A DNA stretch of 64,000 nucleotides. It comes from Thermococcus sp. LS1 (GTDB taxonomy: Archaea > Methanobacteriota_B > Thermococci > Thermococcales > Thermococcaceae). A model generated the notes under the pieces. It had not been told where the DNA came from, did no database searches, and was given only the letters and a program-made list of their open reading frames with translations. Location of the stretch: assembly GCF_012027395.1 (NCBI RefSeq), contig NZ_SNUJ01000002.1, forward strand, positions 248,001 through 312,000, written 5' to 3'. How positions within the stretch are numbered: position 1 is the stretch's first letter; every line of letters begins with the position of its first letter. The translations under genes and the position numbers were made by a program. Positions 1 through 64,000 of the stretch are shown piece after piece.

Positions 1-653
1 TCGGCTCCACCGGCACCTCCAGCAGCGATTGGTATTGCCTCAACGCCGGCAAGTATTCTGTATGCCTCAACCTCCGTCACTGGGTGAGCATGGGGAATTG
101 GAACGAGAGCCGCGTAGAGGCCCGTACCCCAGTCGAAGGAATATATGCCAGTGAGCTTGGCACTCTCCTCCACGGGCGTGGGAACGAACTTCTCCAGGCT
201 TATGGGCGTTATCGTAAAGACTCCCTTGGTTATCGTCCAGCCGAAGGTCTTGCCTATTGTTCCTCCGTCTGGGGCGGCGGCAAAGACGGCCACGTTCCAG
301 TTTATGTCTATCGCGTTTCCGCCCTTGATGAAGATGTCCTTCGGTCCCATCTCTCTCAGGGCTTCTATCGGCTCGCCCTCGAAGGGCTTCCCCTTATAGA
401 GGACGAGGTGCTTCGGCCAGGTATCCTTGGGGGTAACGCACGTCCTGCCTTTGCTTATTATTCCAACGGTCCACTTCTCCTTTTCGATTTTCTCCCCGAG
501 GAGCTCCTCGGCTATGTAGGCTGCGGTTGTTCCAGTCGCGATGTAGACAAAGCCGTGCTTAAGGGCGTGCTGGACCTCTTCCATGGCCACTACCGCTTTG
601 GCTATCAACCTCTTGCTCTCGGGGGGAGTGAGGGTTACAAGTGCCCTTTTCAT
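1..653 (-). CDS. Conserved hypothetical protein, C-terminus beyond the window
   Basis: An open frame runs leftward from an ATG at 653-651 off the edge of the window, giving at least 217 residues (it begins MKRALVTLTPPESKRLIAKA). It has no signal peptide or obvious membrane segment. Gly-rich patches (IATGTTAAYIA near residue 40, FIKGGNAIDINWN near 110, AAGGAGGA at the visible end) suggest a soluble alpha/beta fold that binds a small ligand. I do not recognise the family and assign no function. The A/T-rich stretch about 20 nt upstream (ATTTAATATG on the minus strand) is a plausible TATA box. A long open frame on the other strand (84-692) is a shadow of this gene. Confidence 0.75.
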   Translation of the reverse strand, partial: MKRALVTLTPPESKRLIAKAVVAMEEVQHALKHGFVYIATGTTAAYIAEELLGEKIEKEKWTVGIISKGRTCVTPKDTWPKHLVLYKGKPFEGEPIEALREMGPKDIFIKGGNAIDINWNVAVFAAAPDGGTIGKTFGWTITKGVFTITPISLEKFVPTPVEESAKLTGIYSFDWGTGLYAALVPIPHAHPVTEVEAYRILAGVEAIPIAAGGAGGA

Positions 654-724
654 GAGAATCACCCGGTTAAGATACACGTCGAAACATATTAAATGTTGTG
701 TTAGTCTCGGCTGTAAACTTTCGG

Positions 725-1111
725 CTAACCGAACAGTTCCAGGCAGATCCTGCACTGGGCAGGGTTCAACTCGGGATCAATTTGGGAGTGGAAAGAACAG
801 ACGTAACCCTTGCCCAGCATCTCCAGCGAAATTTGAACTAGCATCGAGTGGATTTCGTACTCGGTAGGTCTCTTCCTGATTATCTCCTCGGCGAGCTTTT
901 TGAGGTCATCATCTATGTCTGGGAATTGGGCGACGTCTATTAAAGCTCCCCTGTCCATCCTCAGATATCGAGAAACGGCAGACTGGGTAATGTGCAAAAG
1001 CTCCGCTATCTGTGTCTGTTTGAGTCCCTTCTCCCTGAGTATCTCTACAAGTCTGCGCCTCAGCGAGGGATAGACATAGCGTGAAGCAACTTCGAAAGCA
1101 TTCGTTTTCAT
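725..1111 (-). CDS. HTH transcriptional regulator with C-terminal Cys/His motif
   Basis: 128 residues. The N-terminal half holds an XRE-like helix-turn-helix (LKQTQIAELLHITQSAVSRYL, about residues 30-50). The C-terminal tail has Cys and His spaced as C-x2-H-x12-C-x2-C (within YVCSFHSQID and NPAQCRICLELF), which could bind a metal or an Fe-S cluster. This resembles the archaeal predicted regulators of COG2522. It sits beside hcp and a set of palindromic operators, and a half-matching operator lies just before its own start at 1122-1135. I infer that it is the local, autoregulated redox or NO-responsive regulator; binding is not shown by the sequence alone. The promoter (TTAAATATT around 1133-1142 on the minus strand) implies an almost leaderless mRNA. 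Confidence 0.8.
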   Translation of the reverse strand: MKTNAFEVASRYVYPSLRRRLVEILREKGLKQTQIAELLHITQSAVSRYLRMDRGALIDVAQFPDIDDDLKKLAEEIIRKRPTEYEIHSMLVQISLEMLGKGYVCSFHSQIDPELNPAQCRICLELFG

Positions 1112-1121
1112 GTATCCCTAT

Positions 1122-1135
1122 ATGACGCACGGAAT
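1122..1135. promoter_or_regulatory. Degenerate copy of the palindromic operator before the HTH regulator
   Basis: ATGACGCACGGAAT matches the locus operator ATGACACGTGTCAT at 9 of 14 positions, with the ATGAC half intact. It lies between the TATA-like element and the start of the regulator gene, where binding would block initiation. Autoregulation is an inference and the match is weak. Confidence 0.4.
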
Positions 1136-1232
1136 ATTTAAGACTTTTGGTCGAATTTTGGCCAAGCCTCAGGTTGGATTAAACGGACATTTTCTTTGTC
1201 ATAACTCGTGGTTCTCTAGAGATTACAATGTA

Positions 1233-1246
1233 ATGACACGTGTCAT
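1233..1246. promoter_or_regulatory. Perfect palindromic operator ATGACACGTGTCAT
   Basis: A perfect 14-bp palindrome in the 340-nt gap between the HTH regulator (start 1111) and hcp. It is directly followed by TATATAC. It lies about 120 nt upstream of the regulator and 190 nt upstream of hcp, so it may be a distal site or may control a small transcript not visible as a gene. I see no other feature in the 1250-1420 stretch, which is A+T-rich and noncoding. Confidence 0.7.
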
Positions 1247-1424
1247 ATATACTTTGGGAGAGCGGGAAAGTCGAAAACATTTAATTCAAAAATTAGAACA
1301 TGATGTAACAGTTAATGCAATCATACGTCCCGAATATTTTCTTTCCAGCTATGTAAATATGGCCTTTTAGGTTAAGAAACCGCAAACTTTTTATGAAGGT
1401 ATCTTCATCTATAACTCGAAGTAT

Positions 1425-1438
1425 ATGACATGTGTCAT
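1425..1438. promoter_or_regulatory. Operator ATGACATGTGTCAT before hcp
   Basis: The same palindrome with an asymmetric centre (TGACA-tg-TGTCA), extended by flanking T and A to TATGAC...GTCATA. It lies 13-37 nt before the possible hcp starts and downstream of the TATA-like CATCTATAACT (1407-1417), so it is placed to cover the transcription start. The site is identical to the one at 3401-3414. An ATG inside the operator is not the real start of hcp. Confidence 0.8.
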
Positions 1439-1475
1439 AGGAGGGATCGTGATGAAGTTGTCTGGAGGTGTTGGA

Positions 1476-2816
1476 ATGCTCTGCAACCAGTGTTCGATGA
1501 GCCTGAGTGGTGGCTGTACCGTTAGGGGCGTGTGCGGAAAAGACCCCGACTTGAACTCCCTTCAGGAAGCGTTGCTCTATGGAATAAAGGGCACCGCCGC
1601 CTACTACTACCACGCGCTCGAGGTTGGCTATGACAATCCAGAGATTGGCCATTTCCTTGCCGAGGCACTATACTCTACCCTGACGAACGTCAATTTCGAC
1701 AAAAACCGCTTCCTTGGACTCATCCTTGAGAACGGAAGGATTCACCTAGAGGCCATGAAGCTCCTAGACAGAGCCTATGTGGAGACCTTCGGCAGGCCAG
1801 AGCCGGTAGAGGTCCCCACTGGAACTGCTGAGGGACATGGTATATTAGTCACCGGCCACAGCTACAAGGCACTCTACGAGCTCCTGAGGCAGATAGAGGA
1901 GATGGGGCTGGAAGATGAAATTAAGGTGTACACCCACGCCGAAATGTTTCCCGCTCATGCATATCCAGAGCTGAGGAAGTTCAAGTCTCTCTACGGCAAC
2001 TGGGGTGGCTCGTGGCTCTATCAGAGGAAGGAGTTCGCGGAGTTTCCGGGGGTCATACTGGGCACGAGCAACTGTGTGCAGCAGCCGACAAAGGCCTACG
2101 CGGACAGAATATTCACAGTTGGAATAGCCGGCCTTGAGGGAGTTCCTCACATCGAGGACTACAACTTCGAGCCGCTTATCAAGCGCGCCCTTGAAACGCC
2201 GAAGATGGAGAAGATAGAGGGAGGAAAGCTCCTCACGGGCTTCCACCACACCAATGTGCTGGCGATGAAGGACAAGCTGATAGAGCTGATCCAGGAGGGC
2301 AGGATAAGGCACATATTCGTGGTTGGCGGCTGTGACACGCCACACAAGGGCATGGGGTACTACGAGAGGCTCACCGAGCTGATTCCGGAAGATGCCATAA
2401 TACTCTCCGCCGCCTGCGGCAAGTTCCGCTACAACGCAAGGAACTACGGCACCATCGACGGAATCCCGCGCTTCCTCGACTTCGGCCAGTGCAACAACGT
2501 CTACTCTATAATCGAGATAGCCGTGGCCCTGGCGAGCGAGCTTGGAACGGACGTGAACTCGCTCCCGGTCAGCATAGTTCTCAGCTGGATGGAGCAGAAG
2601 GCGATAGCCATCCTCTACTCCCTGCTCTACCTCGGAATAAAGGGTATCTACATCGGTCCAAAACCGCCGGAGTTCCTTACCCCGGCTGTCTTCGAAATCC
2701 TGAGGAAGCAGTTTGACCTTAGGCTTATCGGAGACCCAGAAAAGGATCTAAAGGATATGCTCAGCAAGGGAATAAAGGTGGAAGATGGGGCTATCTCAGT
2801 GGAGGAGGTGGATTAA
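1476..2816 (+). CDS. hcp: Hybrid cluster protein (hydroxylamine reductase / NO-stress protein)
   Basis: 446 residues from the ATG at 1476; an alternative ATG at 1452 (8 residues longer) also has a strong AGGAGG site. The protein begins with the Fe-S motif C3-x2-C6-x7-C14-x5-C20. Further cysteines of the hybrid 4Fe-2S-2O cluster are visible in VVGGCDTPHKG, SAACGKFRYN and FGQCNNVYS, the central Cys being the likely persulfide ligand. Hcp proteins reduce hydroxylamine or NO and act in nitrosative and redox stress; which reaction is physiological in Thermococcales is not settled. The gene overlaps the 3' end of the convergent DUF2249 gene by 4 nt. An operator at 1425-1438 indicates shared regulation with 3428-4762. 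GGAGGTG five nt before 1476 favours this start. Confidence 0.93.
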   Translation: MLCNQCSMSLSGGCTVRGVCGKDPDLNSLQEALLYGIKGTAAYYYHALEVGYDNPEIGHFLAEALYSTLTNVNFDKNRFLGLILENGRIHLEAMKLLDRAYVETFGRPEPVEVPTGTAEGHGILVTGHSYKALYELLRQIEEMGLEDEIKVYTHAEMFPAHAYPELRKFKSLYGNWGGSWLYQRKEFAEFPGVILGTSNCVQQPTKAYADRIFTVGIAGLEGVPHIEDYNFEPLIKRALETPKMEKIEGGKLLTGFHHTNVLAMKDKLIELIQEGRIRHIFVVGGCDTPHKGMGYYERLTELIPEDAIILSAACGKFRYNARNYGTIDGIPRFLDFGQCNNVYSIIEIAVALASELGTDVNSLPVSIVLSWMEQKAIAILYSLLYLGIKGIYIGPKPPEFLTPAVFEILRKQFDLRLIGDPEKDLKDMLSKGIKVEDGAISVEEVD

Positions 2817-3292
2817 TTCCTTTCCTCCAGTTTTTTCAATTCTTCCATCATTTCCTCGAACTTCTCGTCGCTCATACCGAGAAGCTTTTTGGCTTGCCTG
2901 AGGGTCACTGTCCTGGCCAAAGTTTTCCTCATCACAGGGTTCTGGAGCGGGGAGAAGCCATACTTGACGAGTATCTCAAGGGACTGAGGATAGGCCTTAA
3001 GGAGCTTAGCCACGTTGGTGTCTTCTGTTATCTCATCCAGCTTATCGTCGCACTCTTTAACTTCCATCTTAAGCTCCTTTGAGCTTTCGGTCTTCGTAAC
3101 TTTGAGGACGAAGAAACCGCCGACTTCTCCAACTTCAATGTCGTATCCTGCCTCTTCCAACTTGGGAATCAGGTCAACGAAAGGCCTGTCGCCTATAACC
3201 TCAAGTGTATCCCCGACCTTGAGCTTCCCGAGGCTCTCGAGGATCATAACCGCTGGTTGAGGAGGTTCCAAACCCCTAACATCGAGCATCAT
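2813..3292 (-). CDS. DUF2249-DUF1858 two-domain protein
   Basis: 159 residues. The first 70 residues (LDVRGLEPPQPAVMILESL...) are a SirA/TusA-like DUF2249 domain. Residues about 95-150 (NVAKLLKAYPQSLEILVKYGF, then MRKTLARTVTLRQAKKLLG) are a DUF1858/ScdA_N-type helical domain. These domains recur next to hemerythrin and iron-centre repair proteins (established for ScdA/RIC families). Neither conserved Cys of TusA is present, so sulfur transfer is unlikely. The gene is divergent from the DUF438-hemerythrin-PAS gene, and each has its own copy of the palindromic operator. A role in repairing or sensing damaged iron centres is an inference. The second Met (3289) is an equally possible start. Confidence 0.85.
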   Translation of the reverse strand: MMLDVRGLEPPQPAVMILESLGKLKVGDTLEVIGDRPFVDLIPKLEEAGYDIEVGEVGGFFVLKVTKTESSKELKMEVKECDDKLDEITEDTNVAKLLKAYPQSLEILVKYGFSPLQNPVMRKTLARTVTLRQAKKLLGMSDEKFEEMMEELKKLEERN

Positions 3293-3313
3293 TTTCGCTC
3301 ACCGTTCGAATAT

Positions 3314-3327
3314 ATGACACGCGACAT
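3314..3327. promoter_or_regulatory. Operator ATGACACGCGACAT overlapping a minus-strand TATA box
   Basis: Matches ATGACACGTGTCAT at 12 of 14 positions. On the minus strand it overlaps the TATA-like CTTATATG and sits 22 nt before the start of the DUF2249-DUF1858 gene, a position fit for repression. Confidence 0.7.
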
Positions 3328-3400
3328 ATAAGCTTTACTGGTCAGAATTGTTTAGTTCCGTATACTCACATATGTCCAGAAATACTTATAAGCGCTACCT

Positions 3401-3414
3401 ATGACATGTGTCAT
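3401..3414. promoter_or_regulatory. Operator ATGACATGTGTCAT before the DUF438 gene
   Basis: Identical over 14 nt to the hcp operator at 1425-1438. The TATA-like ATACTTATAAG (3382-3392) lies about 20 nt upstream, so the operator covers the expected transcription start. The true start codon is ATG 3428, which follows GAAGGTGATAAAG; the ATG within the operator is not used. Confidence 0.8.
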
Positions 3415-3427
3415 GAAGGTGATAAAG

Positions 3428-4762
3428 ATGACTGAGTTACTCAGCAACCGTGATTATAAGAAGGAGCAGCTCAAGAGTCTGCTCAAAAAGATACACGAGG
3501 GAGAAGATGTAAACAAGCTGAAGGCAGAGTTCAAAGCAGTCTTAAGTAGCATCTCCCCCCTCGAAATCCCGCTCATCGAGCAGGAGCTGGTGAAGGAAGG
3601 CATCTCCGCCAAGGAGATAGCCAAGATGTGCGACATCCACGTCGAGCTCTTCCGCGAGGCAGTTTCAGGTACTGACGAGCTCGAAGAGAAGGACCTTCCA
3701 GAGGGACACCCGCTCAGGACTCTCTACGAGGAGAACAAGGAGATAATGAAGGACGCCGAGATGCTCAACCTATACGCCTCGACACTGGTCAACACCAAGG
3801 ACGAGCGCATGAGAAGGGAAATTCTCGGGATCCTTGAGGAGATAGTGACCAACCTCAGGAGGGTCGGCTTCACCCACTACAACCGCGAGGAGATGCTCAT
3901 TTTCCCATACATCGAGCGCCGCGGCCTAACGGCAATAGCAACCGTCCTCTGGACGAAGCACGACGAGATAAGATTCATGATAAAGCACCTCGCCGAGCTT
4001 TTGAGGAAGAGGGAGGAGATGCCCTGGGAGGAGTTTGTGGAGAAGTTCAAGGCCAAGGCGAGTGAGGCCGCCTTTGCCCTAACTGACATGGTCTTCAGGG
4101 AAAACAACATATTCTATCCCACCGTTAAGGCCCTACTGAGCGAGGGTGAGTGGAAGGCTATAAGACTTCAGGAAGACGAGTTTGGATACTACAAAGTCCA
4201 GCCAAAGGAGTGGAACCCCGACGTTGAGCCCCTCCACCCCTGGCAGATTGACCCGACGCTGAATGCAGCGCAGCTCCTCAGCCTTCCAAAGGAGGTTCAG
4301 CAGGCCCTTAAGGGACAGCCGCTGGAGTTTGACAAAGCTGAGCTCAAACGCGAGGGTGACATAGACCTTGGAACTGGATACGTAAGCATAGAGGAGCTCA
4401 AGAAAATATTCGAGGCCCTTCCAGTTGATGTGACCTTTATAGACAAGGACGACCGCGTGAGGTTCTTCTCGCCAGGCGAGAGGATATTTGCGCGCTCGTT
4501 GAGCGTCCTCGGAAGGCCCGTCCAGCTCTGCCATCCACCTAAGAGCGTCCACATAGTGAACAAAATCCTCAAGGCCTTCAAAGAGGGCAGGAAGAAAGAG
4601 GCCACCTTCTGGATACGCATGGGGCCGAAGTACGTTTACATCAAATACGTGCCGCTCTTCGATGATAACGGTGAATATCTCGGGACCCTTGAGATTACGA
4701 TGGACATCGCCCCGTATAAGAAAATTGAAGGCGAAAAGAGGCTTCTCGATTGGAGGGATTGA
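3428..4762 (+). CDS. DUF438 - hemerythrin (HHE) - PAS protein
   Basis: 444 residues from ATG 3428, which follows GGTGAT at good spacing. Domains in order: DUF438 helices (residues about 5-75, MTELLSNRDYKKEQLKSLL...), a hemerythrin-type HHE four-helix bundle (about 90-240; His/Glu at EGHPLR, THYNREEM, TKHDEIR and the later helix are candidate di-iron ligands), and a C-terminal PAS domain (about 330-435, LPVDVTFIDKDDRVRFFSPG) containing one Cys (VQLCHPPKS). Such proteins are thought to sense or scavenge O2 or NO through the di-iron site. It heads a probable operon with the cupin and the M24-like gene (2 and 3 nt gaps). Its operator is identical to that of hcp. Confidence 0.9.
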   Translation: MTELLSNRDYKKEQLKSLLKKIHEGEDVNKLKAEFKAVLSSISPLEIPLIEQELVKEGISAKEIAKMCDIHVELFREAVSGTDELEEKDLPEGHPLRTLYEENKEIMKDAEMLNLYASTLVNTKDERMRREILGILEEIVTNLRRVGFTHYNREEMLIFPYIERRGLTAIATVLWTKHDEIRFMIKHLAELLRKREEMPWEEFVEKFKAKASEAAFALTDMVFRENNIFYPTVKALLSEGEWKAIRLQEDEFGYYKVQPKEWNPDVEPLHPWQIDPTLNAAQLLSLPKEVQQALKGQPLEFDKAELKREGDIDLGTGYVSIEELKKIFEALPVDVTFIDKDDRVRFFSPGERIFARSLSVLGRPVQLCHPPKSVHIVNKILKAFKEGRKKEATFWIRMGPKYVYIKYVPLFDDNGEYLGTLEITMDIAPYKKIEGEKRLLDWRD

Positions 4763-4763
4763 T

Positions 4764-5075
4764 ATGATGGTCACCAATGTGGAGGAAGCGAAAAGGATTG
4801 AGAATCCACATGGAGTGGACGTTAGAAAGCTCCTCGCGATGGAGAAGGTCAGCGTGCTCCACGTGAGCCTAAAACCCGGTGAAGAGCTCAAGAAGCACTC
4901 CACTTCGGTGGATGCCTTCCTCTACGTGCTCAAGGGAAAGGGTGTGGTAGAAGTCGGTGAAGAGAGGGCAGAGGTTAAGAAGGGATACCTCGTATACTTA
5001 CCTAGGAACATCCCCCACAGCGTCTCGAACGCTGGAAGCATGGAGATGTCCTTCCTCGTAGTTAAGGTGGTGTGA
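4764..5075 (+). CDS. Small cupin-domain protein
   Basis: 103 residues; TGGAGGG precedes ATG 4764, and ATG 4767 is the alternative. It is a single conserved beta-barrel: the core runs GEELKKHSTSVDAFLYVLKG, then GVVEVGEERAEVKKGYLVYLPRNIPHSV. The first motif keeps one His (KKHS) and the second keeps PHS, so a metal site is possible but incomplete compared with classic cupins (two His, one Glu, one His). It lies in an operon between the hemerythrin-PAS protein and the M24-like protein. Its substrate is unknown. Confidence 0.85.
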   Translation: MMVTNVEEAKRIENPHGVDVRKLLAMEKVSVLHVSLKPGEELKKHSTSVDAFLYVLKGKGVVEVGEERAEVKKGYLVYLPRNIPHSVSNAGSMEMSFLVVKVV

Positions 5076-5078
5076 AAA

Positions 5079-6155
5079 ATGAGGGGAAATCCGGAGATAT
5101 TTCGGAAAAGGGTCGAGCGCTTTCAGGAGCTTTTAAGGGAGAATGAGATAGATGGGGCAGTCATCAGAACTCTGTCGAGCTTTATCTACTTCACCGGCAC
5201 CAAGTGGCTCCGGCCGGCGCTCTTCATTCCGGCGGAAGGTGATCCTCTGGTCTTTGTGGTCTGGGGCGAAGCCGAGGAGTTCAAGCGGAGAAGCTGGATA
5301 GAGAATGTCGTCGAGTTCCAGAAGGTCGAGGATCTAATGGCTGGTGTTGTGGGCTGGATACACCGCAACGGCATGGAGCGTGTCGGCCTTGAGTTTGGCA
5401 TTGAGAGGGACGCGTACCTTATATTCCTCAAGATATTCGAACGTCTCAACCCGACGGTTGAGATAGTGGACGTCCTCAACCTGACGATGGGTCTCAGAAT
5501 GATCAAGGATGAATGGGAACTCGACAACATCAGGAAGGCCGGAAAGATCGCTCAGAAGGGTATGAATGTCGCAGAGGAGACAATAAAGCCCGGTATGAGC
5601 GAACTGGAGATAGCGGCAGAGGTTATGCGCGAGCTAATGCTCAATGGCTCTGAGGATCCAAAGGTCTACGTTTCAACGACACCGAGGGCACATGCCGAGC
5701 CCTTCAGGGACCTTAGAGTAAAGGAGAACGGCGTTGTTACCGTCGTTATAGGGGCAGACTGGAACCATTATTATGCGAACATGGCGAGGACTTTCGTGGT
5801 TGGCGATCCCGGCGAGAGTGTCAGAAAAGCCATTGAGGTCAAGGAAGAGGCTTACAAGCTGGCGCTCGAAGAGACTCGGATTGGTGTCCCACTAGCTTCC
5901 GTTGAGAAGAAGCTTGCGAATTTCTTCAAGGAGAGGGGCTTCGGCGATGCCTACATAGCTGGCTACACCCACGGAGTCGGCCTGTTAATCGAGGAACCAC
6001 CGATAACGACCATTGTTGTCCCACAGAGGGCCGCAAAGGTGCAGGAGAACATGGTTCTGACAATAATCCACCCACCGCTCATGATTCCCGAGGGTGCGAT
6101 AAAGCACGAGGACACTTACATAGTAAAGAAAAACGGCCTTGAGAGAGTGACCTAA
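5079..6155 (+). CDS. M24 (prolidase-like) protein, probably catalytically inactive
   Basis: 358 residues with the creatinase/prolidase N-terminal domain (1-120) and a pita-bread M24 domain (130-355). Aligned by eye with Pyrococcus prolidase, the motif region VIGADWNHYYANMART carries Val and Asn where the two metal-binding Asp should be. THGVGLLIEEPP keeps the His. TIIHPPLM lacks the first Glu and HEDTYIV keeps the last one. Three of five ligands are therefore missing, so metal-dependent peptidase activity is unlikely. It could be a binding protein or a metal-free hydrolase like creatinase. It is the last gene of the DUF438-cupin operon and overlaps the end of the Lrp gene by 4 nt. Confidence 0.88.
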   Translation: MRGNPEIFRKRVERFQELLRENEIDGAVIRTLSSFIYFTGTKWLRPALFIPAEGDPLVFVVWGEAEEFKRRSWIENVVEFQKVEDLMAGVVGWIHRNGMERVGLEFGIERDAYLIFLKIFERLNPTVEIVDVLNLTMGLRMIKDEWELDNIRKAGKIAQKGMNVAEETIKPGMSELEIAAEVMRELMLNGSEDPKVYVSTTPRAHAEPFRDLRVKENGVVTVVIGADWNHYYANMARTFVVGDPGESVRKAIEVKEEAYKLALEETRIGVPLASVEKKLANFFKERGFGDAYIAGYTHGVGLLIEEPPITTIVVPQRAAKVQENMVLTIIHPPLMIPEGAIKHEDTYIVKKNGLERVT

Positions 6156-6613
6156 AACACCCTTGCATAGCCCCATTTCCGGACGCTCGTAAGGATTGAG
6201 GTTTCCGTGCTCCTTATTCCCTCTATTTTTCCGAGCTTCTCTATTAGAAAGCTCTCCAGCTCCTGGAGGTCTTTTACAGTTACCTGCATGAGTATGTCAT
6301 GTGCACCTGTGGCTATTCCCAGAACGTCAACCTCTGGTAGCTTGCTCAGCTCCTCGGCGGCCTTCTTCACCCTGTTCGGTTCAACGTCAACCGCTATGAA
6401 GGCAACAATTGAATAACCCGCCTTGAATGGATTTATCAGCGCTGCAAACTTCCTGATAACGCCCCTCTCAACGAGCCTTTTCACGCGGAGCCTTACGGTT
6501 GACTCCGGTACTCTGAGTCTCCTCGCTATCTCCGAGTAGCTTGCCCTGCCATCCTCCTGGAGGATGTGGAGTACCATCCTGTCAAGTTCGTCAAGGTGCT
6601 CATTTTTCCGCAT
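6152..6613 (-). CDS. Lrp/AsnC family transcriptional regulator
   Basis: 153 residues: an N-terminal HTH (YSEIARRLRVPESTVRLRVKRL, about residues 25-46) and a C-terminal RAM/AsnC ligand domain (about 65-140). It is divergent from the class III aminotransferase gene, and the 119-nt gap holds an inverted repeat. Amino-acid-dependent control of the aminotransferase is the natural inference. Confidence 0.9.
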   Translation of the reverse strand: MRKNEHLDELDRMVLHILQEDGRASYSEIARRLRVPESTVRLRVKRLVERGVIRKFAALINPFKAGYSIVAFIAVDVEPNRVKKAAEELSKLPEVDVLGIATGAHDILMQVTVKDLQELESFLIEKLGKIEGIRSTETSILTSVRKWGYARVF

Positions 6614-6676
6614 TTTATGGCCACCAATATTGTCAATATGTCACATACCTTTTAAGCTTTTCTACGAATTAAGCAA

Positions 6677-6691
6677 AATTTGGCCGAAATT
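6677..6691. promoter_or_regulatory. Inverted repeat AATTTGGCCGAAATT, candidate Lrp site
   Basis: 5-bp arms around GGCCG, located between the divergent Lrp regulator and aminotransferase genes, 42 nt before the latter. Lrp-family proteins bind A/T-rich dyads of this size. The assignment is inferred from position only. Confidence 0.4.
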
Positions 6692-6732
6692 GCTATTAAT
6701 TCCGAGAGTATACAGCATCTGGGGATGCAGGC

Positions 6733-8064
6733 ATGAGGAAGGAAGAAATTCTCGAGCGCTATTCAAGGGTTTTTCCAAAGGCCGCGCGCGTTACCTATGC
6801 TCCGATAGTTGGAGTTAGAGCCGAGAATGCCAAAGTCTGGGACATCGAAGGGAGGGAGTACATAGACTTCCTCAGCGATGCAGCCGTTCAGAACGTCGGC
6901 CACAACAATCCGCGTGTCGTTCAGGCGATAAAGAGGCAGGTAGATAACCTCATCCACTTCACATTCATATATGGTTTTCCAGTGGAGCCCCTGCTCTTGG
7001 CTGAAAAACTAACTGAGATTTCTCCAATTGAAAATTCGAAGGTCATTCTTGGCCTGAGTGGGAGTGACGCCAACGACGGGGCCATAAAGTTTGCTAGAGC
7101 CTACACAGGGAGGCAGGCGATCCTGAGCTATCTCAGAAGCTACTACGGTGCTACCTATGGAGCGATGAGCATAACCGGTCTGGACTTTGAGGTTCGCGCC
7201 ATAGTCGGAGAGCTGAGCGGGGTTCACTATATTCCCTATCCCAACTGCTATCGCTGTCCCTTCGGCAAGGAGCCGAAAACCTGTAAGATGGAGTGCGTTA
7301 AATATCTCAAGGAGAAGTTCGAGGGCGAAGTTTACGCTGAGGGAACGGCTGCACTCTTTGCCGAGCCCATACAAGGCGACGCCGGGATGGTAGTGCCGCC
7401 GGAGGGCTACTTCAAAAAAATCAAGCGCATCCTCGATGAGCACGGTATTCTCCTCGTGGTGGATGAGGTGCAGAGCGGTATGGGGAGAACCGGCAAATGG
7501 TTCGCGATAGAGCATTTCGGCGTTACGCCGGATATAATAACCCTTGCCAAGCCTCTCGGCGGCGGCTTACCTATAAGTGCGATAATCGGGAGGGCTGAGA
7601 TAATGGACTCCCTTCCACCCCTTGGCCACACCTTCACACTGAGCGGCAATCCAGTGGCGAGCAGAGCAGCCTTGGCAGTCATCGAGGAAATCGAGGAGAA
7701 AGATCTTCTTAGGAGAGCCGAAAAGCTCGGAAAGTATACGAAAAAACGCCTTGAGAAGATGAAAGAGGAGCATGAACTCATCGGTGATGTCAGGGGGCTT
7801 GGACTGATGCTCGGCGTTGACCTCGTCAAGGACAGGGATACCAAGGAGAGGGCCTATGAAGAGGCAAGAAAAGTTGTGTGGCGCGCCTACGAGCTCGGCC
7901 TTGTTTTGGCGTTCCTTCAGGGGCACGTGCTGAGGATTCAGCCGCCGCTGACGATAGAGGAAGATGTGCTCGAAGAAGGTTTGAACAGGCTGGAGCAGGC
8001 GATAGCTGACGTCGAGGAAGGTAAGGTTCCAGATGACGTTCTTTCGAAGGTGCAGGGGTGGTGA
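6733..8064 (+). CDS. PLP-dependent class III aminotransferase / amino-acid racemase
   Basis: 443 residues, typical for subgroup III (omega) aminotransferases. The PLP-binding signature runs [15 protein letters not shown] (about residues 238-252), with the Schiff-base lysine in [15 protein letters not shown] small Cys cluster ([20 protein letters not shown], about 168-188) is found in the Thermococcales enzymes of this family. Pyrococcus and Thermococcus homologues include ornithine aminotransferase/racemase and a broad-range amino-acid racemase; substrate cannot be told from sequence alone. It is divergent from an Lrp-type regulator. Confidence 0.88.
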
Positions 8065-8142
8065 CTTTAACAAGTTTTTGTCTATTTGGCCTTTTTCCGA
8101 AAACTTTTTAAACAAATTTTGATACAGCTTGAGCGGGCTTCA

Positions 8143-9444
8143 ATGGAAGCTTTGGAGTTCGAAAGGAAGAAGGTTTTGAAGATTGGAATCGAGGATAAAG
8201 TTGAACCCTCGAAGGCTTTGGTTTTTGGCCTTCAGCACGTTCTGGCGATGTTTGGAGCGACCGTCACTGTTCCGCTGGTCGTGGGCGGTGCAATAGGTCT
8301 CAGCGGCGACCTGGTTGCCCTCATGATACAGGCGGTTCTTCTGGCCATGGGCATCGCGACACTTCTGCAGACGACGATAGGCTCGCGCTACCCGATAGTC
8401 CAGGGTTCGAGCTTCGCCTTCATCCCAGGGCTGATAGCGATAGGCTCAAGTATTGGCATGGCTGCCGTACAGGGTGCACTTATCGTGGGGGGCTTGATTG
8501 AGGCGGCTATAGGCTGGCTCGGTATAATCGGCAAGGTCAGAAAACTCTTCACACCTCTCGTCACAGGAGTTACAATAATGCTCATAGGCTTCAGCTTGGC
8601 GGACGTTGCCGTCAAGAACTTCCTCAACTTCTATGCCGACCCAAGTGGAAGCACCATCGTGAGCTCCGTCATCGTCGCGGGGGTTACCTTCCTCACAACA
8701 GTGTTCGTCGCACTGAAGGCAAAGGGCAGCCTCAAAGCAATGCCTGTTGTCATAGGTGCCCTAGTGGGCTACCTCGTCAGTATCCCTCTAGGCCTAGCCA
8801 ACTTCGACCTAGTGAAGAACCTTCCAGCATTCAGCCTGCCCAAGCTTCTTCCTTGGGGTGAGCCTATCTTTGACACGACGGCCATTGTTATCCTGCTTTT
8901 CGCATTCATGGTAAGCATAATCGAGAGCGTCGGCGACTACCACGCGATAGCCACCGTGACCGGCTCGGAAATAACGGAGAAGCACATAGCCCGCGGTATA
9001 GGTAGCGAAGGACTGGCCTGCTCGATAGCCGGCCTTTTGGGTGCCTGCGGAACGACAAGCTACTCCGAGAACATCGGTGTCGTTGCCCTGACAAAGGTCG
9101 GGAGCAGGCACGTCGTTCAGGTTGGTGCAGTCATTCTAATCCTTCTGTCGCTGGTTCCCAAGTTTGCGGGGGTTCTGGCATCGATGCCAGCCCCAGTGCT
9201 CGGCGGCCTCACACTGGCTCTCTACGGCATGATAAGCGTCACAGGGCTTAGGTTGATAACCGAAAAGGTCGAGCTCAACGACAGAAACACACTTATACTG
9301 GCTGCAGCTCTCATAGCCGGCCTTGGAGCACCGCAGCTTCCAGCAGAATTCCTCGCCCACTTTCCGGAGATAGTTTCCAGCATACTTGAGTCAGGCATGG
9401 CGGTTGGGGCGTTGACGGCAATAATCCTCGACAGGCTCCTCTGA
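8143..9444 (+). CDS. NCS2 family nucleobase (uracil/xanthine) permease
   Basis: 433 residues from ATG 8143; a longer frame from 8086 would start upstream of the TATA box (ACTTTTTAAAC, 8103-8113) and is rejected. There are about 12-14 hydrophobic segments. The family motifs QHVLAMFGATVTVPL (near residue 25), GSRYPIVQGSSFAFI (about 80) and ESVGDYHAIATVTG (about 265) with TTSYSENIGVVALTKVGSR (about 305) mark the UraA/PyrP/xanthine branch. It imports a nucleobase across the cytoplasmic membrane with a cation. The exact substrate is not determined. Confidence 0.92.
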   Translation: MEALEFERKKVLKIGIEDKVEPSKALVFGLQHVLAMFGATVTVPLVVGGAIGLSGDLVALMIQAVLLAMGIATLLQTTIGSRYPIVQGSSFAFIPGLIAIGSSIGMAAVQGALIVGGLIEAAIGWLGIIGKVRKLFTPLVTGVTIMLIGFSLADVAVKNFLNFYADPSGSTIVSSVIVAGVTFLTTVFVALKAKGSLKAMPVVIGALVGYLVSIPLGLANFDLVKNLPAFSLPKLLPWGEPIFDTTAIVILLFAFMVSIIESVGDYHAIATVTGSEITEKHIARGIGSEGLACSIAGLLGACGTTSYSENIGVVALTKVGSRHVVQVGAVILILLSLVPKFAGVLASMPAPVLGGLTLALYGMISVTGLRLITEKVELNDRNTLILAAALIAGLGAPQLPAEFLAHFPEIVSSILESGMAVGALTAIILDRLL

Positions 9445-9473
9445 CCTTTCAATTTTTGAGAAAAGAAAAGGAG

Positions 9474-10058
9474 TTAGTAGATGGGTCTCTCGTACGTCCC
9501 TCTAAACTCAAGCTCCTCGGGCATGTTAGAGAATGCTATTACCTGGTAGATTGCGGCAATTAGCAGCAGGATGCCTCCTATGAGTATTATGAGCGTTAAG
9601 GCACCCCACCAGAGCCATTTGGCGGTCTTCTGGAACTCTTCTACCCCAGTTATTTCGTACATGACCTCCCATGCCTGCTTCTGGAAGTATGCCGCCAGTA
9701 TAAACACGGCGATTATGAGTATGATGCCGAGCAGAACCATCCCTATACCGAATGCCACGTGAGGTTCATGCATGCCTCCTTCTGGCAATGTTATTGCTCC
9801 AACCAAGATGAAAACTATCGCGAATACCACTCCTACAATGGCCACAATGACGCTGTAGAGGTAATACTTGAAAGGCCTCTCATCACCAACCTTATCCCCG
9901 ATTCCCTTCAGGGCGATCAAGACCAGTATGAATGCAATCAGTGATAGCGTGCTTCCAAAGACGCCGATGTAGGGTATTGCTCCCATAAACGCCGCGACGA
10001 GCGCTAAGATTGATCCCCAGAGACCGAAGTTCTTTTCATTCCTGACGTCTATTCCCAT
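9474..10058 (-). CDS. DUF996 membrane protein
   Basis: 194 residues with five strongly hydrophobic segments (around 10-30, 35-50, 65-85, 100-125 and 150-175). The N-terminal MGIDVRNEKNFGLWGSILALV is typical of the archaeal DUF996 family. No catalytic residues can be seen and the role is unknown. It lies 86 nt after the end of the mbx operon on the same strand and could have its own promoter (TCTTAAAATC around 10095). Confidence 0.85.
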   Translation of the reverse strand: MGIDVRNEKNFGLWGSILALVAAFMGAIPYIGVFGSTLSLIAFILVLIALKGIGDKVGDERPFKYYLYSVIVAIVGVVFAIVFILVGAITLPEGGMHEPHVAFGIGMVLLGIILIIAVFILAAYFQKQAWEVMYEITGVEEFQKTAKWLWWGALTLIILIGGILLLIAAIYQVIAFSNMPEELEFRGTYERPIY

Positions 10059-10143
10059 AAGATTCCACCAGGTTAATAACTCACGAACTTCTTAAAATCA
10101 TTTCGAAAAAATGGCAGGAAATTAATGGGGGAGAAAAAGAGGT

Positions 10144-10854
10144 TCATTCTTTCTTTTCTTTTGCCTTCTCAACTGGCTTCTCTGCTTCCTTCTTCTCAGT
10201 GGGCTTTTCAACCGGCTTGGTATCATTCTTCTCCGCTGCTTTTGCAGCTGCCTTCTGAGTGGGCTTTGTCGGTGGCTTCGGCGGCCTGATGCCGTAGCCG
10301 AGTATCTTGAACTTCATGACCTCTCCGTCTCTCAGGTAGTAGGTGACCTCCTTCGTTTCCTTGTTGAACTCTATCTTCTCCACCGGGAACCTGTAGTCGG
10401 GGAACTTCTCGTTTATCTCCCTGAACTTGTCTGGATGGATTGGAACCCAGTCGAAGAGCTCCAGCTCCTCGTCCTTCCACTCGGTAGTGAGGATGTAGTT
10501 CTCGATGAAGCCCAGCGCTCCAGTTGGACAGACGTCGACACAGAACTCACAGAAGGTACACCTGCCGTAGTCTATCTTTGGATGTGGCCTCTTCTCCATC
10601 TTGCCATCCACTTCTATCCAGGTCATCTCTATTGCCCTCGCCGGACATATCTGGCCGCAGAAGTTACAGCCGACACACTTCTTCCAGTCGAGGGTGTGGA
10701 ATCCCCTGTAGTCCTTAGCTGCCTGTACCGTCTCGTAGGGTATCTTGATGGTAACTGGCTTCTTGAAGAGGTATTTGAGGCCCATCCAGGGCTTGATGAA
10801 CGATGGCTTCTTCCTGATTTTCTCTTCTGGGGCGACCTTAAAATCAACCTCCAT
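10144..10854 (-). CDS. mbxN: Mbx/MBS complex ferredoxin-like subunit N (NuoI-like)
   Basis: 236 residues from the ATG at 10854 (AGGTG six nt upstream). Two 4Fe-4S motifs are seen: CVGCNFCGQICPA (about 60-72) and CTFCEFCVDVCPTGAL (about 100-115). This is the electron-wire subunit of the membrane-bound sulfane reductase related to complex I NuoI. The C-terminal 45 residues are an unusual Lys/Glu/Pro/Ala tail (PPKPPTKPTQ..., ending KAKEKKE). It is the last gene of the 13-gene operon. Confidence 0.92.
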   Translation of the reverse strand: MEVDFKVAPEEKIRKKPSFIKPWMGLKYLFKKPVTIKIPYETVQAAKDYRGFHTLDWKKCVGCNFCGQICPARAIEMTWIEVDGKMEKRPHPKIDYGRCTFCEFCVDVCPTGALGFIENYILTTEWKDEELELFDWVPIHPDKFREINEKFPDYRFPVEKIEFNKETKEVTYYLRDGEVMKFKILGYGIRPPKPPTKPTQKAAAKAAEKNDTKPVEKPTEKKEAEKPVEKAKEKKE

Positions 10855-10859
10855 CTTCA

Positions 10860-12035
10860 TCACCTGTCGATGTCCGGTGGACAGTTGTCAAGGCTCATCA
10901 ATATCACGGGGACGTCAGCTATTCTTGCTCCAACCAAGAGCTGCTCGAGAACCCTGACTCCGTGGGCTATACTTGGGCCCCTTATCTGCACTCTGTACGG
11001 CTTGTGCTTTCCATCACTGACGACGTAGGCACCAAAGTCGCCCTTCGTTGATTCCACGTGGGCAAATGCATCTCCTGCCGGAACCTTAAACCTCGGGAGA
11101 TTCTTGAGCCTGGGATCTTCAACCTTGTACGGTCCACTCGGCGGCCCCATCTCGAGGAGCTGGTCGAGGATGTAGAGATCCTGCTCAAGCTCGAAGCGCC
11201 TTATCAAAGCCCTTGCGAGGGCATCACCCTCCTTCAGGACGGGAACCTCGAAGTCGAGCTCTGGGTAGAGCAGGTATGGGTCAGCTCTCCTCACGTCGTA
11301 GGCGACTCCAGTTGCTCTAAGGTTTGGCCCAGTGACGCCTTCAGCGAGGGCAAACTTCTTGTCCATCACTCCAATTCCCTCAAGCCTCCTGTGGGCGACA
11401 TAGTTCTCGAAGACAAGGTTGTCGAAGTCTGGTAACTTGCTCCTGATGTACTTAACGGTGTCCTTGAGCTGGCGGAGCCACTTGTCGCCCGGAATGTCCC
11501 TCCTGACACCGCCGGGGATGGTGTATATGTGATAGACCCTGGCACCGGTCAGCTGCTCGAAGAGGGCCATCAGCCTCTCCCTGTATGCAGCGGCCCACTG
11601 GCCGGCAGTGTAGACACCGAGCTTGAAGCTCAGGCCCATTATCCAGAACAGATATGCGGAAACCCTCGCCATCTCGAGGACGGTTGTTCTAATCCACTGG
11701 GCCCTTTCTGGAACCTCCCAGCCAATTATCTCATCAACGGCCATTGAGTAGATTGCCTCGGGGACGTCTGGCTCTGGAACACAGATTCTAAGGAGGAGCG
11801 CTATGTTCGTGTACCACGGCCTGTACTCGGCGAGCTTCTCAAAGCCTCTGTGGAGGAAGCCGGGGTTGGCTATGGCCTTCACAACCCTGTGGCCGTCCAT
11901 CTTGAGGATTATGCTGAAGTTCTCAGTAGCCATGTGCTGTGGGCCAAAGAACAACTCGTAAGTGTCCTTATCGATTGGGAGCAGATCCATCCCATTTTCT
12001 CTCGCTTCCCGAATGAGCTCATTCTGTGAAACCAT
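10860..12035 (-). CDS. mbxL: Mbx/MBS catalytic-like large subunit L (NuoD-like, no NiFe site)
   Basis: 391 residues from ATG 12035, which follows GAGGTGAGAGTT. It is homologous to the NiFe-hydrogenase large subunit and NuoD. The N-terminal CxxC of hydrogenases is replaced by LLRICVPEPD (one Cys). The C-terminal DPCxxC is LDNCPPDIDR (one Cys). A NiFe centre cannot form, which fits the known MBS, where this subunit takes part in polysulfide reduction rather than H2 formation. It forms the peripheral arm with J, K and N. Confidence 0.93.
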   Translation of the reverse strand: MVSQNELIREARENGMDLLPIDKDTYELFFGPQHMATENFSIILKMDGHRVVKAIANPGFLHRGFEKLAEYRPWYTNIALLLRICVPEPDVPEAIYSMAVDEIIGWEVPERAQWIRTTVLEMARVSAYLFWIMGLSFKLGVYTAGQWAAAYRERLMALFEQLTGARVYHIYTIPGGVRRDIPGDKWLRQLKDTVKYIRSKLPDFDNLVFENYVAHRRLEGIGVMDKKFALAEGVTGPNLRATGVAYDVRRADPYLLYPELDFEVPVLKEGDALARALIRRFELEQDLYILDQLLEMGPPSGPYKVEDPRLKNLPRFKVPAGDAFAHVESTKGDFGAYVVSDGKHKPYRVQIRGPSIAHGVRVLEQLLVGARIADVPVILMSLDNCPPDIDR

Positions 12036-12045
12036 AACTCTCACC

Positions 12046-12579
12046 TCAAATCACGTAGTTGTCCTTATCCTCATCGAACCTGTCGAGCAGCTTGTACTTC
12101 TTCTTCACGTAGGTCAGCATGTCGAAGTCCTTTCTGTGCGGGAAGAGCCCCTGCTCGGTGTCGTCGAGGATCCACGGCATCTCCATCTTCTCGTTGCCCT
12201 CGAAGTAGACTCCAAAGAAGTCGTGGGCGTCCCTCTCGTAGGTCTCAGCCACAGGGTATATGTCCTTGACGGTCGGCATCCTTGCCTTATCGAGATCCCT
12301 CGGAATCCGTGTTCTGACCATGGCGTGGGTTCTGTGGGTCACGCTCCACATCTGATAGATGAGCTCAAGCTCGCCGTCGTTGGGCCAGTCAACGGTCGTT
12401 ATCTGGAGCATGAGCTCGAAGTCGTTCTCCTTGAGCAGCATGAGGAAGTCCCTTATCCTGTCTGCTGGAATGCTGAACTCAATCCTCCGTTCGCGCCGCA
12501 CCTTGCCCTCGGCGTAGGGAGCTTTTTCAAGGATTTTGTCAACGAGCATCTGCTCTCTCTCCCACTTGACTTCACCCAT
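12046..12579 (-). CDS. mbxK: Mbx/MBS subunit K (NuoC-like)
   Basis: 177 residues from ATG 12579, which follows GGAGGAG; a longer frame reaching 12624 overlaps mbxJ and is less likely. The NuoC/30-kDa signature is seen as TVKDIYPVAETYERDAHDFFG (about residues 110-130). It is a soluble structural subunit holding the L and J subunits in the peripheral arm. Confidence 0.9.
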   Translation of the reverse strand: MGEVKWEREQMLVDKILEKAPYAEGKVRRERRIEFSIPADRIRDFLMLLKENDFELMLQITTVDWPNDGELELIYQMWSVTHRTHAMVRTRIPRDLDKARMPTVKDIYPVAETYERDAHDFFGVYFEGNEKMEMPWILDDTEQGLFPHRKDFDMLTYVKKKYKLLDRFDEDKDNYVI

Positions 12580-12584
12580 CCCGT

Positions 12585-13157
12585 TCACTCCTCCTTTTTC
12601 TTGTCCATCAGCCATGGAATCCACCTCCTAGCTTCTCTCTCACGCCATCCCTCGCCGAAGAGCTCATCCTGGTTCTTCTTGTACCACTCGTAGTTCTCTT
12701 TGTACCTCTTCCATCCGTCTGCTGTTCCGTTCTCAATCATCTCCATTATCTTCTGGATTCCATCCATGACTGCCTCTGGCCTCGGCATACATCCGGCTAT
12801 GACGACATCGACCGGGATGTACTTGTCGAGGTGCTTGATGGCGTTGTAGGCGTCCCAGTAGATTCCACCGTTGAGCGGGCAGGAGCCGTGGGCCAGGACG
12901 TACTTTGGATCGGGCGCCATCTCGTAGGTGATTATGATTCTCTTGAGGGTCTTCGGCGTAACGTAGCCCGTGATGAGGAAGAGGTCGTACTGCCTTGGGC
13001 TCGGGTCTGGCATCATACCGAATCGCTCTAGGTCATACCTTGACGTCATGAGGGGCGGCATCTCTATACCGCCACATCCGGTACAGAACGCCACAATCCA
13101 AAGGCTCTTCTTTCTCGCATAATTAAAGAGAGGTTCGAAGAGTCTCCAGTCCACCAT
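12585..13157 (-). CDS. mbxJ: Mbx/MBS subunit J (NuoB-like, proximal 4Fe-4S)
   Basis: 190 residues; ATG 13157 has GAGGTG at the best spacing, with ATG 13163 as alternative. Cluster ligands are in FCTGCGGIE (near residue 25), HGSCPLNGG (about 90) and VIAGCMPRPE (about 120), the N2-type proximal cluster of complex I and group 4 hydrogenases. It passes electrons from mbxN clusters to the mbxL active-site region. Confidence 0.92.
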   Translation of the reverse strand: MVDWRLFEPLFNYARKKSLWIVAFCTGCGGIEMPPLMTSRYDLERFGMMPDPSPRQYDLFLITGYVTPKTLKRIIITYEMAPDPKYVLAHGSCPLNGGIYWDAYNAIKHLDKYIPVDVVIAGCMPRPEAVMDGIQKIMEMIENGTADGWKRYKENYEWYKKNQDELFGEGWREREARRWIPWLMDKKKEE

Positions 13158-13167
13158 TTTCATCACC

Positions 13168-14097
13168 TCACAGGCTTGCAAGTATCGCTCCGAGTGCGGC
13201 TATGATGGTCGGCCACTTCCAGTAGAACTTGGCCGCCTGGTCAATCGTGAACCTCGGGAATATCGTGCTGACGAACACCGCTATGAGGAGCACCGCTATC
13301 TGCTTGACGAGGAGTATTGCAAGGCTGGCAATGGTGTTCAGTATCGGGCTTGCGAAGGCAGTAATAACTGCTCCGCCAAGGAATATGTTGCTGAAGAACA
13401 GCGTCTCTGCGAAGAGTCCTATGGCGTGCTGTATCTGGAGTATTCCCATGTGCTTTCCGCCGAACTCGACCATTGGACCGAGGGAGATTTCACCGGGTGC
13501 AATCATGATGTCGAAGGGCTCCTTGCCAAACATTGCCTGAAGGACAATGTCGTAGGCTATTGCCGCGAGGAGCAGTGAAACGTGGGTTATGCTCCATCCC
13601 ATCGTCTGCTGGGCCATGACTATCTCGTAGGTGCTGAAGGTTCCGTAAAACTCTGCGAGTGCTATTATCGCGAAGCCGAGGGGCACCTGAATGGCGAGCA
13701 TAGTAAGCAGGGCTCTCTGGGCACCTATTCCTGCATAGGGGTTTCCTGAGCTCATTGCAGCGAACATTATTCCCAGCATCGGTATCTCGAGGAGGAAGGT
13801 GATGAGGATGAGGTCACCGTAGGCCCTGAGTATGCTGACGCTTCCCAGCGGGATGAAGAACAAAGCCAGTATCGTGGCTCCAAGGGCGTAGATGATGCCG
13901 AAGTCGTAGATTAATCCGTGGGTAATGTTCTCCTTCTTGCCGAAGAACTTGATGGTGTCAAGTATGGGCTGATAGATCGGCGGTCCTACCCTTCTGTGTA
14001 TCCTTGCGCTTACTTTCCTGATTATTCCCATGAACATGAACCCGACGAAGGTCGCATAAATTAGGAGAAATAAAGCCTTCAGCGCTACCTCAAGCAT
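13168..14097 (-). CDS. mbxM: Mbx/MBS membrane subunit M (NuoH-like)
   Basis: 309 residues with eight hydrophobic segments. The NuoH features are RKVSARIHRRVGPPIYQP (about residues 28-45) and the acidic loop KEPFDIMIAPGEISLGPMVEFGGK (about 190-215). It joins the peripheral arm to the ion-pumping membrane arm. Four-nt spacing on both sides marks it as an internal gene of the operon. Confidence 0.92.
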   Translation of the reverse strand: MLEVALKALFLLIYATFVGFMFMGIIRKVSARIHRRVGPPIYQPILDTIKFFGKKENITHGLIYDFGIIYALGATILALFFIPLGSVSILRAYGDLILITFLLEIPMLGIMFAAMSSGNPYAGIGAQRALLTMLAIQVPLGFAIIALAEFYGTFSTYEIVMAQQTMGWSITHVSLLLAAIAYDIVLQAMFGKEPFDIMIAPGEISLGPMVEFGGKHMGILQIQHAIGLFAETLFFSNIFLGGAVITAFASPILNTIASLAILLVKQIAVLLIAVFVSTIFPRFTIDQAAKFYWKWPTIIAALGAILASL

Positions 14098-14100
14098 TCT

Positions 14101-15963
14101 TCACACCCCCCACATAGCGAGGATTAACAGGACTATGGCAAGATACCAGGCATAGCTCTGGACGTTTCCATTGTAGACGTAGTTCCTCATGGTCTCGGCG
14201 AAGTCCTCAACAGTCTTTCCAACGTCCTTGTAGAACCTGTCAAAGCTCATTCTGAGCCAGAAGGACAGGGCCTCCTTGAGCGGAAGGAAGAAGTTCCTCC
14301 TGATGGTGAGGTTGTACTCCATCGTTACTGGGTTTCCTGACTGGTAGGTGTCCGTAACGGGGACTTTTCTCACGCCTGCCCCCATGAAGTAGACTATGGC
14401 CGCAATGAGCATGCCGACCACGAACCAGACGGTGAGGAGGAGGCCGTTGTACTTACCGAAGCCGAGGTTCAGCTCCCATATAGTTCCACCGATGACCTCT
14501 CTGCCGAATATCTTGTTCAGCTCCTGGGCCACAAGACCTGGAGCGACACCGAAGACAACGTTGAGCACCGCAAGTATGCCCATGCCTATGGCAAGTGGCA
14601 ATGGAGCGTCCTTGGTGTCATCAAGGTCGGTTGGCCTCTGACCGAACCAGACTGCGTAGGTGAACCTGATGAGGTAGACGAAACCTACGGCACTTCCAAA
14701 GAACACCATGCCGCCGAGTATTGGCATGTTCTGGCTTATGACCGACTCAAAGATTAGCCACTTGCTGGCGAAGCCGACCATCGGCGGAATTCCGGCGAGG
14801 CTGAGTATAGCTACGAAGGCCATTGCAAATGTTACTGGCATCTTCTCTGCCAGGCCGCCCATGTCCTTGAACTCCGTCTTCCCGGTGCGGTAGATTATGG
14901 TGGCCACTATGAGGAAGAACAGTCCCTTGAAGAGGGCGTGGCTAATGGCGTGGTAGATGGCGGCTTCAATGCTCAATGCCGTCCCAACGCCTATGCCCAC
15001 GAGGATGTAGCCGAGCTGGCTTATACTGGAGTAGGCGAAGAGCTTCCTGATGTCCTCCTGGAGCGCCGCGAGGATGCCGCCGACGATAATGGTTAGACCA
15101 CCGAGGAATGCTATGATGTAGCCGAACTTGGGGACGGTTCTAATCGTTCCGAATTCATAGAGCAGGCGGTAGCCTATGAGCATGTAGATGAGGATAAATC
15201 CGTAAACGCCAGTCTTGCTGAGGACGCCGCTGAACATCGCGGTGTAGCTCTGGTTGGTCTCGCTGTAGGCATCGGGCGCCCACACGTGAAGCGGGAACAT
15301 CCCGGCCTTAACGCCGAAGGCGACCAGGAAGAGACCGAAGATTAACGCAATTTCGCCCCTGCTGAAGAGGGTAGATGAGCCGACAGCCGCCAGTGCTGCG
15401 TCCTGTGAGAACGCTCTGTAAACTTCTATAAAGCTGAAGGAGCCGACTTTGGCGTAGATTATGCCTATCGCTATGAGCATCGCGTAGGCTCCGATAACGC
15501 TGAGCACGAAGTACTTGAGTGAGGCCTCCCTGTTGTACTTGAGCACCATCATGAAGCTTCCGAAGGTCATGATTTCCCAGAAGATGAAGAACCCTAACAG
15601 GTCGTAGGCTATGAAGATGCCGTAGACGCCGGTGAGGCTCATCAGGGCAAACAGCCACTCGTAGCCGTTCTTTGAGGTTGAGACCATTCCAAGCACTGCG
15701 GCAAGGCCAACAACACCGGCTATCATAGCGAATATCCAGCTCATGTGGGTTAATGTGAACTCAAGGGTGAAGCCGGCAAAGTTCAGCGTGTACTGTATCA
15801 TTCCTTCGGCATCAACGGTCGGATAGAGCTTGATGAGGTAAGCTAGGGGAAGGGCTGCACCGGCAACGCCGAGCAGCTCTCTAATACCTTTGATGTCAAG
15901 CGCCCAGGCGATAACGCCAGCAATCAGAGGCGCGAAAATGATAATGATAAGTTCGTTAATCAT
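14101..15963 (-). CDS. mbxH': Mbx/MBS antiporter-like subunit H' (second MrpD/NuoL-type)
   Basis: 620 residues with about 15 hydrophobic segments and an extended C-terminal region ending in an amphipathic stretch and a last membrane helix. The family core is seen at TFGSFMMVLKYNREASLKYFVLS and FPLHVWAPDAYSETNQSYTAMFSGVLSKTG. The presence of two antiporter-like subunits, H and H', distinguishes Mbx from Mbh and from simple Mrp antiporters. It overlaps the stop of mbxH by 4 nt. Confidence 0.93.
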   Translation of the reverse strand: MINELIIIIFAPLIAGVIAWALDIKGIRELLGVAGAALPLAYLIKLYPTVDAEGMIQYTLNFAGFTLEFTLTHMSWIFAMIAGVVGLAAVLGMVSTSKNGYEWLFALMSLTGVYGIFIAYDLLGFFIFWEIMTFGSFMMVLKYNREASLKYFVLSVIGAYAMLIAIGIIYAKVGSFSFIEVYRAFSQDAALAAVGSSTLFSRGEIALIFGLFLVAFGVKAGMFPLHVWAPDAYSETNQSYTAMFSGVLSKTGVYGFILIYMLIGYRLLYEFGTIRTVPKFGYIIAFLGGLTIIVGGILAALQEDIRKLFAYSSISQLGYILVGIGVGTALSIEAAIYHAISHALFKGLFFLIVATIIYRTGKTEFKDMGGLAEKMPVTFAMAFVAILSLAGIPPMVGFASKWLIFESVISQNMPILGGMVFFGSAVGFVYLIRFTYAVWFGQRPTDLDDTKDAPLPLAIGMGILAVLNVVFGVAPGLVAQELNKIFGREVIGGTIWELNLGFGKYNGLLLTVWFVVGMLIAAIVYFMGAGVRKVPVTDTYQSGNPVTMEYNLTIRRNFFLPLKEALSFWLRMSFDRFYKDVGKTVEDFAETMRNYVYNGNVQSYAWYLAIVLLILAMWGV

Positions 15964-17447
15964 GCTCCCACCCCCATCAGTGGAACGTTCTTAACGTACT
16001 GGGCCACGTTGAAGATGTCCTCCCCAGCCTTCCTGGCGAGCTCCCAAACGTAGTCCGGGTAGACTCCTATGACGACCACCAAAGCCGCGAGGAAGAGCAT
16101 CATGAGGCCGATGACCATGCTCTCGCTGATTCTCTCCCCCTCTCCTTCGAACCATATGGCGTGGAGCAGCCTGAAGTAATAGACCGCCTCCACGACGCTC
16201 GCTGAAAGTACAAGTACTGCCGCCCAGGTGTAGCCGACGTTCAGGGTCGCAAGGATTATTCTGATTTTGCTCCAGAAGACGTTGAAGAGCGGTATTCCGA
16301 TGGTGGCTACTGCACCAACTGAGATAGCGAAGGCCGTGAGCGGCATCCTCCTGCCGAGTCCCTGGAACTTCTCCAGCTCTGCACCGCCGAGGGTTATCGC
16401 CACGTAGCCGACGGCGAGGAACAGGAGAGCTTTGACTATCGCGTGGTTGACCATGTGGAAGACACCAGCGTCAACGCCGGCCTGAGTGCCGAGGGCGAAG
16501 GCGAGTGCTATGAGGCCTATCTGGGCGATACTGGAGTAGGCTATCATCCTCTTGACGTTCTTCTGCCTAAGCGCTGCCAGCTCAGCAACGACGACGGTGA
16601 GGGTGGCCATTACGATGAGCAGCCTAAGCACTGAGCCCCAGCTCTCGACGACCTGCATGAGGTAGAGAATCCTCGCCATGGCGTAGAGGGCAGCCTTGAC
16701 GACAAAGGCGGAGAACATGACGGTGATTGGGTGCGGTGCTGCCTGATAAGCGTCGGGCGCCCAGGCGTTGAGCGGGAAGAGCTCAGCCTCGACCGCCAGA
16801 CCTAGGATTATGAGCGCGAGGCCGACCTGGGCTACGGTGGGATCCATAGTTGCTGCGAGCTGGGCTATTTGAGCCATGTTGAGGGTTCCGAGGGAGCCGT
16901 AGATTAAAGCGACACCGATGAGGAAGAAGCTTGAACCGATTCCACCGAGGATGATGTACTTCATTGAAGCTTCGGCCGCTTCACCGGTCTTGTTGTAGGC
17001 CGTGAGGGCGTAGGCAGTTATTGCCGTTATCTCCATGAAGACGAAGAGATTGAATATATCACCGGTCGCTATCATTCCGGTGGCACCGAGCATCAGCAGG
17101 AGGAAGAGCATGGCATACTTGTCGATGGGTTCGGTTTTGACCGCGCTGATGCTGAAGACCGCAGTGAAGAGGCTGACGACTGCTATTATGAGTACGAAGA
17201 GCGCCGCGAAATGGCCGAGGTAGAGGTTGATTCCAACGGGTGGCTTCCAGCCGCCGGCGATGACTATTATTGGCTGGCCAGTGGTATAGACCTCTTTGAA
17301 GACCCATGCGGCTATTCCAGTCTGGAGGGCGGTAACTAGGATCAGGAAGTACCTGACGGCGTTCTTCCCCATTCCCTTAAACACGGGGACGAAGAACGCG
17401 CTGATGAGGGGTAACGCTATGAGCAGAGCAGCGTACTGCCCGTTCAT
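15960..17447 (-). CDS. mbxH: Mbx/MBS antiporter-like subunit H (MrpD-type)
   Basis: 495 residues and about 14 membrane segments. Typical motifs are ITAYALTAYNKTGEAAEASMKY (about residues 130-150), LFPLNAWAPDAYQAAPHPIT (about 220-240) and AYSSIAQIGLIALAFALG (about 310-328), with the conserved acidic and lysine residues of proton/sodium channels. It carries out ion translocation coupled to electron transfer. Its end overlaps the start of H' and its start overlaps mbxG. Confidence 0.93.
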   Translation of the reverse strand: MNGQYAALLIALPLISAFFVPVFKGMGKNAVRYFLILVTALQTGIAAWVFKEVYTTGQPIIVIAGGWKPPVGINLYLGHFAALFVLIIAVVSLFTAVFSISAVKTEPIDKYAMLFLLLMLGATGMIATGDIFNLFVFMEITAITAYALTAYNKTGEAAEASMKYIILGGIGSSFFLIGVALIYGSLGTLNMAQIAQLAATMDPTVAQVGLALIILGLAVEAELFPLNAWAPDAYQAAPHPITVMFSAFVVKAALYAMARILYLMQVVESWGSVLRLLIVMATLTVVVAELAALRQKNVKRMIAYSSIAQIGLIALAFALGTQAGVDAGVFHMVNHAIVKALLFLAVGYVAITLGGAELEKFQGLGRRMPLTAFAISVGAVATIGIPLFNVFWSKIRIILATLNVGYTWAAVLVLSASVVEAVYYFRLLHAIWFEGEGERISESMVIGLMMLFLAALVVVIGVYPDYVWELARKAGEDIFNVAQYVKNVPLMGVGA

Positions 17448-17788
17448 CCTCTCAACCTCCTTATCTCTTCAACGTTAAGGGTTCCGTACTTCTCGTAAAT
17501 CAGGATGGCAACGCTAAGGGCCATGGCGGTGGTGGCAACTCCGATAACTATCGCCGTGAGAACCAATGCCTGCGGAATCGGGTCAACTGCCTGGCTCGGA
17601 CCTATTCCTTCGCTCAGTATTGGGGCGCTCTTGCCGCTCACGTAGCCAATGCTGATGAGTAGCAGGTTAACGCCCGTTTCCATTATGCTGAGGCCTATGA
17701 GAATCTTGAGCAGGTTCTTTTTCACTAGGATCGCGTAGAGGCCTATGAGGATGAGCGCTATCGCACCAAAGTAGTAGACGCTTATCAT
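17444..17788 (-). CDS. mbxG: Mbx/MBS subunit G (MrpC/NuoK-like)
   Basis: 114 residues with three membrane segments. The NuoK/MrpC pattern is visible in LLKILIGLSIMETGVNLLLISIG (about 28-50), with the buried Glu in the second helix, and in PQALVLTAIVIGVATTAMALSVAIL. It is part of the Mrp-like module. Confidence 0.9.
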   Translation of the reverse strand: MISVYYFGAIALILIGLYAILVKKNLLKILIGLSIMETGVNLLLISIGYVSGKSAPILSEGIGPSQAVDPIPQALVLTAIVIGVATTAMALSVAILIYEKYGTLNVEEIRRLRG

Positions 17789-18501
17789 TCGCTCACCTCC
17801 TCCTTGAGCATGTTGTCGATGATTCCGCTGAGCTCTGTGCCGACCTTAATGCCGATGATGGTGTAGATTATCGGTATGAAGCCGCCGCTCAGCAGTCTAC
17901 CGACGTTGTCCCAGCCAAACTGCCAGGTCTGCCATATCCAGTCGAAGAGGAAGTAACCGCCTATTGCGAGACCGATTAGACCAACGGCGACGTAGCTCAT
18001 GCCAGCTAGGCCCTCAGTGACCTCAAAGCCCCTGTGTGGGATTTCGTAGGTTATGAACGCGAGGTACAGTAGCAGGAAGGCAGTGGCAATGGTGGCTCCT
18101 CCTGGGAATCCTCCACCCGGGGTGAGGTGTCCGTGAATGAAGATGTAGGCGCCGAAGAGCATCACGAAGGGGAAGAGCAGCCTCGTTCCGGTTGTGAGAA
18201 CTATTGAGCCCTCGGTCTTTGCGGTTCTCTCCTTCTTTCTTCTCCAGAGCAGGGCTCCAACGCCAGTTGATGCTATAAACAGGACGGTGACCTCACCAAG
18301 GGTATCAAATCCACGGTAGTTGACGACGACGGCGGTGACGGCGTTAACAGCGCCGGTCTGCTGTTTCACATTGTCGAGATAGTACTGGCCGACGAGCATC
18401 TTGTCCTCGCCGAAGGGGACCCCGGCCAAGCCCTGAGCCAGCCAGTACCCTATGATGAGGAGTGTGATTATTGCCAAAGCGCGCTTGAGGATGCTCACCA
18501 T
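17785..18501 (-). CDS. mbxF: Mbx/MBS subunit F (MrpB-type; corresponds to fused Mbh E and F)
   Basis: 238 residues from ATG 18501, which overlaps the mbxD stop as ATGGTGA. The first part (residues 1-80: GFDTLGEVTVLFIASTGVGALLW) resembles the short MbhE-type protein and the rest (GTRLLFPFVMLFGAYIFIHGHLTPGGGFPGG) is the MnhB/MrpB domain. There are about six membrane helices. Subunit lettering follows the published 13-gene mbx order; the D/E/F naming varies between authors. Confidence 0.85.
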   Translation of the reverse strand: MVSILKRALAIITLLIIGYWLAQGLAGVPFGEDKMLVGQYYLDNVKQQTGAVNAVTAVVVNYRGFDTLGEVTVLFIASTGVGALLWRRKKERTAKTEGSIVLTTGTRLLFPFVMLFGAYIFIHGHLTPGGGFPGGATIATAFLLLYLAFITYEIPHRGFEVTEGLAGMSYVAVGLIGLAIGGYFLFDWIWQTWQFGWDNVGRLLSGGFIPIIYTIIGIKVGTELSGIIDNMLKEEVSE

Positions 18502-18779
18502 CTCACCCACCACCCGGGCGTTTCTTCTTCCTCCGTCTCGAACCTCTGGGTTCTCTTAATGGCGAATATGAACACGGCACCGCTGAGTGCAGCGCCTATT
18601 GCTGCCTCGGTCATAGCCACGTCCGGAGCCTGCAGGAAGAAGAACAGCAGTGAGGCGAACAGGCTGACGGCTGCCATTCCGACGGCTGCAGCTAGTAGGT
18701 CCTTCCACTCGACGGTGAGTATTGCGGAGATTACCATGATAGCCACGATTATATACTCTATGCAGGATATGCAGTTCAT
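18495..18779 (-). CDS. mbxD: Mbx/MBS subunit D (MrpA C-terminal / DUF4040-like)
   Basis: 94 residues with three hydrophobic segments. The motif FFLQAPDVAMTEAAIGAALSGAVFIFAIKRT (written as two parts, residues about 45-60 and 61-77) is typical of the DUF4040 part of Mrp antiporters. It overlaps mbxC by 4 nt and mbxF by 7 nt. Confidence 0.88.
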   Translation of the reverse strand: MNCISCIEYIIVAIMVISAILTVEWKDLLAAAVGMAAVSLFASLLFFFLQAPDVAMTEAAIGAALSGAVFIFAIKRTQRFETEEEETPGWWVRW

Positions 18780-19186
18780 TCCTCACCACCCTCCCCGGTT
18801 TCATCAGTTTCTTCGGGGGTTTCCTCGGCTTTGACCTTCGCCTCGAGGTGCTCCCTGTACTTGTCGACGATGCTGCCTTCCCACAGTGGGATTCCGCTCT
18901 TGTACGCTGCCCTTATGAGTGCGTGGGCGCTTATTGGGTTGGTGAGCAGGAGGAACACAGCGATGACGATGGTCTTTGTGAGCCATGCCGCGCTTCCGAA
19001 GTCGGTCCCGAGAGCCCAAATTCCAACACCAACTATGACACCCAGAGAACCAAGGGTGGCGCTCTTGGTCGAGGTCTGCATCCTGTTGTAAACGTCGGGC
19101 ATCCTGATCAGACCTAGGGCTGATAGGAAGTAGAAGAACGTCCCCAGCAGGACGAGAACTTCTCCGATCACCGTAAGGGCGTTCAT
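18776..19186 (-). CDS. mbxC: Mbx/MBS subunit C (MrpG-like)
   Basis: 136 residues. Three membrane segments (about 5-25, 45-60 and 65-85) with the MrpG signature GLIRMPDVYNRMQTSTKSATLG, followed by a charged acidic tail rich in Glu and Thr (EETPEETDETGEGGEE). It belongs to the sodium/proton antiporter module. Confidence 0.9.
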   Translation of the reverse strand: MNALTVIGEVLVLLGTFFYFLSALGLIRMPDVYNRMQTSTKSATLGSLGVIVGVGIWALGTDFGSAAWLTKTIVIAVFLLLTNPISAHALIRAAYKSGIPLWEGSIVDKYREHLEAKVKAEETPEETDETGEGGEE

Positions 19187-19437
19187 AGGCCTCCCTCCAT
19201 GTAGCGCGCGAATGCCATGACTCCACCGAAGGCCAGAATCGCGTATACCAGGGCAACGTCGAGGAATGTCATTCTCTGGTAGTAGAGCGCGAAGAGCACC
19301 ATGAGTCCGGTGGTTATGGTTGTCATTATATCAACAGCCACGATTCTGTCCACTGTCGTTGGTCCCCTGAAGACCCTGTACATGCTGAGGAGCGTTGCTA
19401 TCGCTATCAGGGCGAGATAAACGTTTATTCCTATCAT
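19183..19437 (-). CDS. mbxB: Mbx/MBS subunit B (MrpF-like)
   Basis: 84 residues and three membrane segments. The MrpF motif RVFRGPTTVDRIVAVDIMTT (about residues 22-41) includes the conserved Asp of the second helix. It overlaps its neighbours by 4 nt on both sides. Confidence 0.9.
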   Translation of the reverse strand: MIGINVYLALIAIATLLSMYRVFRGPTTVDRIVAVDIMTTITTGLMVLFALYYQRMTFLDVALVYAILAFGGVMAFARYMEGGL

Positions 19438-19940
19438 CCGAAGATCACCTTCAGGAACTTTTCAAAGGGCTCGGTTATGCTCTTAGAAGCGCCTTCAACG
19501 GAATCATCCTTGACGTCTATCCAGTGGATGAAGTACTTGTCACCGTCAACGTCGAGGGTTATGGTTCCGGGCGTCAGGGTTATCGAGTTCGCAAGGCTGA
19601 GCTTCCCAACGTCGCTCTTGAGAACAGTTCTGCACTCAACGATTCCGGGGTTTATGGGTCTCTTGGGGTGAAGAACTCTGTATGCAACATCGAGGTTGGC
19701 CATGATCATTGCCCAGAGGAAGTAGGGTATGTAGGCTATTGCGTAGGCGATTCTCTTTGGATGCAGGTTTGCGAGGCCATTGGTTGTGAATATCTCGTAG
19801 GTGAAGGCCCCAACGATTAGAGACAGTAGCAGGCCGAATCCGAGTTCTTGTGGGTCTAAACTGGCCGTTAGAAACAGCCATATCAGGAACAGCACGATAA
19901 CCGTGTACAGGTAGCGGCTTATCTTGCTTGCTTCTCCCAT
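19434..19940 (-). CDS. mbxA: Mbx/MBS subunit A (MrpE-like)
   Basis: 168 residues: two or three N-terminal membrane helices and a soluble C-terminal domain with the MrpE motif LANSITLTPGTITLDVDGDKYFIHWIDV (as LANSITLTPGT and HWIDV, about residues 115-145). It is the first gene of the 13-gene operon; the upstream 274 nt hold the promoter and two SurR-type sites. Confidence 0.9.
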   Translation of the reverse strand: MGEASKISRYLYTVIVLFLIWLFLTASLDPQELGFGLLLSLIVGAFTYEIFTTNGLANLHPKRIAYAIAYIPYFLWAMIMANLDVAYRVLHPKRPINPGIVECRTVLKSDVGKLSLANSITLTPGTITLDVDGDKYFIHWIDVKDDSVEGASKSITEPFEKFLKVIFG

Positions 19941-20002
19941 TCAGCAACCCTCCAGTGGTTGATGGAAGTGCTCCCAACAGAGTTAAGCGAAGCTAATTTT
20001 TG

Positions 20003-20011
20003 GTTTAAAAC
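20003..20011. promoter_or_regulatory. SurR-type site GTTTAAAAC just downstream of the mbx TATA box
   Basis: GTT-n3-AAC, the core recognised by SurR, the redox-sensitive ArsR-family regulator of Thermococcales. On the minus strand it lies between the TATA box (20016-20024) and mbxA, a position that suits repression. Confidence 0.7.
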
Positions 20012-20015
20012 AATG

Positions 20016-20024
20016 ATTTATAAA
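20016..20024 (-). promoter_or_regulatory. TATA box of the mbx operon
   Basis: TTTATAAAT on the minus strand, 76 nt before mbxA. The expected start of transcription is near 19990, giving a leader of about 50 nt. Confidence 0.6.
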
Positions 20025-20045
20025 CCTTACCAGCGAAGAACAAAG

Positions 20046-20062
20046 GTTTAAAACTTTTGGTT
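20046..20062. promoter_or_regulatory. Extended SurR site GTTTAAAACTTTTGGTT
   Basis: Exact match to the extended SurR consensus GTT-n3-AAC-n5-GTT, 22 nt upstream of the mbx TATA box, where it could also influence TFB/TBP loading. The rest of 20063-20214 is A/T-rich noncoding DNA without other features I can name. Confidence 0.75.
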
Positions 20063-20214
20063 AAAATGGGGACAGCAGATTTGTTCTATGATGCCAAGAA
20101 GAGTCCTTCAGGGCGCATAACTTTATAGGGGCCACGAACTTCTCAAATTTGTTTACCAAAAGTTGGGAAAGTTGAGAAAAACTTCAACCAACAAATTATA
20201 AGAGAAGAGATGGT

Positions 20215-20715
20215 TCAATAAATTGAAATCCTCTTGACGCCCTCAAGCTTGGAGAGTTCGTTTATCAGGTCGCCGGGAATTGGTTTCTCTGTGATGATGG
20301 TGAGTGTTGCTTCAGGATATAGCTCCGGGTCCTCGGCAACTACCTGAATAATGTTGATCTCTCTCTCGGCGATCTTCTGAGCGATCTTGGCGAGTATTCC
20401 TATCGCCCTCGGCTCGGGCTCGATCTCAATGACGCCGTAGCCAACGTGCCTTCCGACGTACTTCATGTGAACGGTTGGCTCGAGGTTGGTGTATATCTCC
20501 TTCAGCTCGGGTATCTTGAGTATCATGCCGACGGTCTCCTTGACGACCCTTCTGTCCACGTCAAGGGCCTTGGCTATCTTGGTGTACGGGACCTCTATGT
20601 CGCCCGCTTTAATCTTCATGTCGTCAGAGACGCGAAGGCCGTACTTAAGAAGCGTTTTGGCAATCTGCTTCCTGACGGGATATTCATCAAAGTAATGTTC
20701 AATCTTCCCCCACAT
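20215..20715 (-). CDS. ACT-domain regulator of amino-acid metabolism (COG2150 type)
   Basis: 166 residues: an N-terminal HTH-like region (residues 15-75, with VPYTKIAKALDVDRRVVKETV) and a C-terminal ACT domain (about 90-166, AIGILAKIAQKIAEREINIIQVV). This pairing matches the archaeal predicted amino-acid-responsive regulators. The ligand and targets cannot be told from the sequence. It is a single gene with its own promoter region at 20716-20800. Confidence 0.88.
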   Translation of the reverse strand: MWGKIEHYFDEYPVRKQIAKTLLKYGLRVSDDMKIKAGDIEVPYTKIAKALDVDRRVVKETVGMILKIPELKEIYTNLEPTVHMKYVGRHVGYGVIEIEPEPRAIGILAKIAQKIAEREINIIQVVAEDPELYPEATLTIITEKPIPGDLINELSKLEGVKRISIY

Positions 20716-20905
20716 GTCTGCTCACCCAGGATAGTCCATCGATAGACTGTTTAATTCAATAATATTAAAATGTTTCCATGCCCGCATGATGGCAAAAGGT
20801 CTTCCCTTAAAAATCTTTAGGCAAGGAGGTTTTTGAGAGCCCATCATAGAACGGATTTTTTATCCATCGGCGAATTTTTAAAAAGAGTTTGGGAAACTCG
20901 AGACC

Positions 20906-22165
20906 ATGATTGAAGTCAGGCTTCCCCACACGCACTTTGAAGACCTCGGTGAGAGCGTAAGGTTAATCTGGCGAGATACTCTCTACGCCGAATTTGAGAA
21001 GAGTGAGCTGGTTCGGGTTATAAAGCGAAAGTATCGCGTGAAGCTCGAGGTTACCGTGAGGGACGGCGCGCTCGTTATCGATACCGATTATCCTGACGTC
21101 GAGAAGTACATCGCAATATACATTCAGAACAACCTCGGCGCCCTCCTTAGAAACAGGTACACAAAGAGGAGGGTTCTCTACATCCACGAGGGAATGAACG
21201 TGCCCCTCCTCGGGTACAACGCCTTTGGCTTAATAGACAGAGGAACGAACCTCATCCAAATCAGGGGTGTGAGCGGCTGCAACCTGAGCTGCATATTCTG
21301 CTCCGTTGACGAGGGGCCTTATTCAAGAACCAGAAAGCTCGACTACGTGGTTGATGTAGACTATCTGATGAAATGGTTCGACGACGTCGCTCGAATCAAG
21401 GGTAAAGGCCTGGAGGCACACTTGGACGGCCAAGGCGAGCCACTCATCTATCCTTTCCGCGTAGAGCTCGTTCAGGCTTTGAGAGAGCATCCGAACGTTA
21501 GGGTCATCTCGATGCAGAGCAACGGAACTCTTCTAACCGACAAGCTCGTTGAAGAGCTTGCAGAGGCTGGTTTGGATAGGGTGAACCTCTCCATTCACTC
21601 CCTCGATCCGGAGAAGGCCAAGATGCTAATGGGGAGAAAGGATTACGACCTTCAGCATGTTCTGGACATGGCCGAGGCGCTGGTAAACGCCGGAGTGGAC
21701 GTGCTAATTGCTCCGGTGATAATCTTCGGCATCAACGACAACGAGGCCGAGGCCTTCATAGAGTTCGCAAGGAGGATTGGAGCAGGTAAGAGATGGCCTG
21801 CTCTCGGCTTCCAGAACTACATCCCCTACAAGTTCGGCAGGAATCCAACTATAGCCAAGCTCGTGCCGTTCAAGAAGTTTTACGAGTGGCTCCGCGAGCT
21901 GGAGAAGAAAACGGGAATGAAGCCCCTCGTCCTGAAGCCTCACCACTTCGGCATGGAGAAGCGTGAATTCATCCCCCTTGCCTTCAGGCCGGGGGAGGTT
22001 GTAAAGGCTGAGGTTGTTCTGCCAGGCAGAATCCAGGGTGAGATGCTGGCAAAAGCCAGGAACAGGCTTATCGAGGTCATCAATACAGATGCCGAGGTCG
22101 GTGACAGGATAAAAATCAAGATAGTGAGAACGAGGCATGGGATTTACATTGGAACCGAAGTCTAG
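20906..22165 (+). CDS. Radical SAM protein with C-terminal TRAM-like domain
   Basis: 419 residues. The N-terminal 110 residues are family-specific. The radical SAM cluster motif CNLSCIFCSVDEG (C-x3-C-x2-C) is at about residue 123, followed by the SAM-barrel motifs GQGEPLIYP and SMQSNGTLL. The last 60 residues (GEVVKAEVVLPGRIQGEMLAKA...DRIKIKIVRTRHGIYIG) look like a TRAM/OB-type RNA-binding domain. This suggests RNA as substrate or partner (COG2100-like); the reaction is unknown. A TATA box (ATTTTTAAAAAG, 20874-20885) lies about 20 nt before the start, so the mRNA is nearly leaderless. Confidence 0.88.
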   Translation: MIEVRLPHTHFEDLGESVRLIWRDTLYAEFEKSELVRVIKRKYRVKLEVTVRDGALVIDTDYPDVEKYIAIYIQNNLGALLRNRYTKRRVLYIHEGMNVPLLGYNAFGLIDRGTNLIQIRGVSGCNLSCIFCSVDEGPYSRTRKLDYVVDVDYLMKWFDDVARIKGKGLEAHLDGQGEPLIYPFRVELVQALREHPNVRVISMQSNGTLLTDKLVEELAEAGLDRVNLSIHSLDPEKAKMLMGRKDYDLQHVLDMAEALVNAGVDVLIAPVIIFGINDNEAEAFIEFARRIGAGKRWPALGFQNYIPYKFGRNPTIAKLVPFKKFYEWLRELEKKTGMKPLVLKPHHFGMEKREFIPLAFRPGEVVKAEVVLPGRIQGEMLAKARNRLIEVINTDAEVGDRIKIKIVRTRHGIYIGTEV

Positions 22166-22213
22166 GACAATAACTTTTTAAAGTAACTGCCTAAATAAAT
22201 CTAGGTGGTGGAA

Positions 22214-22885
22214 ATGAAACGCGCCCTCTTAGTTGTGGGCATTGCCGCGCTGATAGTCCTTTCGATTGCTGGTGTGGCCTTCGCAAGTGAGTCCTATGTC
22301 ATCTCAGACTACTCAGGAGCGGCACAGCAGGGCGGAACAACGATTGTAGACAACAGTATCACCTGGAAGTACGCCCCGGAGAACCCTGGAGTTGTGTATA
22401 TAGCAGTTTGGGCACCTGAGCCATACAAGAACTACATTACAAAGGCCCTCGTTGAGGTCGTTAGGTCTTAGGGACTCAAAGCTGTCGTTGTTAATGATGT
22501 GTCCAAGTACGACCTGAAAGGAAGGCTCGTCGTGGCGTTCTTCCCCTATACGGAGTGGAGCAACGGGGTGCTTTCTCGCGAGGTTACCCTTTCTGGAATA
22601 CTCTACTACTCCTACGATGGAGATGCGAAGTCAATAATCAACGCAACAAGGGCTTTTGACCTGTCCAAAGACGCAATATCTACCTTCGCTGGAGAACTCT
22701 GCCAGGCGAGTTCAAAGAGAATGGTATACGAACACATAGTCAACAGGGACTGCAATGTGGCCTACTGGTGGAACCTTAAGGCAAAAGTTGGGAAGTTGAG
22801 CCAGGCAAATCCATACGAGATGGTGGCAAACGAGATATCCTCTCAGCTCAAGAACTTCTTGCTTAGTGATAACGAGGCTAAATGA
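22214..22885 (+). pseudogene. Exported hypothetical protein interrupted by an in-frame TAG
   Basis: From ATG 22214 (GGTGGTG upstream) the frame codes a signal peptide (MKRALLVVGIAALIVLSIAG, then VAFASE), runs 85 residues and stops at TAG 22469-22471. The same frame stays open from 22472 to a stop at 22883-22885. Together they make one protein of about 223 residues whose second half continues smoothly (KAVVVNDVSKYDLKGRLVV). A single nonsense change (for example from TTG or GAG) explains this. Two Cys in the second half could form a disulfide. I do not recognise the family. The end overlaps the convergent wecB by 8 nt. It may be expressed as a truncated exported peptide, be a pseudogene, or reflect a sequencing error. 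Confidence 0.8.
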
Positions 22886-24011
22886 ACCTTGAACTCCTGA
22901 CTTTTAATTTTTCCATTTTGTACAGTTTCAGCAGTATCTCGGCAATTCTTTCGCCCGCTTTTCCGTCGCCGAAGGGATTTGGAGCACTCGCCATCTTCTT
23001 GTAGAACTCCTCATCGCTCAGAAGTCTCTCGACGTAGCTCAGGGCTCTCTCCTTTTCGAGACCAACGAGGACGTTGCCGCCGGCTTTCACAGTTTCCGGT
23101 CTCTCGGTGTTGTAGCGGAGGGTCAGGCACGGTACGTTGAGGATTATGCTCTCCTCCTGAATGCCGCCAGAGTCCGTCATGACTATTTTCGCGTTCTTCT
23201 GGAGCTTTAGGAAGTCGAGATATCCAAGTGGCTTCGTGACGATAAGGTTCTCTATCGCCTCAACACGTTCCCAGAGGCCAAAACTCTCGAGCCTCTTCCT
23301 CGTTCTGGGATGCATGGGATAGACAGCCTTAACCGGCAACGCCTCAAGGATTTCCAAGAGCCTTCTGAGATTCTCCTTGCTGTCTGTGTTCTCAGCTCTG
23401 TGGGCGGTGAGGAGTATGTACTCCTTGGGTTTGAGGCCGAACCTTTCGAGGACGTCGCTTTTCCTCTCGGCTATCTCTGCGTTCTGGAGGACTGCGTCAA
23501 CAACGGTGTTGCCCACGACGTAAACGTTCTCAGTTATGCCCTCGCGTTCGAGGTTTTTTCTTGCCTCTTCCGTCGGGGCAAAGAGAACCTCACTTGCGTG
23601 ATCCGCTAAAATCCTGTTTATCTCCTCCGGCATCGTTCTGTCGAAGCTCCTTAAGCCAGCTTCAACATGGGCAACGGGGATTTTCAGCTTGACGCTTGCC
23701 AGTGCGCCGGCAAGGACGGTGTTCGTATCGCCCTGAACGAGCGTGACGTCGGGCTTTTCTTCCATCAGGACCTTTTCAATCTTAATCATTGCCGTTCCCG
23801 TCTGTTCGGCTTGTGTTCCAGAACCAACTTCAAGGTGGTAGTCTATCCTCCTGAGCTCTAACTCCTCGAGGAATACACTGCTCATCTCGTAGTCATAGTG
23901 CTGGCCGGTATGGATTAAAAGGGGCTCAACGCCCCTCTCCTCGAAGGCTCTGATAACAGGAGCAAGCTTTATTATCTCCGGCCTCGTTCCGAATACGAAG
24001 GCCGGTTTCAA
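22878..24011 (-). CDS. wecB: UDP-N-acetylglucosamine 2-epimerase (non-hydrolysing)
   Basis: 377 residues. The family hallmarks are FGTRPEIIKLAPVI (residues 7-20), LLIHTGQHYDYEMSS (about 32-46), VQGDTNTVLAGALA (about 95-108), HVEAGLRS, and TDSGGIQEES (about 280). It converts UDP-GlcNAc to UDP-ManNAc for surface polysaccharide or protein glycans. The start is TTG 24011, overlapping the wecC stop as TTGA with GGGAG upstream, which signals translational coupling. Confidence 0.95.
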   Translation of the reverse strand: MKPAFVFGTRPEIIKLAPVIRAFEERGVEPLLIHTGQHYDYEMSSVFLEELELRRIDYHLEVGSGTQAEQTGTAMIKIEKVLMEEKPDVTLVQGDTNTVLAGALASVKLKIPVAHVEAGLRSFDRTMPEEINRILADHASEVLFAPTEEARKNLEREGITENVYVVGNTVVDAVLQNAEIAERKSDVLERFGLKPKEYILLTAHRAENTDSKENLRRLLEILEALPVKAVYPMHPRTRKRLESFGLWERVEAIENLIVTKPLGYLDFLKLQKNAKIVMTDSGGIQEESIILNVPCLTLRYNTERPETVKAGGNVLVGLEKERALSYVERLLSDEEFYKKMASAPNPFGDGKAGERIAEILLKLYKMEKLKVRSSRFI

Positions 24012-25297
24012 TACTCTCCCCTCCCAAGGCCTTTGAAGATGAACCCCTTGGGCGGATCTTCTACGATGTGCCTGCCGTCGATGAGAATTCTGTTTCTCAT
24101 CAGCTTTCCGAGCTCCTCCCAGTCGAGAGATTTGAATGCCGTGTGGTCGGTTGCTATGACTATTGCATCTGCGCCTTTAACAGCATCTTCTATGCTCTCA
24201 TGAGTCCCTTTTACGAAGGGATCGTAAGTTCTAACCTCTCTAACCTCCTCATTTATGGCGTCCATAAAGGCAAAGGCAGGTGAATTCCTGGTGTCGTCGC
24301 TGTTTCCCTTGTAGGCCAGACCGAGGATAACTACAATAGCCTCTTCGGGCGGCAGATTTATCGTCCTGAGAGCCTCAAAGAGCAGATCCTTCGTGAAGAG
24401 CGGCATGCTGTCGTTTATCTCTCTCGCCAGCTTTATCAAGCCGAAGTCTTCCTTCGCAGGCCAGACGAGAAGGTGAGGATCCTTCGGCAGGCAGTGTCCG
24501 CCAACGCCTATTCCTGGAACGTGGATTTTAACCCGCGGGTGGGTGTTGGCCAGCTCTATCGCCTCAAAAACGTTTATTCCGTACTGATGGGCCAAGAAAG
24601 CGAATTCGTTGGCCAAAGCGATGTTCACGTCGCGGAAGGTGTTCTCCATGAGCTTTACTACCTCGCTAACGGTGGAGTTCGTCTTGAAGGTCTGCCCCTT
24701 GACAAAGGAACGGTAAAGTCTCTCGGCGAGTTCGGCGCTCTCGGGAGTGATTCCGCCAAAAATTCTCGAATTGTAAACGAGCTCTTTAAATATCCTTCCC
24801 GGCATGACCCTCTCCGGGGCGTGAACCATGTAGAAGTCCTCTCCGGGTTTGAGCCCGGTGATCTCTTCAATCAACTCCGCCATCTTCACTGTGGTAAGCG
24901 GCGGGACCGTGCTCTCTATGATAATGAGCGAGCCTTTTTTCATGGCCTTTGCAACGGTCTCCACTGCACTCTCGAGATAGCTTAGATTGGGCGTTTTATC
25001 TCCCTTCAGGGGAGTCTGGACGCAGATTATGTAAACGTCCTTTTCCCTTATCTCTTCTGGATTTGAGGTCGCTTTCAGGTTGCCGCTTTCAATGGCTTTT
25101 CTAAGGAGTTCATCTATCTCCGGCTCGATTATGTGTGCCTTTCCGGAGTTTATCTTCTCAACGACCTTCTCCCGTATCTCGTAGCCTATAACCCTAAAAC
25201 CCGCGTTGGCAAACATTATGGCCGTTGGGAGGCCGATATATCCGAGGCCTATGACCGCTATCTCTACGGTTCTTTCCTCTATCATCTTTTCCAGCAT
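24008..25297 (-). CDS. wecC: UDP-N-acetyl-D-mannosamine dehydrogenase
   Basis: 429 residues from ATG 25297 (AGGTGG upstream). Rossmann motif VIGLGYIGLPTA (about residues 15-26); catalytic Cys in GVGGHCLPKDPHLL (about 260); C-terminal domain GLAYKGNSDDTRNSPAF. It oxidises UDP-ManNAc to UDP-ManNAcA and forms an operon with wecB. The 285 nt upstream (25298-25582) is noncoding and holds a GCGTTTTAAACG palindrome near 25463-25475, a likely promoter for wecC, plus the TATA box CTTATATTG of the next gene. Confidence 0.93.
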   Translation of the reverse strand: MLEKMIEERTVEIAVIGLGYIGLPTAIMFANAGFRVIGYEIREKVVEKINSGKAHIIEPEIDELLRKAIESGNLKATSNPEEIREKDVYIICVQTPLKGDKTPNLSYLESAVETVAKAMKKGSLIIIESTVPPLTTVKMAELIEEITGLKPGEDFYMVHAPERVMPGRIFKELVYNSRIFGGITPESAELAERLYRSFVKGQTFKTNSTVSEVVKLMENTFRDVNIALANEFAFLAHQYGINVFEAIELANTHPRVKIHVPGIGVGGHCLPKDPHLLVWPAKEDFGLIKLAREINDSMPLFTKDLLFEALRTINLPPEEAIVVILGLAYKGNSDDTRNSPAFAFMDAINEEVREVRTYDPFVKGTHESIEDAVKGADAIVIATDHTAFKSLDWEELGKLMRNRILIDGRHIVEDPPKGFIFKGLGRGEY

Positions 25298-25582
25298 GTC
25301 TCCCACCTATCCCCAGTGGAGACGTCTCTCAATAAAAGCCTTTTCCAAAAAACGATTTCTGGACTGATTTCTGCGATACGAGTGATTCTGGGGGAATTTT
25401 TGCTCTCCTGTGGGCTCTCACCTGTTTTTTGTTTTCTCATCACGTCAATTTCATCGAAAGAAAGCGTTTTAAACGTTCTTTTGGCCTAAACCCCTACTGA
25501 AAAACTTTGAAAAGAAGGCTTCACAACCGTTTTTGGGAAAGTCTTATATTGAACAGGGTTGTCCAGTAGTTAGGTGAGTGGA

Positions 25583-26710
25583 ATGAAGGTATGGATAGAC
25601 ATCACGAACGCTCCTCACGTTCACTTCTTCAAGGGTATAATCAGGGAGCTGGAGAAATCCGGTCACGAGATTCTCATTACCACCCGTGAGTTCGATGGGT
25701 TAACCGGCATTCTGGACATGTTAGGATTCGATTACTACGTCGTCGGCAAGCATGGCGGCGCAACCCTGGAGGGCAAGCTCCTCGCAAGCACTGAAAGGAT
25801 GTACAAGCTCTCCAAGCTTATCATTGAAGAGAAGCCGGATCTGGCACTCTACAAGCACTCCGCCGAGGCGCCGAGAGTTGCTTTTGGGCTCAAGATTCCC
25901 TCCATCGGCTTCGTCGATAACGAAACGGCAGTTGCACAGAACAAGCTCATCCTTCCCTACACCAGTCTATTGCTTTACCCAATTGCAATAGACGCCTACG
26001 AGCTGCTCAAATGCGGGGCCGATCCAAACGGCATGCGCCCGGTTAAGGGCTTCTCAGAGCTTGCCCATCTTTACGGATTCGTCCCCGACAGAAAAGTTCT
26101 CAAAGAGCTTGGCGTGAAAAAGAACGGCTACATAGTGATGCGCACCGAGCCCATAAAAGCTAACTATTTCAACGGCTCCGAGAAGAGTGTCCTTGAGGAC
26201 ATCATTCCAGTGCTGCCAGACGTTCCTATAGTTCTCTTTCCGAGAATAGAGGAGCAGAAAAGAAGGTTTGAGAGATTCTCCAACGTCATAATTCCGGAGA
26301 AGCCTGTGGACAGCCTCAGCCTGCTATACTATGCCAGGTTGATGATAGGTGCCGGTGGAACGATGAACAGGGAGGCCATAGCTCTTGGCACGCCAACCAT
26401 CTCAACGTATCCCGGCAGGCTCCTTGCAGTTACAAAGTGGCTGGTCGAGAAAGGGGTTAAGTTTCACTCCACAGACCCTGTAAAGGTCGCGATGATGGCC
26501 GAGCGCATGATAGAGCTGAACGGAAGCTACAGGACATACATAAGAACCGTCATCAGCGGCTTTGAGAATCCGATGGACGTCATTCTCAAAGAGATAGAGA
26601 CCTATGAGGAGTTTGGAACATTCAGGACAATGAAAGTGGAAGAATCAGCCAATGCCGGCGATGCTCGGGGTTATGTAGGCCTCAATGAACGCCGCAACAA
26701 GGAGGAGTAG
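25583..26710 (+). CDS. DUF354 family protein (glycosyltransferase-like)
   Basis: 375 residues; ATG 25583 follows AGGTGAG. It begins MKVWIDITNAPHVHFFKGII, the hallmark of DUF354, a family with the GT-B fold of UDP-GlcNAc epimerases and glycosyltransferases. GAGGTMNREAIALGTPTIST (about residue 255-275) is the nucleotide-sugar binding loop. Its place next to wecB/wecC supports a role in surface glycan synthesis, an inference from context. Its 3' end overlaps the convergent SpoIIM-like gene by 66 nt. Confidence 0.88.
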   Translation: MKVWIDITNAPHVHFFKGIIRELEKSGHEILITTREFDGLTGILDMLGFDYYVVGKHGGATLEGKLLASTERMYKLSKLIIEEKPDLALYKHSAEAPRVAFGLKIPSIGFVDNETAVAQNKLILPYTSLLLYPIAIDAYELLKCGADPNGMRPVKGFSELAHLYGFVPDRKVLKELGVKKNGYIVMRTEPIKANYFNGSEKSVLEDIIPVLPDVPIVLFPRIEEQKRRFERFSNVIIPEKPVDSLSLLYYARLMIGAGGTMNREAIALGTPTISTYPGRLLAVTKWLVEKGVKFHSTDPVKVAMMAERMIELNGSYRTYIRTVISGFENPMDVILKEIETYEEFGTFRTMKVEESANAGDARGYVGLNERRNKEE

Positions 26711-27232
26711 CACTGAGAGAGCAAGGAGCTTCAGAGCCTTTACCGTCCCTCTTCTGAACCTTTCTCCAGCTTCTCCTTCTCCATGGACTATTTCCCTGTA
26801 CCATATTATACCCGCAACCCCTGCCACAGCTAGGGCTGGAATCTCGATGACCCCATGAGGGATTATCCCGAGGACTATCTGCTCCGTCGAGAGCTCCCCT
26901 GTAAGCTGGACGGCTCTCAAAACCAGGCCGACGATGAAGCCGTTGAAGGCCATTATGAACCAGGGGCCGAGGCCGAAAAGCAGGCCCGAGAGCATCATGA
27001 AAAGAGCAACCATGGAGTTATTGGTGAATATTAGGACAAAGTTCTTGAAGCTGGAATCTGAAATTGGCCCGATTTCTTCGGCTATTTTCTTAACGGCCTC
27101 TATAGCTACGTCGGGATTGCCAAGGGCGAAGGCGTAGCCCAAAAAGGACGCCGCGATGAACACTAGGAGTAGAAGAAGGAAAGTTCTTGCGGGAGAGCCC
27201 TTTTTTGATCCGGGCACCTCGCTCACCCTCAC
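26645..27232 (-). CDS. SpoIIM-like (DUF95) membrane protein
   Basis: 195 residues with five or six membrane segments. NFVLIFTNNSMVALFMMLSGLLFG and LGIIPHGVIEIPALAVAGVAG are typical of the stage II sporulation protein M family found widely in archaea. The archaeal function is unknown. The GTG start overlaps the stop of the lipoate-ligase-like gene as GTGA, so the two are coupled. Confidence 0.88.
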   Translation of the reverse strand: MRVSEVPGSKKGSPARTFLLLLLVFIAASFLGYAFALGNPDVAIEAVKKIAEEIGPISDSSFKNFVLIFTNNSMVALFMMLSGLLFGLGPWFIMAFNGFIVGLVLRAVQLTGELSTEQIVLGIIPHGVIEIPALAVAGVAGIIWYREIVHGEGEAGERFRRGTVKALKLLALSVLLLLVAAFIEAYITPSIAGIG

Positions 27233-27513
27233 TTCTTAAGGGCGTTCTTAAGGGCTATCTTGAAGTCCTCGACGTTCACGTAGGGCATCTCTATGTCCAT
27301 CCTGACGGCAAAGAACTCGTCGATGATCTGCTCGAGCTCCTCCAGCTTGTGGCCCTCAAGCTCTCTTTCAAGGTCGTGGATAGCCTCCTCTGGGTGCATG
27401 AAGAAGTCCCCAGTTATCTTGACGTTCTCGGCTATCCCCTTCTCTTCGTCGAACTCTATCCTTATCAGGCCCTTCTTGGCCTTGTGCTCACCGACGTGGT
27501 GCTTCATACCCAT
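27229..27513 (-). CDS. Lipoate-protein ligase C-terminal-domain protein (LplB-like)
   Basis: 94 residues from ATG 27513. KGLIRIEFDEEKGIAENVKITGDFF and ELEGHKLEELEQIIDEFF match the accessory C-terminal domain of lipoate ligases, which in archaea is a separate subunit needed by the catalytic LplA. The catalytic partner is not in this window. Alternative starts at TTG 27519 and ATG 27507. Confidence 0.75.
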   Translation of the reverse strand: MGMKHHVGEHKAKKGLIRIEFDEEKGIAENVKITGDFFMHPEEAIHDLERELEGHKLEELEQIIDEFFAVRMDIEMPYVNVEDFKIALKNALKK

Positions 27514-27558
27514 CCCCAAAGTAAATCCCGCGGAGAACTTTTTAAAGGTTGGGTATAA

Positions 27559-29505
<1,947 letters not shown>

Positions 29506-29549
29506 GAAAAGCTAAAATACTTTCCTTTTCTAACTTTTCCGGTGATGTT

Positions 29550-30071
29550 ATGCGCGGTGTTATAGTTCCCCTTGTAACACCTTTTAACGAAGACTACTCT
29601 ATTGATGTTCCTGCCCTTGAGGAACACATAGACTTTCTCCAGAAGGCCGGCGTTCATGGGATATTTATCAACGCGACCACTGGCGAGAAGTACATTGTGA
29701 CTTTCCCAGACAATACAGTGATTTTCCTACATCCCGTTGCCATCGCTGGATGGGTGGGCATTCTAGTGACTTTCTTAAACCTCATTCCCGCCGCCCAGCT
29801 CGATGGCGGTCACATAGCAAGGGCCTTCCTCAGTGATAAGATGCACCGCTATCTTACGATGGCCGTTGGTCTGGTTCTCATAGGCATGAGCTTCCTCTGG
29901 GTTGGCTGGCTCATCTGGGGCATGCTCGTGCTTCTGATGGGTTCGGTTGGAAATCCTGGAGCACTTGATGAGGTCTCCCCGATCTCAAAGAAAAGGCTCG
30001 TCTTGGTTATCTTGGCCGTGATAATCTTCCTAATTTCTGCAACACCGAGACCGCTCTGGGTCACCGGTTGA
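29550..30071 (+). pseudogene. Chimera: N-terminus of a DapA-family aldolase joined to the C-terminus of a site-2 protease
   Basis: 173 codons. Residues 1-46 (MRGVIVPLVTPFNEDYSIDV...FINATTGE) are the start of a dihydrodipicolinate synthase/aldolase. From residue 47 the frame reads as the C-terminal 127 residues of an S2P intramembrane protease, including the membrane motif NLIPAAQLDGGHIARAF with the catalytic Asp. The missing parts of both genes are joined to each other at 37742-39373. Neither product can be active as an aldolase, and the protease lacks its HExxH half. The junction is at GAG 29685-29687. Its 3' end overlaps the convergent HTH gene by 11 nt. Confidence 0.9.
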
Positions 30072-30624
30072 TCTTTCTTTCCTTTAAGATTTGTTCGATA
30101 TCGTAGTATATTGAGTCCCTCGAAACACCGAACATCCTCGCGATCTCGGATATATTGAGAACCCTTGGATTGTAGTTGAAGGTCTCCAGAACACCAGCCA
30201 GCAATTCTCTGCGCTCCGTTATCGTGAACTCAGTGAAGGATTTTTTCTCCAGAGGGGCATTGTAAACAACAACACCAACCGCATAGGTCCTTCTGGTCAC
30301 GGGGGTGGTATAGGTCCCTATTTCAAAGTTAACGACCTGTGCGTCTCTGGGCAGAAACCTGTTGAGTTTTTCCAGCGTCCTGTTTATCGCATCCTCTTTG
30401 TTTCTGCCCGTGGAATACTCTGCGAGGATGCCTTTCAGCATATTACCACGGAGATCTATTAAGAGAGTTACTGTAAGGTTCATGAATGCACCGAAAGTTA
30501 GGGTTATCTTTGAGGAAGATATAAAACCTGATTTAGATGATAGTAATTCCTGCGACTTAGACAAAACACTGTTTATACAATCTTCAATGTTTGAAGATTC
30601 ACATTGAACACTCACTAATTCCAC
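30061..30624 (-). CDS. HTH-domain protein, putative regulator of adjacent pilin-like genes
   Basis: 187 residues from a GTG start with GGGTGAT upstream. The C-terminus has a clear HTH (LNISEIARMFGVSRDSIYYDIEQIL, as ISEIARMFGVSRDSIYYDIE, about 158-177). The N-terminal 140 residues are a mixed alpha/beta domain with no family I can name. It is divergent from the first pilin-like gene, and the 117-nt gap contains a dyad at 30682-30696. Control of the pilin-like genes is an inference from position. Confidence 0.75.
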   Translation of the reverse strand: MELVSVQCESSNIEDCINSVLSKSQELLSSKSGFISSSKITLTFGAFMNLTVTLLIDLRGNMLKGILAEYSTGRNKEDAINRTLEKLNRFLPRDAQVVNFEIGTYTTPVTRRTYAVGVVVYNAPLEKKSFTEFTITERRELLAGVLETFNYNPRVLNISEIARMFGVSRDSIYYDIEQILKERKINR

Positions 30625-30681
30625 AAGATCACCCCTGTACTTTCCACAGTATTGGGGATAGTTAACTTAAATTTGAGGAGA

Positions 30682-30696
30682 AAGCTATATAAGCTT
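30682..30696. promoter_or_regulatory. TATA box inside an inverted repeat, AAGCTATATAAGCTT
   Basis: AAGCT/AGCTT arms around ATATA, 46 nt before the pilin-like gene at 30742. The TATA box itself is the loop of the dyad, so a regulator binding the dyad would compete with TBP. Confidence 0.5.
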
Positions 30697-30741
30697 TTTC
30701 AGTGCATTAATGTATGAAGTAATCCTCTGGAGGTGAAGAAA

Positions 30742-30918
30742 ATGAAGAGGAAGGCTCAGGGTGCTATTGAGTACCTGTTTATGATCGCGGCTGCCCTGAT
30801 AATAATCCTGATTGTAGTCAGGCAGCTCCAGAACAGGGGCAATACTGCCTCTACGACCATCGAGGGCGCTGAGGGAGAGATAAGCAACGTTCTTAGCTCG
30901 ATGAGTGCCAGCGGTTGA
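30742..30918 (+). CDS. Mini pilin-like protein with class III signal peptide
   Basis: 58 residues from ATG 30742, after GGAGGTGAAG. The N-terminus MKRKAQGAIEYLFMIAAALI has the archaeal prepilin signature: basic residues, then Q-G-A-I-E-Y before a hydrophobic helix, with cleavage expected before the Gln by the PibD/FlaK-type peptidase. Only 35 residues follow the helix, so it is much shorter than adhesive pilins or archaellins. It may be a minor subunit or a tether in the membrane. Confidence 0.85.
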   Translation: MKRKAQGAIEYLFMIAAALIIILIVVRQLQNRGNTASTTIEGAEGEISNVLSSMSASG

Positions 30919-30973
30919 AGTTTTTAGTTTTTGGGTCTGTTCTACCCACTTTTTGACTTACGGAGGGGAAGTT

Positions 30974-31150
30974 ATGAGAAGGTATGGACAGAGTTCACTG
31001 GAGTATGTATTTATGTTCGCTGCCGGTTTGCTCATGGTGCTGATAATCCTCGTGATACTAAGGGATCGTCCGCACCACACAGCCGCACAGCTTGTCGAGT
31101 CGGGAGATAATCTAGTTTCGGAGGCTCTAAGTGAGTTGCAGGAAGGATGA
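30974..31150 (+). CDS. Second mini pilin-like protein with class III signal peptide
   Basis: 58 residues from ATG 30974 (GGAGGGG upstream). MRRYGQSSLEYVFMFAAGLL is a class III signal peptide with the Q-S-S-L-E-Y motif; a 30-residue charged helix follows. It is close in layout to the gene 56 nt upstream, which suggests a duplication or a two-subunit set. It ends 4 nt before the convergent glycosyltransferase gene. Confidence 0.83.
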   Translation: MRRYGQSSLEYVFMFAAGLLMVLIILVILRDRPHHTAAQLVESGDNLVSEALSELQEG

Positions 31151-31154
31151 TCAT

Positions 31155-33422
31155 TCATCCTGTCAGTCCAAATACGATTTTGGTTCCGGTTATCTCAAGC
31201 TCGTTTGTTGAAATCTTTCTGATCCTAATGTCTATCCCTCTAATAATCAAATGAAAATCCCCACAGTATACATCCACTGGAGCGTTTGCTTCTTGGTTGA
31301 GTTTTAGGTGTGTCGCTCCAGCAAAAACTGTTATCTCGTTAGTGAAATTAAATATGAGCGGCAAACTCACTGAGGATAAAACAATCTCGCTCCCATTTAG
31401 AAACAGCTCAAACGTTACCTGTTCAGATGGAATGCTAGAGTACTGTGTTACAATGTAGGCACCATAGTCATGATTGAGCTTCATCTGGGTACGGAAGTCA
31501 AAGGTCACATTATGAGTAACTGCATAGAAATTCGCGATTTCTGTTGAGTTTATCCAAACAATAACCCTGCCATTGTAAGTACTTATATAAAGCGGTCCTG
31601 TAGAATTACGAGTAAGTGACTGTGAATACATTTCTAGGACATCTTTGTTATCATAAGACTCGCCATACAATAAAGCTGAATTCATTCTCACCGTCGATGC
31701 AAAGCTCCGAAGTTGATCTCTGAATTCTTTGTTAACCCAGTTGTAATATGCCCAGGTGCTAATGACGAAATATTCAACTCCCTCCTCTTTCAAGATCTTA
31801 AGCATCGTACTAACGTTGAGATCTTCAAGTAAAATTAAACCAAATGCGTCAATGTAATATGGGACAGTATTGGCGCCTAGGTAATAAGTATTCATTGGAT
31901 TTAAGGAATAAGTCGTCCCTAGGGCAATGTCTGCGGATGAGAGGTAGTCTCTGAGATCATCCCTCATCGTTTTTGTGTGAACTGCGTAGATAAACTTTAG
32001 ATTGCCGTGGGGATACTGATAAACAATTCCAAAATCAGCCACCAACAGCAATAGGACGAGGAAAAAGCCCAGAGTGTGCACATGTCCTTTTTGAACGATG
32101 GAGGGAAGATTGTAAAGAACATCTGCAAGCAGAATATATATCAACAATAAAAGGGGCAGGATAAATCTGCCTGTGATAATAGATGGAGACACTGCAAAGT
32201 ACATAAATGCTGTTATAGTTGACAAGACAACGAGGAATCTGCCCAAAGAAGACATTGGAACTTTCTTAGAAAATGCCCAGATAGCCACCACCAAGAGGAC
32301 TAACAGAACAACCGGAAGAACAAACATCCAGAACTCCAAAGTGTTCTTGTAAATGTCCTCAAAGAGATCGCTGACAAATATGAAGAAGTTTATTATCGGG
32401 AAGCTTCTACCCCCCTGTATCAAATATGTCTGGGAGAAATAATCAGTGCTAATGGCTATTCCTAACAATCCTTCCACGATCATTTTGGGCAAAAAGAATG
32501 CAGAAGTCAGAAGCAAGACGCGTTTTAGATTATGAAGTGAAAAGCTAATCATGTCTTTTACTTGTGGAAGATACGAGGCGTTGAATATTTTTAGAGTCAA
32601 ACTACCCCAAATGACGAGAAAGATCATTATGGGGATTATCTGATCCCAGTAAATGATTCTATGAATACCCGGCACCACGACAACGGCCCTAACATACCAG
32701 CTTGGCCATAGAATAATAGTAGCCATCACTAAAAGAATCATAATGAGGTACACGGTTGCCAGTATAAAGACCTGTCGTCTGTTAAAAATAACCCTTACTG
32801 CGCCCTGCAAGTATGAAATAATGCGCCCACTTCTATTGAATAATATTAGGATGTACAGCGCAAGTGCATACGGAAGAATGGTGAACTTAGACGTGCTTCC
32901 AAGACCCACCCAAAATAACGCAATATATGCATATCTTTCATTTTCTGTTTTTATGTATCTGACAAAATAGTAAACAGACAGCAGAGTGAAAAATTCAATT
33001 GAAGATTCATGAAAAACAAGAGAGTTTACTTGAATTAAAAGAGGATCGAGAGTCAGCAATCCAGAGAGAATAAGACCCAATTTCCAGTCTTTAATCTCCT
33101 TGCCGATGTAGTATGCTATGATTAATGATAGCAAACCAAAGAAAACTGATAGCATCCGTCCGATTATATAACTGTCCCCAAATATCTTCAACCAGATGGC
33201 AAGGAGGTAGTAATAGAGGGGAGGATGAACTGCAAAAATATCCCTGTAAGGGAGATAACCATGGTTAATCAGCCGGGCGATTAGAAGATACGTACCCTCG
33301 TCATAGTCGTAGTATTCGCTCATGGATTCAAGCATAAGCAGGCGAAGGAGTATGTAAGCAAAGAATATCATACTTAACAAGGTATATTTATACACTGAGT
33401 CCTTATGATTCAGCTTACCCAT
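31155..33422 (-). CDS. GT39/PMT-type membrane glycosyltransferase
   Basis: 755 residues from ATG 33422, which follows GAGAGGAGGAGTGAAG and overlaps the upstream stop codon as ATGGGTAA; the longer open frame to 33542 is not used. The N-terminal half has about 12 membrane segments with the GT-C motif YDYDEGTYLLIARLINHG (near residue 40) and FAVHPPLYYYLLAIWLKIFG. The C-terminal 250 residues are an extracytoplasmic beta-rich domain. The acceptor is unknown; glycosylation of surface proteins such as the adjacent pilin-like proteins is possible. Base composition is clearly richer in A+T than the neighbouring genes, a sign of transfer. Confidence 0.82.
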   Translation of the reverse strand: MGKLNHKDSVYKYTLLSMIFFAYILLRLLMLESMSEYYDYDEGTYLLIARLINHGYLPYRDIFAVHPPLYYYLLAIWLKIFGDSYIIGRMLSVFFGLLSLIIAYYIGKEIKDWKLGLILSGLLTLDPLLIQVNSLVFHESSIEFFTLLSVYYFVRYIKTENERYAYIALFWVGLGSTSKFTILPYALALYILILFNRSGRIISYLQGAVRVIFNRRQVFILATVYLIMILLVMATIILWPSWYVRAVVVVPGIHRIIYWDQIIPIMIFLVIWGSLTLKIFNASYLPQVKDMISFSLHNLKRVLLLTSAFFLPKMIVEGLLGIAISTDYFSQTYLIQGGRSFPIINFFIFVSDLFEDIYKNTLEFWMFVLPVVLLVLLVVAIWAFSKKVPMSSLGRFLVVLSTITAFMYFAVSPSIITGRFILPLLLLIYILLADVLYNLPSIVQKGHVHTLGFFLVLLLLVADFGIVYQYPHGNLKFIYAVHTKTMRDDLRDYLSSADIALGTTYSLNPMNTYYLGANTVPYYIDAFGLILLEDLNVSTMLKILKEEGVEYFVISTWAYYNWVNKEFRDQLRSFASTVRMNSALLYGESYDNKDVLEMYSQSLTRNSTGPLYISTYNGRVIVWINSTEIANFYAVTHNVTFDFRTQMKLNHDYGAYIVTQYSSIPSEQVTFELFLNGSEIVLSSVSLPLIFNFTNEITVFAGATHLKLNQEANAPVDVYCGDFHLIIRGIDIRIRKISTNELEITGTKIVFGLTG

Positions 33423-34995
33423 CTTCACTCCTCCTCTCACATTCGGTGATTTTCTCCCGAAGTTTTTCATGGATGCATTCTCTACCAGCTTCAGATGGAT
33501 AAGGATACATCGAATAGCATTCAAGGATGATTTTAGATGCATTAACTATTATTAGGTTATCGTATTCACTCTTTTTGAGATACGTTATGTCTTTGGTATA
33601 ACTCGGCCTCGTGGACTCAATTAGGATAATCGTTTTATTGTCTATGTATGTTGAGTTAAATGGAGTTACTATATAGTAAGTATCCAGCCTGTTAGCTAAA
33701 TGAGGAAACAGCTCATTATGAGTCGATATTGGGCATTGACTTTGTTGAAGATATTCAACTATCTCGTCAATTACGCCGAAATATGAGTTTCCAACTCTCC
33801 ACATATAAAGTAGTTGGCTAATCCTATATCCAGACACATAGTCGGTGTCAACTACATGAAACGCCGGAGAAAAAAGCAACATTGTCAAGAATGGAATCAC
33901 TAGAATTTTTTTCAGAGTTACAGAGTATGTATTTGTAAAATCTCTATAGGCAACCTTGATGGTTATTGCTTCCAAATCTTTCAATCCATAGACGATCAGT
34001 ATAAACAACAATGGAATTAACATGTATGGGTATTGATATCCAATCATCACTTGATAATCGTTGCTAGACAATATATTTTCGAGCCATAGTGGCAACGTAG
34101 CTAGGAATAACCTTGGTTTCAATAGGGGCAAAAAACCAAGGGACATGAGGATTACCAAGATATATCCTAATACTAGCTTTCCATTGATATTAATATGGGA
34201 GTAGTACACCTCACCAAGTTTATTATCTGAGAAGTAGGGGTATCCCATAGGATTAAACATTGGCACTACTACAAACATGCTAATTAATATCCACAGGATG
34301 CCTATAGATATAAGCACTGTTGACATTTTCTTTGTTTTGAGGATTTTAGTCCAATTTCGGATGTTTAGAAGGTCCCTAACAGTACAATCCCCAAAAATAT
34401 ACACCAAGCCCAAACTTATTAATGCCAAACCTGCATCTTCCTTCACGGTAAGAATTACCAGTGCAGATAATAGGGCTCTGAAATACTTATGTTTCTCAAG
34501 GTAATAAGCTGTCAGAAAGATAAAAGGAACCGCAAGGCTAACTGGGTGAAAATCGAACCTATTAATCCCGTGTACTGCAGGATTCATAAGATATAGAAGG
34601 GCAACAAAGGTAGCTTTCTTCTCGTCATTCGTTACGAGATAAGCAAACTTAAACAACGGATAAGCTGCAAGACCCAAGGCGGAGGTCTGAATAATCAGGA
34701 GAGTCTCAGCGTATGGAAATAACTTATACAATGGAACAAGAAGAAGTAGTATGGGCTGATTATGTGTACCGAAGTGGGAGTACACTCCCAAATCCTGCCA
34801 TTCTCCGGTATTAAACAATAAACCTTGATTATGAGCAGTTGTCCAGAGTGACTGTATGAAAATGCCCAAATCATAACCTGAAGTCAGGTACACATAATGT
34901 CTAAGAATTGAATATACCGAAAAGAAAGTTATGTAACCAAAGACAGCCAGATGAACATAAAATAATGATTTTTTTGTTCCAGTCTTTATCACCAC
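33415..34995 (-). CDS. DUF2079 polytopic membrane protein
   Basis: 526 residues with about 10-11 hydrophobic segments. The DUF2079 motif is seen in YDLGIFIQSLWTTAHNQGLL (about residues 40-60) with HFGTHNQPILLLLVPLY and DFHPVSLAVPFI following. The family is thought to be related to GT-C glycosyltransferases. It forms a two-gene operon with the GT39-type gene (8-nt overlap) and shares its A+T-rich composition and many ATA/AAT codons. Confidence 0.85.
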   Translation of the reverse strand: MVIKTGTKKSLFYVHLAVFGYITFFSVYSILRHYVYLTSGYDLGIFIQSLWTTAHNQGLLFNTGEWQDLGVYSHFGTHNQPILLLLVPLYKLFPYAETLLIIQTSALGLAAYPLFKFAYLVTNDEKKATFVALLYLMNPAVHGINRFDFHPVSLAVPFIFLTAYYLEKHKYFRALLSALVILTVKEDAGLALISLGLVYIFGDCTVRDLLNIRNWTKILKTKKMSTVLISIGILWILISMFVVVPMFNPMGYPYFSDNKLGEVYYSHININGKLVLGYILVILMSLGFLPLLKPRLFLATLPLWLENILSSNDYQVMIGYQYPYMLIPLLFILIVYGLKDLEAITIKVAYRDFTNTYSVTLKKILVIPFLTMLLFSPAFHVVDTDYVSGYRISQLLYMWRVGNSYFGVIDEIVEYLQQSQCPISTHNELFPHLANRLDTYYIVTPFNSTYIDNKTIILIESTRPSYTKDITYLKKSEYDNLIIVNASKIILECYSMYPYPSEAGRECIHEKLREKITECERRSEDG

Positions 34996-35198
34996 ACCAC
35001 CAGAGAAAACAAACTCGGCACATCCTTAAAAATATTGTTGAGGGGACATCCTAATGTAGAATAACACAATATTCCACAATGATCACGGATAAGGAGACAA
35101 ACTTCTTCAGAATTAATTTCTGTAATGTGCCCAAAGAATACCCCTATCCAAAAAGATTTTTAACAAGCTCAACTAAAAATAAATGTAAGGGTGATACC

Positions 35199-35759
35199 AT
35201 GGGCTTCTTGTCATTCGGCCCAAAAAAGGATAAAATAAAAAAGCTCATAGAAGAAGAGCGGTTTGATGACATCATTACAATGGTTATGAAGGACAAAAAG
35301 GCACTCGATGGCCTCATTGAACTCTTGGACGATAGTGTGCCGGGAATTCGCGGAGATGCCCTTCTGATTCTGGGGATGATTGCCGAGCAGAGGGGAGAAG
35401 TTCTCGAATCCCGCATTGATAGGATCTTTCCAAAAGCTGTGGAACTCACAAAGAACAGAAATCCCTACGTAAAGGAAAATGCGATGGTTCTGTCCTACGA
35501 ACTTGCCCGTAGGTTCCAGACCAAAATAATGAAACTTAAGGACACTATTATCAGTGACCTGATAGAGGAGATTAGAGAAGGTGACAAGAACACCAAGGGC
35601 TTTGCACTGATACTACTCGGTGAGCTCGACGCTAAAGAGACCAGGGAGTACGTTGAGGAGCTCGTAAATGTTGAGGACAAAGTTATACTCCCGTTTGAAG
35701 GGAAGAAATGGGTTCCACTCGGCCAGATAGCCAGGGAAACCCTCGAAAAACTCTCCTGA
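35199..35759 (+). CDS. HEAT-repeat-like protein
   Basis: 186 residues from ATG 35199 (AAGGGTGATACC upstream), not from the ATG at 35079 that precedes the TATA-like ATTTTTAACAAG (35154-35165). Alpha-helical repeats are visible: LDGLIELLDDSVPGIRGDALLILGMIAEQ and FALILLGELDAKETREYVEELVN (each a HEAT-type pair). It is probably a protein-interaction scaffold. Its stop is 9 nt before the BofA-like gene, so the two form an operon. Confidence 0.75.
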   Translation: MGFLSFGPKKDKIKKLIEEERFDDIITMVMKDKKALDGLIELLDDSVPGIRGDALLILGMIAEQRGEVLESRIDRIFPKAVELTKNRNPYVKENAMVLSYELARRFQTKIMKLKDTIISDLIEEIREGDKNTKGFALILLGELDAKETREYVEELVNVEDKVILPFEGKKWVPLGQIARETLEKLS

Positions 35760-35768
35760 GGTGGTCTC

Positions 35769-36005
35769 ATGATTGAAACGCTGCTGTTTTTAGTCCTGCT
35801 GGTGGTTGCTCTTTACCTAGTTATTAAGCTGACAGTGGCCATTCTGAAGTACCTAGTTACCAACGCAATTATCGGTCTGATACTCCTCTGGATACTCAAC
35901 ACCGTCGGAATAGCACACGTCGAGTACACCTTCCTAAACATCCTTATCGTGGCCATAGGCGGCATCGTGGGAGTTATTTTGCTGGTGATACTCTCGTGGT
36001 TATAG
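35769..36005 (+). CDS. BofA-family small membrane protein
   Basis: 78 residues, almost wholly hydrophobic with three segments. KYLVTNAIIGLILLWILNTVG (as LVTNAIIGLILLWILNTVG, about residues 29-47) is the signature of the pro-sigma-K processing inhibitor BofA family. In Bacillus, BofA restrains a site-2 protease; a site-2 protease gene lay nearby before the inversion, but a link in archaea is only a suggestion. Confidence 0.8.
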   Translation: MIETLLFLVLLVVALYLVIKLTVAILKYLVTNAIIGLILLWILNTVGIAHVEYTFLNILIVAIGGIVGVILLVILSWL

Positions 36006-36102
36006 CTCCCTCCAGATTTCGATTTTAGCCTCTATCTAAATCTTTATAAATTCCCTTTTCGTGCCCTTCTTGGAGCGAGAGAGGTCTTGGAGGGTGATGC
36101 TC

Positions 36103-37350
36103 ATGTCTCACAAATCAGCCGAAATGTATGAGCTCAAGAAAAAAGTGGAGGAGCTGAAGAGCTATCGAGGCCGAGCGACCGAGCTTGTAAGCCTCTACAT
36201 CCCAGCGGGCTACGACATAAACAAGGTTATGCAGCAGCTTAGGGAGGAGTATGGAACTGCCCAGAACATCAAGTCAAAGTCCACTCGAAAAAACGTCCTC
36301 GGTGCCCTTGAGAGGGCCATGCAGCACCTCAAGCTTTATCGAAAAACCCCCGAGAATGGTTTGGCCCTCTTCGTTGGAAACGTGAGTGAGCAGGAGGGAG
36401 TGAGCGATATAAAGCTCTGGGCCATAGTTCCGCCGGAACCCCTTAAGGTTCGCCTTTACCGCTGCGACCAGACCTTTGTAACCGAGCCCCTTGAGGAAAT
36501 GCTCCGTGTTAAGGACGCCTACGGTCTAATAACCGTCGAGAAGAACGAAGCCACGATAGGCCTTCTGAGGGGCAAGAGGATTGAGGTCATCGACGAGCTC
36601 ACCTCAAACGTCCCGGGAAAGACGAGGGCAGGTGGTCAGTCGGCGAGGCGTTACGAGAGGATTCGTGAGCAGGAGACTCACGAGTTCATGAAGAGAATCG
36701 CCGAGCACGCCACCAAGGCCTTCCTGCCGCTCCTTGAGAAGGGTGAGCTCAAGGGAATCATCATAGGCGGTCCGGGACCGACTAAGGAGGAGTTCGTCGA
36801 CGGCGACTACCTCCACCATGAGCTCAGAAAGAAGGTAATTGGAGTCGTCGACATCAGCTACCACGGCGAATACGGCCTCAGAGAGCTCGTTGAAAAGGCC
36901 AGCAACATACTCAGCGAGCACGAAGCTGTGAAGGAGAGGAAGCTCATCCAGGACTTCTTCAGGCACCTCGTCAAGGACACTGGGCTGATAACCTACGGCG
37001 AGAGGGAAGTCAGGAAGGCTCTAGAGCTCGGTGCCGTTGACACGCTCCTCATCAGCGAGGGCTACGACAAGGTCAGGGTTAAGGCGAAGTGCAATGCCTG
37101 CGGCTGGGAGGAGCTCAAGACAATGAGCGAGCAGGAGTTCCACGTTTACAAGAAGAAGCTCACCCACTGCCCGAAGTGCGGCAGTCAGAACATAATCTTC
37201 GAGAAGTGGGACGTCGCCGAGGAGCTCATAAAGCTGGCAGAAGAGAGCGGTGCCGAGGTTGAGATAATATCCCTCGACACCGATGAGGGCCAGCAGTTCT
37301 ACAAGGCCTTTGGTGGCCTTGGAGCCTTCCTGAGGTACAAGATTCACTGA
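36103..37350 (+). CDS. prf1: Peptide chain release factor aRF1
   Basis: 415 residues; ATG 36103 (alternative ATG 36097) follows GGAGGGTGATG. It has the stop-codon-reading NIKS motif ([10 protein letters not shown], about residue 60) and the peptidyl-tRNA hydrolysis motif GGQ ([17 protein letters not shown], about 180). The C-terminal minidomain has two CxxC pairs (CNACGWEE and CPKCGSQN) that bind zinc. It terminates translation at all three stop codons. Confidence 0.95.
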
Positions 37351-37351
37351 C

Positions 37352-37741
37352 CTCCTCTTTGCCTTGAGGGGTGGGGATTCCTCTCGGGAGTCATGATCCC
37401 CAACCCTTCAGGGCTTTCATCGGTTTACAGGCTCATCTCCTACTTCCCCGTTACCGGGTTTTCGGTTCAGCCCGAAGGCTCGGTCTAGAGCCCATTACCC
37501 CTTCCCGCCCGAGCGGGTTAGGGTTATCGTCAAGAGACCACTCCAAAGTTTTCAACCATCCAAGAGGGCGGTTTTTGAGGACGCTTTCCAGCGTCAACCC
37601 TCACGAATGCTGGAGGGTATTCTGAAATCCCTCATCTCATCGGGTTTTATGGAGTGGCCTCTTCGAGACCTTGTTACTCTGAAGAGTATTTAAGAGTTTC
37701 GGTTCACCGATTGCTTCTTGGAAGTTTTACTGCACCTCCAC
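37352..37741. mobile_element. Structured noncoding block, probable IS200/IS605-type remnant (TnpB guide-RNA end)
   Basis: This 390-nt block lies between aRF1 and the right chimera and has no open frame. At its left end, CCTTGAGGGGTGGGGAT (37362-37378) pairs with ATCCCCAACCCTTCAGGG (37396-37413) in a long hairpin. More GC-rich hairpins follow (CCCGTTACCGGG; CCCGCCCGAGCGGG; AGCCCGAAGGCT). The layout resembles the right end of archaeal IS605 elements, where the omega RNA is made. A minus-strand TATA-like CTTAAATACTC near 37685-37695 could mark the other end. No TnpB coding sequence is left. The element type is an inference. Confidence 0.45.
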
Positions 37742-39373
37742 TCAAAAAGACAAGGCTTTCGAGTGGTAAAGCACCTCCCGGAGGAGCTTTCTTATTTCTT
37801 CTTTTACATCATCTCCGTCGACGACATACGGGGGTCTAAGAACGGGCTTTATTGAGAAGCCTCTGAGGCCCATGGCAAGCTTTATCGCCGAACCGAAGGA
37901 TGAGGCCAAGTTATAAACCTTCGAGAGCCTTGCAAGCTTTTGGGCATAGATAAACGCGTCCTTAAAGCGCTTCTCCTGGAAGGCTTTATAGAGTGCAAGG
38001 TGAACCTCTGGGGCAAAGTTTGCGCACGCCATTATCCCCCCATCACCGCCAAGGATTAAGGTATTAAGGAAGTGCTGATCGAGGCCTGTGAACACCATGA
38101 AATCCTCCCGCTCACCTTTGACTTCGATGATCACGTCCCTCACGTGGTTCACACTGTCTATCGTCTCCTTGACGCCAGCTATGTTCGAGTACTCAAGGGC
38201 GAGCCGCTTAATAAGCTGAACGCTCAGAGGGTTTGCGCAGCTCGGAATATTGTAGAGGATTATCGGGATATCGGTTCTTTCGGCGACCATTGAGTAGTGC
38301 CTAAAGAGAGCCGTCTCGTTCAGCGGGCAGTAGTAGGGTGGAGCTATCACAACGTAATCGGTGCCAATGTCCTGGGCGTGCTTTGTCAGTTCTATGACTT
38401 CAAATGTGTTTGTGGAAGCCGTTCCCACGAGGTAGAATGCAGCATTGACAAGCTCACGCCCCTTCTCGGCCAGGAACTTTCTCTCCTCAACGCTCAAGCT
38501 CGTGAACTCCAAGAGCAGGAATATCAGATTCTCCCCAAAAGCTATACCGCCTTCTGTGGGTGGGACCAGTTCCGCTGGCACTGGAATGGAAAGTCTAAGT
38601 CCGATTATGCTGACCGGGAGGGCTATCAAAAACCCAGCTACTGGTCCGCTGATACCAAGGTCTATTGCTGCATTCCTTGTGGGCAGTGGTGATTTTACCC
38701 TAATTACTGCCCCAAGCGTCCCCAGCATGCTGGGGAAGGGAATGAAGTAGGGCATTGTAGCTCTAACGCCATGATACGCCGCGGCTATCTTGTGGCCAAG
38801 CTCGTGAGTTCCCAGTATTGCCATGACACTTATCGAGAACGCAATCGCGTTGAGATAAGGGTTTCGTATTCCAGGAAGACCGTAGTAATTAAGGGTATCT
38901 ATGTAGGCCAGCGAGAGGTAGTAACCGGCCAAGAATGTGGTGAAAATCGTCGCGATGAGGAAGATCCACGGCAACCACCTGTTGTCCTCCTTTATTTCCT
39001 GGGCAGGGAAGACAAAGAGCAGCACTTTACCCTCACGCTTCTTGAGAGCAGCCCAATAGCCGAGTTCTTCAAGCTCTCTTAGGAATCTCTCAAAGTTATT
39101 TTCCATTATCCCGTGAACCTCAAAGACAAAGACGTTGCCATCTATCTGCTTTAGCTCAAGATCATAGAACTCCTTCAGCTTTTCTTTGAGGTTCTCCGGG
39201 AGGGAAGGCCTGCTTGGCTGAACCTGCACTGTGGGCTCTTGGGACTCCGTATAGAATCCCACCAGAACCATGTCTCCTCCGCAGCGAGGACAGGCTTTCT
39301 CGAGCAGTGGCTCGGATGAATCAAGAATCTCCCTGTGGCCACAGTTGATGCACTCGTGGATGCCCCTTGGCAT
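37742..39373 (-). pseudogene. Chimera: N-terminus of a site-2 protease joined to the C-terminus of a DapA-family aldolase
   Basis: 543 codons. Residues 1-289 are an S2P (M50) protease: an N-terminal zinc ribbon (CINCGHRE and CPRCGGD), a cytosolic domain, then membrane segments with the metal-binding HELGH (GTHELGHKIAAAYHG, about 195). At residue 289 (Glu, GAG 38509-38507) the frame changes to a DapA-type barrel from its residue 47 (FTSLSVEERKFLAEKG) to the end, with the Schiff-base Lys in AGVKETIDS. The protease lacks its LDGGH helix and the aldolase lacks its first strand. It is the reciprocal product of the chimera at 29550-30071. Confidence 0.9.
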
Positions 39374-39417
39374 TTTTTACACTCCCTAAAAAAGAATTGA
39401 GATGAGCCTTAAAAAGA

Positions 39418-39810
39418 CTATTCCTCAACTTCGACCAGTCCCTCGTCGGCTTTGACCCTGACCCTCTGTCCGCTCTTGAGCTTGGAGACGTCTATGCCAT
39501 CAACCATAGGAATACCCGCTATTATAGCTCCTGTTGCCACTATTGTCTCGGCCTCACCGACGATTATTGCCTTTGGCGCCTTTCCGTTCTTCTTAAGGGC
39601 GTAGATAACGTAAGAGCCAACAGTTGATCCCTTACCACGTGGAAATGCCAGGATTTTTCCAGCTATGCTCTGGCCCCTTATATCGCTCTCGGCGTCGGTA
39701 ACTATTCCTGTCTCGGGGTCAACGCCACCGAGGAAGGAAAGGGGCTTCTGAGAGACTATCAGTTCTCCCTCAACCTCGCCACCGACTATCTTTCTGCCCT
39801 TGAGTTTCAT
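39418..39810 (-). CDS. Phosphomevalonate dehydratase small subunit (aconitase X swivel, DUF126)
   Basis: 130 residues. The swivelling beta-barrel domain has the motif FPRGKGSTVGSYVIYALKKN (about residues 54-73), where the Ser binds substrate in aconitase-type enzymes, and VATGAIIAGIPMVDGID. With the next gene it forms the heterodimeric enzyme that dehydrates 5-phosphomevalonate to trans-anhydromevalonate phosphate in the archaeal mevalonate pathway (established in Aeropyrum). The genes are 9 nt apart. Confidence 0.88.
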   Translation of the reverse strand: MKLKGRKIVGGEVEGELIVSQKPLSFLGGVDPETGIVTDAESDIRGQSIAGKILAFPRGKGSTVGSYVIYALKKNGKAPKAIIVGEAETIVATGAIIAGIPMVDGIDVSKLKSGQRVRVKADEGLVEVEE

Positions 39811-39819
39811 TTTCTCACC

Positions 39820-40980
39820 TCACGGTGCTTCCTTTATGATGTTCTCCGCATCGTCGAGCCTAACCTTGAAGCCAAAGGACCGGAAGTAGAAGGCTGATTT
39901 TCCGCTGTTGGTGGCCACTCCTCTGTACCAGTCCTTTATCGGTGAGACTACGAAGCATATGTCGGGAATAATCCTGCCGTTGTAGCGCTCTATGATCTCA
40001 GTGTAGCCTAGAGAATCTGCCAATGCCTTGATCGCTCTGCTCGCCGTGATGAAGAGCGGTATCTTCAGCGGCCTCCCGCGCATGCTCAGTAGCTCGGCGA
40101 TTTCCTTAACTTCCGCTAGGGAAGTATGGGGGCAGCCAATCAAAATCATGTCGATCTCGCTCCAGTCATCGGCGAACTGCTCCTTAACGGCTCTGATATC
40201 GGAATCCTCAACGGTTATCGTTTCGAGCTTGTCAGTTATAGCATCTCTATATTCAGGGGTCTCACCTTCCACATGATATAGAGCTATAGAGCCGCTCGCG
40301 GCCATAGCGGCACCCATCTCTTTGAGATACTCAGTCATCTCGGGCTTCAAGCCTTTGATGTATGGCACGTCGTTGCTGAGGATTTTTCCAAGGTGATAAC
40401 CTAAGGCTGCGTAGTCCACGAAAGTCCTGACGTTTGCATCAACACTGATTATGACGGTTGCTTTCCTGTTTTCGTCCAGATGCAGGCCGTAGTTAGGAGT
40501 TTTGCCCACTATCGCGGCGGCTAAACTTGAAGGCCCTCCTTCGCGGTTGGTCCTTGCACCTAAAATCGAGTTGGCAAAGCTTACCGCTGAGCTTTCGCTC
40601 CAGGCCAAATGATCGCCGAATTTTGGAAGATTTGCCCCGTAGTAGGGAGTGCATGTGGAGGTGACTTCTATGCCCATCTTCCTGTAAAGCTCCAGAACCT
40701 CCATTTGCTTTTCCATGAACTCGTCGTCGCCTATTCCCGCTGGGTTGAGAGTTGTGTAGACGCTTACCTTTGCCCCAGCGTTGGCAAAATCTCTTAGAAA
40801 CTCAATTCCAGCGTCACCGATGTTTTTGTATGAAACACCAGCAACCTGGGCACTTTTGATTGGGATGAGCCTGTCGGCACCGTAGATTTCGCCCAGAGCC
40901 ACGAGTATCTCCATGGCCTTCTGAAGGGCGTAGCCGTATTCGCCGGCCAAGATGAGCTCTTCCTCCTTCGTCAGGTACAT
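39820..40980 (-). CDS. Phosphomevalonate dehydratase large subunit (aconitase X, DUF521)
   Basis: 386 residues, with cysteines for the Fe-S cluster visible in TSTCTPYYGANLP (about residue 110), LIGCPHTSLAEV (about 285) and PDICFVVSPIKDW (about 350). The DUF521 features KSAQVAGVSYKNIGDAG and GARTNREGGPSSLAAAIVGKTPNYG are present. It provides isoprenoid precursors for membrane lipids. It is the first gene of the two-gene operon. Confidence 0.88.
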   Translation of the reverse strand: MYLTKEEELILAGEYGYALQKAMEILVALGEIYGADRLIPIKSAQVAGVSYKNIGDAGIEFLRDFANAGAKVSVYTTLNPAGIGDDEFMEKQMEVLELYRKMGIEVTSTCTPYYGANLPKFGDHLAWSESSAVSFANSILGARTNREGGPSSLAAAIVGKTPNYGLHLDENRKATVIISVDANVRTFVDYAALGYHLGKILSNDVPYIKGLKPEMTEYLKEMGAAMAASGSIALYHVEGETPEYRDAITDKLETITVEDSDIRAVKEQFADDWSEIDMILIGCPHTSLAEVKEIAELLSMRGRPLKIPLFITASRAIKALADSLGYTEIIERYNGRIIPDICFVVSPIKDWYRGVATNSGKSAFYFRSFGFKVRLDDAENIIKEAP

Positions 40981-41085
40981 CCTATCACCTGGGGGAAGTT
41001 AGCGCTTGAAGGTTATAAACTGTTGCGGGGGGATAAGGAGTAAAGTTTATAAACTCTCGACATATGACTAACTAACGGGTCGTGC

Positions 41086-41160
41086 AGCGGGGTGGGGCAG
41101 CTAGGAGTGCCCGCCGGGCTCATAACCCGGAGGTCGGAGGTTCAAATCCTCCCCCCGCTA
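41086..41160 (+). tRNA. Initiator tRNA-Met (CAU)
   Basis: The 75-nt sequence folds as a cloverleaf: acceptor AGCGGGG/CCCCGCT with A1-U72 and A73, anticodon arm CCGGG-CTCATAA-CCCGG, T arm GGAGG-TTCAAAT-CCTCC. The A1-U72 pair and the three G-C pairs at the base of the anticodon stem mark the initiator. There is no intron and CCA is not encoded. The TATA box TTTATAAAC (41046-41054) lies about 32 nt upstream. The last three bases are also the stop codon of the gene on the other strand. Confidence 0.95.
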
Positions 41161-42021
41161 TTTAGCCATATCTGCGCATTGATGTTCTTTTTTGAACATG
41201 CCCAAAAGCTCCAAAGCTTCTTTTAACTTAAGTTGCTTCCTTTGTATTGAAAATCCAACCGCTCTGTAAAAATTAAACACGCTCCTTCTTCGCTGAATCG
41301 TTATTCTGTATAAGTCAGAGTTATACTGATACATTTTACCCCTAATGTTCACTGGAGTGCCTTTCCCACGGTGAAGATAGATCTTCGAATCTATATCCAG
41401 CCTTTTTAGCAACTCCTCACAAAGTGTTAGCACGTCCAAGTCATAGTTCGAAGCCGACACATAGAGCGTTCTTGATTTTCTGTTGAACACTACCGTTCCC
41501 TCGCTGTCAAAGAATCCCCTCAAAAATTCCTTTGGATACGTCCCGGCAGTCTTAGAGAGCCGTTCTTTTGGCCCTTTTAGGAACATGAACAGCTCCTTGT
41601 TGGTAACCTCCACCCACCATCTATCGGCTCTGCCCCGATTGCGCTCAAAGCCCGTTCTTGGATTCGCTCCCATTGCCCTCAAAGCTCTTTCAAAATTCTG
41701 GGCGAAATCTCTGTCCACAACCTTCAGGCGGATTCTGTACTGATAGTTGCCAGTCTCGCTAACGGAGGCATCTCCAAGATAGACCCCAACGATGTAGGCC
41801 AGCTCTGGGGAGGGTTTTAGATTGACGCGCTTGGTTTTGTTAAACGTGTTGTGAGTTCCCTTGCACCACCTAAGAACTGTTGCCTTTGAGACGGAAACGT
41901 TAAATTCCGTCATTATCGTCTCCCTAATCTTGGAGTAGCTCATTCCAGATTCACGCAAATGGAAAACTCTGTTCTGTATTGTTCCTATCTCCCACGGTGT
42001 GAGCTCCTTCAGCTTCCGCAT
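41158..42021 (-). CDS. Free-standing LAGLIDADG homing endonuclease, abutting the tRNA
   Basis: 287 residues from ATG 42021, just downstream of the TATA-like GTTTTAAGC; the longer frame to 42111 starts upstream of the promoter. The N-terminus has an HTH (YSKIRETIMTEFNVSVSKATVLRW, as VSVSKATVLRW, about 30-50). Two LAGLIDADG motifs follow: LAYIVGVYLGDASV (about 78-91) and FLRGFFDSEGTVV (about 170-182), each with the acidic residue kept, so it may be active. The TAG stop (41160-41158) is made of the tRNA 3' end. There is no host intron or intein around it. A fragment of a related gene lies at 42129-42310. Confidence 0.88.
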   Translation of the reverse strand: MRKLKELTPWEIGTIQNRVFHLRESGMSYSKIRETIMTEFNVSVSKATVLRWCKGTHNTFNKTKRVNLKPSPELAYIVGVYLGDASVSETGNYQYRIRLKVVDRDFAQNFERALRAMGANPRTGFERNRGRADRWWVEVTNKELFMFLKGPKERLSKTAGTYPKEFLRGFFDSEGTVVFNRKSRTLYVSASNYDLDVLTLCEELLKRLDIDSKIYLHRGKGTPVNIRGKMYQYNSDLYRITIQRRRSVFNFYRAVGFSIQRKQLKLKEALELLGMFKKEHQCADMAK

Positions 42022-42078
42022 ATAACTACAATTACTCGTTTGCTTAAAACTCTTTTGAATAATAACAATCGCGGGCAG

Positions 42079-42128
42079 ACCTTTTAAACCTCCCCTTAAT
42101 TTCCAACGCAAAGGGGTGGCTGGCGGGA
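42079..42128 (+). promoter_or_regulatory. First copy of the uS15 promoter and leader
   Basis: CCTTTTAAAC (42080-42089) followed after 18 nt by GCAAAGGGGTGGCTGGCGGGA (42108-42128, written here in two overlapping parts: GCAAAGGGGTGGCTGG and GGCTGGCGGGA). The element before uS15 (42915-42964) has the same parts with the same spacing and two base changes in the leader. This copy is followed by an endonuclease fragment and not by a ribosomal protein gene. Confidence 0.7.
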
Positions 42129-42310
42129 AATTGTTCCCGCTTGATAATTTCTATTCTGTACGGGTCGCTGTTGTAGTGGTAGGTTTCGTCACGGATATTT
42201 ACAAGGATTTCTTCCTTAAGTTTTATCTTATTTCCAGCACAATTACTGATAGTTAGAACATGAAGTGTTACATCTCTTTTGAAGTTAGGAACCCAAAAGA
42301 AGGGCTAGTA
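42129..42310 (-). pseudogene. C-terminal fragment of a second LAGLIDADG endonuclease
   Basis: The minus strand reads FFWVPNFKRDVTLHVLTISN, then CAGNKIKLKEEILVNIRDET, then YHYNSDPYRIEIIKREQF, bounded upstream by a TAG near 42311. VNIR-x3-Y-x-YNSD-x-YRI-x-I-x2-R matches VNIRGKMYQYNSDLYRITIQRR in the intact neighbour (14 of 22 residues). The homology stops at the leader copy (42128). No start, HTH or LAGLIDADG motif is left. Confidence 0.7.
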
Positions 42311-42371
42311 CAGATGGAGAAACTTTTATTTACTTTAGGTACCATAATTAAAAATGTACAAGGTGATAAAT

Positions 42372-42908
42372 ATGAAACGAGGAGTTTCTAGTATCGAGTA
42401 TTTGTTCCTTATTGCTGTAGCACTGGTAATAGTACTGTTTGTCATTCACCAGCTGGCAGTGATGACTTCTGATTACACGGCTGTAATGGAAGCTATCTCA
42501 AACGAAATAGCTCAGGAACTGGCAAATCAGTCATGCAACGGGACGTCTGAGGTAGTGATATACTATGTTCACTATGATGCTCAAGGATGGGATCATTCGA
42601 ACCTAAATGACGAGTACGTAGTTATTGCAAACCTTGGATGTTTAGATGAAAACCTAGGTGGATGGAGATTGGTGGATGAAAAAGGACACACGTACATTTT
42701 CCCAAGTGAATTTATTCTGAAAGCTGGAAAAACGGTAACTGTACATACTGGCTCAGGTACAGACACCGACACAGACCTTTACTGGGGCGAAAAGAGTGCT
42801 GTCTGGAACAATGACGGCGACACCGCGTACCTTTACGATGCGAGCGGAAACCTTGTGGACAGTTGCAGCTGGACTGGAAAAGAAGGCGGAGCCGTCAGTT
42901 GTCACTGA
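42372..42908 (+). CDS. Class III signal peptide (pilin-like) protein with a lamin-tail domain
   Basis: 178 residues from ATG 42372 (AAGGTGATAAAT upstream). Residues 1-35 (MKRGVSSIEYLFLIAVALVI) are a type-IV-prepilin-like signal and membrane helix. Residues 70-178 form an Ig-like lamin-tail domain (NDEYVVIANLGC, LGGWRLVDEKGHTYIFPSEF, LKAGKTVTVHTGSG, GDTAYLYDASGNLV). Four Cys could form two disulfides outside the cell. Lamin-tail domains in archaea are found on secreted nucleases and surface proteins. It may display a binding domain on a pilus or the membrane. The TATA-like CTTTTATTTAC lies at 42325-42335. Confidence 0.85.
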   Translation: MKRGVSSIEYLFLIAVALVIVLFVIHQLAVMTSDYTAVMEAISNEIAQELANQSCNGTSEVVIYYVHYDAQGWDHSNLNDEYVVIANLGCLDENLGGWRLVDEKGHTYIFPSEFILKAGKTVTVHTGSGTDTDTDLYWGEKSAVWNNDGDTAYLYDASGNLVDSCSWTGKEGGAVSCH

Positions 42909-42914
42909 TGGCAA

Positions 42915-42964
42915 ACTTTTTAAACTCCTTCTTTTAGGCTGATGCGAAGGGGCGGCTGGCGGGA
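42915..42964 (+). promoter_or_regulatory. uS15 promoter and leader (second copy)
   Basis: ACTTTTTAAAC (42915-42925) is the TATA box. The leader GCGAAGGGGCGGCTGGCGG begins at 42944 and is a GC-rich element 28 nt before the start of uS15. It is repeated with conserved spacing at 42079-42128. Confidence 0.65.
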
Positions 42965-42991
42965 GCTGGCCGTCACCGGGAGGTGTATGAT

Positions 42992-43447
42992 ATGGCAAGG
43001 ATACACGCGAGAAAGAGGGGTAAGTCTGGTTCTAAGAGGCCACCGAGGACCGCTCCGCCGACCTGGGTCGAGTACACGGCGGAGGAGGTCGAGGGGCTCG
43101 TTATTAAGCTCAGGAAGGAAGGCTACAGCGCGGCCATGATAGGAACCATCCTCAGGGACCAGTACGGCATTCCGAGCGTCAAGCTCATCACCGGCAAGAA
43201 GATAACCAAGATACTCGAGGAGAACGGCCTCGCTCCTGAGATTCCGGAGGACCTCATGGCCCTTATCAGGAAGGCCGTCAAGCTCAGGAAGCACCTCGAG
43301 ATGCACCCGAAGGACAAGCACTCAAGGCGCGGTCTCCAGCTCACCGAGAGCAAAATCAGGAGGCTCGTCAAGTACTACAGGAGAACCGGCAAGCTGCCAG
43401 CGAAGTGGCGCTACGACCCAGAGCAGGCCAAGCTCCTGGTTCGCTGA
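42992..43447 (+). CDS. rps15: 30S ribosomal protein uS15
   Basis: 151 residues from ATG 42992 (GGGAGGTG upstream). The protein begins [19 protein letters not shown] and has the archaeal/eukaryotic N-terminal extension; the S15 core is [20 protein letters not shown]. It starts the uS15-GAN-Pcc1-eS1 group, a layout typical of Thermococcales. Confidence 0.97.
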
Positions 43448-43476
43448 TTCCCCTTTCCTTCTTATAAGGTGGTAAA

Positions 43477-44907
43477 ATGGACAAGGGCGCTTTCTTGGAG
43501 AAGGCCCGTGAAGGAGCAGAGCTAATCAAGATGCACATCGAGCTAGGGCACACTATAAGGATAATCTCCCACCGCGATGCGGACGGAATAACTGCCGGGG
43601 CGATTCTGGCGAAGGCAATATTACGTGAGGGCGGTAGCTTCCAGCTCAGCATTGTCAAGCAGCTCAGCGAAGAGCTTATCCAGGAGCTTGCCGCGGAGAA
43701 GCACAAGATATACGTCTTCAGCGATCTCGGGAGCGGCTCAATCGAACTCATCGAGAAGTACCTCGAGGGAGCGACCGTTGTCGTTGCTGACCACCACCCA
43801 CCGGAGAAGGACGAGTTTTCCACAGATTCTCACCTGCTTGTCAATCCAGTGCCATTTGGAGCCAACAGCGTTCGCGACCTGAGCGGGTCGGGCGTTGCCT
43901 ACTTCGTTGCTAGAGAGATGAACGAGAAAAACAGGGATTTGGCCTACATTACCATCGTTGGGGCAGTCGGCGATATGCAGGAGATAGACGGCACCTTCCA
44001 CGGCATGAATCTCGACATCATTGAGGACGGGAAGAGGCTCGGCATTCTGGAGGTCAGGAAGGAGCTCCGCCTCTTCGGTAGGGAAAGCAGAACTCTCGCC
44101 CAAATGCTGGCCTACGCAACAAATCCAGAAATACCCGAAATAACTGGTGACGAGAGGAAGGCCATCGAGTTCCTCAGGGCTAAGGGCTTCGATCCTGACA
44201 TGAAGTACTGGCAGCTCCGTGAGGAGGAGAAAAGACGGCTCCACGACGCCCTTGTCATTCACCTGATAAAGCACGGTGCCCCGAAGGAGGCCATAGACAG
44301 GCTCATCGGTGACGTTGTCATAAGTCCCCTCTACCCTGAGGGCGACCCCAGGCACGAGGCGAGAGAGTTCGCCACACTCCTCAATGCCACCGGAAGGCTG
44401 AACGCTGGAACGCTCGGTGTTGCAATCTGCCTCGGCGACGAAGAGGCCTATAAGAGGGCCAGAAAGATGCTCGACGATTACAAGAGAGAGCAGATCGAGG
44501 CTAGAAAGTTCCTCATCCAAAACTGGAGTATGGCCGACGAAGGAGAGCACGCCTACGTCTTCTACGCTGGCAAAAACATCCGCGATACTCTGGTGGGCAT
44601 AGCGGCTAACATAGCGATAAACGCGGGCCTGGTTGACCCAGAGAAGCCCGTGGTCGTCCTGGCTGACAGTGACGAGGATCCAAACCTCGTGAAGGGCTCC
44701 GCTAGAACCACCGAGAAGGCCCTAGCGAAGGGCTACCACCTTGGAGAAGCTCTGAAGGAAGTGGCAGAGAAGCTCGGCGGTGAAGGTGGAGGTCACGCTA
44801 TAGCTGCTGGCATACGCTTCCCGAAGGACAAGATAAACGAGTTCATCAGGTATTTCAACGAGGTTCTTGGAAGACAGCTCAGGGAGGGCAGGAACGTTGC
44901 GGATTGA
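43477..44907 (+). CDS. GINS-associated nuclease GAN (RecJ-like DHH exonuclease)
   Basis: 476 residues. DHH phosphoesterase motifs: [14 protein letters not shown] (about 31-44), VFSDLGSGS (about 74), ADHHPPEK (about 102), VGAVGDMQ (about 163). The C-terminal DHHA1 domain has [13 protein letters not shown] and [14 protein letters not shown] is a 5'-3' exonuclease bound to the GINS complex at the archaeal replication fork, the counterpart of Cdc45. Its position next to uS15 agrees with the gene characterised in Thermococcus kodakarensis. Confidence 0.93.
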
Positions 44908-45148
44908 AGCGACGGCGAAAATCATCTGGCACTACGGGAGCGAGGAGAGGGCGAAGGCTATAGCCCAGGCTCTGGAAGTGGACAACGCTAGCCTTCCTGA
45001 AGGCCTAAAGAAAAGTTTAAATGTGGTAACCCGATGGGAAGATGGGGACGTCATAACAAAGGTTAAATACTCGGGTGAGATTGAAACACTCATCAAAGCG
45101 CTGGACGATTTGGTGTTTTCAATCAAAATCGCCGAAGATGTCACGTGA
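44897..45148 (+). CDS. KEOPS complex subunit Pcc1-like protein
   Basis: 83 residues from a TTG start (44897) within the end of the GAN gene, with GGGAGGGC upstream. The small alpha/beta fold ([43 protein letters not shown]) matches Pcc1, the dimerisation subunit of KEOPS, which makes t6A37 in tRNA. Coupled translation with GAN is implied by the 11-nt overlap. Confidence 0.82.
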
Positions 45149-45166
45149 AAGGTTGGAGGTGTTAAG

Positions 45167-45769
45167 ATGGCAAAGGGTAACCCAAGGAAGAGGGCTGCTG
45201 CTACCAAGGATAAGTGGAAGATGAAAGAGTGGTACGTGGTTTACGCTCCGGACTTTTTCGGCAACAAGGAGATAGGCCTCACCCCCGCTGATGACCCCGA
45301 GAAGGTCATCGGTCGCGTCATTGAGACTACCCTCAAGGACCTCACCGGCGACTTCACCAAGGGTCAGGTCAAGCTCTACTTCCAGGTCTACGACGTCAAG
45401 GGTCAGAACGCCTACACCAAGTTTAAGGGCCACACCCTCGCTAGGAGCTACATAAGGAGCCTCGTCAGGAGAAGGACCACCAGGGTTGATGGCATATTCA
45501 ACATCACCACCAAGGACGGCTACAAGCTCCGCGTTATGGGTATGGTCATCGCCTACAGGCGCATACAGACCAGCCAGGAGAGAGCTATCAGGGAGATAAT
45601 GAGGGACATCATCTACAAGAAGGCCGAGGAGCTCAACTACAAGGACTTCATCCTCGAGGCAGTCACCGGCAAGATGGCCACCGAGATAGCCAAGGAAGCC
45701 AGGAAGATCTACCCGATTAAGAGGGCCGAGATAAGGAAGATAAAGGTCCTCGCAGAGCCGGAGGCCTGA
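45167..45769 (+). CDS. rps3ae: 30S ribosomal protein eS1 (S3Ae)
   Basis: 200 residues, begins [20 protein letters not shown]; the eS1 core is [20 protein letters not shown] and [31 protein letters not shown] precedes the ATG. This is the archaeal/eukaryotic S1e protein at the mRNA exit region of the small subunit. Confidence 0.96.
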
Positions 45770-45859
45770 AGGCCTCTCAACCCCCTTCTCTATACCTTCC
45801 AGATTCTCTTCTCGGCAGGCTTTTAAAGGCCCAATCATTCTCTCTCTGGAGGTGAGAGT

Positions 45860-46915
45860 GTGAAGTTTCTCGTTAAGACTCAGAGGGGAATGGAGAGCGT
45901 TGCCGCTAACTACATTCGAGAGGTTCTTCCAGATGCGGAAGTTTGGGCGTCTCCTATGGGCTACTCGGGTCTTGTTATAGTTGAGACAGAAGATGAGAAA
46001 GCCGAGGAGAAGATTCTTGAAATTCCAGAAGTCGAGAGGGCCATAAAAGTTCTCCATGAGGTTCCCGCTCGGCTTGACGCCATCTTGAGCGTGGCAGAGG
46101 ATGTTGCAAAACTCATCGATGAAAATGAGACCTTTGCAGTCAAGACCAAGCGTAGAGGGAAGCACGACTTCTCGAGCATTGACGTGAACAGGGAGCTTGG
46201 GGCAAAGGTCAGAGAGCTGACAAACGCTGACGTTAACCTCAGTTGGCCGGATAAGATCGTTCAAGTAGAGATAATAAGAGATAGAGCTTACATCTCTGTT
46301 CTTCCAGGCGAAGAGTACAGGAAGTTTACGCCGGACAAGATAGACGCGAGGAAGCTCTTCCGCAAAGTTACCCTCGTTCAGATGCCTTACTGGGGCGACT
46401 ACAAGACCTGCAGGTCTTTCGGTGAGAAGATTGGGAGGGCCGCTCAGGCCTTTGAAGTTAAGGAGCTCATCATAGCTCCCAAGGAGAAGATAGACGCTTT
46501 TGAGCTAATGGAGTTCATTAGGGGCGTCAAGATCGGCCAGGAGAGCAGATATCAGATACAGCGCGAGGCTTATCCCTGGAAAGTCGAGAAAGTTCCAGTC
46601 AACGTATGGGATCTCTACCAGGTCGTTCGCGATAAGCGGAGGAACAAGAGGCTCCTCATAATCACCGACCCCAAGGGACCGACACTGGCTGAGGTGAAGG
46701 ATAAGCTCGCCAGGGATATGTACTACGCGAAGGAAGTTGTTATCTTCGTCGGCTCCCGTGAGGGCATACCGCGCGGCCTCTTCCGCTTCGCGGATTATGT
46801 TGTTGACTTAGCACCGTACATGACCTTCGCAACTGAACATGGCATCCCTGCGGCCCTTGTGTCCATGTGGGAGATCTACGAAGAATACGCCAGAACGAGG
46901 GAAGGAGAAGAGTAA
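45860..46915 (+). CDS. THUMP-SPOUT RNA methyltransferase family protein (COG1818-like)
   Basis: 351 residues from GTG 45860 (GGAGGTGAGA upstream). THUMP RNA-binding domain at about 60-165 (ETFAVKTKRRGKHDFSSIDV), then a SPOUT-like domain (about 180-345) with the glycine-containing knot EVVIFVGSREGIPRGLFRFAD. The pairing suggests a tRNA or rRNA methylase; the target is not known. Confidence 0.85.
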   Translation: MKFLVKTQRGMESVAANYIREVLPDAEVWASPMGYSGLVIVETEDEKAEEKILEIPEVERAIKVLHEVPARLDAILSVAEDVAKLIDENETFAVKTKRRGKHDFSSIDVNRELGAKVRELTNADVNLSWPDKIVQVEIIRDRAYISVLPGEEYRKFTPDKIDARKLFRKVTLVQMPYWGDYKTCRSFGEKIGRAAQAFEVKELIIAPKEKIDAFELMEFIRGVKIGQESRYQIQREAYPWKVEKVPVNVWDLYQVVRDKRRNKRLLIITDPKGPTLAEVKDKLARDMYYAKEVVIFVGSREGIPRGLFRFADYVVDLAPYMTFATEHGIPAALVSMWEIYEEYARTREGEE

Positions 46916-46950
46916 GTTTTTACGTTTTTCTTTAATTCCATAATTGTACA

Positions 46951-47010
46951 GCGGCGTCAGACCCTAAGGTCTTCCTCACCGCTCAGGAATCCGCCGTAGT
47001 CATCATCCGC
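46951..47010 (-). ncRNA. C/D box methylation-guide sRNA
   Basis: On the minus strand: GCGG, box C ATGATGA (47006-47000), 13-nt guide CTACGGCGGATTC, box D' CTGA (46986-46983), spacer GCGG, box C' TGAGGA (46978-46973), 12-nt guide AGACCTTAGGGT, box D CTGA (46960-46957), CCGC. The GCGG/CCGC ends can pair. Spacing and boxes match archaeal C/D sRNAs bound by L7Ae, Nop5 and fibrillarin. By the D+5 rule the methylated target bases pair with G and A five nt from D' and D. Targets are not assigned. Confidence 0.85.
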
Positions 47011-47042
47011 CAGTCAGGCTTTCTCGGGTTTTCTTTTAAACT

Positions 47043-47756
47043 TCACGCGAGGACGTAGAAGAGAAGTGCACCGATGAAACCGCCAAAGAGTGAAGCAAGA
47101 AAGTTCGTCGAGTTATTATTTGTTATCCCCTCGTTTTCAAGGGTAGCTCCAATAAGGCTGTCTAAGTTGACTCCGATAAATCCGCCAACGGTAACAGCCA
47201 AGAGCATTATGACCTTTTGCTCTGTGAGTGGAAGTGCGAATAGGGCCATAATGAAAGAACCTAAAAGTGCGAACAGCTCTCCGGGCCACGAAATAGCTCC
47301 GTTGACACCGGGTCTGGCTGGCTCGAAGGTGGTTATTAACCTTGGCTTTTTTCCGAAAATCTTTCCAAGTTCGCTCGCAAGGGTGTCTCCATTAACTGTA
47401 GCTATCGAAGCAAAGGCAGCTGCCCAGAAAACGTCCATATGGGAGAAGTATTCAAAGGCCAGAAAGATTACCGCGGCAAGGCCATTGCCCAGGACGTTGC
47501 CCCAGCCCCTCACACCGTTTCTGCTCTGAGCAAGGCCGAGTTTTGCCTTCTCCCTGAACCGGTACTTAGTTGCAAGGACTCCAAGAACCACAAAGATTAC
47601 CATCGCCAAGAATGGATAAAAACCACCAAGCTCCAGAACGATCAGACCGACGGCTACAGCTGCCAAAGCACCCTTAGAATCAAGGGCTTTCAGTTTGTAC
47701 GATCCTATGCCAAGCCCTGCCACTACTGCAACGTCCACGGCCAGTCTCTCGAGCAT
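47043..47756 (-). CDS. DUF92/TMEM19 family membrane protein
   Basis: 237 residues from ATG 47756 (AGGTGACAGGG upstream); a longer frame to 47813 is possible. There are about six membrane segments. Family motifs are LAQSRNGVRGWGNVLGNGLAAV (as RNGVRGWGNVLGNGLAAV), SIATVNGDTLASELGKIFG and GVNGAISWPGELFALLGS. Some members of DUF92 are linked to phytyl-phosphate kinase; the role in archaea is not established. Confidence 0.88.
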   Translation of the reverse strand: MLERLAVDVAVVAGLGIGSYKLKALDSKGALAAVAVGLIVLELGGFYPFLAMVIFVVLGVLATKYRFREKAKLGLAQSRNGVRGWGNVLGNGLAAVIFLAFEYFSHMDVFWAAAFASIATVNGDTLASELGKIFGKKPRLITTFEPARPGVNGAISWPGELFALLGSFIMALFALPLTEQKVIMLLAVTVGGFIGVNLDSLIGATLENEGITNNNSTNFLASLFGGFIGALLFYVLA

Positions 47757-47834
47757 CCCTGTCACCTGGAAAAACTGCCCCACTGAGGCTTTATTATTCT
47801 TTCCTTCGTCCATTGACGAAGGAAGTAAAAGAAA

Positions 47835-48293
47835 TCAGAGAACCTCAAACTTCACGGTGTCTGTGACGAAGGTTATATCGAGCTTGTCAATGCCTGGTAT
47901 CTTCTTGGAGACATCGGCGATTATTCTCTCCAGTTCCTTCATGTCCTTTGGACCAACGATGTGGATGACCAAATTGTGTGAGCCGATGGCGCGCTGGATT
48001 ATCTTGATGTTTTCATCCTCCTTCAGGGAAGAAATTACCTCATCGAGGTCAATCGAAGGTTTGACAGTTATTCCGAGAATAACGTGAATGTATCCAAGAG
48101 CATCATAGTTGGGGATTATAGTATACTTTTTGATTATACCGTTTCTCTCAAGGCGATCCATTCTCCTGGAGATTCTCTGCCTTGTCGTGCCCAGAATTTC
48201 GGCGAGCTCCTTGTAGGTCAAACGGGCGTTCTTGGCGAGGAGCTTCAAAATCCTTATGTCGATTCCGTTTATTTTATCCGCCACCACCTTCAC
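47835..48293 (-). CDS. Lrp/AsnC family transcriptional regulator
   Basis: 152 residues: HTH TYKELAEILGTTRQRISRRMDRL (as ELAEILGTTRQRISRRMDRL, about 28-47) and a RAM domain (about 65-145). This is the second Lrp protein of the window and is not close in sequence to the one at 6152-6613. The gap 48294-48456 is A+T-rich with the promoter (TTATAATTAGG on the minus strand near 48327-48337) and contains no gene that I can see. Confidence 0.88.
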   Translation of the reverse strand: MKVVADKINGIDIRILKLLAKNARLTYKELAEILGTTRQRISRRMDRLERNGIIKKYTIIPNYDALGYIHVILGITVKPSIDLDEVISSLKEDENIKIIQRAIGSHNLVIHIVGPKDMKELERIIADVSKKIPGIDKLDITFVTDTVKFEVL

Positions 48294-48456
48294 CTCCAGG
48301 AATTATGTTTGAGATTATGCCCCTAATTATAAAAATGTTTCGACAATTTGGAGGATTTCTAACCATTAGGTTATCCTAAATGACATCTGCAACTTTAAAA
48401 CTGGGTTATATCCTAAACCATAATGTTACAAAAGAATGTGAGTATACTGGGAGATT

Positions 48457-48759
48457 TTATCCACCAGTGTTACTCCATCGATCCTCGTCACGTTTCCTGT
48501 ACTTCTCTATACTCTTCTCCAAGGCACTCAGAAGGTCCACGTCGTAATAGTTGGCTATACATGAGAGGGCGAACATGACGTCGCCGAGCTCCTCCTTCAG
48601 CTTTTCTGGGTCGCCTTTTCCCTTAACACCTTCAATTTTCAAGAGTTCATCGGCCAGTTCTCCAATCTCTTCCATCAAAGCTGCGAGCATCTCGAAGGGA
48701 CTCCAGTATCCGCCGAATTCTTTGACAAGGTCGTCAACTCTTCGCTGATGGTCGTTCAT
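48457..48759 (-). CDS. MazG-type nucleotide pyrophosphohydrolase
   Basis: 100 residues from ATG 48759 (GGTGTGA upstream); GTG 48768 overlapping the upstream stop is the alternative. The metal-binding helices are MEEIGELADELLK (about 30-42) and EELGDVMFALSCIANYYDVDL (as EELGDVMFALSCIAN, about 56-70), the E-x2-E...E-x2-D pattern of all-alpha NTP pyrophosphatases. It probably clears non-canonical NTPs. Confidence 0.88.
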   Translation of the reverse strand: MNDHQRRVDDLVKEFGGYWSPFEMLAALMEEIGELADELLKIEGVKGKGDPEKLKEELGDVMFALSCIANYYDVDLLSALEKSIEKYRKRDEDRWSNTGG

Positions 48760-48764
48760 ATAGC

Positions 48765-49142
48765 TCACACCAGTTCAGTTCTCACCTTTGCGAGGTATCC
48801 CTCGAGAACCTCCGTGTTCGTTCTGTAGAAGTGCATCTTGCCTTCCTTCCTTTCGAGTATCAGGCCTAGAGCCTTTAGTGTGCGGAGGTGATGGCTGATC
48901 AGAGTCTGATCCTGGTCAAGTATCTTCGATATCAGACACACGCAGAGCCAGTTGTCCTTCAGGATCTTGAGTATCCTGAGCCTCAGCGGGTTTGAGAGTG
49001 CCTTGAGGAACTTCATGACGTCCTCTTCTACCTGAAGATCAACCTCCTTGTCCAGGTCAGGGATGCCACAGGTCTCCGAACACTGAAGGACAGTCCTTCT
49101 CTGCTTCTCATCCAGTTCTTTCAGAACTTCCCTAACCTTCAT
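48765..49142 (-). CDS. ArsR-family regulator with CVC metal-sensor motif
   Basis: 125 residues from ATG 49142. Winged HTH with ALSNPLRLRILKILKDNWLC (about 49-68) and LDQDQTLISHHLRTLKALG. The LCVC sequence matches the ELCVC thiol motif of metal-sensing ArsR/CadC proteins; two more Cys (LQCSETCG, about 20-26) could complete a metal or disulfide switch. It is co-transcribed with the MazG gene. Targets are unknown. Confidence 0.88.
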   Translation of the reverse strand: MKVREVLKELDEKQRRTVLQCSETCGIPDLDKEVDLQVEEDVMKFLKALSNPLRLRILKILKDNWLCVCLISKILDQDQTLISHHLRTLKALGLILERKEGKMHFYRTNTEVLEGYLAKVRTELV

Positions 49143-49199
49143 GCTACAACACCAATTAGCAGATTGGGGCCACGTCTTTTTAAGAATTTTCACATGAAA

Positions 49200-49571
49200 T
49201 TAGTCAAGGATTTCGACCTTCAGACGGCTTCCATCACTTTTATAGGCCCTTACGCTGTCTTCTGTAAAAGGGTAGGCAATTATCAGATGGACTCCTCCAA
49301 ACTTGGAGAAAAAGTTCAGATCCGCCTGGGATGGCCAGGGATTTGGGCCAGGATGCGAGTGAACGGTTCCCTTTATGCTCTCGTCGTAGGGCAGCATCCA
49401 TGTGTTGAAGAAAGCCGAGCTCCTCCCAAAATGAGGGTCTGGGGCTATAAGAACCTCTTCAAAAACGCCATTCCTCTCCCTCAAAAAGCCAGCGAACTCG
49501 TTGGGATAGAATTCGCGGGCTAATTCAAGGAGATACTCCAAGAGCTCCCTTCTAATTTTGACGGTTTCCAT
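49200..49571 (-). CDS. JAMM/MPN+ metalloprotease (Mov34/RPN11-like)
   Basis: 123 residues from ATG 49571 (GTGAGCAAG upstream). The JAMM motif is complete: an upstream Glu (FYPNEFAGFL) and HSHPGPNPWPSQAD (about 77-90), the zinc-binding H-x-H...D with catalytic Ser. Archaeal JAMM proteins remove small ubiquitin-like modifiers (SAMP) or sulfur carriers; substrate not known here. It ends 57 nt before the start of the ArsR gene on the same strand. Confidence 0.88.
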   Translation of the reverse strand: METVKIRRELLEYLLELAREFYPNEFAGFLRERNGVFEEVLIAPDPHFGRSSAFFNTWMLPYDESIKGTVHSHPGPNPWPSQADLNFFSKFGGVHLIIAYPFTEDSVRAYKSDGSRLKVEILD

Positions 49572-49603
49572 CTTGCTCACCGAAAAATAATCAAAAGAGG
49601 ATA

Positions 49604-49987
49604 TCAAAGAGCGGCAATTGCCTCTATCTCAACCTTAACGCCCTTCGGCAGATTGGAGACTTCGACTACCGCCCTGGCCGGCTTGGACTCTGAGAAATAT
49701 TTCTCGTAAACCTCGTTGAACTTGGCGTAGTCGTTTATGTCTCTTAGATATACTGTAACTTTAACGACGTTCTCAGCGCTTCCGCCGGCGGCTTTCACTA
49801 CTGCTAGCAGGTTCTCAATTGCCTGCTTTGCCTGTTCCTCTATTGGACCCTCCACGAGCTCTCCTGTCTCAGGGTTTATTGGTATCTGGCCGGAAACGAA
49901 GAGCAACCTACCCGCTTCAGCGACTATTCCCTGACTGTAGGGCCCTATCGGTTTTGGGGCGTTTTCCGTGAAAACAACCTTTTTCAT
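49604..49987 (-). CDS. ridA: RidA family enamine/imine deaminase
   Basis: 127 residues from ATG 49987 (GGAGGTGGGAAA upstream). The RidA signature is seen in [22 protein letters not shown] (as [20 protein letters not shown]), [22 protein letters not shown] and [21 protein letters not shown] with the substrate-binding Arg. It hydrolyses reactive enamines released by PLP enzymes. Confidence 0.95.
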
Positions 49988-50008
49988 TTTCCCACCTCCG
50001 AAAATTGG

Positions 50009-50071
50009 GAAATCAGCGAAGCGAAGATTCCTCATCGCCTCCGCTCGGGTGTCCTCGGCCTCATCATTTCT
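50009..50071 (-). ncRNA. C/D box sRNA overlapping a stop codon
   Basis: On the minus strand: GAAATGATGA with box C ATGATGA (50067-50061), 12-nt guide GGCCGAGGACAC, D'-like CCGA, a spacer of about 10 nt, C'-like TGAGGA, 12-nt guide ATCTTCGCTTCG, box D CTGA (50016-50013), TTTC. GAAA/TTTC can form the end stem. Box C includes the stop codon of the DUF2666 gene, so the sRNA could be cut from its mRNA. The variant D' and the long inner spacer lower the confidence. Confidence 0.6.
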
Positions 50072-50867
50072 TCTCCAGGTATTTCTCGAGGTTCTTGGCC
50101 GGAACGTCGAGCGGAAGGCCTATCTTCTCGAGGGCCTTCCTGAGGGCGTAAACCCTGGCATGCTCCTCAAAGCCCTCTCTTGCGTAATTCTCCGCCTGGA
50201 AGTGCTTGTACTTCTCAACGACGGCTGGAATGTCCGCCTTTTTAACTTTCTTGAACTCCGCGAACCAGGCATCAATACCTTCCACGTCTATGCCCGCGTA
50301 AACGGGGAGCTTTAGAGTTATCGTCTCGTTTATGCTCGCCAGAAGCCTCGCGACGTCGGCCATCGGTGTCTTTTCGTCGATTATCAGTCTCTTCACCACC
50401 CTCCATTTCCCGTGCTCGGCACTGAGATTGAATGCCGTGAAGTTGACGTGATCCTCGTTATAGGGGAGAACGATTTTTACCTCCCTCAGGGGCTCTTCTG
50501 GGTAATCGACGGTAACCTTCTTCTCGAGGACCTCCCTGACGAGGACTGCCTTCGCGACCTCAACGAGGTGCTTCTTCAGCTTCTTGTCCTCCTCGAAGAC
50601 GAGGGCACCGAGCTTTCTTGCCGTTCCGGGGGATTTAAGGGCAACCACCGCGTCGTTCAGGTCTTTTTTGGCTATCTCTTCGGCGAGGCTCATTATCCCG
50701 GCGATGTTCATGACCTCCGTTAGGTACTCTGGTATCTTGAAGTTCACGGTGTTGGCGACGCTCGCGAGGAAGTGAGCCACTTTCTCGTCTTCCATGTTGC
50801 GAAGCCTGTCTCCCACCTTCCAGCTTCCGTGACTGGCAGTGAAGATAATCTGATCCTCAACCTTCAT
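50064..50867 (-). CDS. DUF2666 protein with internal repeat
   Basis: 267 residues from ATG 50867. There are two similar halves: [40 protein letters not shown] and [44 protein letters not shown] share HG-x-W-x-V, FLAS/LLAS and K-x-P-x-Y at the same spacing. DUF2666 is an archaeal family of unknown function. The protein is soluble. Its stop codon lies within box C of a candidate sRNA. Confidence 0.85.
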
Positions 50868-50984
50868 CGTTTTCACCAATTCTTAATGGATGTCAGGCCT
50901 ATTTTAGCTTTTTCTTGACCATCTCAAAAAAGTTATAAATTGCATTGAGCATTCGAGTTTGAGAGAGTAAAAGAGGGAAGGAAA

Positions 50985-52892
50985 ATGGGGGACGACGAGA
51001 AGATTAAGAGGGAAGCCCTGGCCCCCAGGGAGTACGGAGAGAGCTTAGAGCTTGGTATTGAGTTTACGACAACTGAGGAAATCGAAGTTCCCGAGAAGCT
51101 CATCGACCAAGTCATCGGCCAAGAACACGCGGTTGAGGTCATCAAAACTGCTGCCAACCAGAAAAGGCACGTGCTTCTGATAGGCGAGCCGGGAACAGGT
51201 AAGTCTATGCTCGGTCAGGCCATGGCCGAGCTGTTGCCAACCGAAACTCTAGAGGATATCCTCGTTTTCCCCAACCCTGAAGACGAGAACATGCCCAAGA
51301 TCAAGACCGTCCCTGCCTGTCAAGGCAGGCGTATTGTAGAGAAATACCGCGAGAAGGCCAAGAGCCAGGAGAGCGTAAAATCCTACATCCTCCTCTTTGT
51401 CATGTTTACCGTTATGCTCGCACTTTTCATTGACTTCAGTGCGACTACGCTTCTGATGGGACTCTTCGTTGTTATACTTACAATAATGGCCCTCTCTAAT
51501 ATGCGCCTTAAGAGTACGGTCCTCGTTCCCAAGCTTCTCGTGGACAACTGCGGAAGAACCAAAGCTCCTTTCATCGATGCGACCGGCGCCCACGCGGGAG
51601 CGCTCCTTGGTGATGTCAGACACGACCCCTTCCAGAGTGGTGGGCTCGGCACTCCTGCCCACGAGCGCGTTGAGCCAGGAATGATACACCGCGCTCACAA
51701 GGGAGTCCTCTTCATAGACGAGATTGCCACGCTCAGCCTTAAGATGCAGCAGAGCCTCCTTACCGCCATGCAGGAGAAGAAGTTCCCGATAACCGGCCAG
51801 AGTGAAATGTCAAGCGGTGCGATGGTAAGGACTGAACCCGTTCCGTGTGACTTCATCCTCGTCGCGGCTGGAAACCTCGATACAGTGGACAAGATGCACC
51901 CTGCACTCCGCTCGAGGATCAGGGGTTACGGTTACGAGGTCTACATGCGCACCACCATGCCGGACACGATAGAGAACAGGCGCAAGCTCGTTCAGTTCGT
52001 GGCTCAAGAGGTCAAGCGCGACGGAAAAATACCCCACTTCACGAAGGAGGCTGTGGAGGAGATAGTCAGGGAGGCCCAGAAGAGGGCCGGAAGAAAAGGT
52101 CACCTCACGCTCCGCCTCAGAGACCTCGGCGGTATCGTCAGAGCTGCTGGTGACATAGCTGTCAAGAAGGGCAAGAAGTACGTGGAAAGGGAAGACGTCA
52201 TTGAGGCAGTCAAAATGGCCAAACCCCTCGAGAAGCAGCTTGCTGACTGGTACATCGAGCGCAAGAAGGAGTACCAAGTCATCAAGACCGAGGGTAGCGA
52301 GATAGGCCGCGTCAATGGTCTTGCCGTCATAGGTGAGCAGAGCGGTATCGTGCTCCCGATTGAGGCAGTTGTCGCCCCGGCTGCGAGCAAAGAAGAAGGA
52401 AAGATTATAGTTACAGGAAAGCTCGGCGAGATAGCGAAGGAAGCCGTTCAGAACGTCTCGGCGATAATCAAGAGGTACAAAGGTGAGGACATAAGCCGCT
52501 ACGATATTCACGTCCAGTTCCTCCAGACCTACGAGGGCGTTGAGGGCGATTCAGCCAGCATAAGCGTTGCCACCGCTGTTATTTCAGCCCTTGAGGAGAT
52601 TCCGATAAGGCAGGACGTGGCCATGACAGGTTCGCTCAGTGTCCGTGGCGAGGTGCTGCCGATAGGCGGTGCAACACCAAAGATAGAGGCCGCAATAGAG
52701 GCTGGCATAAAGACGGTCATAATCCCCAAGAGCAACGAGAAGGACGTCTTCTTGAGCAAGGACAAGGCCGAAAAGGTCCAGATATTCCCGGTCGAGACCA
52801 TCGACGAAGTCCTTGAGATATCCCTCGAGGAGAGCGAGAAGAAGAGGGAGCTTCTCAGGAGGATCCGGGAGACCCTGCCTCTTTCCCTTTGA
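50985..52892 (+). CDS. lon: Archaeal membrane-bound Lon protease (LonB)
   Basis: 635 residues, no intein. AAA+ domain with Walker A GEPGTGKS (67-74). Two membrane helices (about 130-172, [19 protein letters not shown] and [16 protein letters not shown]) are inserted in the ATPase, as is typical of LonB. Walker B is [11 protein letters not shown] (about 240). The catalytic dyad is Ser523 (EGDSASIS) and Lys566 ([10 protein letters not shown]). It degrades unfolded proteins at the inner face of the membrane. Confidence 0.97.
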
Positions 52893-53002
52893 GACACTTT
52901 TTCCAACCTTTCTCACACGGGACATTCTTTTCATAGCCTTCTACATCTTTGGCCAGAAATGCTTAAAAAATGGCCAGTCGAGGTTACCGTGGAGGTGAGA
53001 GA

Positions 53003-53749
53003 GTGCTCAACATAGAGAACCTCAAGGTCGCAGTTGGAGGCAAGGAGATTCTCAAAGGTGTGAACATTTCCGTGGGAGATGGGGAGTTTCATGTAATCAT
53101 GGGGCCAAACGGATCCGGAAAGTCAACGCTGGCGCTGACCATTGTGGGTCATCCGAGGTATGAAGTCAGGAACGGGAGAATACTCTTCAACGGTGAGGAC
53201 ATAACTAATCTCCCCCCGGACGAGAGGGCCAAGAGGGGGATAATGCTGGCCTTTCAGCATCCGGAGGAGGTTGAAGGCGTCAGGATAATGGAATTCCTCC
53301 AGCAGGTTCTTGCGGAGGTTAAGGGGATTGATCTCGCCGAGGCGTACGACATGATTGTTGAGACCGCAAAGGGGCTCTGGTTCAAAGAGGAGGATCTCAT
53401 GAGGTACGTTAACGTCGGCTTCTCCGGCGGTGAGAGGAAGAGATTTGAGATTCTCCAGGCACTTCTTCTTGAGCCGAAGCTCCTCATCCTCGATGAGCCT
53501 GACAGCGGTGTCGATGTCGATTCACTCAGTGTCATCTCGAGGAAGATAGATGAGCTTCACGAGAAGGGAACGGCGATTCTCCTGATAACTCACTATGGCA
53601 GGATACTCCAGCACCTCGACCCAAGCAAGTTTAGGGTTCATGTGATGAAGGACGGCAGAATCGTCCTTGAGCGCGGAGGCGAGTTCGTGAAGGAGATCGA
53701 GGAGAAGGGCTTCCAGAAGATTTTCGAGGAGTGTGGTTGCGATGAGTGA
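53003..53749 (+). CDS. sufC: Fe-S cluster assembly ATPase SufC
   Basis: 248 residues from GTG 53003 (GGAGGTGAGA upstream). Walker A GPNGSGKST (about 33), the SufC Q-loop LAFQHPEEVEGV, signature FSGGERKRFEILQ, Walker B LLILDEPDSGVDVDS. It forms the SufBC(D) scaffold complex with the next gene; the two overlap by 8 nt (ATGAGTGA). Confidence 0.95.
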   Translation: MLNIENLKVAVGGKEILKGVNISVGDGEFHVIMGPNGSGKSTLALTIVGHPRYEVRNGRILFNGEDITNLPPDERAKRGIMLAFQHPEEVEGVRIMEFLQQVLAEVKGIDLAEAYDMIVETAKGLWFKEEDLMRYVNVGFSGGERKRFEILQALLLEPKLLILDEPDSGVDVDSLSVISRKIDELHEKGTAILLITHYGRILQHLDPSKFRVHVMKDGRIVLERGGEFVKEIEEKGFQKIFEECGCDE

Positions 53750-55079
53750 GATAACCATTCAGGAGGCCAAGGAGATCATAGCGCAGGAGATAGAGAACCT
53801 CGCGAGGCGAAACAAAGAGCCGGAGTGGATGACGCGCATAAGGTACAAAGGCTTAGAAGCCTTCGAGAAGGCTCCTCACAATGATCCGGTCATTAGCAAG
53901 GACGAACTGCTGAGGTTCATAGCCAAGCCCGAGATAGAGGGCCTCCCAGAGCACATAGAGAGCCTCGATGACCTCCCTCCAGAGATGAAGGCACTCCTCG
54001 ACAGGCTCGGCATAAGCGAGGTCGAGCAGAAGTACATCGCTGGACTGGCTGTTCAGACGGACACGGGCATAATCTACAACCAGTTCCTTCAGGAGTGGGC
54101 TAAAAAGGGCCTCATAGTTCTTCCTATGGAGGAGGCTGTGAAGAAGTATCCCGACGTCGTAAAGAGGCACTTCCTCCAGATGTTCAGCGTTAATGAGAGC
54201 AAGATGGCCGCCTACCATACAGCAGTGTGGAACGGGGGCATCTTCCTATATGTCAAGGAAGGTCTGAAGGTTCCCTTCCCGCTTCACCTGTTCTTCCTCA
54301 TCCAGGAGAGCGCCCTCGCCCAGGCGCCGCACATCATAATCATCGCCGAGAGGAACACCGAGTTCCACCTCATAGAGGGCTGTACTGCACCGGTTCTGGT
54401 TAGGCACTCTCTTCACCTTGACATGACTGAGGCTTACATACATGATGGGGCAAAGGTACAGCTCACGGTCCTCCAGAACTGGCCTGAGTACGTTCACACG
54501 AGACCAATGACGAGAGCTAGAATAGGAAAGAACGCCCGCTTCATTAACACCACCGTTGGTCTCGGAACTGGCAGGAGCAACATAGCGAACCCCAAGTACT
54601 GGGTTGAGGAGAATGGCTACGTCGAGCTCAACGGAATCATCCTCGGTCAGAAGGACTGGTATGTTGATCTTGGCGGCGAGATGTACCTCCAGGGAAGGGA
54701 AGCCGCGGGTATAAACGCCAGCAAGGCCGTGATAATGGACGAGAGCACGGTAATAACGAGGGGTAAGATAGTGGCTGAGGCGCCAAGAACCAAGGGACAC
54801 ATAAGCTGCGACGCCCTGCTGATGAGTGACAGAGCGGTGATGGAGACATATCCGGGCCTGGTCAGCAGGGTTGACGACGCTGAGCTGAGTCACGAGGCGG
54901 CTATAGGTAAAATCCGTGAGGAGGAGCTCTTCTACCTCATGAGCCGGGGCCTGAGCGAGGAAAAGGCTACTCAGCTCATAGTCAAGGGCTTCCTCGAACC
55001 GATGCTCAAGGATATCCCGATGGAGTTCCTCGTGGAGATAAGGAAGATAATTGAGCTGGCAGTGAGCGGTGGAATGTGA
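53742..55079 (+). CDS. sufB: SufB/SufD family Fe-S scaffold protein
   Basis: 445 residues from ATG 53742. The SufB/D beta-helix core is seen in HLIEGCTAPVLVRHSLHLDM, GQKDWYVDLGGEMYLQGREA and LLMSDRAVMETYPGLVSRVDDAELSHEAAIG (as ETYPGLVSRVDDAELSHEA). There is only one SufB/D gene, so a SufB homodimer with SufC is likely, the ancestral form known from archaea. Confidence 0.93.
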   Translation: MSEITIQEAKEIIAQEIENLARRNKEPEWMTRIRYKGLEAFEKAPHNDPVISKDELLRFIAKPEIEGLPEHIESLDDLPPEMKALLDRLGISEVEQKYIAGLAVQTDTGIIYNQFLQEWAKKGLIVLPMEEAVKKYPDVVKRHFLQMFSVNESKMAAYHTAVWNGGIFLYVKEGLKVPFPLHLFFLIQESALAQAPHIIIIAERNTEFHLIEGCTAPVLVRHSLHLDMTEAYIHDGAKVQLTVLQNWPEYVHTRPMTRARIGKNARFINTTVGLGTGRSNIANPKYWVEENGYVELNGIILGQKDWYVDLGGEMYLQGREAAGINASKAVIMDESTVITRGKIVAEAPRTKGHISCDALLMSDRAVMETYPGLVSRVDDAELSHEAAIGKIREEELFYLMSRGLSEEKATQLIVKGFLEPMLKDIPMEFLVEIRKIIELAVSGGM

Positions 55080-55189
55080 CTGAAGATTTTTCTCTTTGTT
55101 TCTTATACTCCCTAATTTTAGTCGTTTTTTCCCTGTGAATCCGAACTAAGGATTTTAACTGGTTCTTCATTTCTTTTGTGGGTGATAAC

Positions 55190-55483
55190 ATGGACCCAAT
55201 GGCTAAAGCGTTTGAAGAGGCAAAGAAAAACCCGAAAATGAGGAAGAAGCTGAAGATAAAGGCTGCATTCTCGCTGCTTCTGTTCGTGATGTTCCTAGGT
55301 GTGGTATTCATAACGATTGGGACGATAATCGCCAGCAAAACCGGAAGCTTCTTAGGAATGACTCAGCTGGATTTTCTCAAGCTCAGGGCCCAGTACGGCA
55401 TAATAATGATGTTCCTGATTATAATCCACCTCGCGATGAACAGAAGCATAATGAAGAAGGAGCTCGAGCTCCTCTTTGGCTGA
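55190..55483 (+). CDS. Small two-helix membrane protein of unknown function
   Basis: 97 residues from ATG 55190 (GGTGATAAC upstream). A basic N-terminus (KNPKMRKKLKIK) is followed by two membrane helices (about 25-48, FSLLLFVMFLGVVFITIGTI, and 70-85, YGIIMMFLIIIHLAM) and a charged end. Not recognised. It is a single gene with a promoter in 55080-55189 (GGATTTTAACTGG). Confidence 0.7.
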   Translation: MDPMAKAFEEAKKNPKMRKKLKIKAAFSLLLFVMFLGVVFITIGTIIASKTGSFLGMTQLDFLKLRAQYGIIMMFLIIIHLAMNRSIMKKELELLFG

Positions 55484-55504
55484 CTTCATTTTTAACTGTA
55501 GAAT

Positions 55505-55954
55505 TTATTTTTTGGCCAATTCTTCAACAAGCTCAGCAGCCTTCGGAAGGGCCTTCTCGACTTCCTCGCTCAGCTCCATGCCAAGGTCAATTTCCTTCGC
55601 AACGATCCCAATGAAGTGGATTTCAACGTTGGCGAGCCTCTCATCGAGTGCCATGAGGAGTTTGAGCCCGTCTATTGCCCCCATGAAGTGTGCACTCCTG
55701 ATTTCAGCCTTCAGCTTCTCGAAAACCTCCTCGCCGCTCACGTGGATTATTTCTCCCGGCTTGAACTTTTCGCTAAGTATGGCGTCGATGATTATGAGCC
55801 TTTCCTCTCCATTGTAATGGCTCTGGAGCATGAATATGTCTGTGCCAACTTCGAGAACGTTGTAACCTTTTTCCGCCAGAAGCCTGCCGACTTTCAGGCC
55901 GACGCCGTCGTCTTTCATCAGTTCGTTGCCAAGGGCGAGGATAAGGGTTCGCAT
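55505..55954 (-). CDS. Hydrogenase maturation protease
   Basis: 149 residues. The HycI/HyaD fold is marked by LALGNELMKDDGVGLKVGRLL (as LGNELMKDDGVGLKVGRLL, with Glu and Asp ligands for Ni at about 11 and 15-16), the second Asp in IIIDAILS and a His in SAHFMGAIDGL. It is expected to remove the C-terminal VVRL from the hydrogenase large subunit after Ni insertion. It is the last gene of the hyh operon, 49 nt after hyhL. Confidence 0.9.
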   Translation of the reverse strand: MRTLILALGNELMKDDGVGLKVGRLLAEKGYNVLEVGTDIFMLQSHYNGEERLIIIDAILSEKFKPGEIIHVSGEEVFEKLKAEIRSAHFMGAIDGLKLLMALDERLANVEIHFIGIVAKEIDLGMELSEEVEKALPKAAELVEELAKK

Positions 55955-56003
55955 TGCCTTAAACCTCCAAAGGAAAATAGGACAGGGGGATAAAAAGATA
56001 TGG

Positions 56004-57293
56004 CTAAAGCCTCACTACGTGCACCGAACAGGAAATGCACGGGTCGTAGGCCCTGACGACCATCTCGGTGAGATACTTCAGTCTCTCGGGGTCGTCGTTG
56101 TAGTGCTTCTCTGCCATCATGCGGACATGTACTTCCATCATGGCGAGATTGAAGGCTGTCGGCGTTATTATATCGGCGTAGGCTATCCTTCCGTCCTTCA
56201 CTTCGAGCGCGTAGACGAGGATTCCGCGCGGTGCCTCGGTGGTGCTGACACCGAAGCCGTCCTTTACAGCTACCTCGTCCCTCGGCCTTATCGGCCATTT
56301 AGCGAGGGCCTCGTCGATAAGGTCGATGCCCCTCTCCATGAAGTACACTAACTCAAGCGCTTGGGCGAGGTTGTTGGCGAAGGGGTTGGTTGGCCTGAGT
56401 AAGTCCTTGTGGCTCTCGTAGAGCTCCTTTGCCCTTCCGTAGAGCTTATCAGCATGGTTGACGACGCGCGATATGGCTCCCGTCATGAAGGGCTTCTCCC
56501 CGTTGTAGAAGCTGTGCTTGGCGAAGCTGTGCTCCACAACGCGCTCAACCATGTGTTTCTTGTAGTCCTCGCTCGGGAACTCGAAACCGTCGCTGACGCT
56601 TATGGCGTCGCCGTATATGCCATAGACGTCTCCCCTCGGCCTGACGGCCATATGGATTATCGGCCCCTCGACTTCCTCGTACTGCTCAAGCTTGGAGAAC
56701 AGCTCGAAGGTGTATTCTGCAAGTGGGAGGGCCTCCTGGAGCCTCTTCTTCATCTTCTCCAGCGTAGTCTTGTCGGGGAGCTTGCCAAAACCGCCCATGA
56801 CGACGTTTTCCTGGTGGATGGCCCTTGCACCGAGCTCGTCCATCATCCAGCTTCCGAGGTTCTTAAGGTCAAGGGCAATGTTGATCTCTTTCTTGTACTT
56901 GTCAAGCATTTTGAGCGGGTTGGAGTAGCCCATGTAATCTGGCAGGACGAGGAGGTAGAGGTGGAGTGCGTGGCTCTCTATCATGTCTCCAATGTAGAGA
57001 ACCTCCCTGAGGGCCTGTATTTCCTCGCGTACCTCAAAGCCAATTGCCTTTTCAGCCGCCTCAACGGCAGTGAGCTTGTGGGCTGCTGAACAGAAGGAGC
57101 ATATCCTAGGATAAACGGCCAAAGCCTCGTCGAGCTTCTTGCCGACGGTTATCGCCTCAAAGAACCTCGGGCCCTCAATGATGTTGAGCTTGACCTCCTT
57201 GACACCGTCGTCACCGACGATTATTTCAACGCCGCCTTTGCCCTCTACGCGAGCTATGTGATCGACGGTGATTGGAAGATAGAGGTTCTTCAT
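56004..57293 (-). CDS. hyhL: Soluble NiFe hydrogenase large (alpha) subunit
   Basis: 429 residues. The NiFe-binding cysteines are in [10 protein letters not shown] (about 60) and [13 protein letters not shown] at the end; the last four residues after the His are the part normally cleaved during maturation. The other motif is [14 protein letters not shown]. It belongs to group 3b cytosolic NADP-linked hydrogenases (sulfhydrogenase I of Pyrococcus). All four metal ligands are present, unlike mbxL. Confidence 0.96.
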
Positions 57294-58081
57294 TCTTTCA
57301 CCTCCTGGAAGACCTTATCGACCATCTCCTCTAGCTTTGGATTGTGTGCGTTGAAAATCTTCATTCTTTCGAGGATTTCTTCCTTAGTGAGGCCCTTCTC
57401 CTTGAATGTCCTGGCCAGTGAGTCGAACCATGCAACATCGTAACCTATAGCTCCGCGGCAGCCAATGCACGCTATTCCATAGCTCGGACACCTTGCGTCG
57501 CAGCCCGCTCTCGTTATCGGGCCAAGGCACGGCTCGCCCTTCTCGATGAGGATGCATGGGTTGCCCTTCAGTCTGCACTCGAGGCAGACCGGGTAATCGA
57601 CGTCCTCCGGCCAAGAGCCAACGAGGAAGGTGCCTATGGCGTAGATGAAATCCTTCTTCTCTGGCGGACAGCCGTAGAGCTTGTAATCAACCTTGATGTA
57701 CTCCTCAACGGGCTTGGCCTTCTTCGGCTCGAACTTGACCTTTCCATCGCCGTAAACGATCTTCCAGAGCTCTTCGAGGCTCTTGTCCTTCTCCCAGCTC
57801 TGGACTCCGCCCTGCACTGCACAGGAGCCGACGGCAACTACTATCTTGGCATTCTCGCGTATCTTCTTGAGGAGCTCAATCTCTTCCTCCGTTGAAACGC
57901 TTCCCTCGATGAAGGCTATATCGACGGGTTCATCTTCACTGCTGTCACGGTCAAGCATGTACCAGCAGACGATTTCAGCGTTCGGGAGCAGCTGAAGTAT
58001 CTCGTCCATCATGGCGAACTGGAGCTGGCAGCCGTAGCATGAGGTAAGAGCGTAAAACCCTATGCGAACCTTCCTCTCCAT
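57290..58081 (-). CDS. hyhS: Soluble NiFe hydrogenase small (delta) subunit
   Basis: 263 residues from ATG 58081 (GAGGTGGTGGAG upstream). The proximal cluster ligands are in [16 protein letters not shown] (about 12-27), [14 protein letters not shown] (about 90) and [11 protein letters not shown]; a C-terminal ferredoxin-like region [35 protein letters not shown] (as [11 protein letters not shown] and [15 protein letters not shown]) carries further clusters. It passes electrons between the NiFe site and the beta/gamma subunits. Confidence 0.95.
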
Positions 58082-58091
58082 CTCCACCACC

Positions 58092-58967
58092 TCAGTCCAG
58101 CAGTCCTGGCGTTGATACTATGTCGAAGTACGTGAAAACCGGTCCATCTCTGCAGACGTACTTCCAGCTCGTACTCGTTCCGACGTTGCAGTGGCCGCAC
58201 TTGCCTATTCCACACTTCATTTTCCTTTCCAGCGTTACATAGATGTTCTCGGGGCGGTAACCGTAATTGATGAGCGCCTCGAAGACAGCCTTGTACATCC
58301 TAGGTGGACCGCAGACAGCTATTGCGGTATTCTTCGGGTTGGTATTGGCCTCGACGATGAAGTTCTGCGGCCTTCCGTGCCGGCCCGGCCAGTCCGGGTC
58401 TCTGGTTACGCTCTGGATTATCTTGACGTTCTCGGCCTCTGCGAGGTCTTTCATCGCTTCAAGTTCCTTGTAGAAGAGGAGGTCCTTTCCGTAGCGGGCA
58501 GTGTTGATGAAGGTTATGTTTCCGTACTTCCAGCGGTTGTCCATGGCGTAGAGGAAGACGCTCCTGAGTGGGGCCGTTCCCAATCCCGCGGCGATGAGGA
58601 GCAAGTCCATTCCTTCCCACTCATCGACAGGGAAACCGTTTCCGTACGGCCCGCGGACAAGGACAGTGTCACCCGGCTTGAGCTTGTGAACGACGGTTGT
58701 GACTCTTCCCGCTTTCCTAATACAGAGCTCGAAGAATCCTCTCTTCATGGGGGACGAGCAGATGCTTATCGGGACTTCACCAACACCGGGTATGGTGAGC
58801 TGAACGAACTGTCCTGGCTTGAAGGTCCAGTTCTCGGCTATCTCTGGATCTTCAAACCTGAATAGAAAGAGCTTCTCCTTTTCCGTTAGCTGATACACCC
58901 TGAGAACCTTGACCCTGTCGAGGACGTAGGGATTGTCGTGGCACATGCAGACGTGAGCCTCGCTCAT
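58092..58967 (-). CDS. hyhG: Soluble hydrogenase gamma subunit (FAD/NADP oxidoreductase)
   Basis: 291 residues. FAD-binding [10 protein letters not shown] (about 50) and PISICSSP, nucleotide-binding [17 protein letters not shown] (about 120), 2Fe-2S ligands [12 protein letters not shown] and YVCRDGP near the end. It is the diaphorase subunit that exchanges electrons with NADP(H). Confidence 0.95.
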
Positions 58968-60067
58968 ATGTCCTCACCTCTAATGTTGTTGGCATATGCA
59001 AAACCTTTCTTCGGAATTTCTTCGCTCAGCTCGGACGGGCAGGATGGGTCCTCCAATCCAGCTATAATTCTGAGGTTCTTCACGAAATCAATGCCCGCCG
59101 GACAGAAAGCAGTACATCTTCCACAGCCGACACAGAAGTTGATTCCAAGCGTCCAGTGGAATGACATCTTACAGAGATAGCGGTTTATGAAGCGGTCCTT
59201 CTTCGTCGGCCTGAAGTTGTGACCGCCCGCGACCAGTCCGTGGCTCCTGAACTTACATGAGTCCCAGCGCCTCTCCCTGTATCCTGTGTCCCCGTCGAGG
59301 TTGACGATGTCCTGGACTTCATAGCAGCGGCAGGTCGGGCATACTGTGCTGCAGTTGCCGCAGGCGAAGCACTTCTCGGCCTCCTTCTCCCAGAGCGGGT
59401 GCTCCATCTCCAGCTCGAGGAGGTAGTGGATGTTGTCCCACTCCTCATGATACCTGAAAGCCTGGGCGCGCTTCCTCTCGAACTCCCTGAAGTTGCAGAT
59501 GTCCTCCTGTGTGACTTCAGTGAAGAGCTTGATGTTCTTGTCGACTATCCTATGGCCTGTAGGGGTTCCTATCCTTATCAGCCAGCCGTCAGGGAGCTCG
59601 TGGAAGAACAGATCAAAGCCATCATGCTCGAAGTCCGTCCTGAGCAGGTTGCAGAAGCAGTACTCGTCGGGCATGCAGCTTATACCGAGGATTATGCCTT
59701 TTTCACGCCTGACTTTGTAGTACTTGTCTGGGTACTCATCCAGATATACGCTGTCGAGTATCTTCAGGCCGTATATGTCACAGGCGTGGAGACCGAAAAG
59801 GACGAAGGGCTCGACTTCGGGAATTACTTCCTTATACTCTGCCTTTGAGATGCTGAACTCGAACATCTTCTCCCTTGGTGCGAAGAAGAACTTCTTCGGC
59901 GGCATCAGGGTTCTCGTGTAGTTGAATTCAATCTTTCTAACGTCGTCAATTTCTCTAAAATCATAGAACTGATCAGAAATTTTCACTGGGGCGTACAGCT
60001 TTCCGAGGTTTTTTAGTCTTTCTAAAAATTCATATGTATTTTCTTTTGGAAGCTTGACGTATCTCAT
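58964..60067 (-). CDS. hyhB: Soluble hydrogenase beta subunit (Fe-S protein)
   Basis: 367 residues. Two 4Fe-4S motifs: [21 protein letters not shown] (as [17 protein letters not shown], about 233-249) and [17 protein letters not shown] (about 315-331). The N-terminal domain is of the hydrogenase/sulfur reductase beta type. It is the first gene of the operon hyhB-G-S-L-protease, with overlaps of 4 nt between B/G and S/L. Confidence 0.95.
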
Positions 60068-60148
60068 ATTACCACCCCCTCAATGGACATAAATTTACGC
60101 GTGCTCATGTTTGTTCCCTCAGTCTCGGCTTGGTAGATAGATAAAAAA

Positions 60149-60161
60149 GCGTTTTTAAACC
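60149..60161 (-). promoter_or_regulatory. TATA box of the hydrogenase operon
   Basis: GGGTTTAAAAACG on the minus strand, about 85 nt before hyhB. A SurR-like site lies directly upstream (60173-60189). Confidence 0.5.
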
Positions 60162-60172
60162 CGGAAATTGTA

Positions 60173-60189
60173 AACCAAAGGTTAAAACT
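60173..60189. promoter_or_regulatory. SurR-like site before the hydrogenase TATA box
   Basis: On the minus strand AGTTTTAACCTTTGGTT. It keeps AAC-n5-GTT of the SurR consensus GTT-n3-AAC-n5-GTT, while the first half is AGT instead of GTT. It sits upstream of the TATA box, the place for activation, which is the known action of SurR on hydrogenase operons. The 372-nt gap 60068-60439 holds only control elements. Confidence 0.5.
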
Positions 60190-60334
60190 CTTTTGTTTGG
60201 TTAGAATGTTTAGGGATAACAAAAATGTTGGATGTAATAATGTCCTTTTTAGCTGTTTCCAGAACAATATGAATCATTGTAGTCCGTTTTAGGCCATTAT
60301 AGTCGTATAAAGCTTCTAATCAACTAATGGAGCA

Positions 60335-60351
60335 GTGTTGAACCTTTAGTT
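60335..60351. promoter_or_regulatory. SurR-like site before the formate transporter promoter
   Basis: GTGTTGAACCTTTAGTT fits GTT-n3-AAC-n5-GTT with one change in the first half. It is 24 nt upstream of the TATA element at 60375-60382. Confidence 0.45.
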
Positions 60352-60367
60352 TGGAAAAGGCCGTTAA

Positions 60368-60382
60368 AAAAACGTTTTTAAG
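60368..60382 (+). promoter_or_regulatory. Promoter dyad AAAAACGTTTTT with TATA element before the formate transporter gene
   Basis: A perfect 12-bp palindrome (60368-60379) runs into TTTTTAAG, the probable TATA box, about 60 nt before the start codon. It could be only a strong TATA region or a regulator site. Confidence 0.45.
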
Positions 60383-60439
60383 CAAACCCATTTAATACCG
60401 GAATGAACATATTAAAACATATAACATAAGGTGATGTGT

Positions 60440-61426
60440 ATGGTACATAATAATTCATCCGTGCTGTATAATGCTCATGAGGCTGTGGATGTGTGCTCAA
60501 ACGTTGGCTGCGCCAAGACCAAGGCCACTCCATCGAGGTTGCTCTTTGCAGGTTTCATGGCGGGCGCATACATAGCCTTCGGATTCATTTTCGCCATAGT
60601 TGCGAGTGCGAGCTTCCACCCGACTCTGGGAACGTTTCCGAACCTCTCGCTCTTCAAGCTACTCCTGGGTGCAGTTTTCCCAGTCGGTCTCATAGCCGTC
60701 CTTCTCGGCGGTGCGGACCTCTGGACCGGCAACGCCCACATAGTAACACTTTCAAAGATGACGGGCAGGGCGAGCGTGAAGGATGTGCTCTACAACTGGA
60801 TCGGCAGCTACACCGGCAATTTCATAGGCTCGGTCTTCTTGGCATTCTTGGCGGTTTACGGAACGGGTCTCATGGCAGGCGGTTTGTTCAAGGACGTTCT
60901 GATAGGCATCGGCAACTACAAGGTCGCGCTTACTCCATGGAAGGCCTTCTGGCTGGGAATAGGCTGTAACTGGCTTGTGAACGTGGCGATATGGCTCTAC
61001 ATTCGCGCTAAAGACACTGCCGGAAAGGTAATCGTAACCTGGTTCCCGATCTTCGCCTTCGTTGCCATAGGTTTTGAGCACAGCATAGCCAACATGTGGG
61101 CCATAAGCGCCAGCATATTTGCCTCGGAGGGTGCGATAAGCTGGGTCCAGTTCTTCCACAACATAATCCCCGTCACGATAGGAAATGCTATTGGAGGCTT
61201 TCTCTTCGTGGGCTTCTACCACTGGTTCCTCGCTGACGGCAGAAACGCCCTTAAAGAGCTGATCGACTTTGTCGAGGTGCTGGTACTCTTCGTTGTTATC
61301 ATGGTGCTTATCCCGGCGGGAATAGCCTATGTCCTCAGCGGTCTCGGAAGCATTGCCATATGGGCAGTGCCAGTTGCAATATCCCTCTATGGAATAGCGG
61401 TCACATATCTCGTGAGAAGAAAATGA
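60440..61426 (+). CDS. Formate/nitrite transporter family (FocA-type) channel
   Basis: 328 residues from ATG 60440 (AAGGTGATGTGT upstream); earlier starts at 60431 and 60434 are possible. There are six main membrane segments plus extra hydrophobic C-terminal helices. The FNT motifs are FMAGAYIAFGFIFAIVASAS, LLGGADLWTGNAHIVTLSKM, GCNWLVNVAIWLYIRAK and the final VTIGNAIGGFLFVGFYHWF. It moves formate (or a related monovalent acid). It is followed 67 nt later by formate dehydrogenase. Confidence 0.9.
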   Translation: MVHNNSSVLYNAHEAVDVCSNVGCAKTKATPSRLLFAGFMAGAYIAFGFIFAIVASASFHPTLGTFPNLSLFKLLLGAVFPVGLIAVLLGGADLWTGNAHIVTLSKMTGRASVKDVLYNWIGSYTGNFIGSVFLAFLAVYGTGLMAGGLFKDVLIGIGNYKVALTPWKAFWLGIGCNWLVNVAIWLYIRAKDTAGKVIVTWFPIFAFVAIGFEHSIANMWAISASIFASEGAISWVQFFHNIIPVTIGNAIGGFLFVGFYHWFLADGRNALKELIDFVEVLVLFVVIMVLIPAGIAYVLSGLGSIAIWAVPVAISLYGIAVTYLVRRK

Positions 61427-61493
61427 AATCGGCTTTCAATCGACTTTCAAAACCTTATTATACTATGAAAGAGTAAGCGAGGTGGTGGTAAGA

Positions 61494-63536
61494 ATGGAGG
61501 AGTTCAAGATTGGCCTGTGCCCGTACTGTGGAATGGGGTGCAGGTTTTACATAAAGACTCTTAACGGGCAGCCCATAGGAATAGAGCCGTATCCCGGTGG
61601 TGTTAATGAAGGAAAGCTCTGTCCAAAGGGTGTCGCCGCCGTTGACTTCCTCAGACACGAGGATAGGCTGAAAAAGCCGCTCAAGAGAACTGAAAACGGC
61701 TTCGTCGAGATAAGCTGGGAACAGGCGATAAAGGAAATCGCTGAAAAGCTTCTGGAGATACGCGAGAAGTACGGGCCGGATGCGCTGGGCTTCTTCTCAA
61801 GTGCTCGCTGTTCCAACGAGGAGAACTACCTCCTGCAGAAAATAGCTCGCCTTCTGGGCACCAACAACGTTGATCACTGCGCAAGGCTCTGTCATGCCTC
61901 AACGGTCGTCGGTCTTGCTCAGACAGTTGGCGCCGCTGCTCAGAGTGGCTCCTACACGGACATACCCAAGGCCAAGGTACTCCTGATATGGGGATACAAT
62001 CCGTCCGAAACCCACCCAGTTCTTATGCGCTACATCCTCCGCGCAAGGGACAACGGGGCCAAGATAATCGTCGTAGATCCGAGGAAGACAAGGACTGTCT
62101 GGTTCGCCGATATGCACCTCCAGCTTAAGCCTGGAACAGACATAGCCCTAGCCAACGCCATGATGCACGTCATCATTGAGGAAAGGCTCTATGACAGGGA
62201 GTTCATCATGAACCGGACGAAGGGTTTTGAGAAGCTCATAGCGGTTGTCCAGAAGTATACACCAGAATATGCCGAGAAAATAACCGGTGTTCCAGCCAAG
62301 CTCATCAGAGAAGCCGCTATAACCTTTGCTACTGCAGGACGGGGCATCGTGATGTGGGCGATGGGACTGACGCAGCACGTCACTGGGGCGGCCAACGTTA
62401 AGGCCCTCGCCGATCTGGCTCTAATCTGTGGCTACGTCGGAAGAGAAGGAACCGGCCTCTTTCCGATGCGCGGTCAGAACAACGTTCAGGGAGCCTGTGA
62501 CATGGCGGCCTTGCCAAACGTCTTTCCTGGCTATCAGAAAGTAACTGACGACGAAAAGAGGAAGCGAGTGGCGGAAATTTGGGGCGTTGAAGATCTGCCC
62601 TCGAAGCCGGGCCTTACCATTCCAGAGATGATTGATGCAGCTGCTAAAGGCGAGCTGAAGGCGCTCTACATAATGGGCGAGAATCCAATTGTGAGCGATC
62701 CGAACACAGAGCACGTTATCGAGGCTCTCAAGAACCTCGAACTCCTCGTTGTTCAAGATATATTCCTCACCGAAACGGCCGAGCTGGCTCACTACGTGCT
62801 CCCAGCCGCTGCATACGCCGAGAAGGAGGGCTCATTCACCGCGAGCGAGAGGCGCGTTCAGTGGAACTTCAAGGCGATTGAGCCACCCGGGGAAGCCAAA
62901 CCAGACTGGGTGATACTGACGATGCTCGGAAAGGCTCTTGGCCTGCCAAAGTTCGACTACTCAGACGTTGAAGATATTACGAGAGAGATAACCCTCGTTG
63001 CTCCGCAGTACCGTGGGATAACCTCCGAAAGGCTCAAGCGTGAGGTTATGGGTGTGCAGTGGCCGTGCCCAAGCGAGGATCACCCTGGAACGCCGAGGCT
63101 GCACGTCGAGCGCTTCGCCACCCCTGACGGAAAGGCCAACATAATTCCCGTAGAGTTCAAGCCACCCGCAGAAGAACCCGATGAGGAGTACCCGTTCATA
63201 CTGACAACATTCCGCATCGTCGGCCAGTACCACACACTCACGATGAGCAACAGGAGTGAAAGCCTGAAGAAGCGCTGGTCTAGCCCGTACGCCCAGATAA
63301 GTCCGGAAGATGCAAAGAAGATGGGTATACAAGATGGTGAGATGATAAGGATAGTTACGAGACGTGGAAGTTACACCTGCAGGGCGGCCGTTACTGAGGA
63401 TGTTCCGGAGGGAGTGATCGCAGTTCCGTGGCACTGGGGAGCTAACATACTCACCAACGACGCCCTCGATCCAGAGGCGAAGATTCCCGAGCTGAAGGTG
63501 GCCGTCTGTAGGGTGGAGAAAATCGGGGGGTGCTGA
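61494..63536 (+). CDS. fdhA: Formate dehydrogenase catalytic subunit (Mo/W-bis-MGD)
   Basis: 680 residues from ATG 61494 (GAGGTGGTGGTAAGA upstream). N-terminal 4Fe-4S motif CPYCGMGCRF and KLCPKGVAAVDF (about 9-60). The active-site metal ligand is Cys in DHCARLCHASTVVGLAQT (about 133), in place of the selenocysteine of some enzymes, with the usual His next to it. The molybdopterin domains follow (WGYNPSETHPVLMRYI; FPMRGQNNVQGACDMAALPN; ENPIVSDPNTEHV) and the C-terminal domain has YHTLTMSNRSESLKKRW. It oxidises formate and probably passes electrons to the next ferredoxin protein and the soluble hydrogenase. Confidence 0.94.
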   Translation: MEEFKIGLCPYCGMGCRFYIKTLNGQPIGIEPYPGGVNEGKLCPKGVAAVDFLRHEDRLKKPLKRTENGFVEISWEQAIKEIAEKLLEIREKYGPDALGFFSSARCSNEENYLLQKIARLLGTNNVDHCARLCHASTVVGLAQTVGAAAQSGSYTDIPKAKVLLIWGYNPSETHPVLMRYILRARDNGAKIIVVDPRKTRTVWFADMHLQLKPGTDIALANAMMHVIIEERLYDREFIMNRTKGFEKLIAVVQKYTPEYAEKITGVPAKLIREAAITFATAGRGIVMWAMGLTQHVTGAANVKALADLALICGYVGREGTGLFPMRGQNNVQGACDMAALPNVFPGYQKVTDDEKRKRVAEIWGVEDLPSKPGLTIPEMIDAAAKGELKALYIMGENPIVSDPNTEHVIEALKNLELLVVQDIFLTETAELAHYVLPAAAYAEKEGSFTASERRVQWNFKAIEPPGEAKPDWVILTMLGKALGLPKFDYSDVEDITREITLVAPQYRGITSERLKREVMGVQWPCPSEDHPGTPRLHVERFATPDGKANIIPVEFKPPAEEPDEEYPFILTTFRIVGQYHTLTMSNRSESLKKRWSSPYAQISPEDAKKMGIQDGEMIRIVTRRGSYTCRAAVTEDVPEGVIAVPWHWGANILTNDALDPEAKIPELKVAVCRVEKIGGC

Positions 63537-63538
63537 AA

Positions 63539-64000
63539 ATGGAGAAAAAGCTGTTTATAAACCTCGGGCGCTGCATTGCCTGCCGCGCCTGCGAGGTAGC
63601 CTGTGAGAAGGAGCACGGAATTTCATTCATCACGGTCTACGAGTTCAGGGACATAGCGGTTCCCCTTAACTGCCGCCACTGTGAGAAGGCTCCGTGTATC
63701 GAAGTCTGCCCAACGAAGGCCATCTACCGCGACGAAGATGGCGCAGTTGTGATAGACGAGTCCAAGTGTATCGGCTGCTACATGTGTTCGGCCGTCTGCC
63801 CCTACGCGATTCCGATAGTTGACCCGATAAAGGAGCTGGCTGTGAAGTGTGACCTATGTGCCGAAAGAAGGAAGGAGGGCAGAGATCCGCTCTGCGCTGC
63901 GGTCTGTCCCACCGATGCGATAATCTACGCTGACCTCAACGAGCTGATGGAGGAGAAGAGGAGGCGCAAGGCCGAGCGCATCGTCGAAGCCCAGAGGAAG
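63539..64000 (+). CDS. 4Fe-4S ferredoxin-type electron-transfer protein, C-terminus beyond the window
   Basis: At least 154 residues from ATG 63539, two nt after the fdhA stop. Four cluster motifs are visible: CIACRACEVACEKEHG (about 12-27), CRHCEKAPCIEVCPTKAI (about 45-62), CIGCYMCSAVCPYAIPI (about 77-93) and CDLCAERRKEGRDPLCAAVCPTDA (as CDLCAER and PLCAAVCPTDA). This is the HydN/FdhB type with 16 Cys for four clusters. It is the electron carrier from formate dehydrogenase. The C-terminal tail has a charged helix at the window edge. Confidence 0.93.
   Translation, partial: MEKKLFINLGRCIACRACEVACEKEHGISFITVYEFRDIAVPLNCRHCEKAPCIEVCPTKAIYRDEDGAVVIDESKCIGCYMCSAVCPYAIPIVDPIKELAVKCDLCAERRKEGRDPLCAAVCPTDAIIYADLNELMEEKRRRKAERIVEAQRK

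Follow-up and report, generated by a model that had tools for sequence, protein, structure and literature searches.

A doubled uS15 promoter in Thermococcus sp. LS1 as the probable trace of allele exchange between the initiator tRNA-Met and uS15 genes

Members of the Thermococcales harbor integrated elements that target tRNA genes. One study (PMC7247131) describes archaeal S15 leaders, all of them from Halobacteria and Methanomicrobia, and names a G.U/G-C pair as a known mark of S15 binding. In the T-even phages, intronless homing involves endonucleases encoded outside introns and inteins, between conserved genes (PMC2988022). Here we analyzed a 64,000-nucleotide stretch of the Thermococcus sp. 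LS1 genome (contig NZ_SNUJ01000002.1, positions 248,001 to 312,000; referred to as the window), in which the promoter and leader of the gene for ribosomal protein uS15 occur twice. Taken as a whole, the explanation in which we place good confidence is that tRNA-Met and uS15 enclose a recombination slot, that the window contains two of its alleles joined non-homologously, and that a LAGLIDADG endonuclease is the likely engine of the exchange.

A prior sequence-only reading of this DNA had noticed a TATA box and GC-rich leader present twice, and this was confirmed. Copy 1 (42079-42128; accttttaaac...CAAAGGGGTGGCTGGCGGGA) and copy 2 (42915-42964; actttttaaac...CGAAGGGGCGGCTGGCGGGA) have equal spacing at an offset of 836, and 42109-42128 differs from 42945-42964 by two changes in 20 bases. 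Copy 1 is truncated; copy 2 is complete (42915-42985), and its leader, followed by the Shine-Dalgarno sequence, directly precedes the uS15 ATG at 42992. When up to three mismatches were allowed, the 20-base leader sequence occurred at exactly two sites in the 2.0-Mb genome, copy 1 and copy 2, and the reversed control pattern had no match anywhere in the genome. Copy 1 ends at the equivalent of uS15 position -28, which falls in the hairpin loop of the leader; it has neither the 3' half of that hairpin nor a Shine-Dalgarno sequence. With half of the hairpin gone, it cannot act as a uS15 autoregulatory leader, and we infer that copy 2 is the promoter in use and drives uS15. In local alignment with the upstream DNA, copy 2 reached a z value of about 5.9 over dinucleotide shuffles. 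Since the tRNA promoters of relatives score similarly, the homology of the two copies rests on the continuous alignment of 41042-42128 with the tRNA, HEN, and uS15 leader of other species that is described below. Three further candidates from the duplication scan (L026, L029, and L114) were rejected as leader copies, their matches being tRNA promoters.

The features of the locus are collected in Table 1. The tRNA-Met gene carries initiator marks that can be read from its sequence (A1:U72 and GGG/CCC in the anticodon stem). It is identical to the gene of relatives, with homology stopping at its 3' end, and no second copy is present within the 64-kb window. In what follows, HEN(-) denotes a LAGLIDADG gene that faces the tRNA, HEN(+) a related gene that faces uS15, and LTD the gene with a pilin-like N-terminus and a lamin tail domain. 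The final three bases of tRNA-Met (41158-41160) double as the HEN stop codon, and an encoded CCA is mostly absent from HEN(-) alleles. The broken end of a second LAGLIDADG gene had been said to abut copy 1. It does: the minus strand at about 42130-42217 corresponds to the C-terminal part of HEN relatives, with E values down to 6e-7.

Table 1. Positions of the parts of the tRNA-Met to uS15 interval, in window coordinates
Feature	Position	Strand	Basis or remark
Initiator tRNA-Met (CAT)	41086..41160	+	ARAGORN; CCA not encoded; left edge of the proposed exchange slot
HEN(-), intact free-standing LAGLIDADG endonuclease gene	41158..42021	-	PF14528, E=2e-18
Copy 1: uS15 promoter and 5' half of HEN(-)-allele leader	42079..42128	+	TATA 42082-42088; cut at -28
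Junction of HEN(-)-type and LTD-type alleles	42128..42129	.	Shared with G037; G066 probably has a decayed version
Second LAGLIDADG gene remnant, C-terminal part, internal deletion	42130..42217	-	tblastn with HEN relatives
TATA-like sequence, probably the LTD gene's own promoter	42320..42339	+	Sequence; conserved in L012 and L023
LTD gene: pilin-like N-terminus and lamin tail domain	42372..42908	+	PF00932, E=3e-28
Copy 2: uS15 promoter with LTD-linked 'B' spacer (..GGCTGATGCGAA)	42910..42948	+	
uS15 leader hairpin, 12 bp, invariant G.U/G-C motif	42949..42977	+	Candidate autoregulatory leader
uS15 Shine-Dalgarno	42979..42985	+	Sequence
Ribosomal protein uS15	42992..43447	+	PF08069, PF00312; right border of the proposed exchange slot

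The comparison covered 94 Thermococcaceae genomes, in 91 of which uS15 was found and in 90 of which the region upstream of it was read. The sequence-only reading had allowed that the leader might be a motif common to many ribosomal genes; instead, it is unique to uS15 across the Thermococcaceae genomes. The hairpin is present in all 91 uS15-containing genomes, always at uS15, and a general ribosomal promoter motif is ruled out, since 90 of the 91 genomes with a match have a single complete one; the exception is G053, which has two, one on each of two allelic contigs. Among 32 distinct cores, 99.7% of the cells of the 12-bp stem are paired, the loop varies freely, and a GGC/GCU element (G.U, G-C, C-G) is invariant. 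The same element is also found, by reading the sequences, in helix h22 of the 16S rRNA of this genome. Covariation is weak: the alignment contains little variation, with only one pair changed on both sides, a level that shuffles reach in 94 of 500 cases. A search of Rfam gave no match to an S15 leader family up to E=10, and no similar hairpin was evident by eye upstream of uS15 in 40 loci from other archaea. Judged by its sequence, the Thermococcaceae hairpin is a candidate uS15 autoregulatory leader that is not in Rfam.

Within the stretch read, tRNA-Met lies upstream of uS15 in 44 of the 90 genomes, and the interval between them is occupied by HEN(-), HEN(+), the LTD gene, nothing, or a stack. 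Relatives with a single leader and tRNA-Met close to uS15, which had been proposed as a check, do exist (L140 and L152). The occupants are scattered almost randomly on a tree of uS15 and RecJ, with 13 changes for HEN(-), 11 for HEN(+), and 12 for LTD, compared with shuffled means of 14.2, 13.3, and 13.3, respectively. Turnover can be seen directly in the metagenome-assembled genome G053, in which one contig has HEN(-) and the other HEN(+) between flanks that are 99.6% (231 nt) and 100% (124 nt) identical; the contigs diverge at tRNA base A73 and match again from the BRE, where the uS15 promoter starts. In most pairs of sister genomes, the left border of homology is the tRNA 3' end (75 to 79 nt in most pairs). 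On the right, homology mostly picks up again either in the promoter (about -84 to -103) or where the leader hairpin has its foot (-48); pairs of the latter kind differ in the promoter too. These exact borders are based on a handful of close pairs. Different promoters occur in sister genomes whose uS15 regions are closely similar, L004 and L005 being an example.

The cassettes also tend to travel with their flanks. In the genus of the window, the 'B' promoter spacer (..GATGCG) is found in 11 of 16 LTD alleles vs 3 of 28 with other occupants (Fisher p=1.3e-4; independent pairs 6.0 vs 0.3, median p 0.03), the exceptions being five LTD rows with an A spacer and three non-LTD rows with a B spacer. 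The tRNA CCA is missing from 14 of 19 HEN(-) or stacked alleles vs 1 of 25 others (p=1.3e-6; independent pairs 8.3 vs 0, median p 0.008). Cassettes are thus usually inherited jointly with their flanks, LTD with its own promoter spacer and HEN(-) or stacked alleles with CCA loss. These patterns indicate that the tRNA-Met to uS15 interval is a slot of recurrent exchange, as opposed to the site of one insertion.

The window itself can be resolved into two such alleles. Positions 41042-42128 align unbroken to L008, L027, and L028 through the tRNA, HEN, and leader, and 41069-42128 aligns continuously to L024, each alignment ending at -28. From 42129 to 43447, the window aligns to L023 through the HEN remnant, which L023 also contains, the LTD gene, the B promoter, and uS15; LTD-type relatives have the LTD gene in the same position, and LTD represents the slot's alternative allele type. 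These alignments indicate that copy 1 is the stranded leader of a HEN(-) allele and that the window contains two alleles in a row. A chimera of two strains, created by assembly or binning, would be scarcely credible as the origin of the junction. In the metagenome-assembled G053, both alleles can share one population, as a chimera would require; however, the independent genome G037 has the same 42128/42129 junction in flanking DNA of about 79% nucleotide identity, and the junction is therefore neither recent nor an assembly error. G066 (the genome of L023) seems to hold a decayed version of the stack: it has no CCA and retains traces of the start region of HEN, whose alignment is above shuffles, partly from the shared HEN remnant.

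Stacks have arisen elsewhere as well. G052 has a separate one, with a promoter remnant (-80 to -42) before the LTD gene, and in G008, which belongs to a different genus, 86 nt of leader are duplicated on either side of two open reading frames. In the latter (L168), the full promoter and leader are duplicated, between -1283 and -350 of uS15, before a short frame and the two open reading frames, which look like a candidate pair of antitoxin and PIN-type toxin. The sequence-only reading had envisaged relatives with two copies and no insertion; none were found, and G037, G052, and G008 all carry inserts. The junctions of these stacks differ, lying at -28, at -42, and just after the ATG. Because of this, they mark no single cut site, and a cut site at the leader loop (-28) was dropped.

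Copy 1 might instead have been retained for a function, either as a second promoter feeding LTD or as a remodelled RNA hairpin. The junction at 42121-42142 forms a hairpin, GCGGGAA-ATTG-TTCCCGC, and the homologous junction of G037 forms GCAGGAA-ATTG-TTTCTGC, with one compensated pair in this comparison of only two sequences. The kept pairing and a TATA box that is intact in both the window and G037 would fit retention, but two sequences are few, the version in G066 has decayed, and the LTD gene has a TATA-like box of its own; we consider retention unlikely, and read copy 1 as stranded.

Comparison with the closest genomes suggests an order of events. G026, the closest, has flanks that are about 95% identical, and G029 and G040 follow. 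All three have LTD, a copy-2-type B promoter, and a tRNA whose CCA is encoded; HEN and copy 1 are absent from them. Outside the interval, the window and G026 are 86 to 100% identical; there is no match from 41161 to 42318, identity is 76 to 94% in LTD, and it is 97 to 100% from 42901 on. Since the match is missing from 41161 to 42318 and high outside, the interval has been exchanged in this lineage. On these sequences, the late arrival is probably the part with HEN and copy 1, which may have come in as a ready-made stack, and LTD would have stood in front of uS15 earlier; the alternative order, with the replacement in G026 instead, is less likely.

This order bears on the origin that the sequence-only reading had proposed, an insertion before uS15 that carried or copied its control region. 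The first half of that proposal has merit, in that the DNA of the interval is foreign and mobile and can bring a uS15 promoter with it, as seen in the LTD-linked spacer and in L004/L005. The other half was not borne out: copy 1 is not a copied control region of the genome's own but the leader of a different allele, HEN(-); the pilin-like gene is probably not the newcomer, LTD and copy 2 being present already in G026, G029, and G040, so that the order is probably reversed; and a single insertion gives way to a slot that has been exchanged repeatedly. A single-insertion account would have LTD and a copied control region entering before uS15, with copy 1 as the original leader of the lineage. Copy 1 does have the common A-type spacer and the position of the single leaders in HEN(-) genomes, and we nevertheless judge this account quite improbable, as LTD and the copy-2-type promoter, but neither HEN nor copy 1, are found in the three closest genomes. 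A target-site duplication left by a transposon was ruled out (the slot contains no transposase, and the two copies match different alleles), as was an integrase element targeting the tRNA (the open reading frames of the slot are HEN and LTD only, with no integrase).

In our analysis, the likeliest driver of exchange in the slot is intronless homing by HEN. The gene nearly always occurs once per genome and lies outside any intron or intein at one cognate locus, directly 3' of tRNA-Met; this position was found in 30 of the 30 best loci, including those of genera in which uS15 is elsewhere. The two acidic motifs (G.Y.GD and FL.GFFDSEG) are conserved across 42 distinct copies at a level of at least 90%. 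Several genomes have broken or partial copies, and broken copies coexist with intact ones. HEN is gained and lost off the genome tree, with its flanks co-inherited. A search of the PDB gave no relatives of HEN at E 0.01. The single locus, the kept catalytic motifs, and the broken copies fit a homing cycle of gain, decay, and loss.

The main rival is passive recombination between conserved flanks, which would yield much of the same pattern. The slot would then be merely permissive, tRNA-Met and uS15 acting as homology arms for transformation-type recombination and the LAGLIDADG and LTD genes as passengers. Such a slot would accommodate borders that are the most conserved sequence, stack junctions at different sites, and the movement of empty alleles and of LTD cassettes, which have no intact endonuclease, yet are mobile too. 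A passenger, however, would lose the catalytic residues kept in the 42 copies, and neither the nearly constant single copy beside tRNA-Met, even where uS15 is elsewhere, nor the coexistence of broken and intact copies speaks for mere permissiveness. We therefore regard this rival as doubtful and favor homing. In another genus (L218 and L219, from G075 and G079), LTD and HEN occur together beside tRNA-Met, at a place other than uS15.

Under the homing explanation, the putative endonuclease would cut HEN-less alleles close to the 3' end of the tRNA gene, and the donor would serve as repair template, so that the cassette is copied together with its flanks. In this way, strains and species would exchange HEN(-), HEN(+), LTD, and empty cassettes through homologous recombination. 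Its conserved edges would be the tRNA gene to the left of the slot and, to the right, uS15 with its promoter, leader, or the gene itself. In the window, a left allele consisting of the tRNA without CCA, HEN(-), and the uS15 leader up to -28 would have been joined once, at the non-homologous junction 42128/42129, to a right allele consisting of the HEN remnant, LTD, the complete promoter and leader, and uS15. Probably, one end of the incoming DNA recombined homologously and the other was joined illegitimately. This raises the possibility, which we advance tentatively, that LAGLIDADG genes target the 3' end of initiator tRNA-Met in archaeal chromosomal homing, the neighboring uS15 promoter being replaced repeatedly. 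With a similar degree of caution, the stranded promoter copies may be read jointly with this as scars, and the swapped unit as one bounded by a new uS15 regulatory leader of the Thermococcaceae.

Other irregularities were noted in the window. At 37742-39373 on the minus strand, a single frame begins as an M50 membrane protease, of which it has the N-terminal part, and continues as a dihydrodipicolinate-synthase-like protein, of which it has the greater part. In relatives, the sequences to either side of about 38507 map to different places or strands, so that a rearrangement breakpoint has fused two genes, and a separate second copy was not found in the genome. About 420 bp at 37348-37766 are missing from G026, where the two sides are joined directly. 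The minus strand at 50011-50071 encodes C/D box RNA sR45 (Rfam RF01274), which is ordinary.

The slot offers a natural example of selfish or accessory DNA whose exchange rewrites, time after time, the promoter of an essential ribosomal protein; the coding gene and the candidate regulatory hairpin stay intact. As in the tRNA-targeting elements of the Thermococcales, foreign DNA adjoins the 3' end of a tRNA gene; unlike in those elements, the slot contains no integrase, and what is repeated at its other side is the uS15 leader instead of the tRNA. With the intronless homing of T-even phages (PMC2988022), the slot shares an endonuclease gene outside introns and inteins and between conserved genes, presence/absence polymorphism, and the co-inheritance of flanks, and SegB of those phages (a reference title in PMC2988022) likewise comes from a tRNA gene region. 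The differences are that the enzyme here is of the LAGLIDADG family and on an archaeal chromosome, that cleavage is putative, and that HEN alleles of opposite orientation and an LTD gene share the slot. Cutting by the endonuclease at initiator tRNA-Met, if it occurs, would extend intronless homing from phages to archaeal chromosomes. The leader resembles those of Halobacteria and Methanomicrobia in that a structured leader, with proposed 16S mimicry, precedes rpsO, with recJ downstream; those leaders resemble an rRNA multistem junction (PMC7247131), whereas the Thermococcaceae hairpin has the G.U/G-C motif. The uS15 leader would thus add a further archaeal lineage to S15 autoregulation, through mimicry of a different part of the rRNA.
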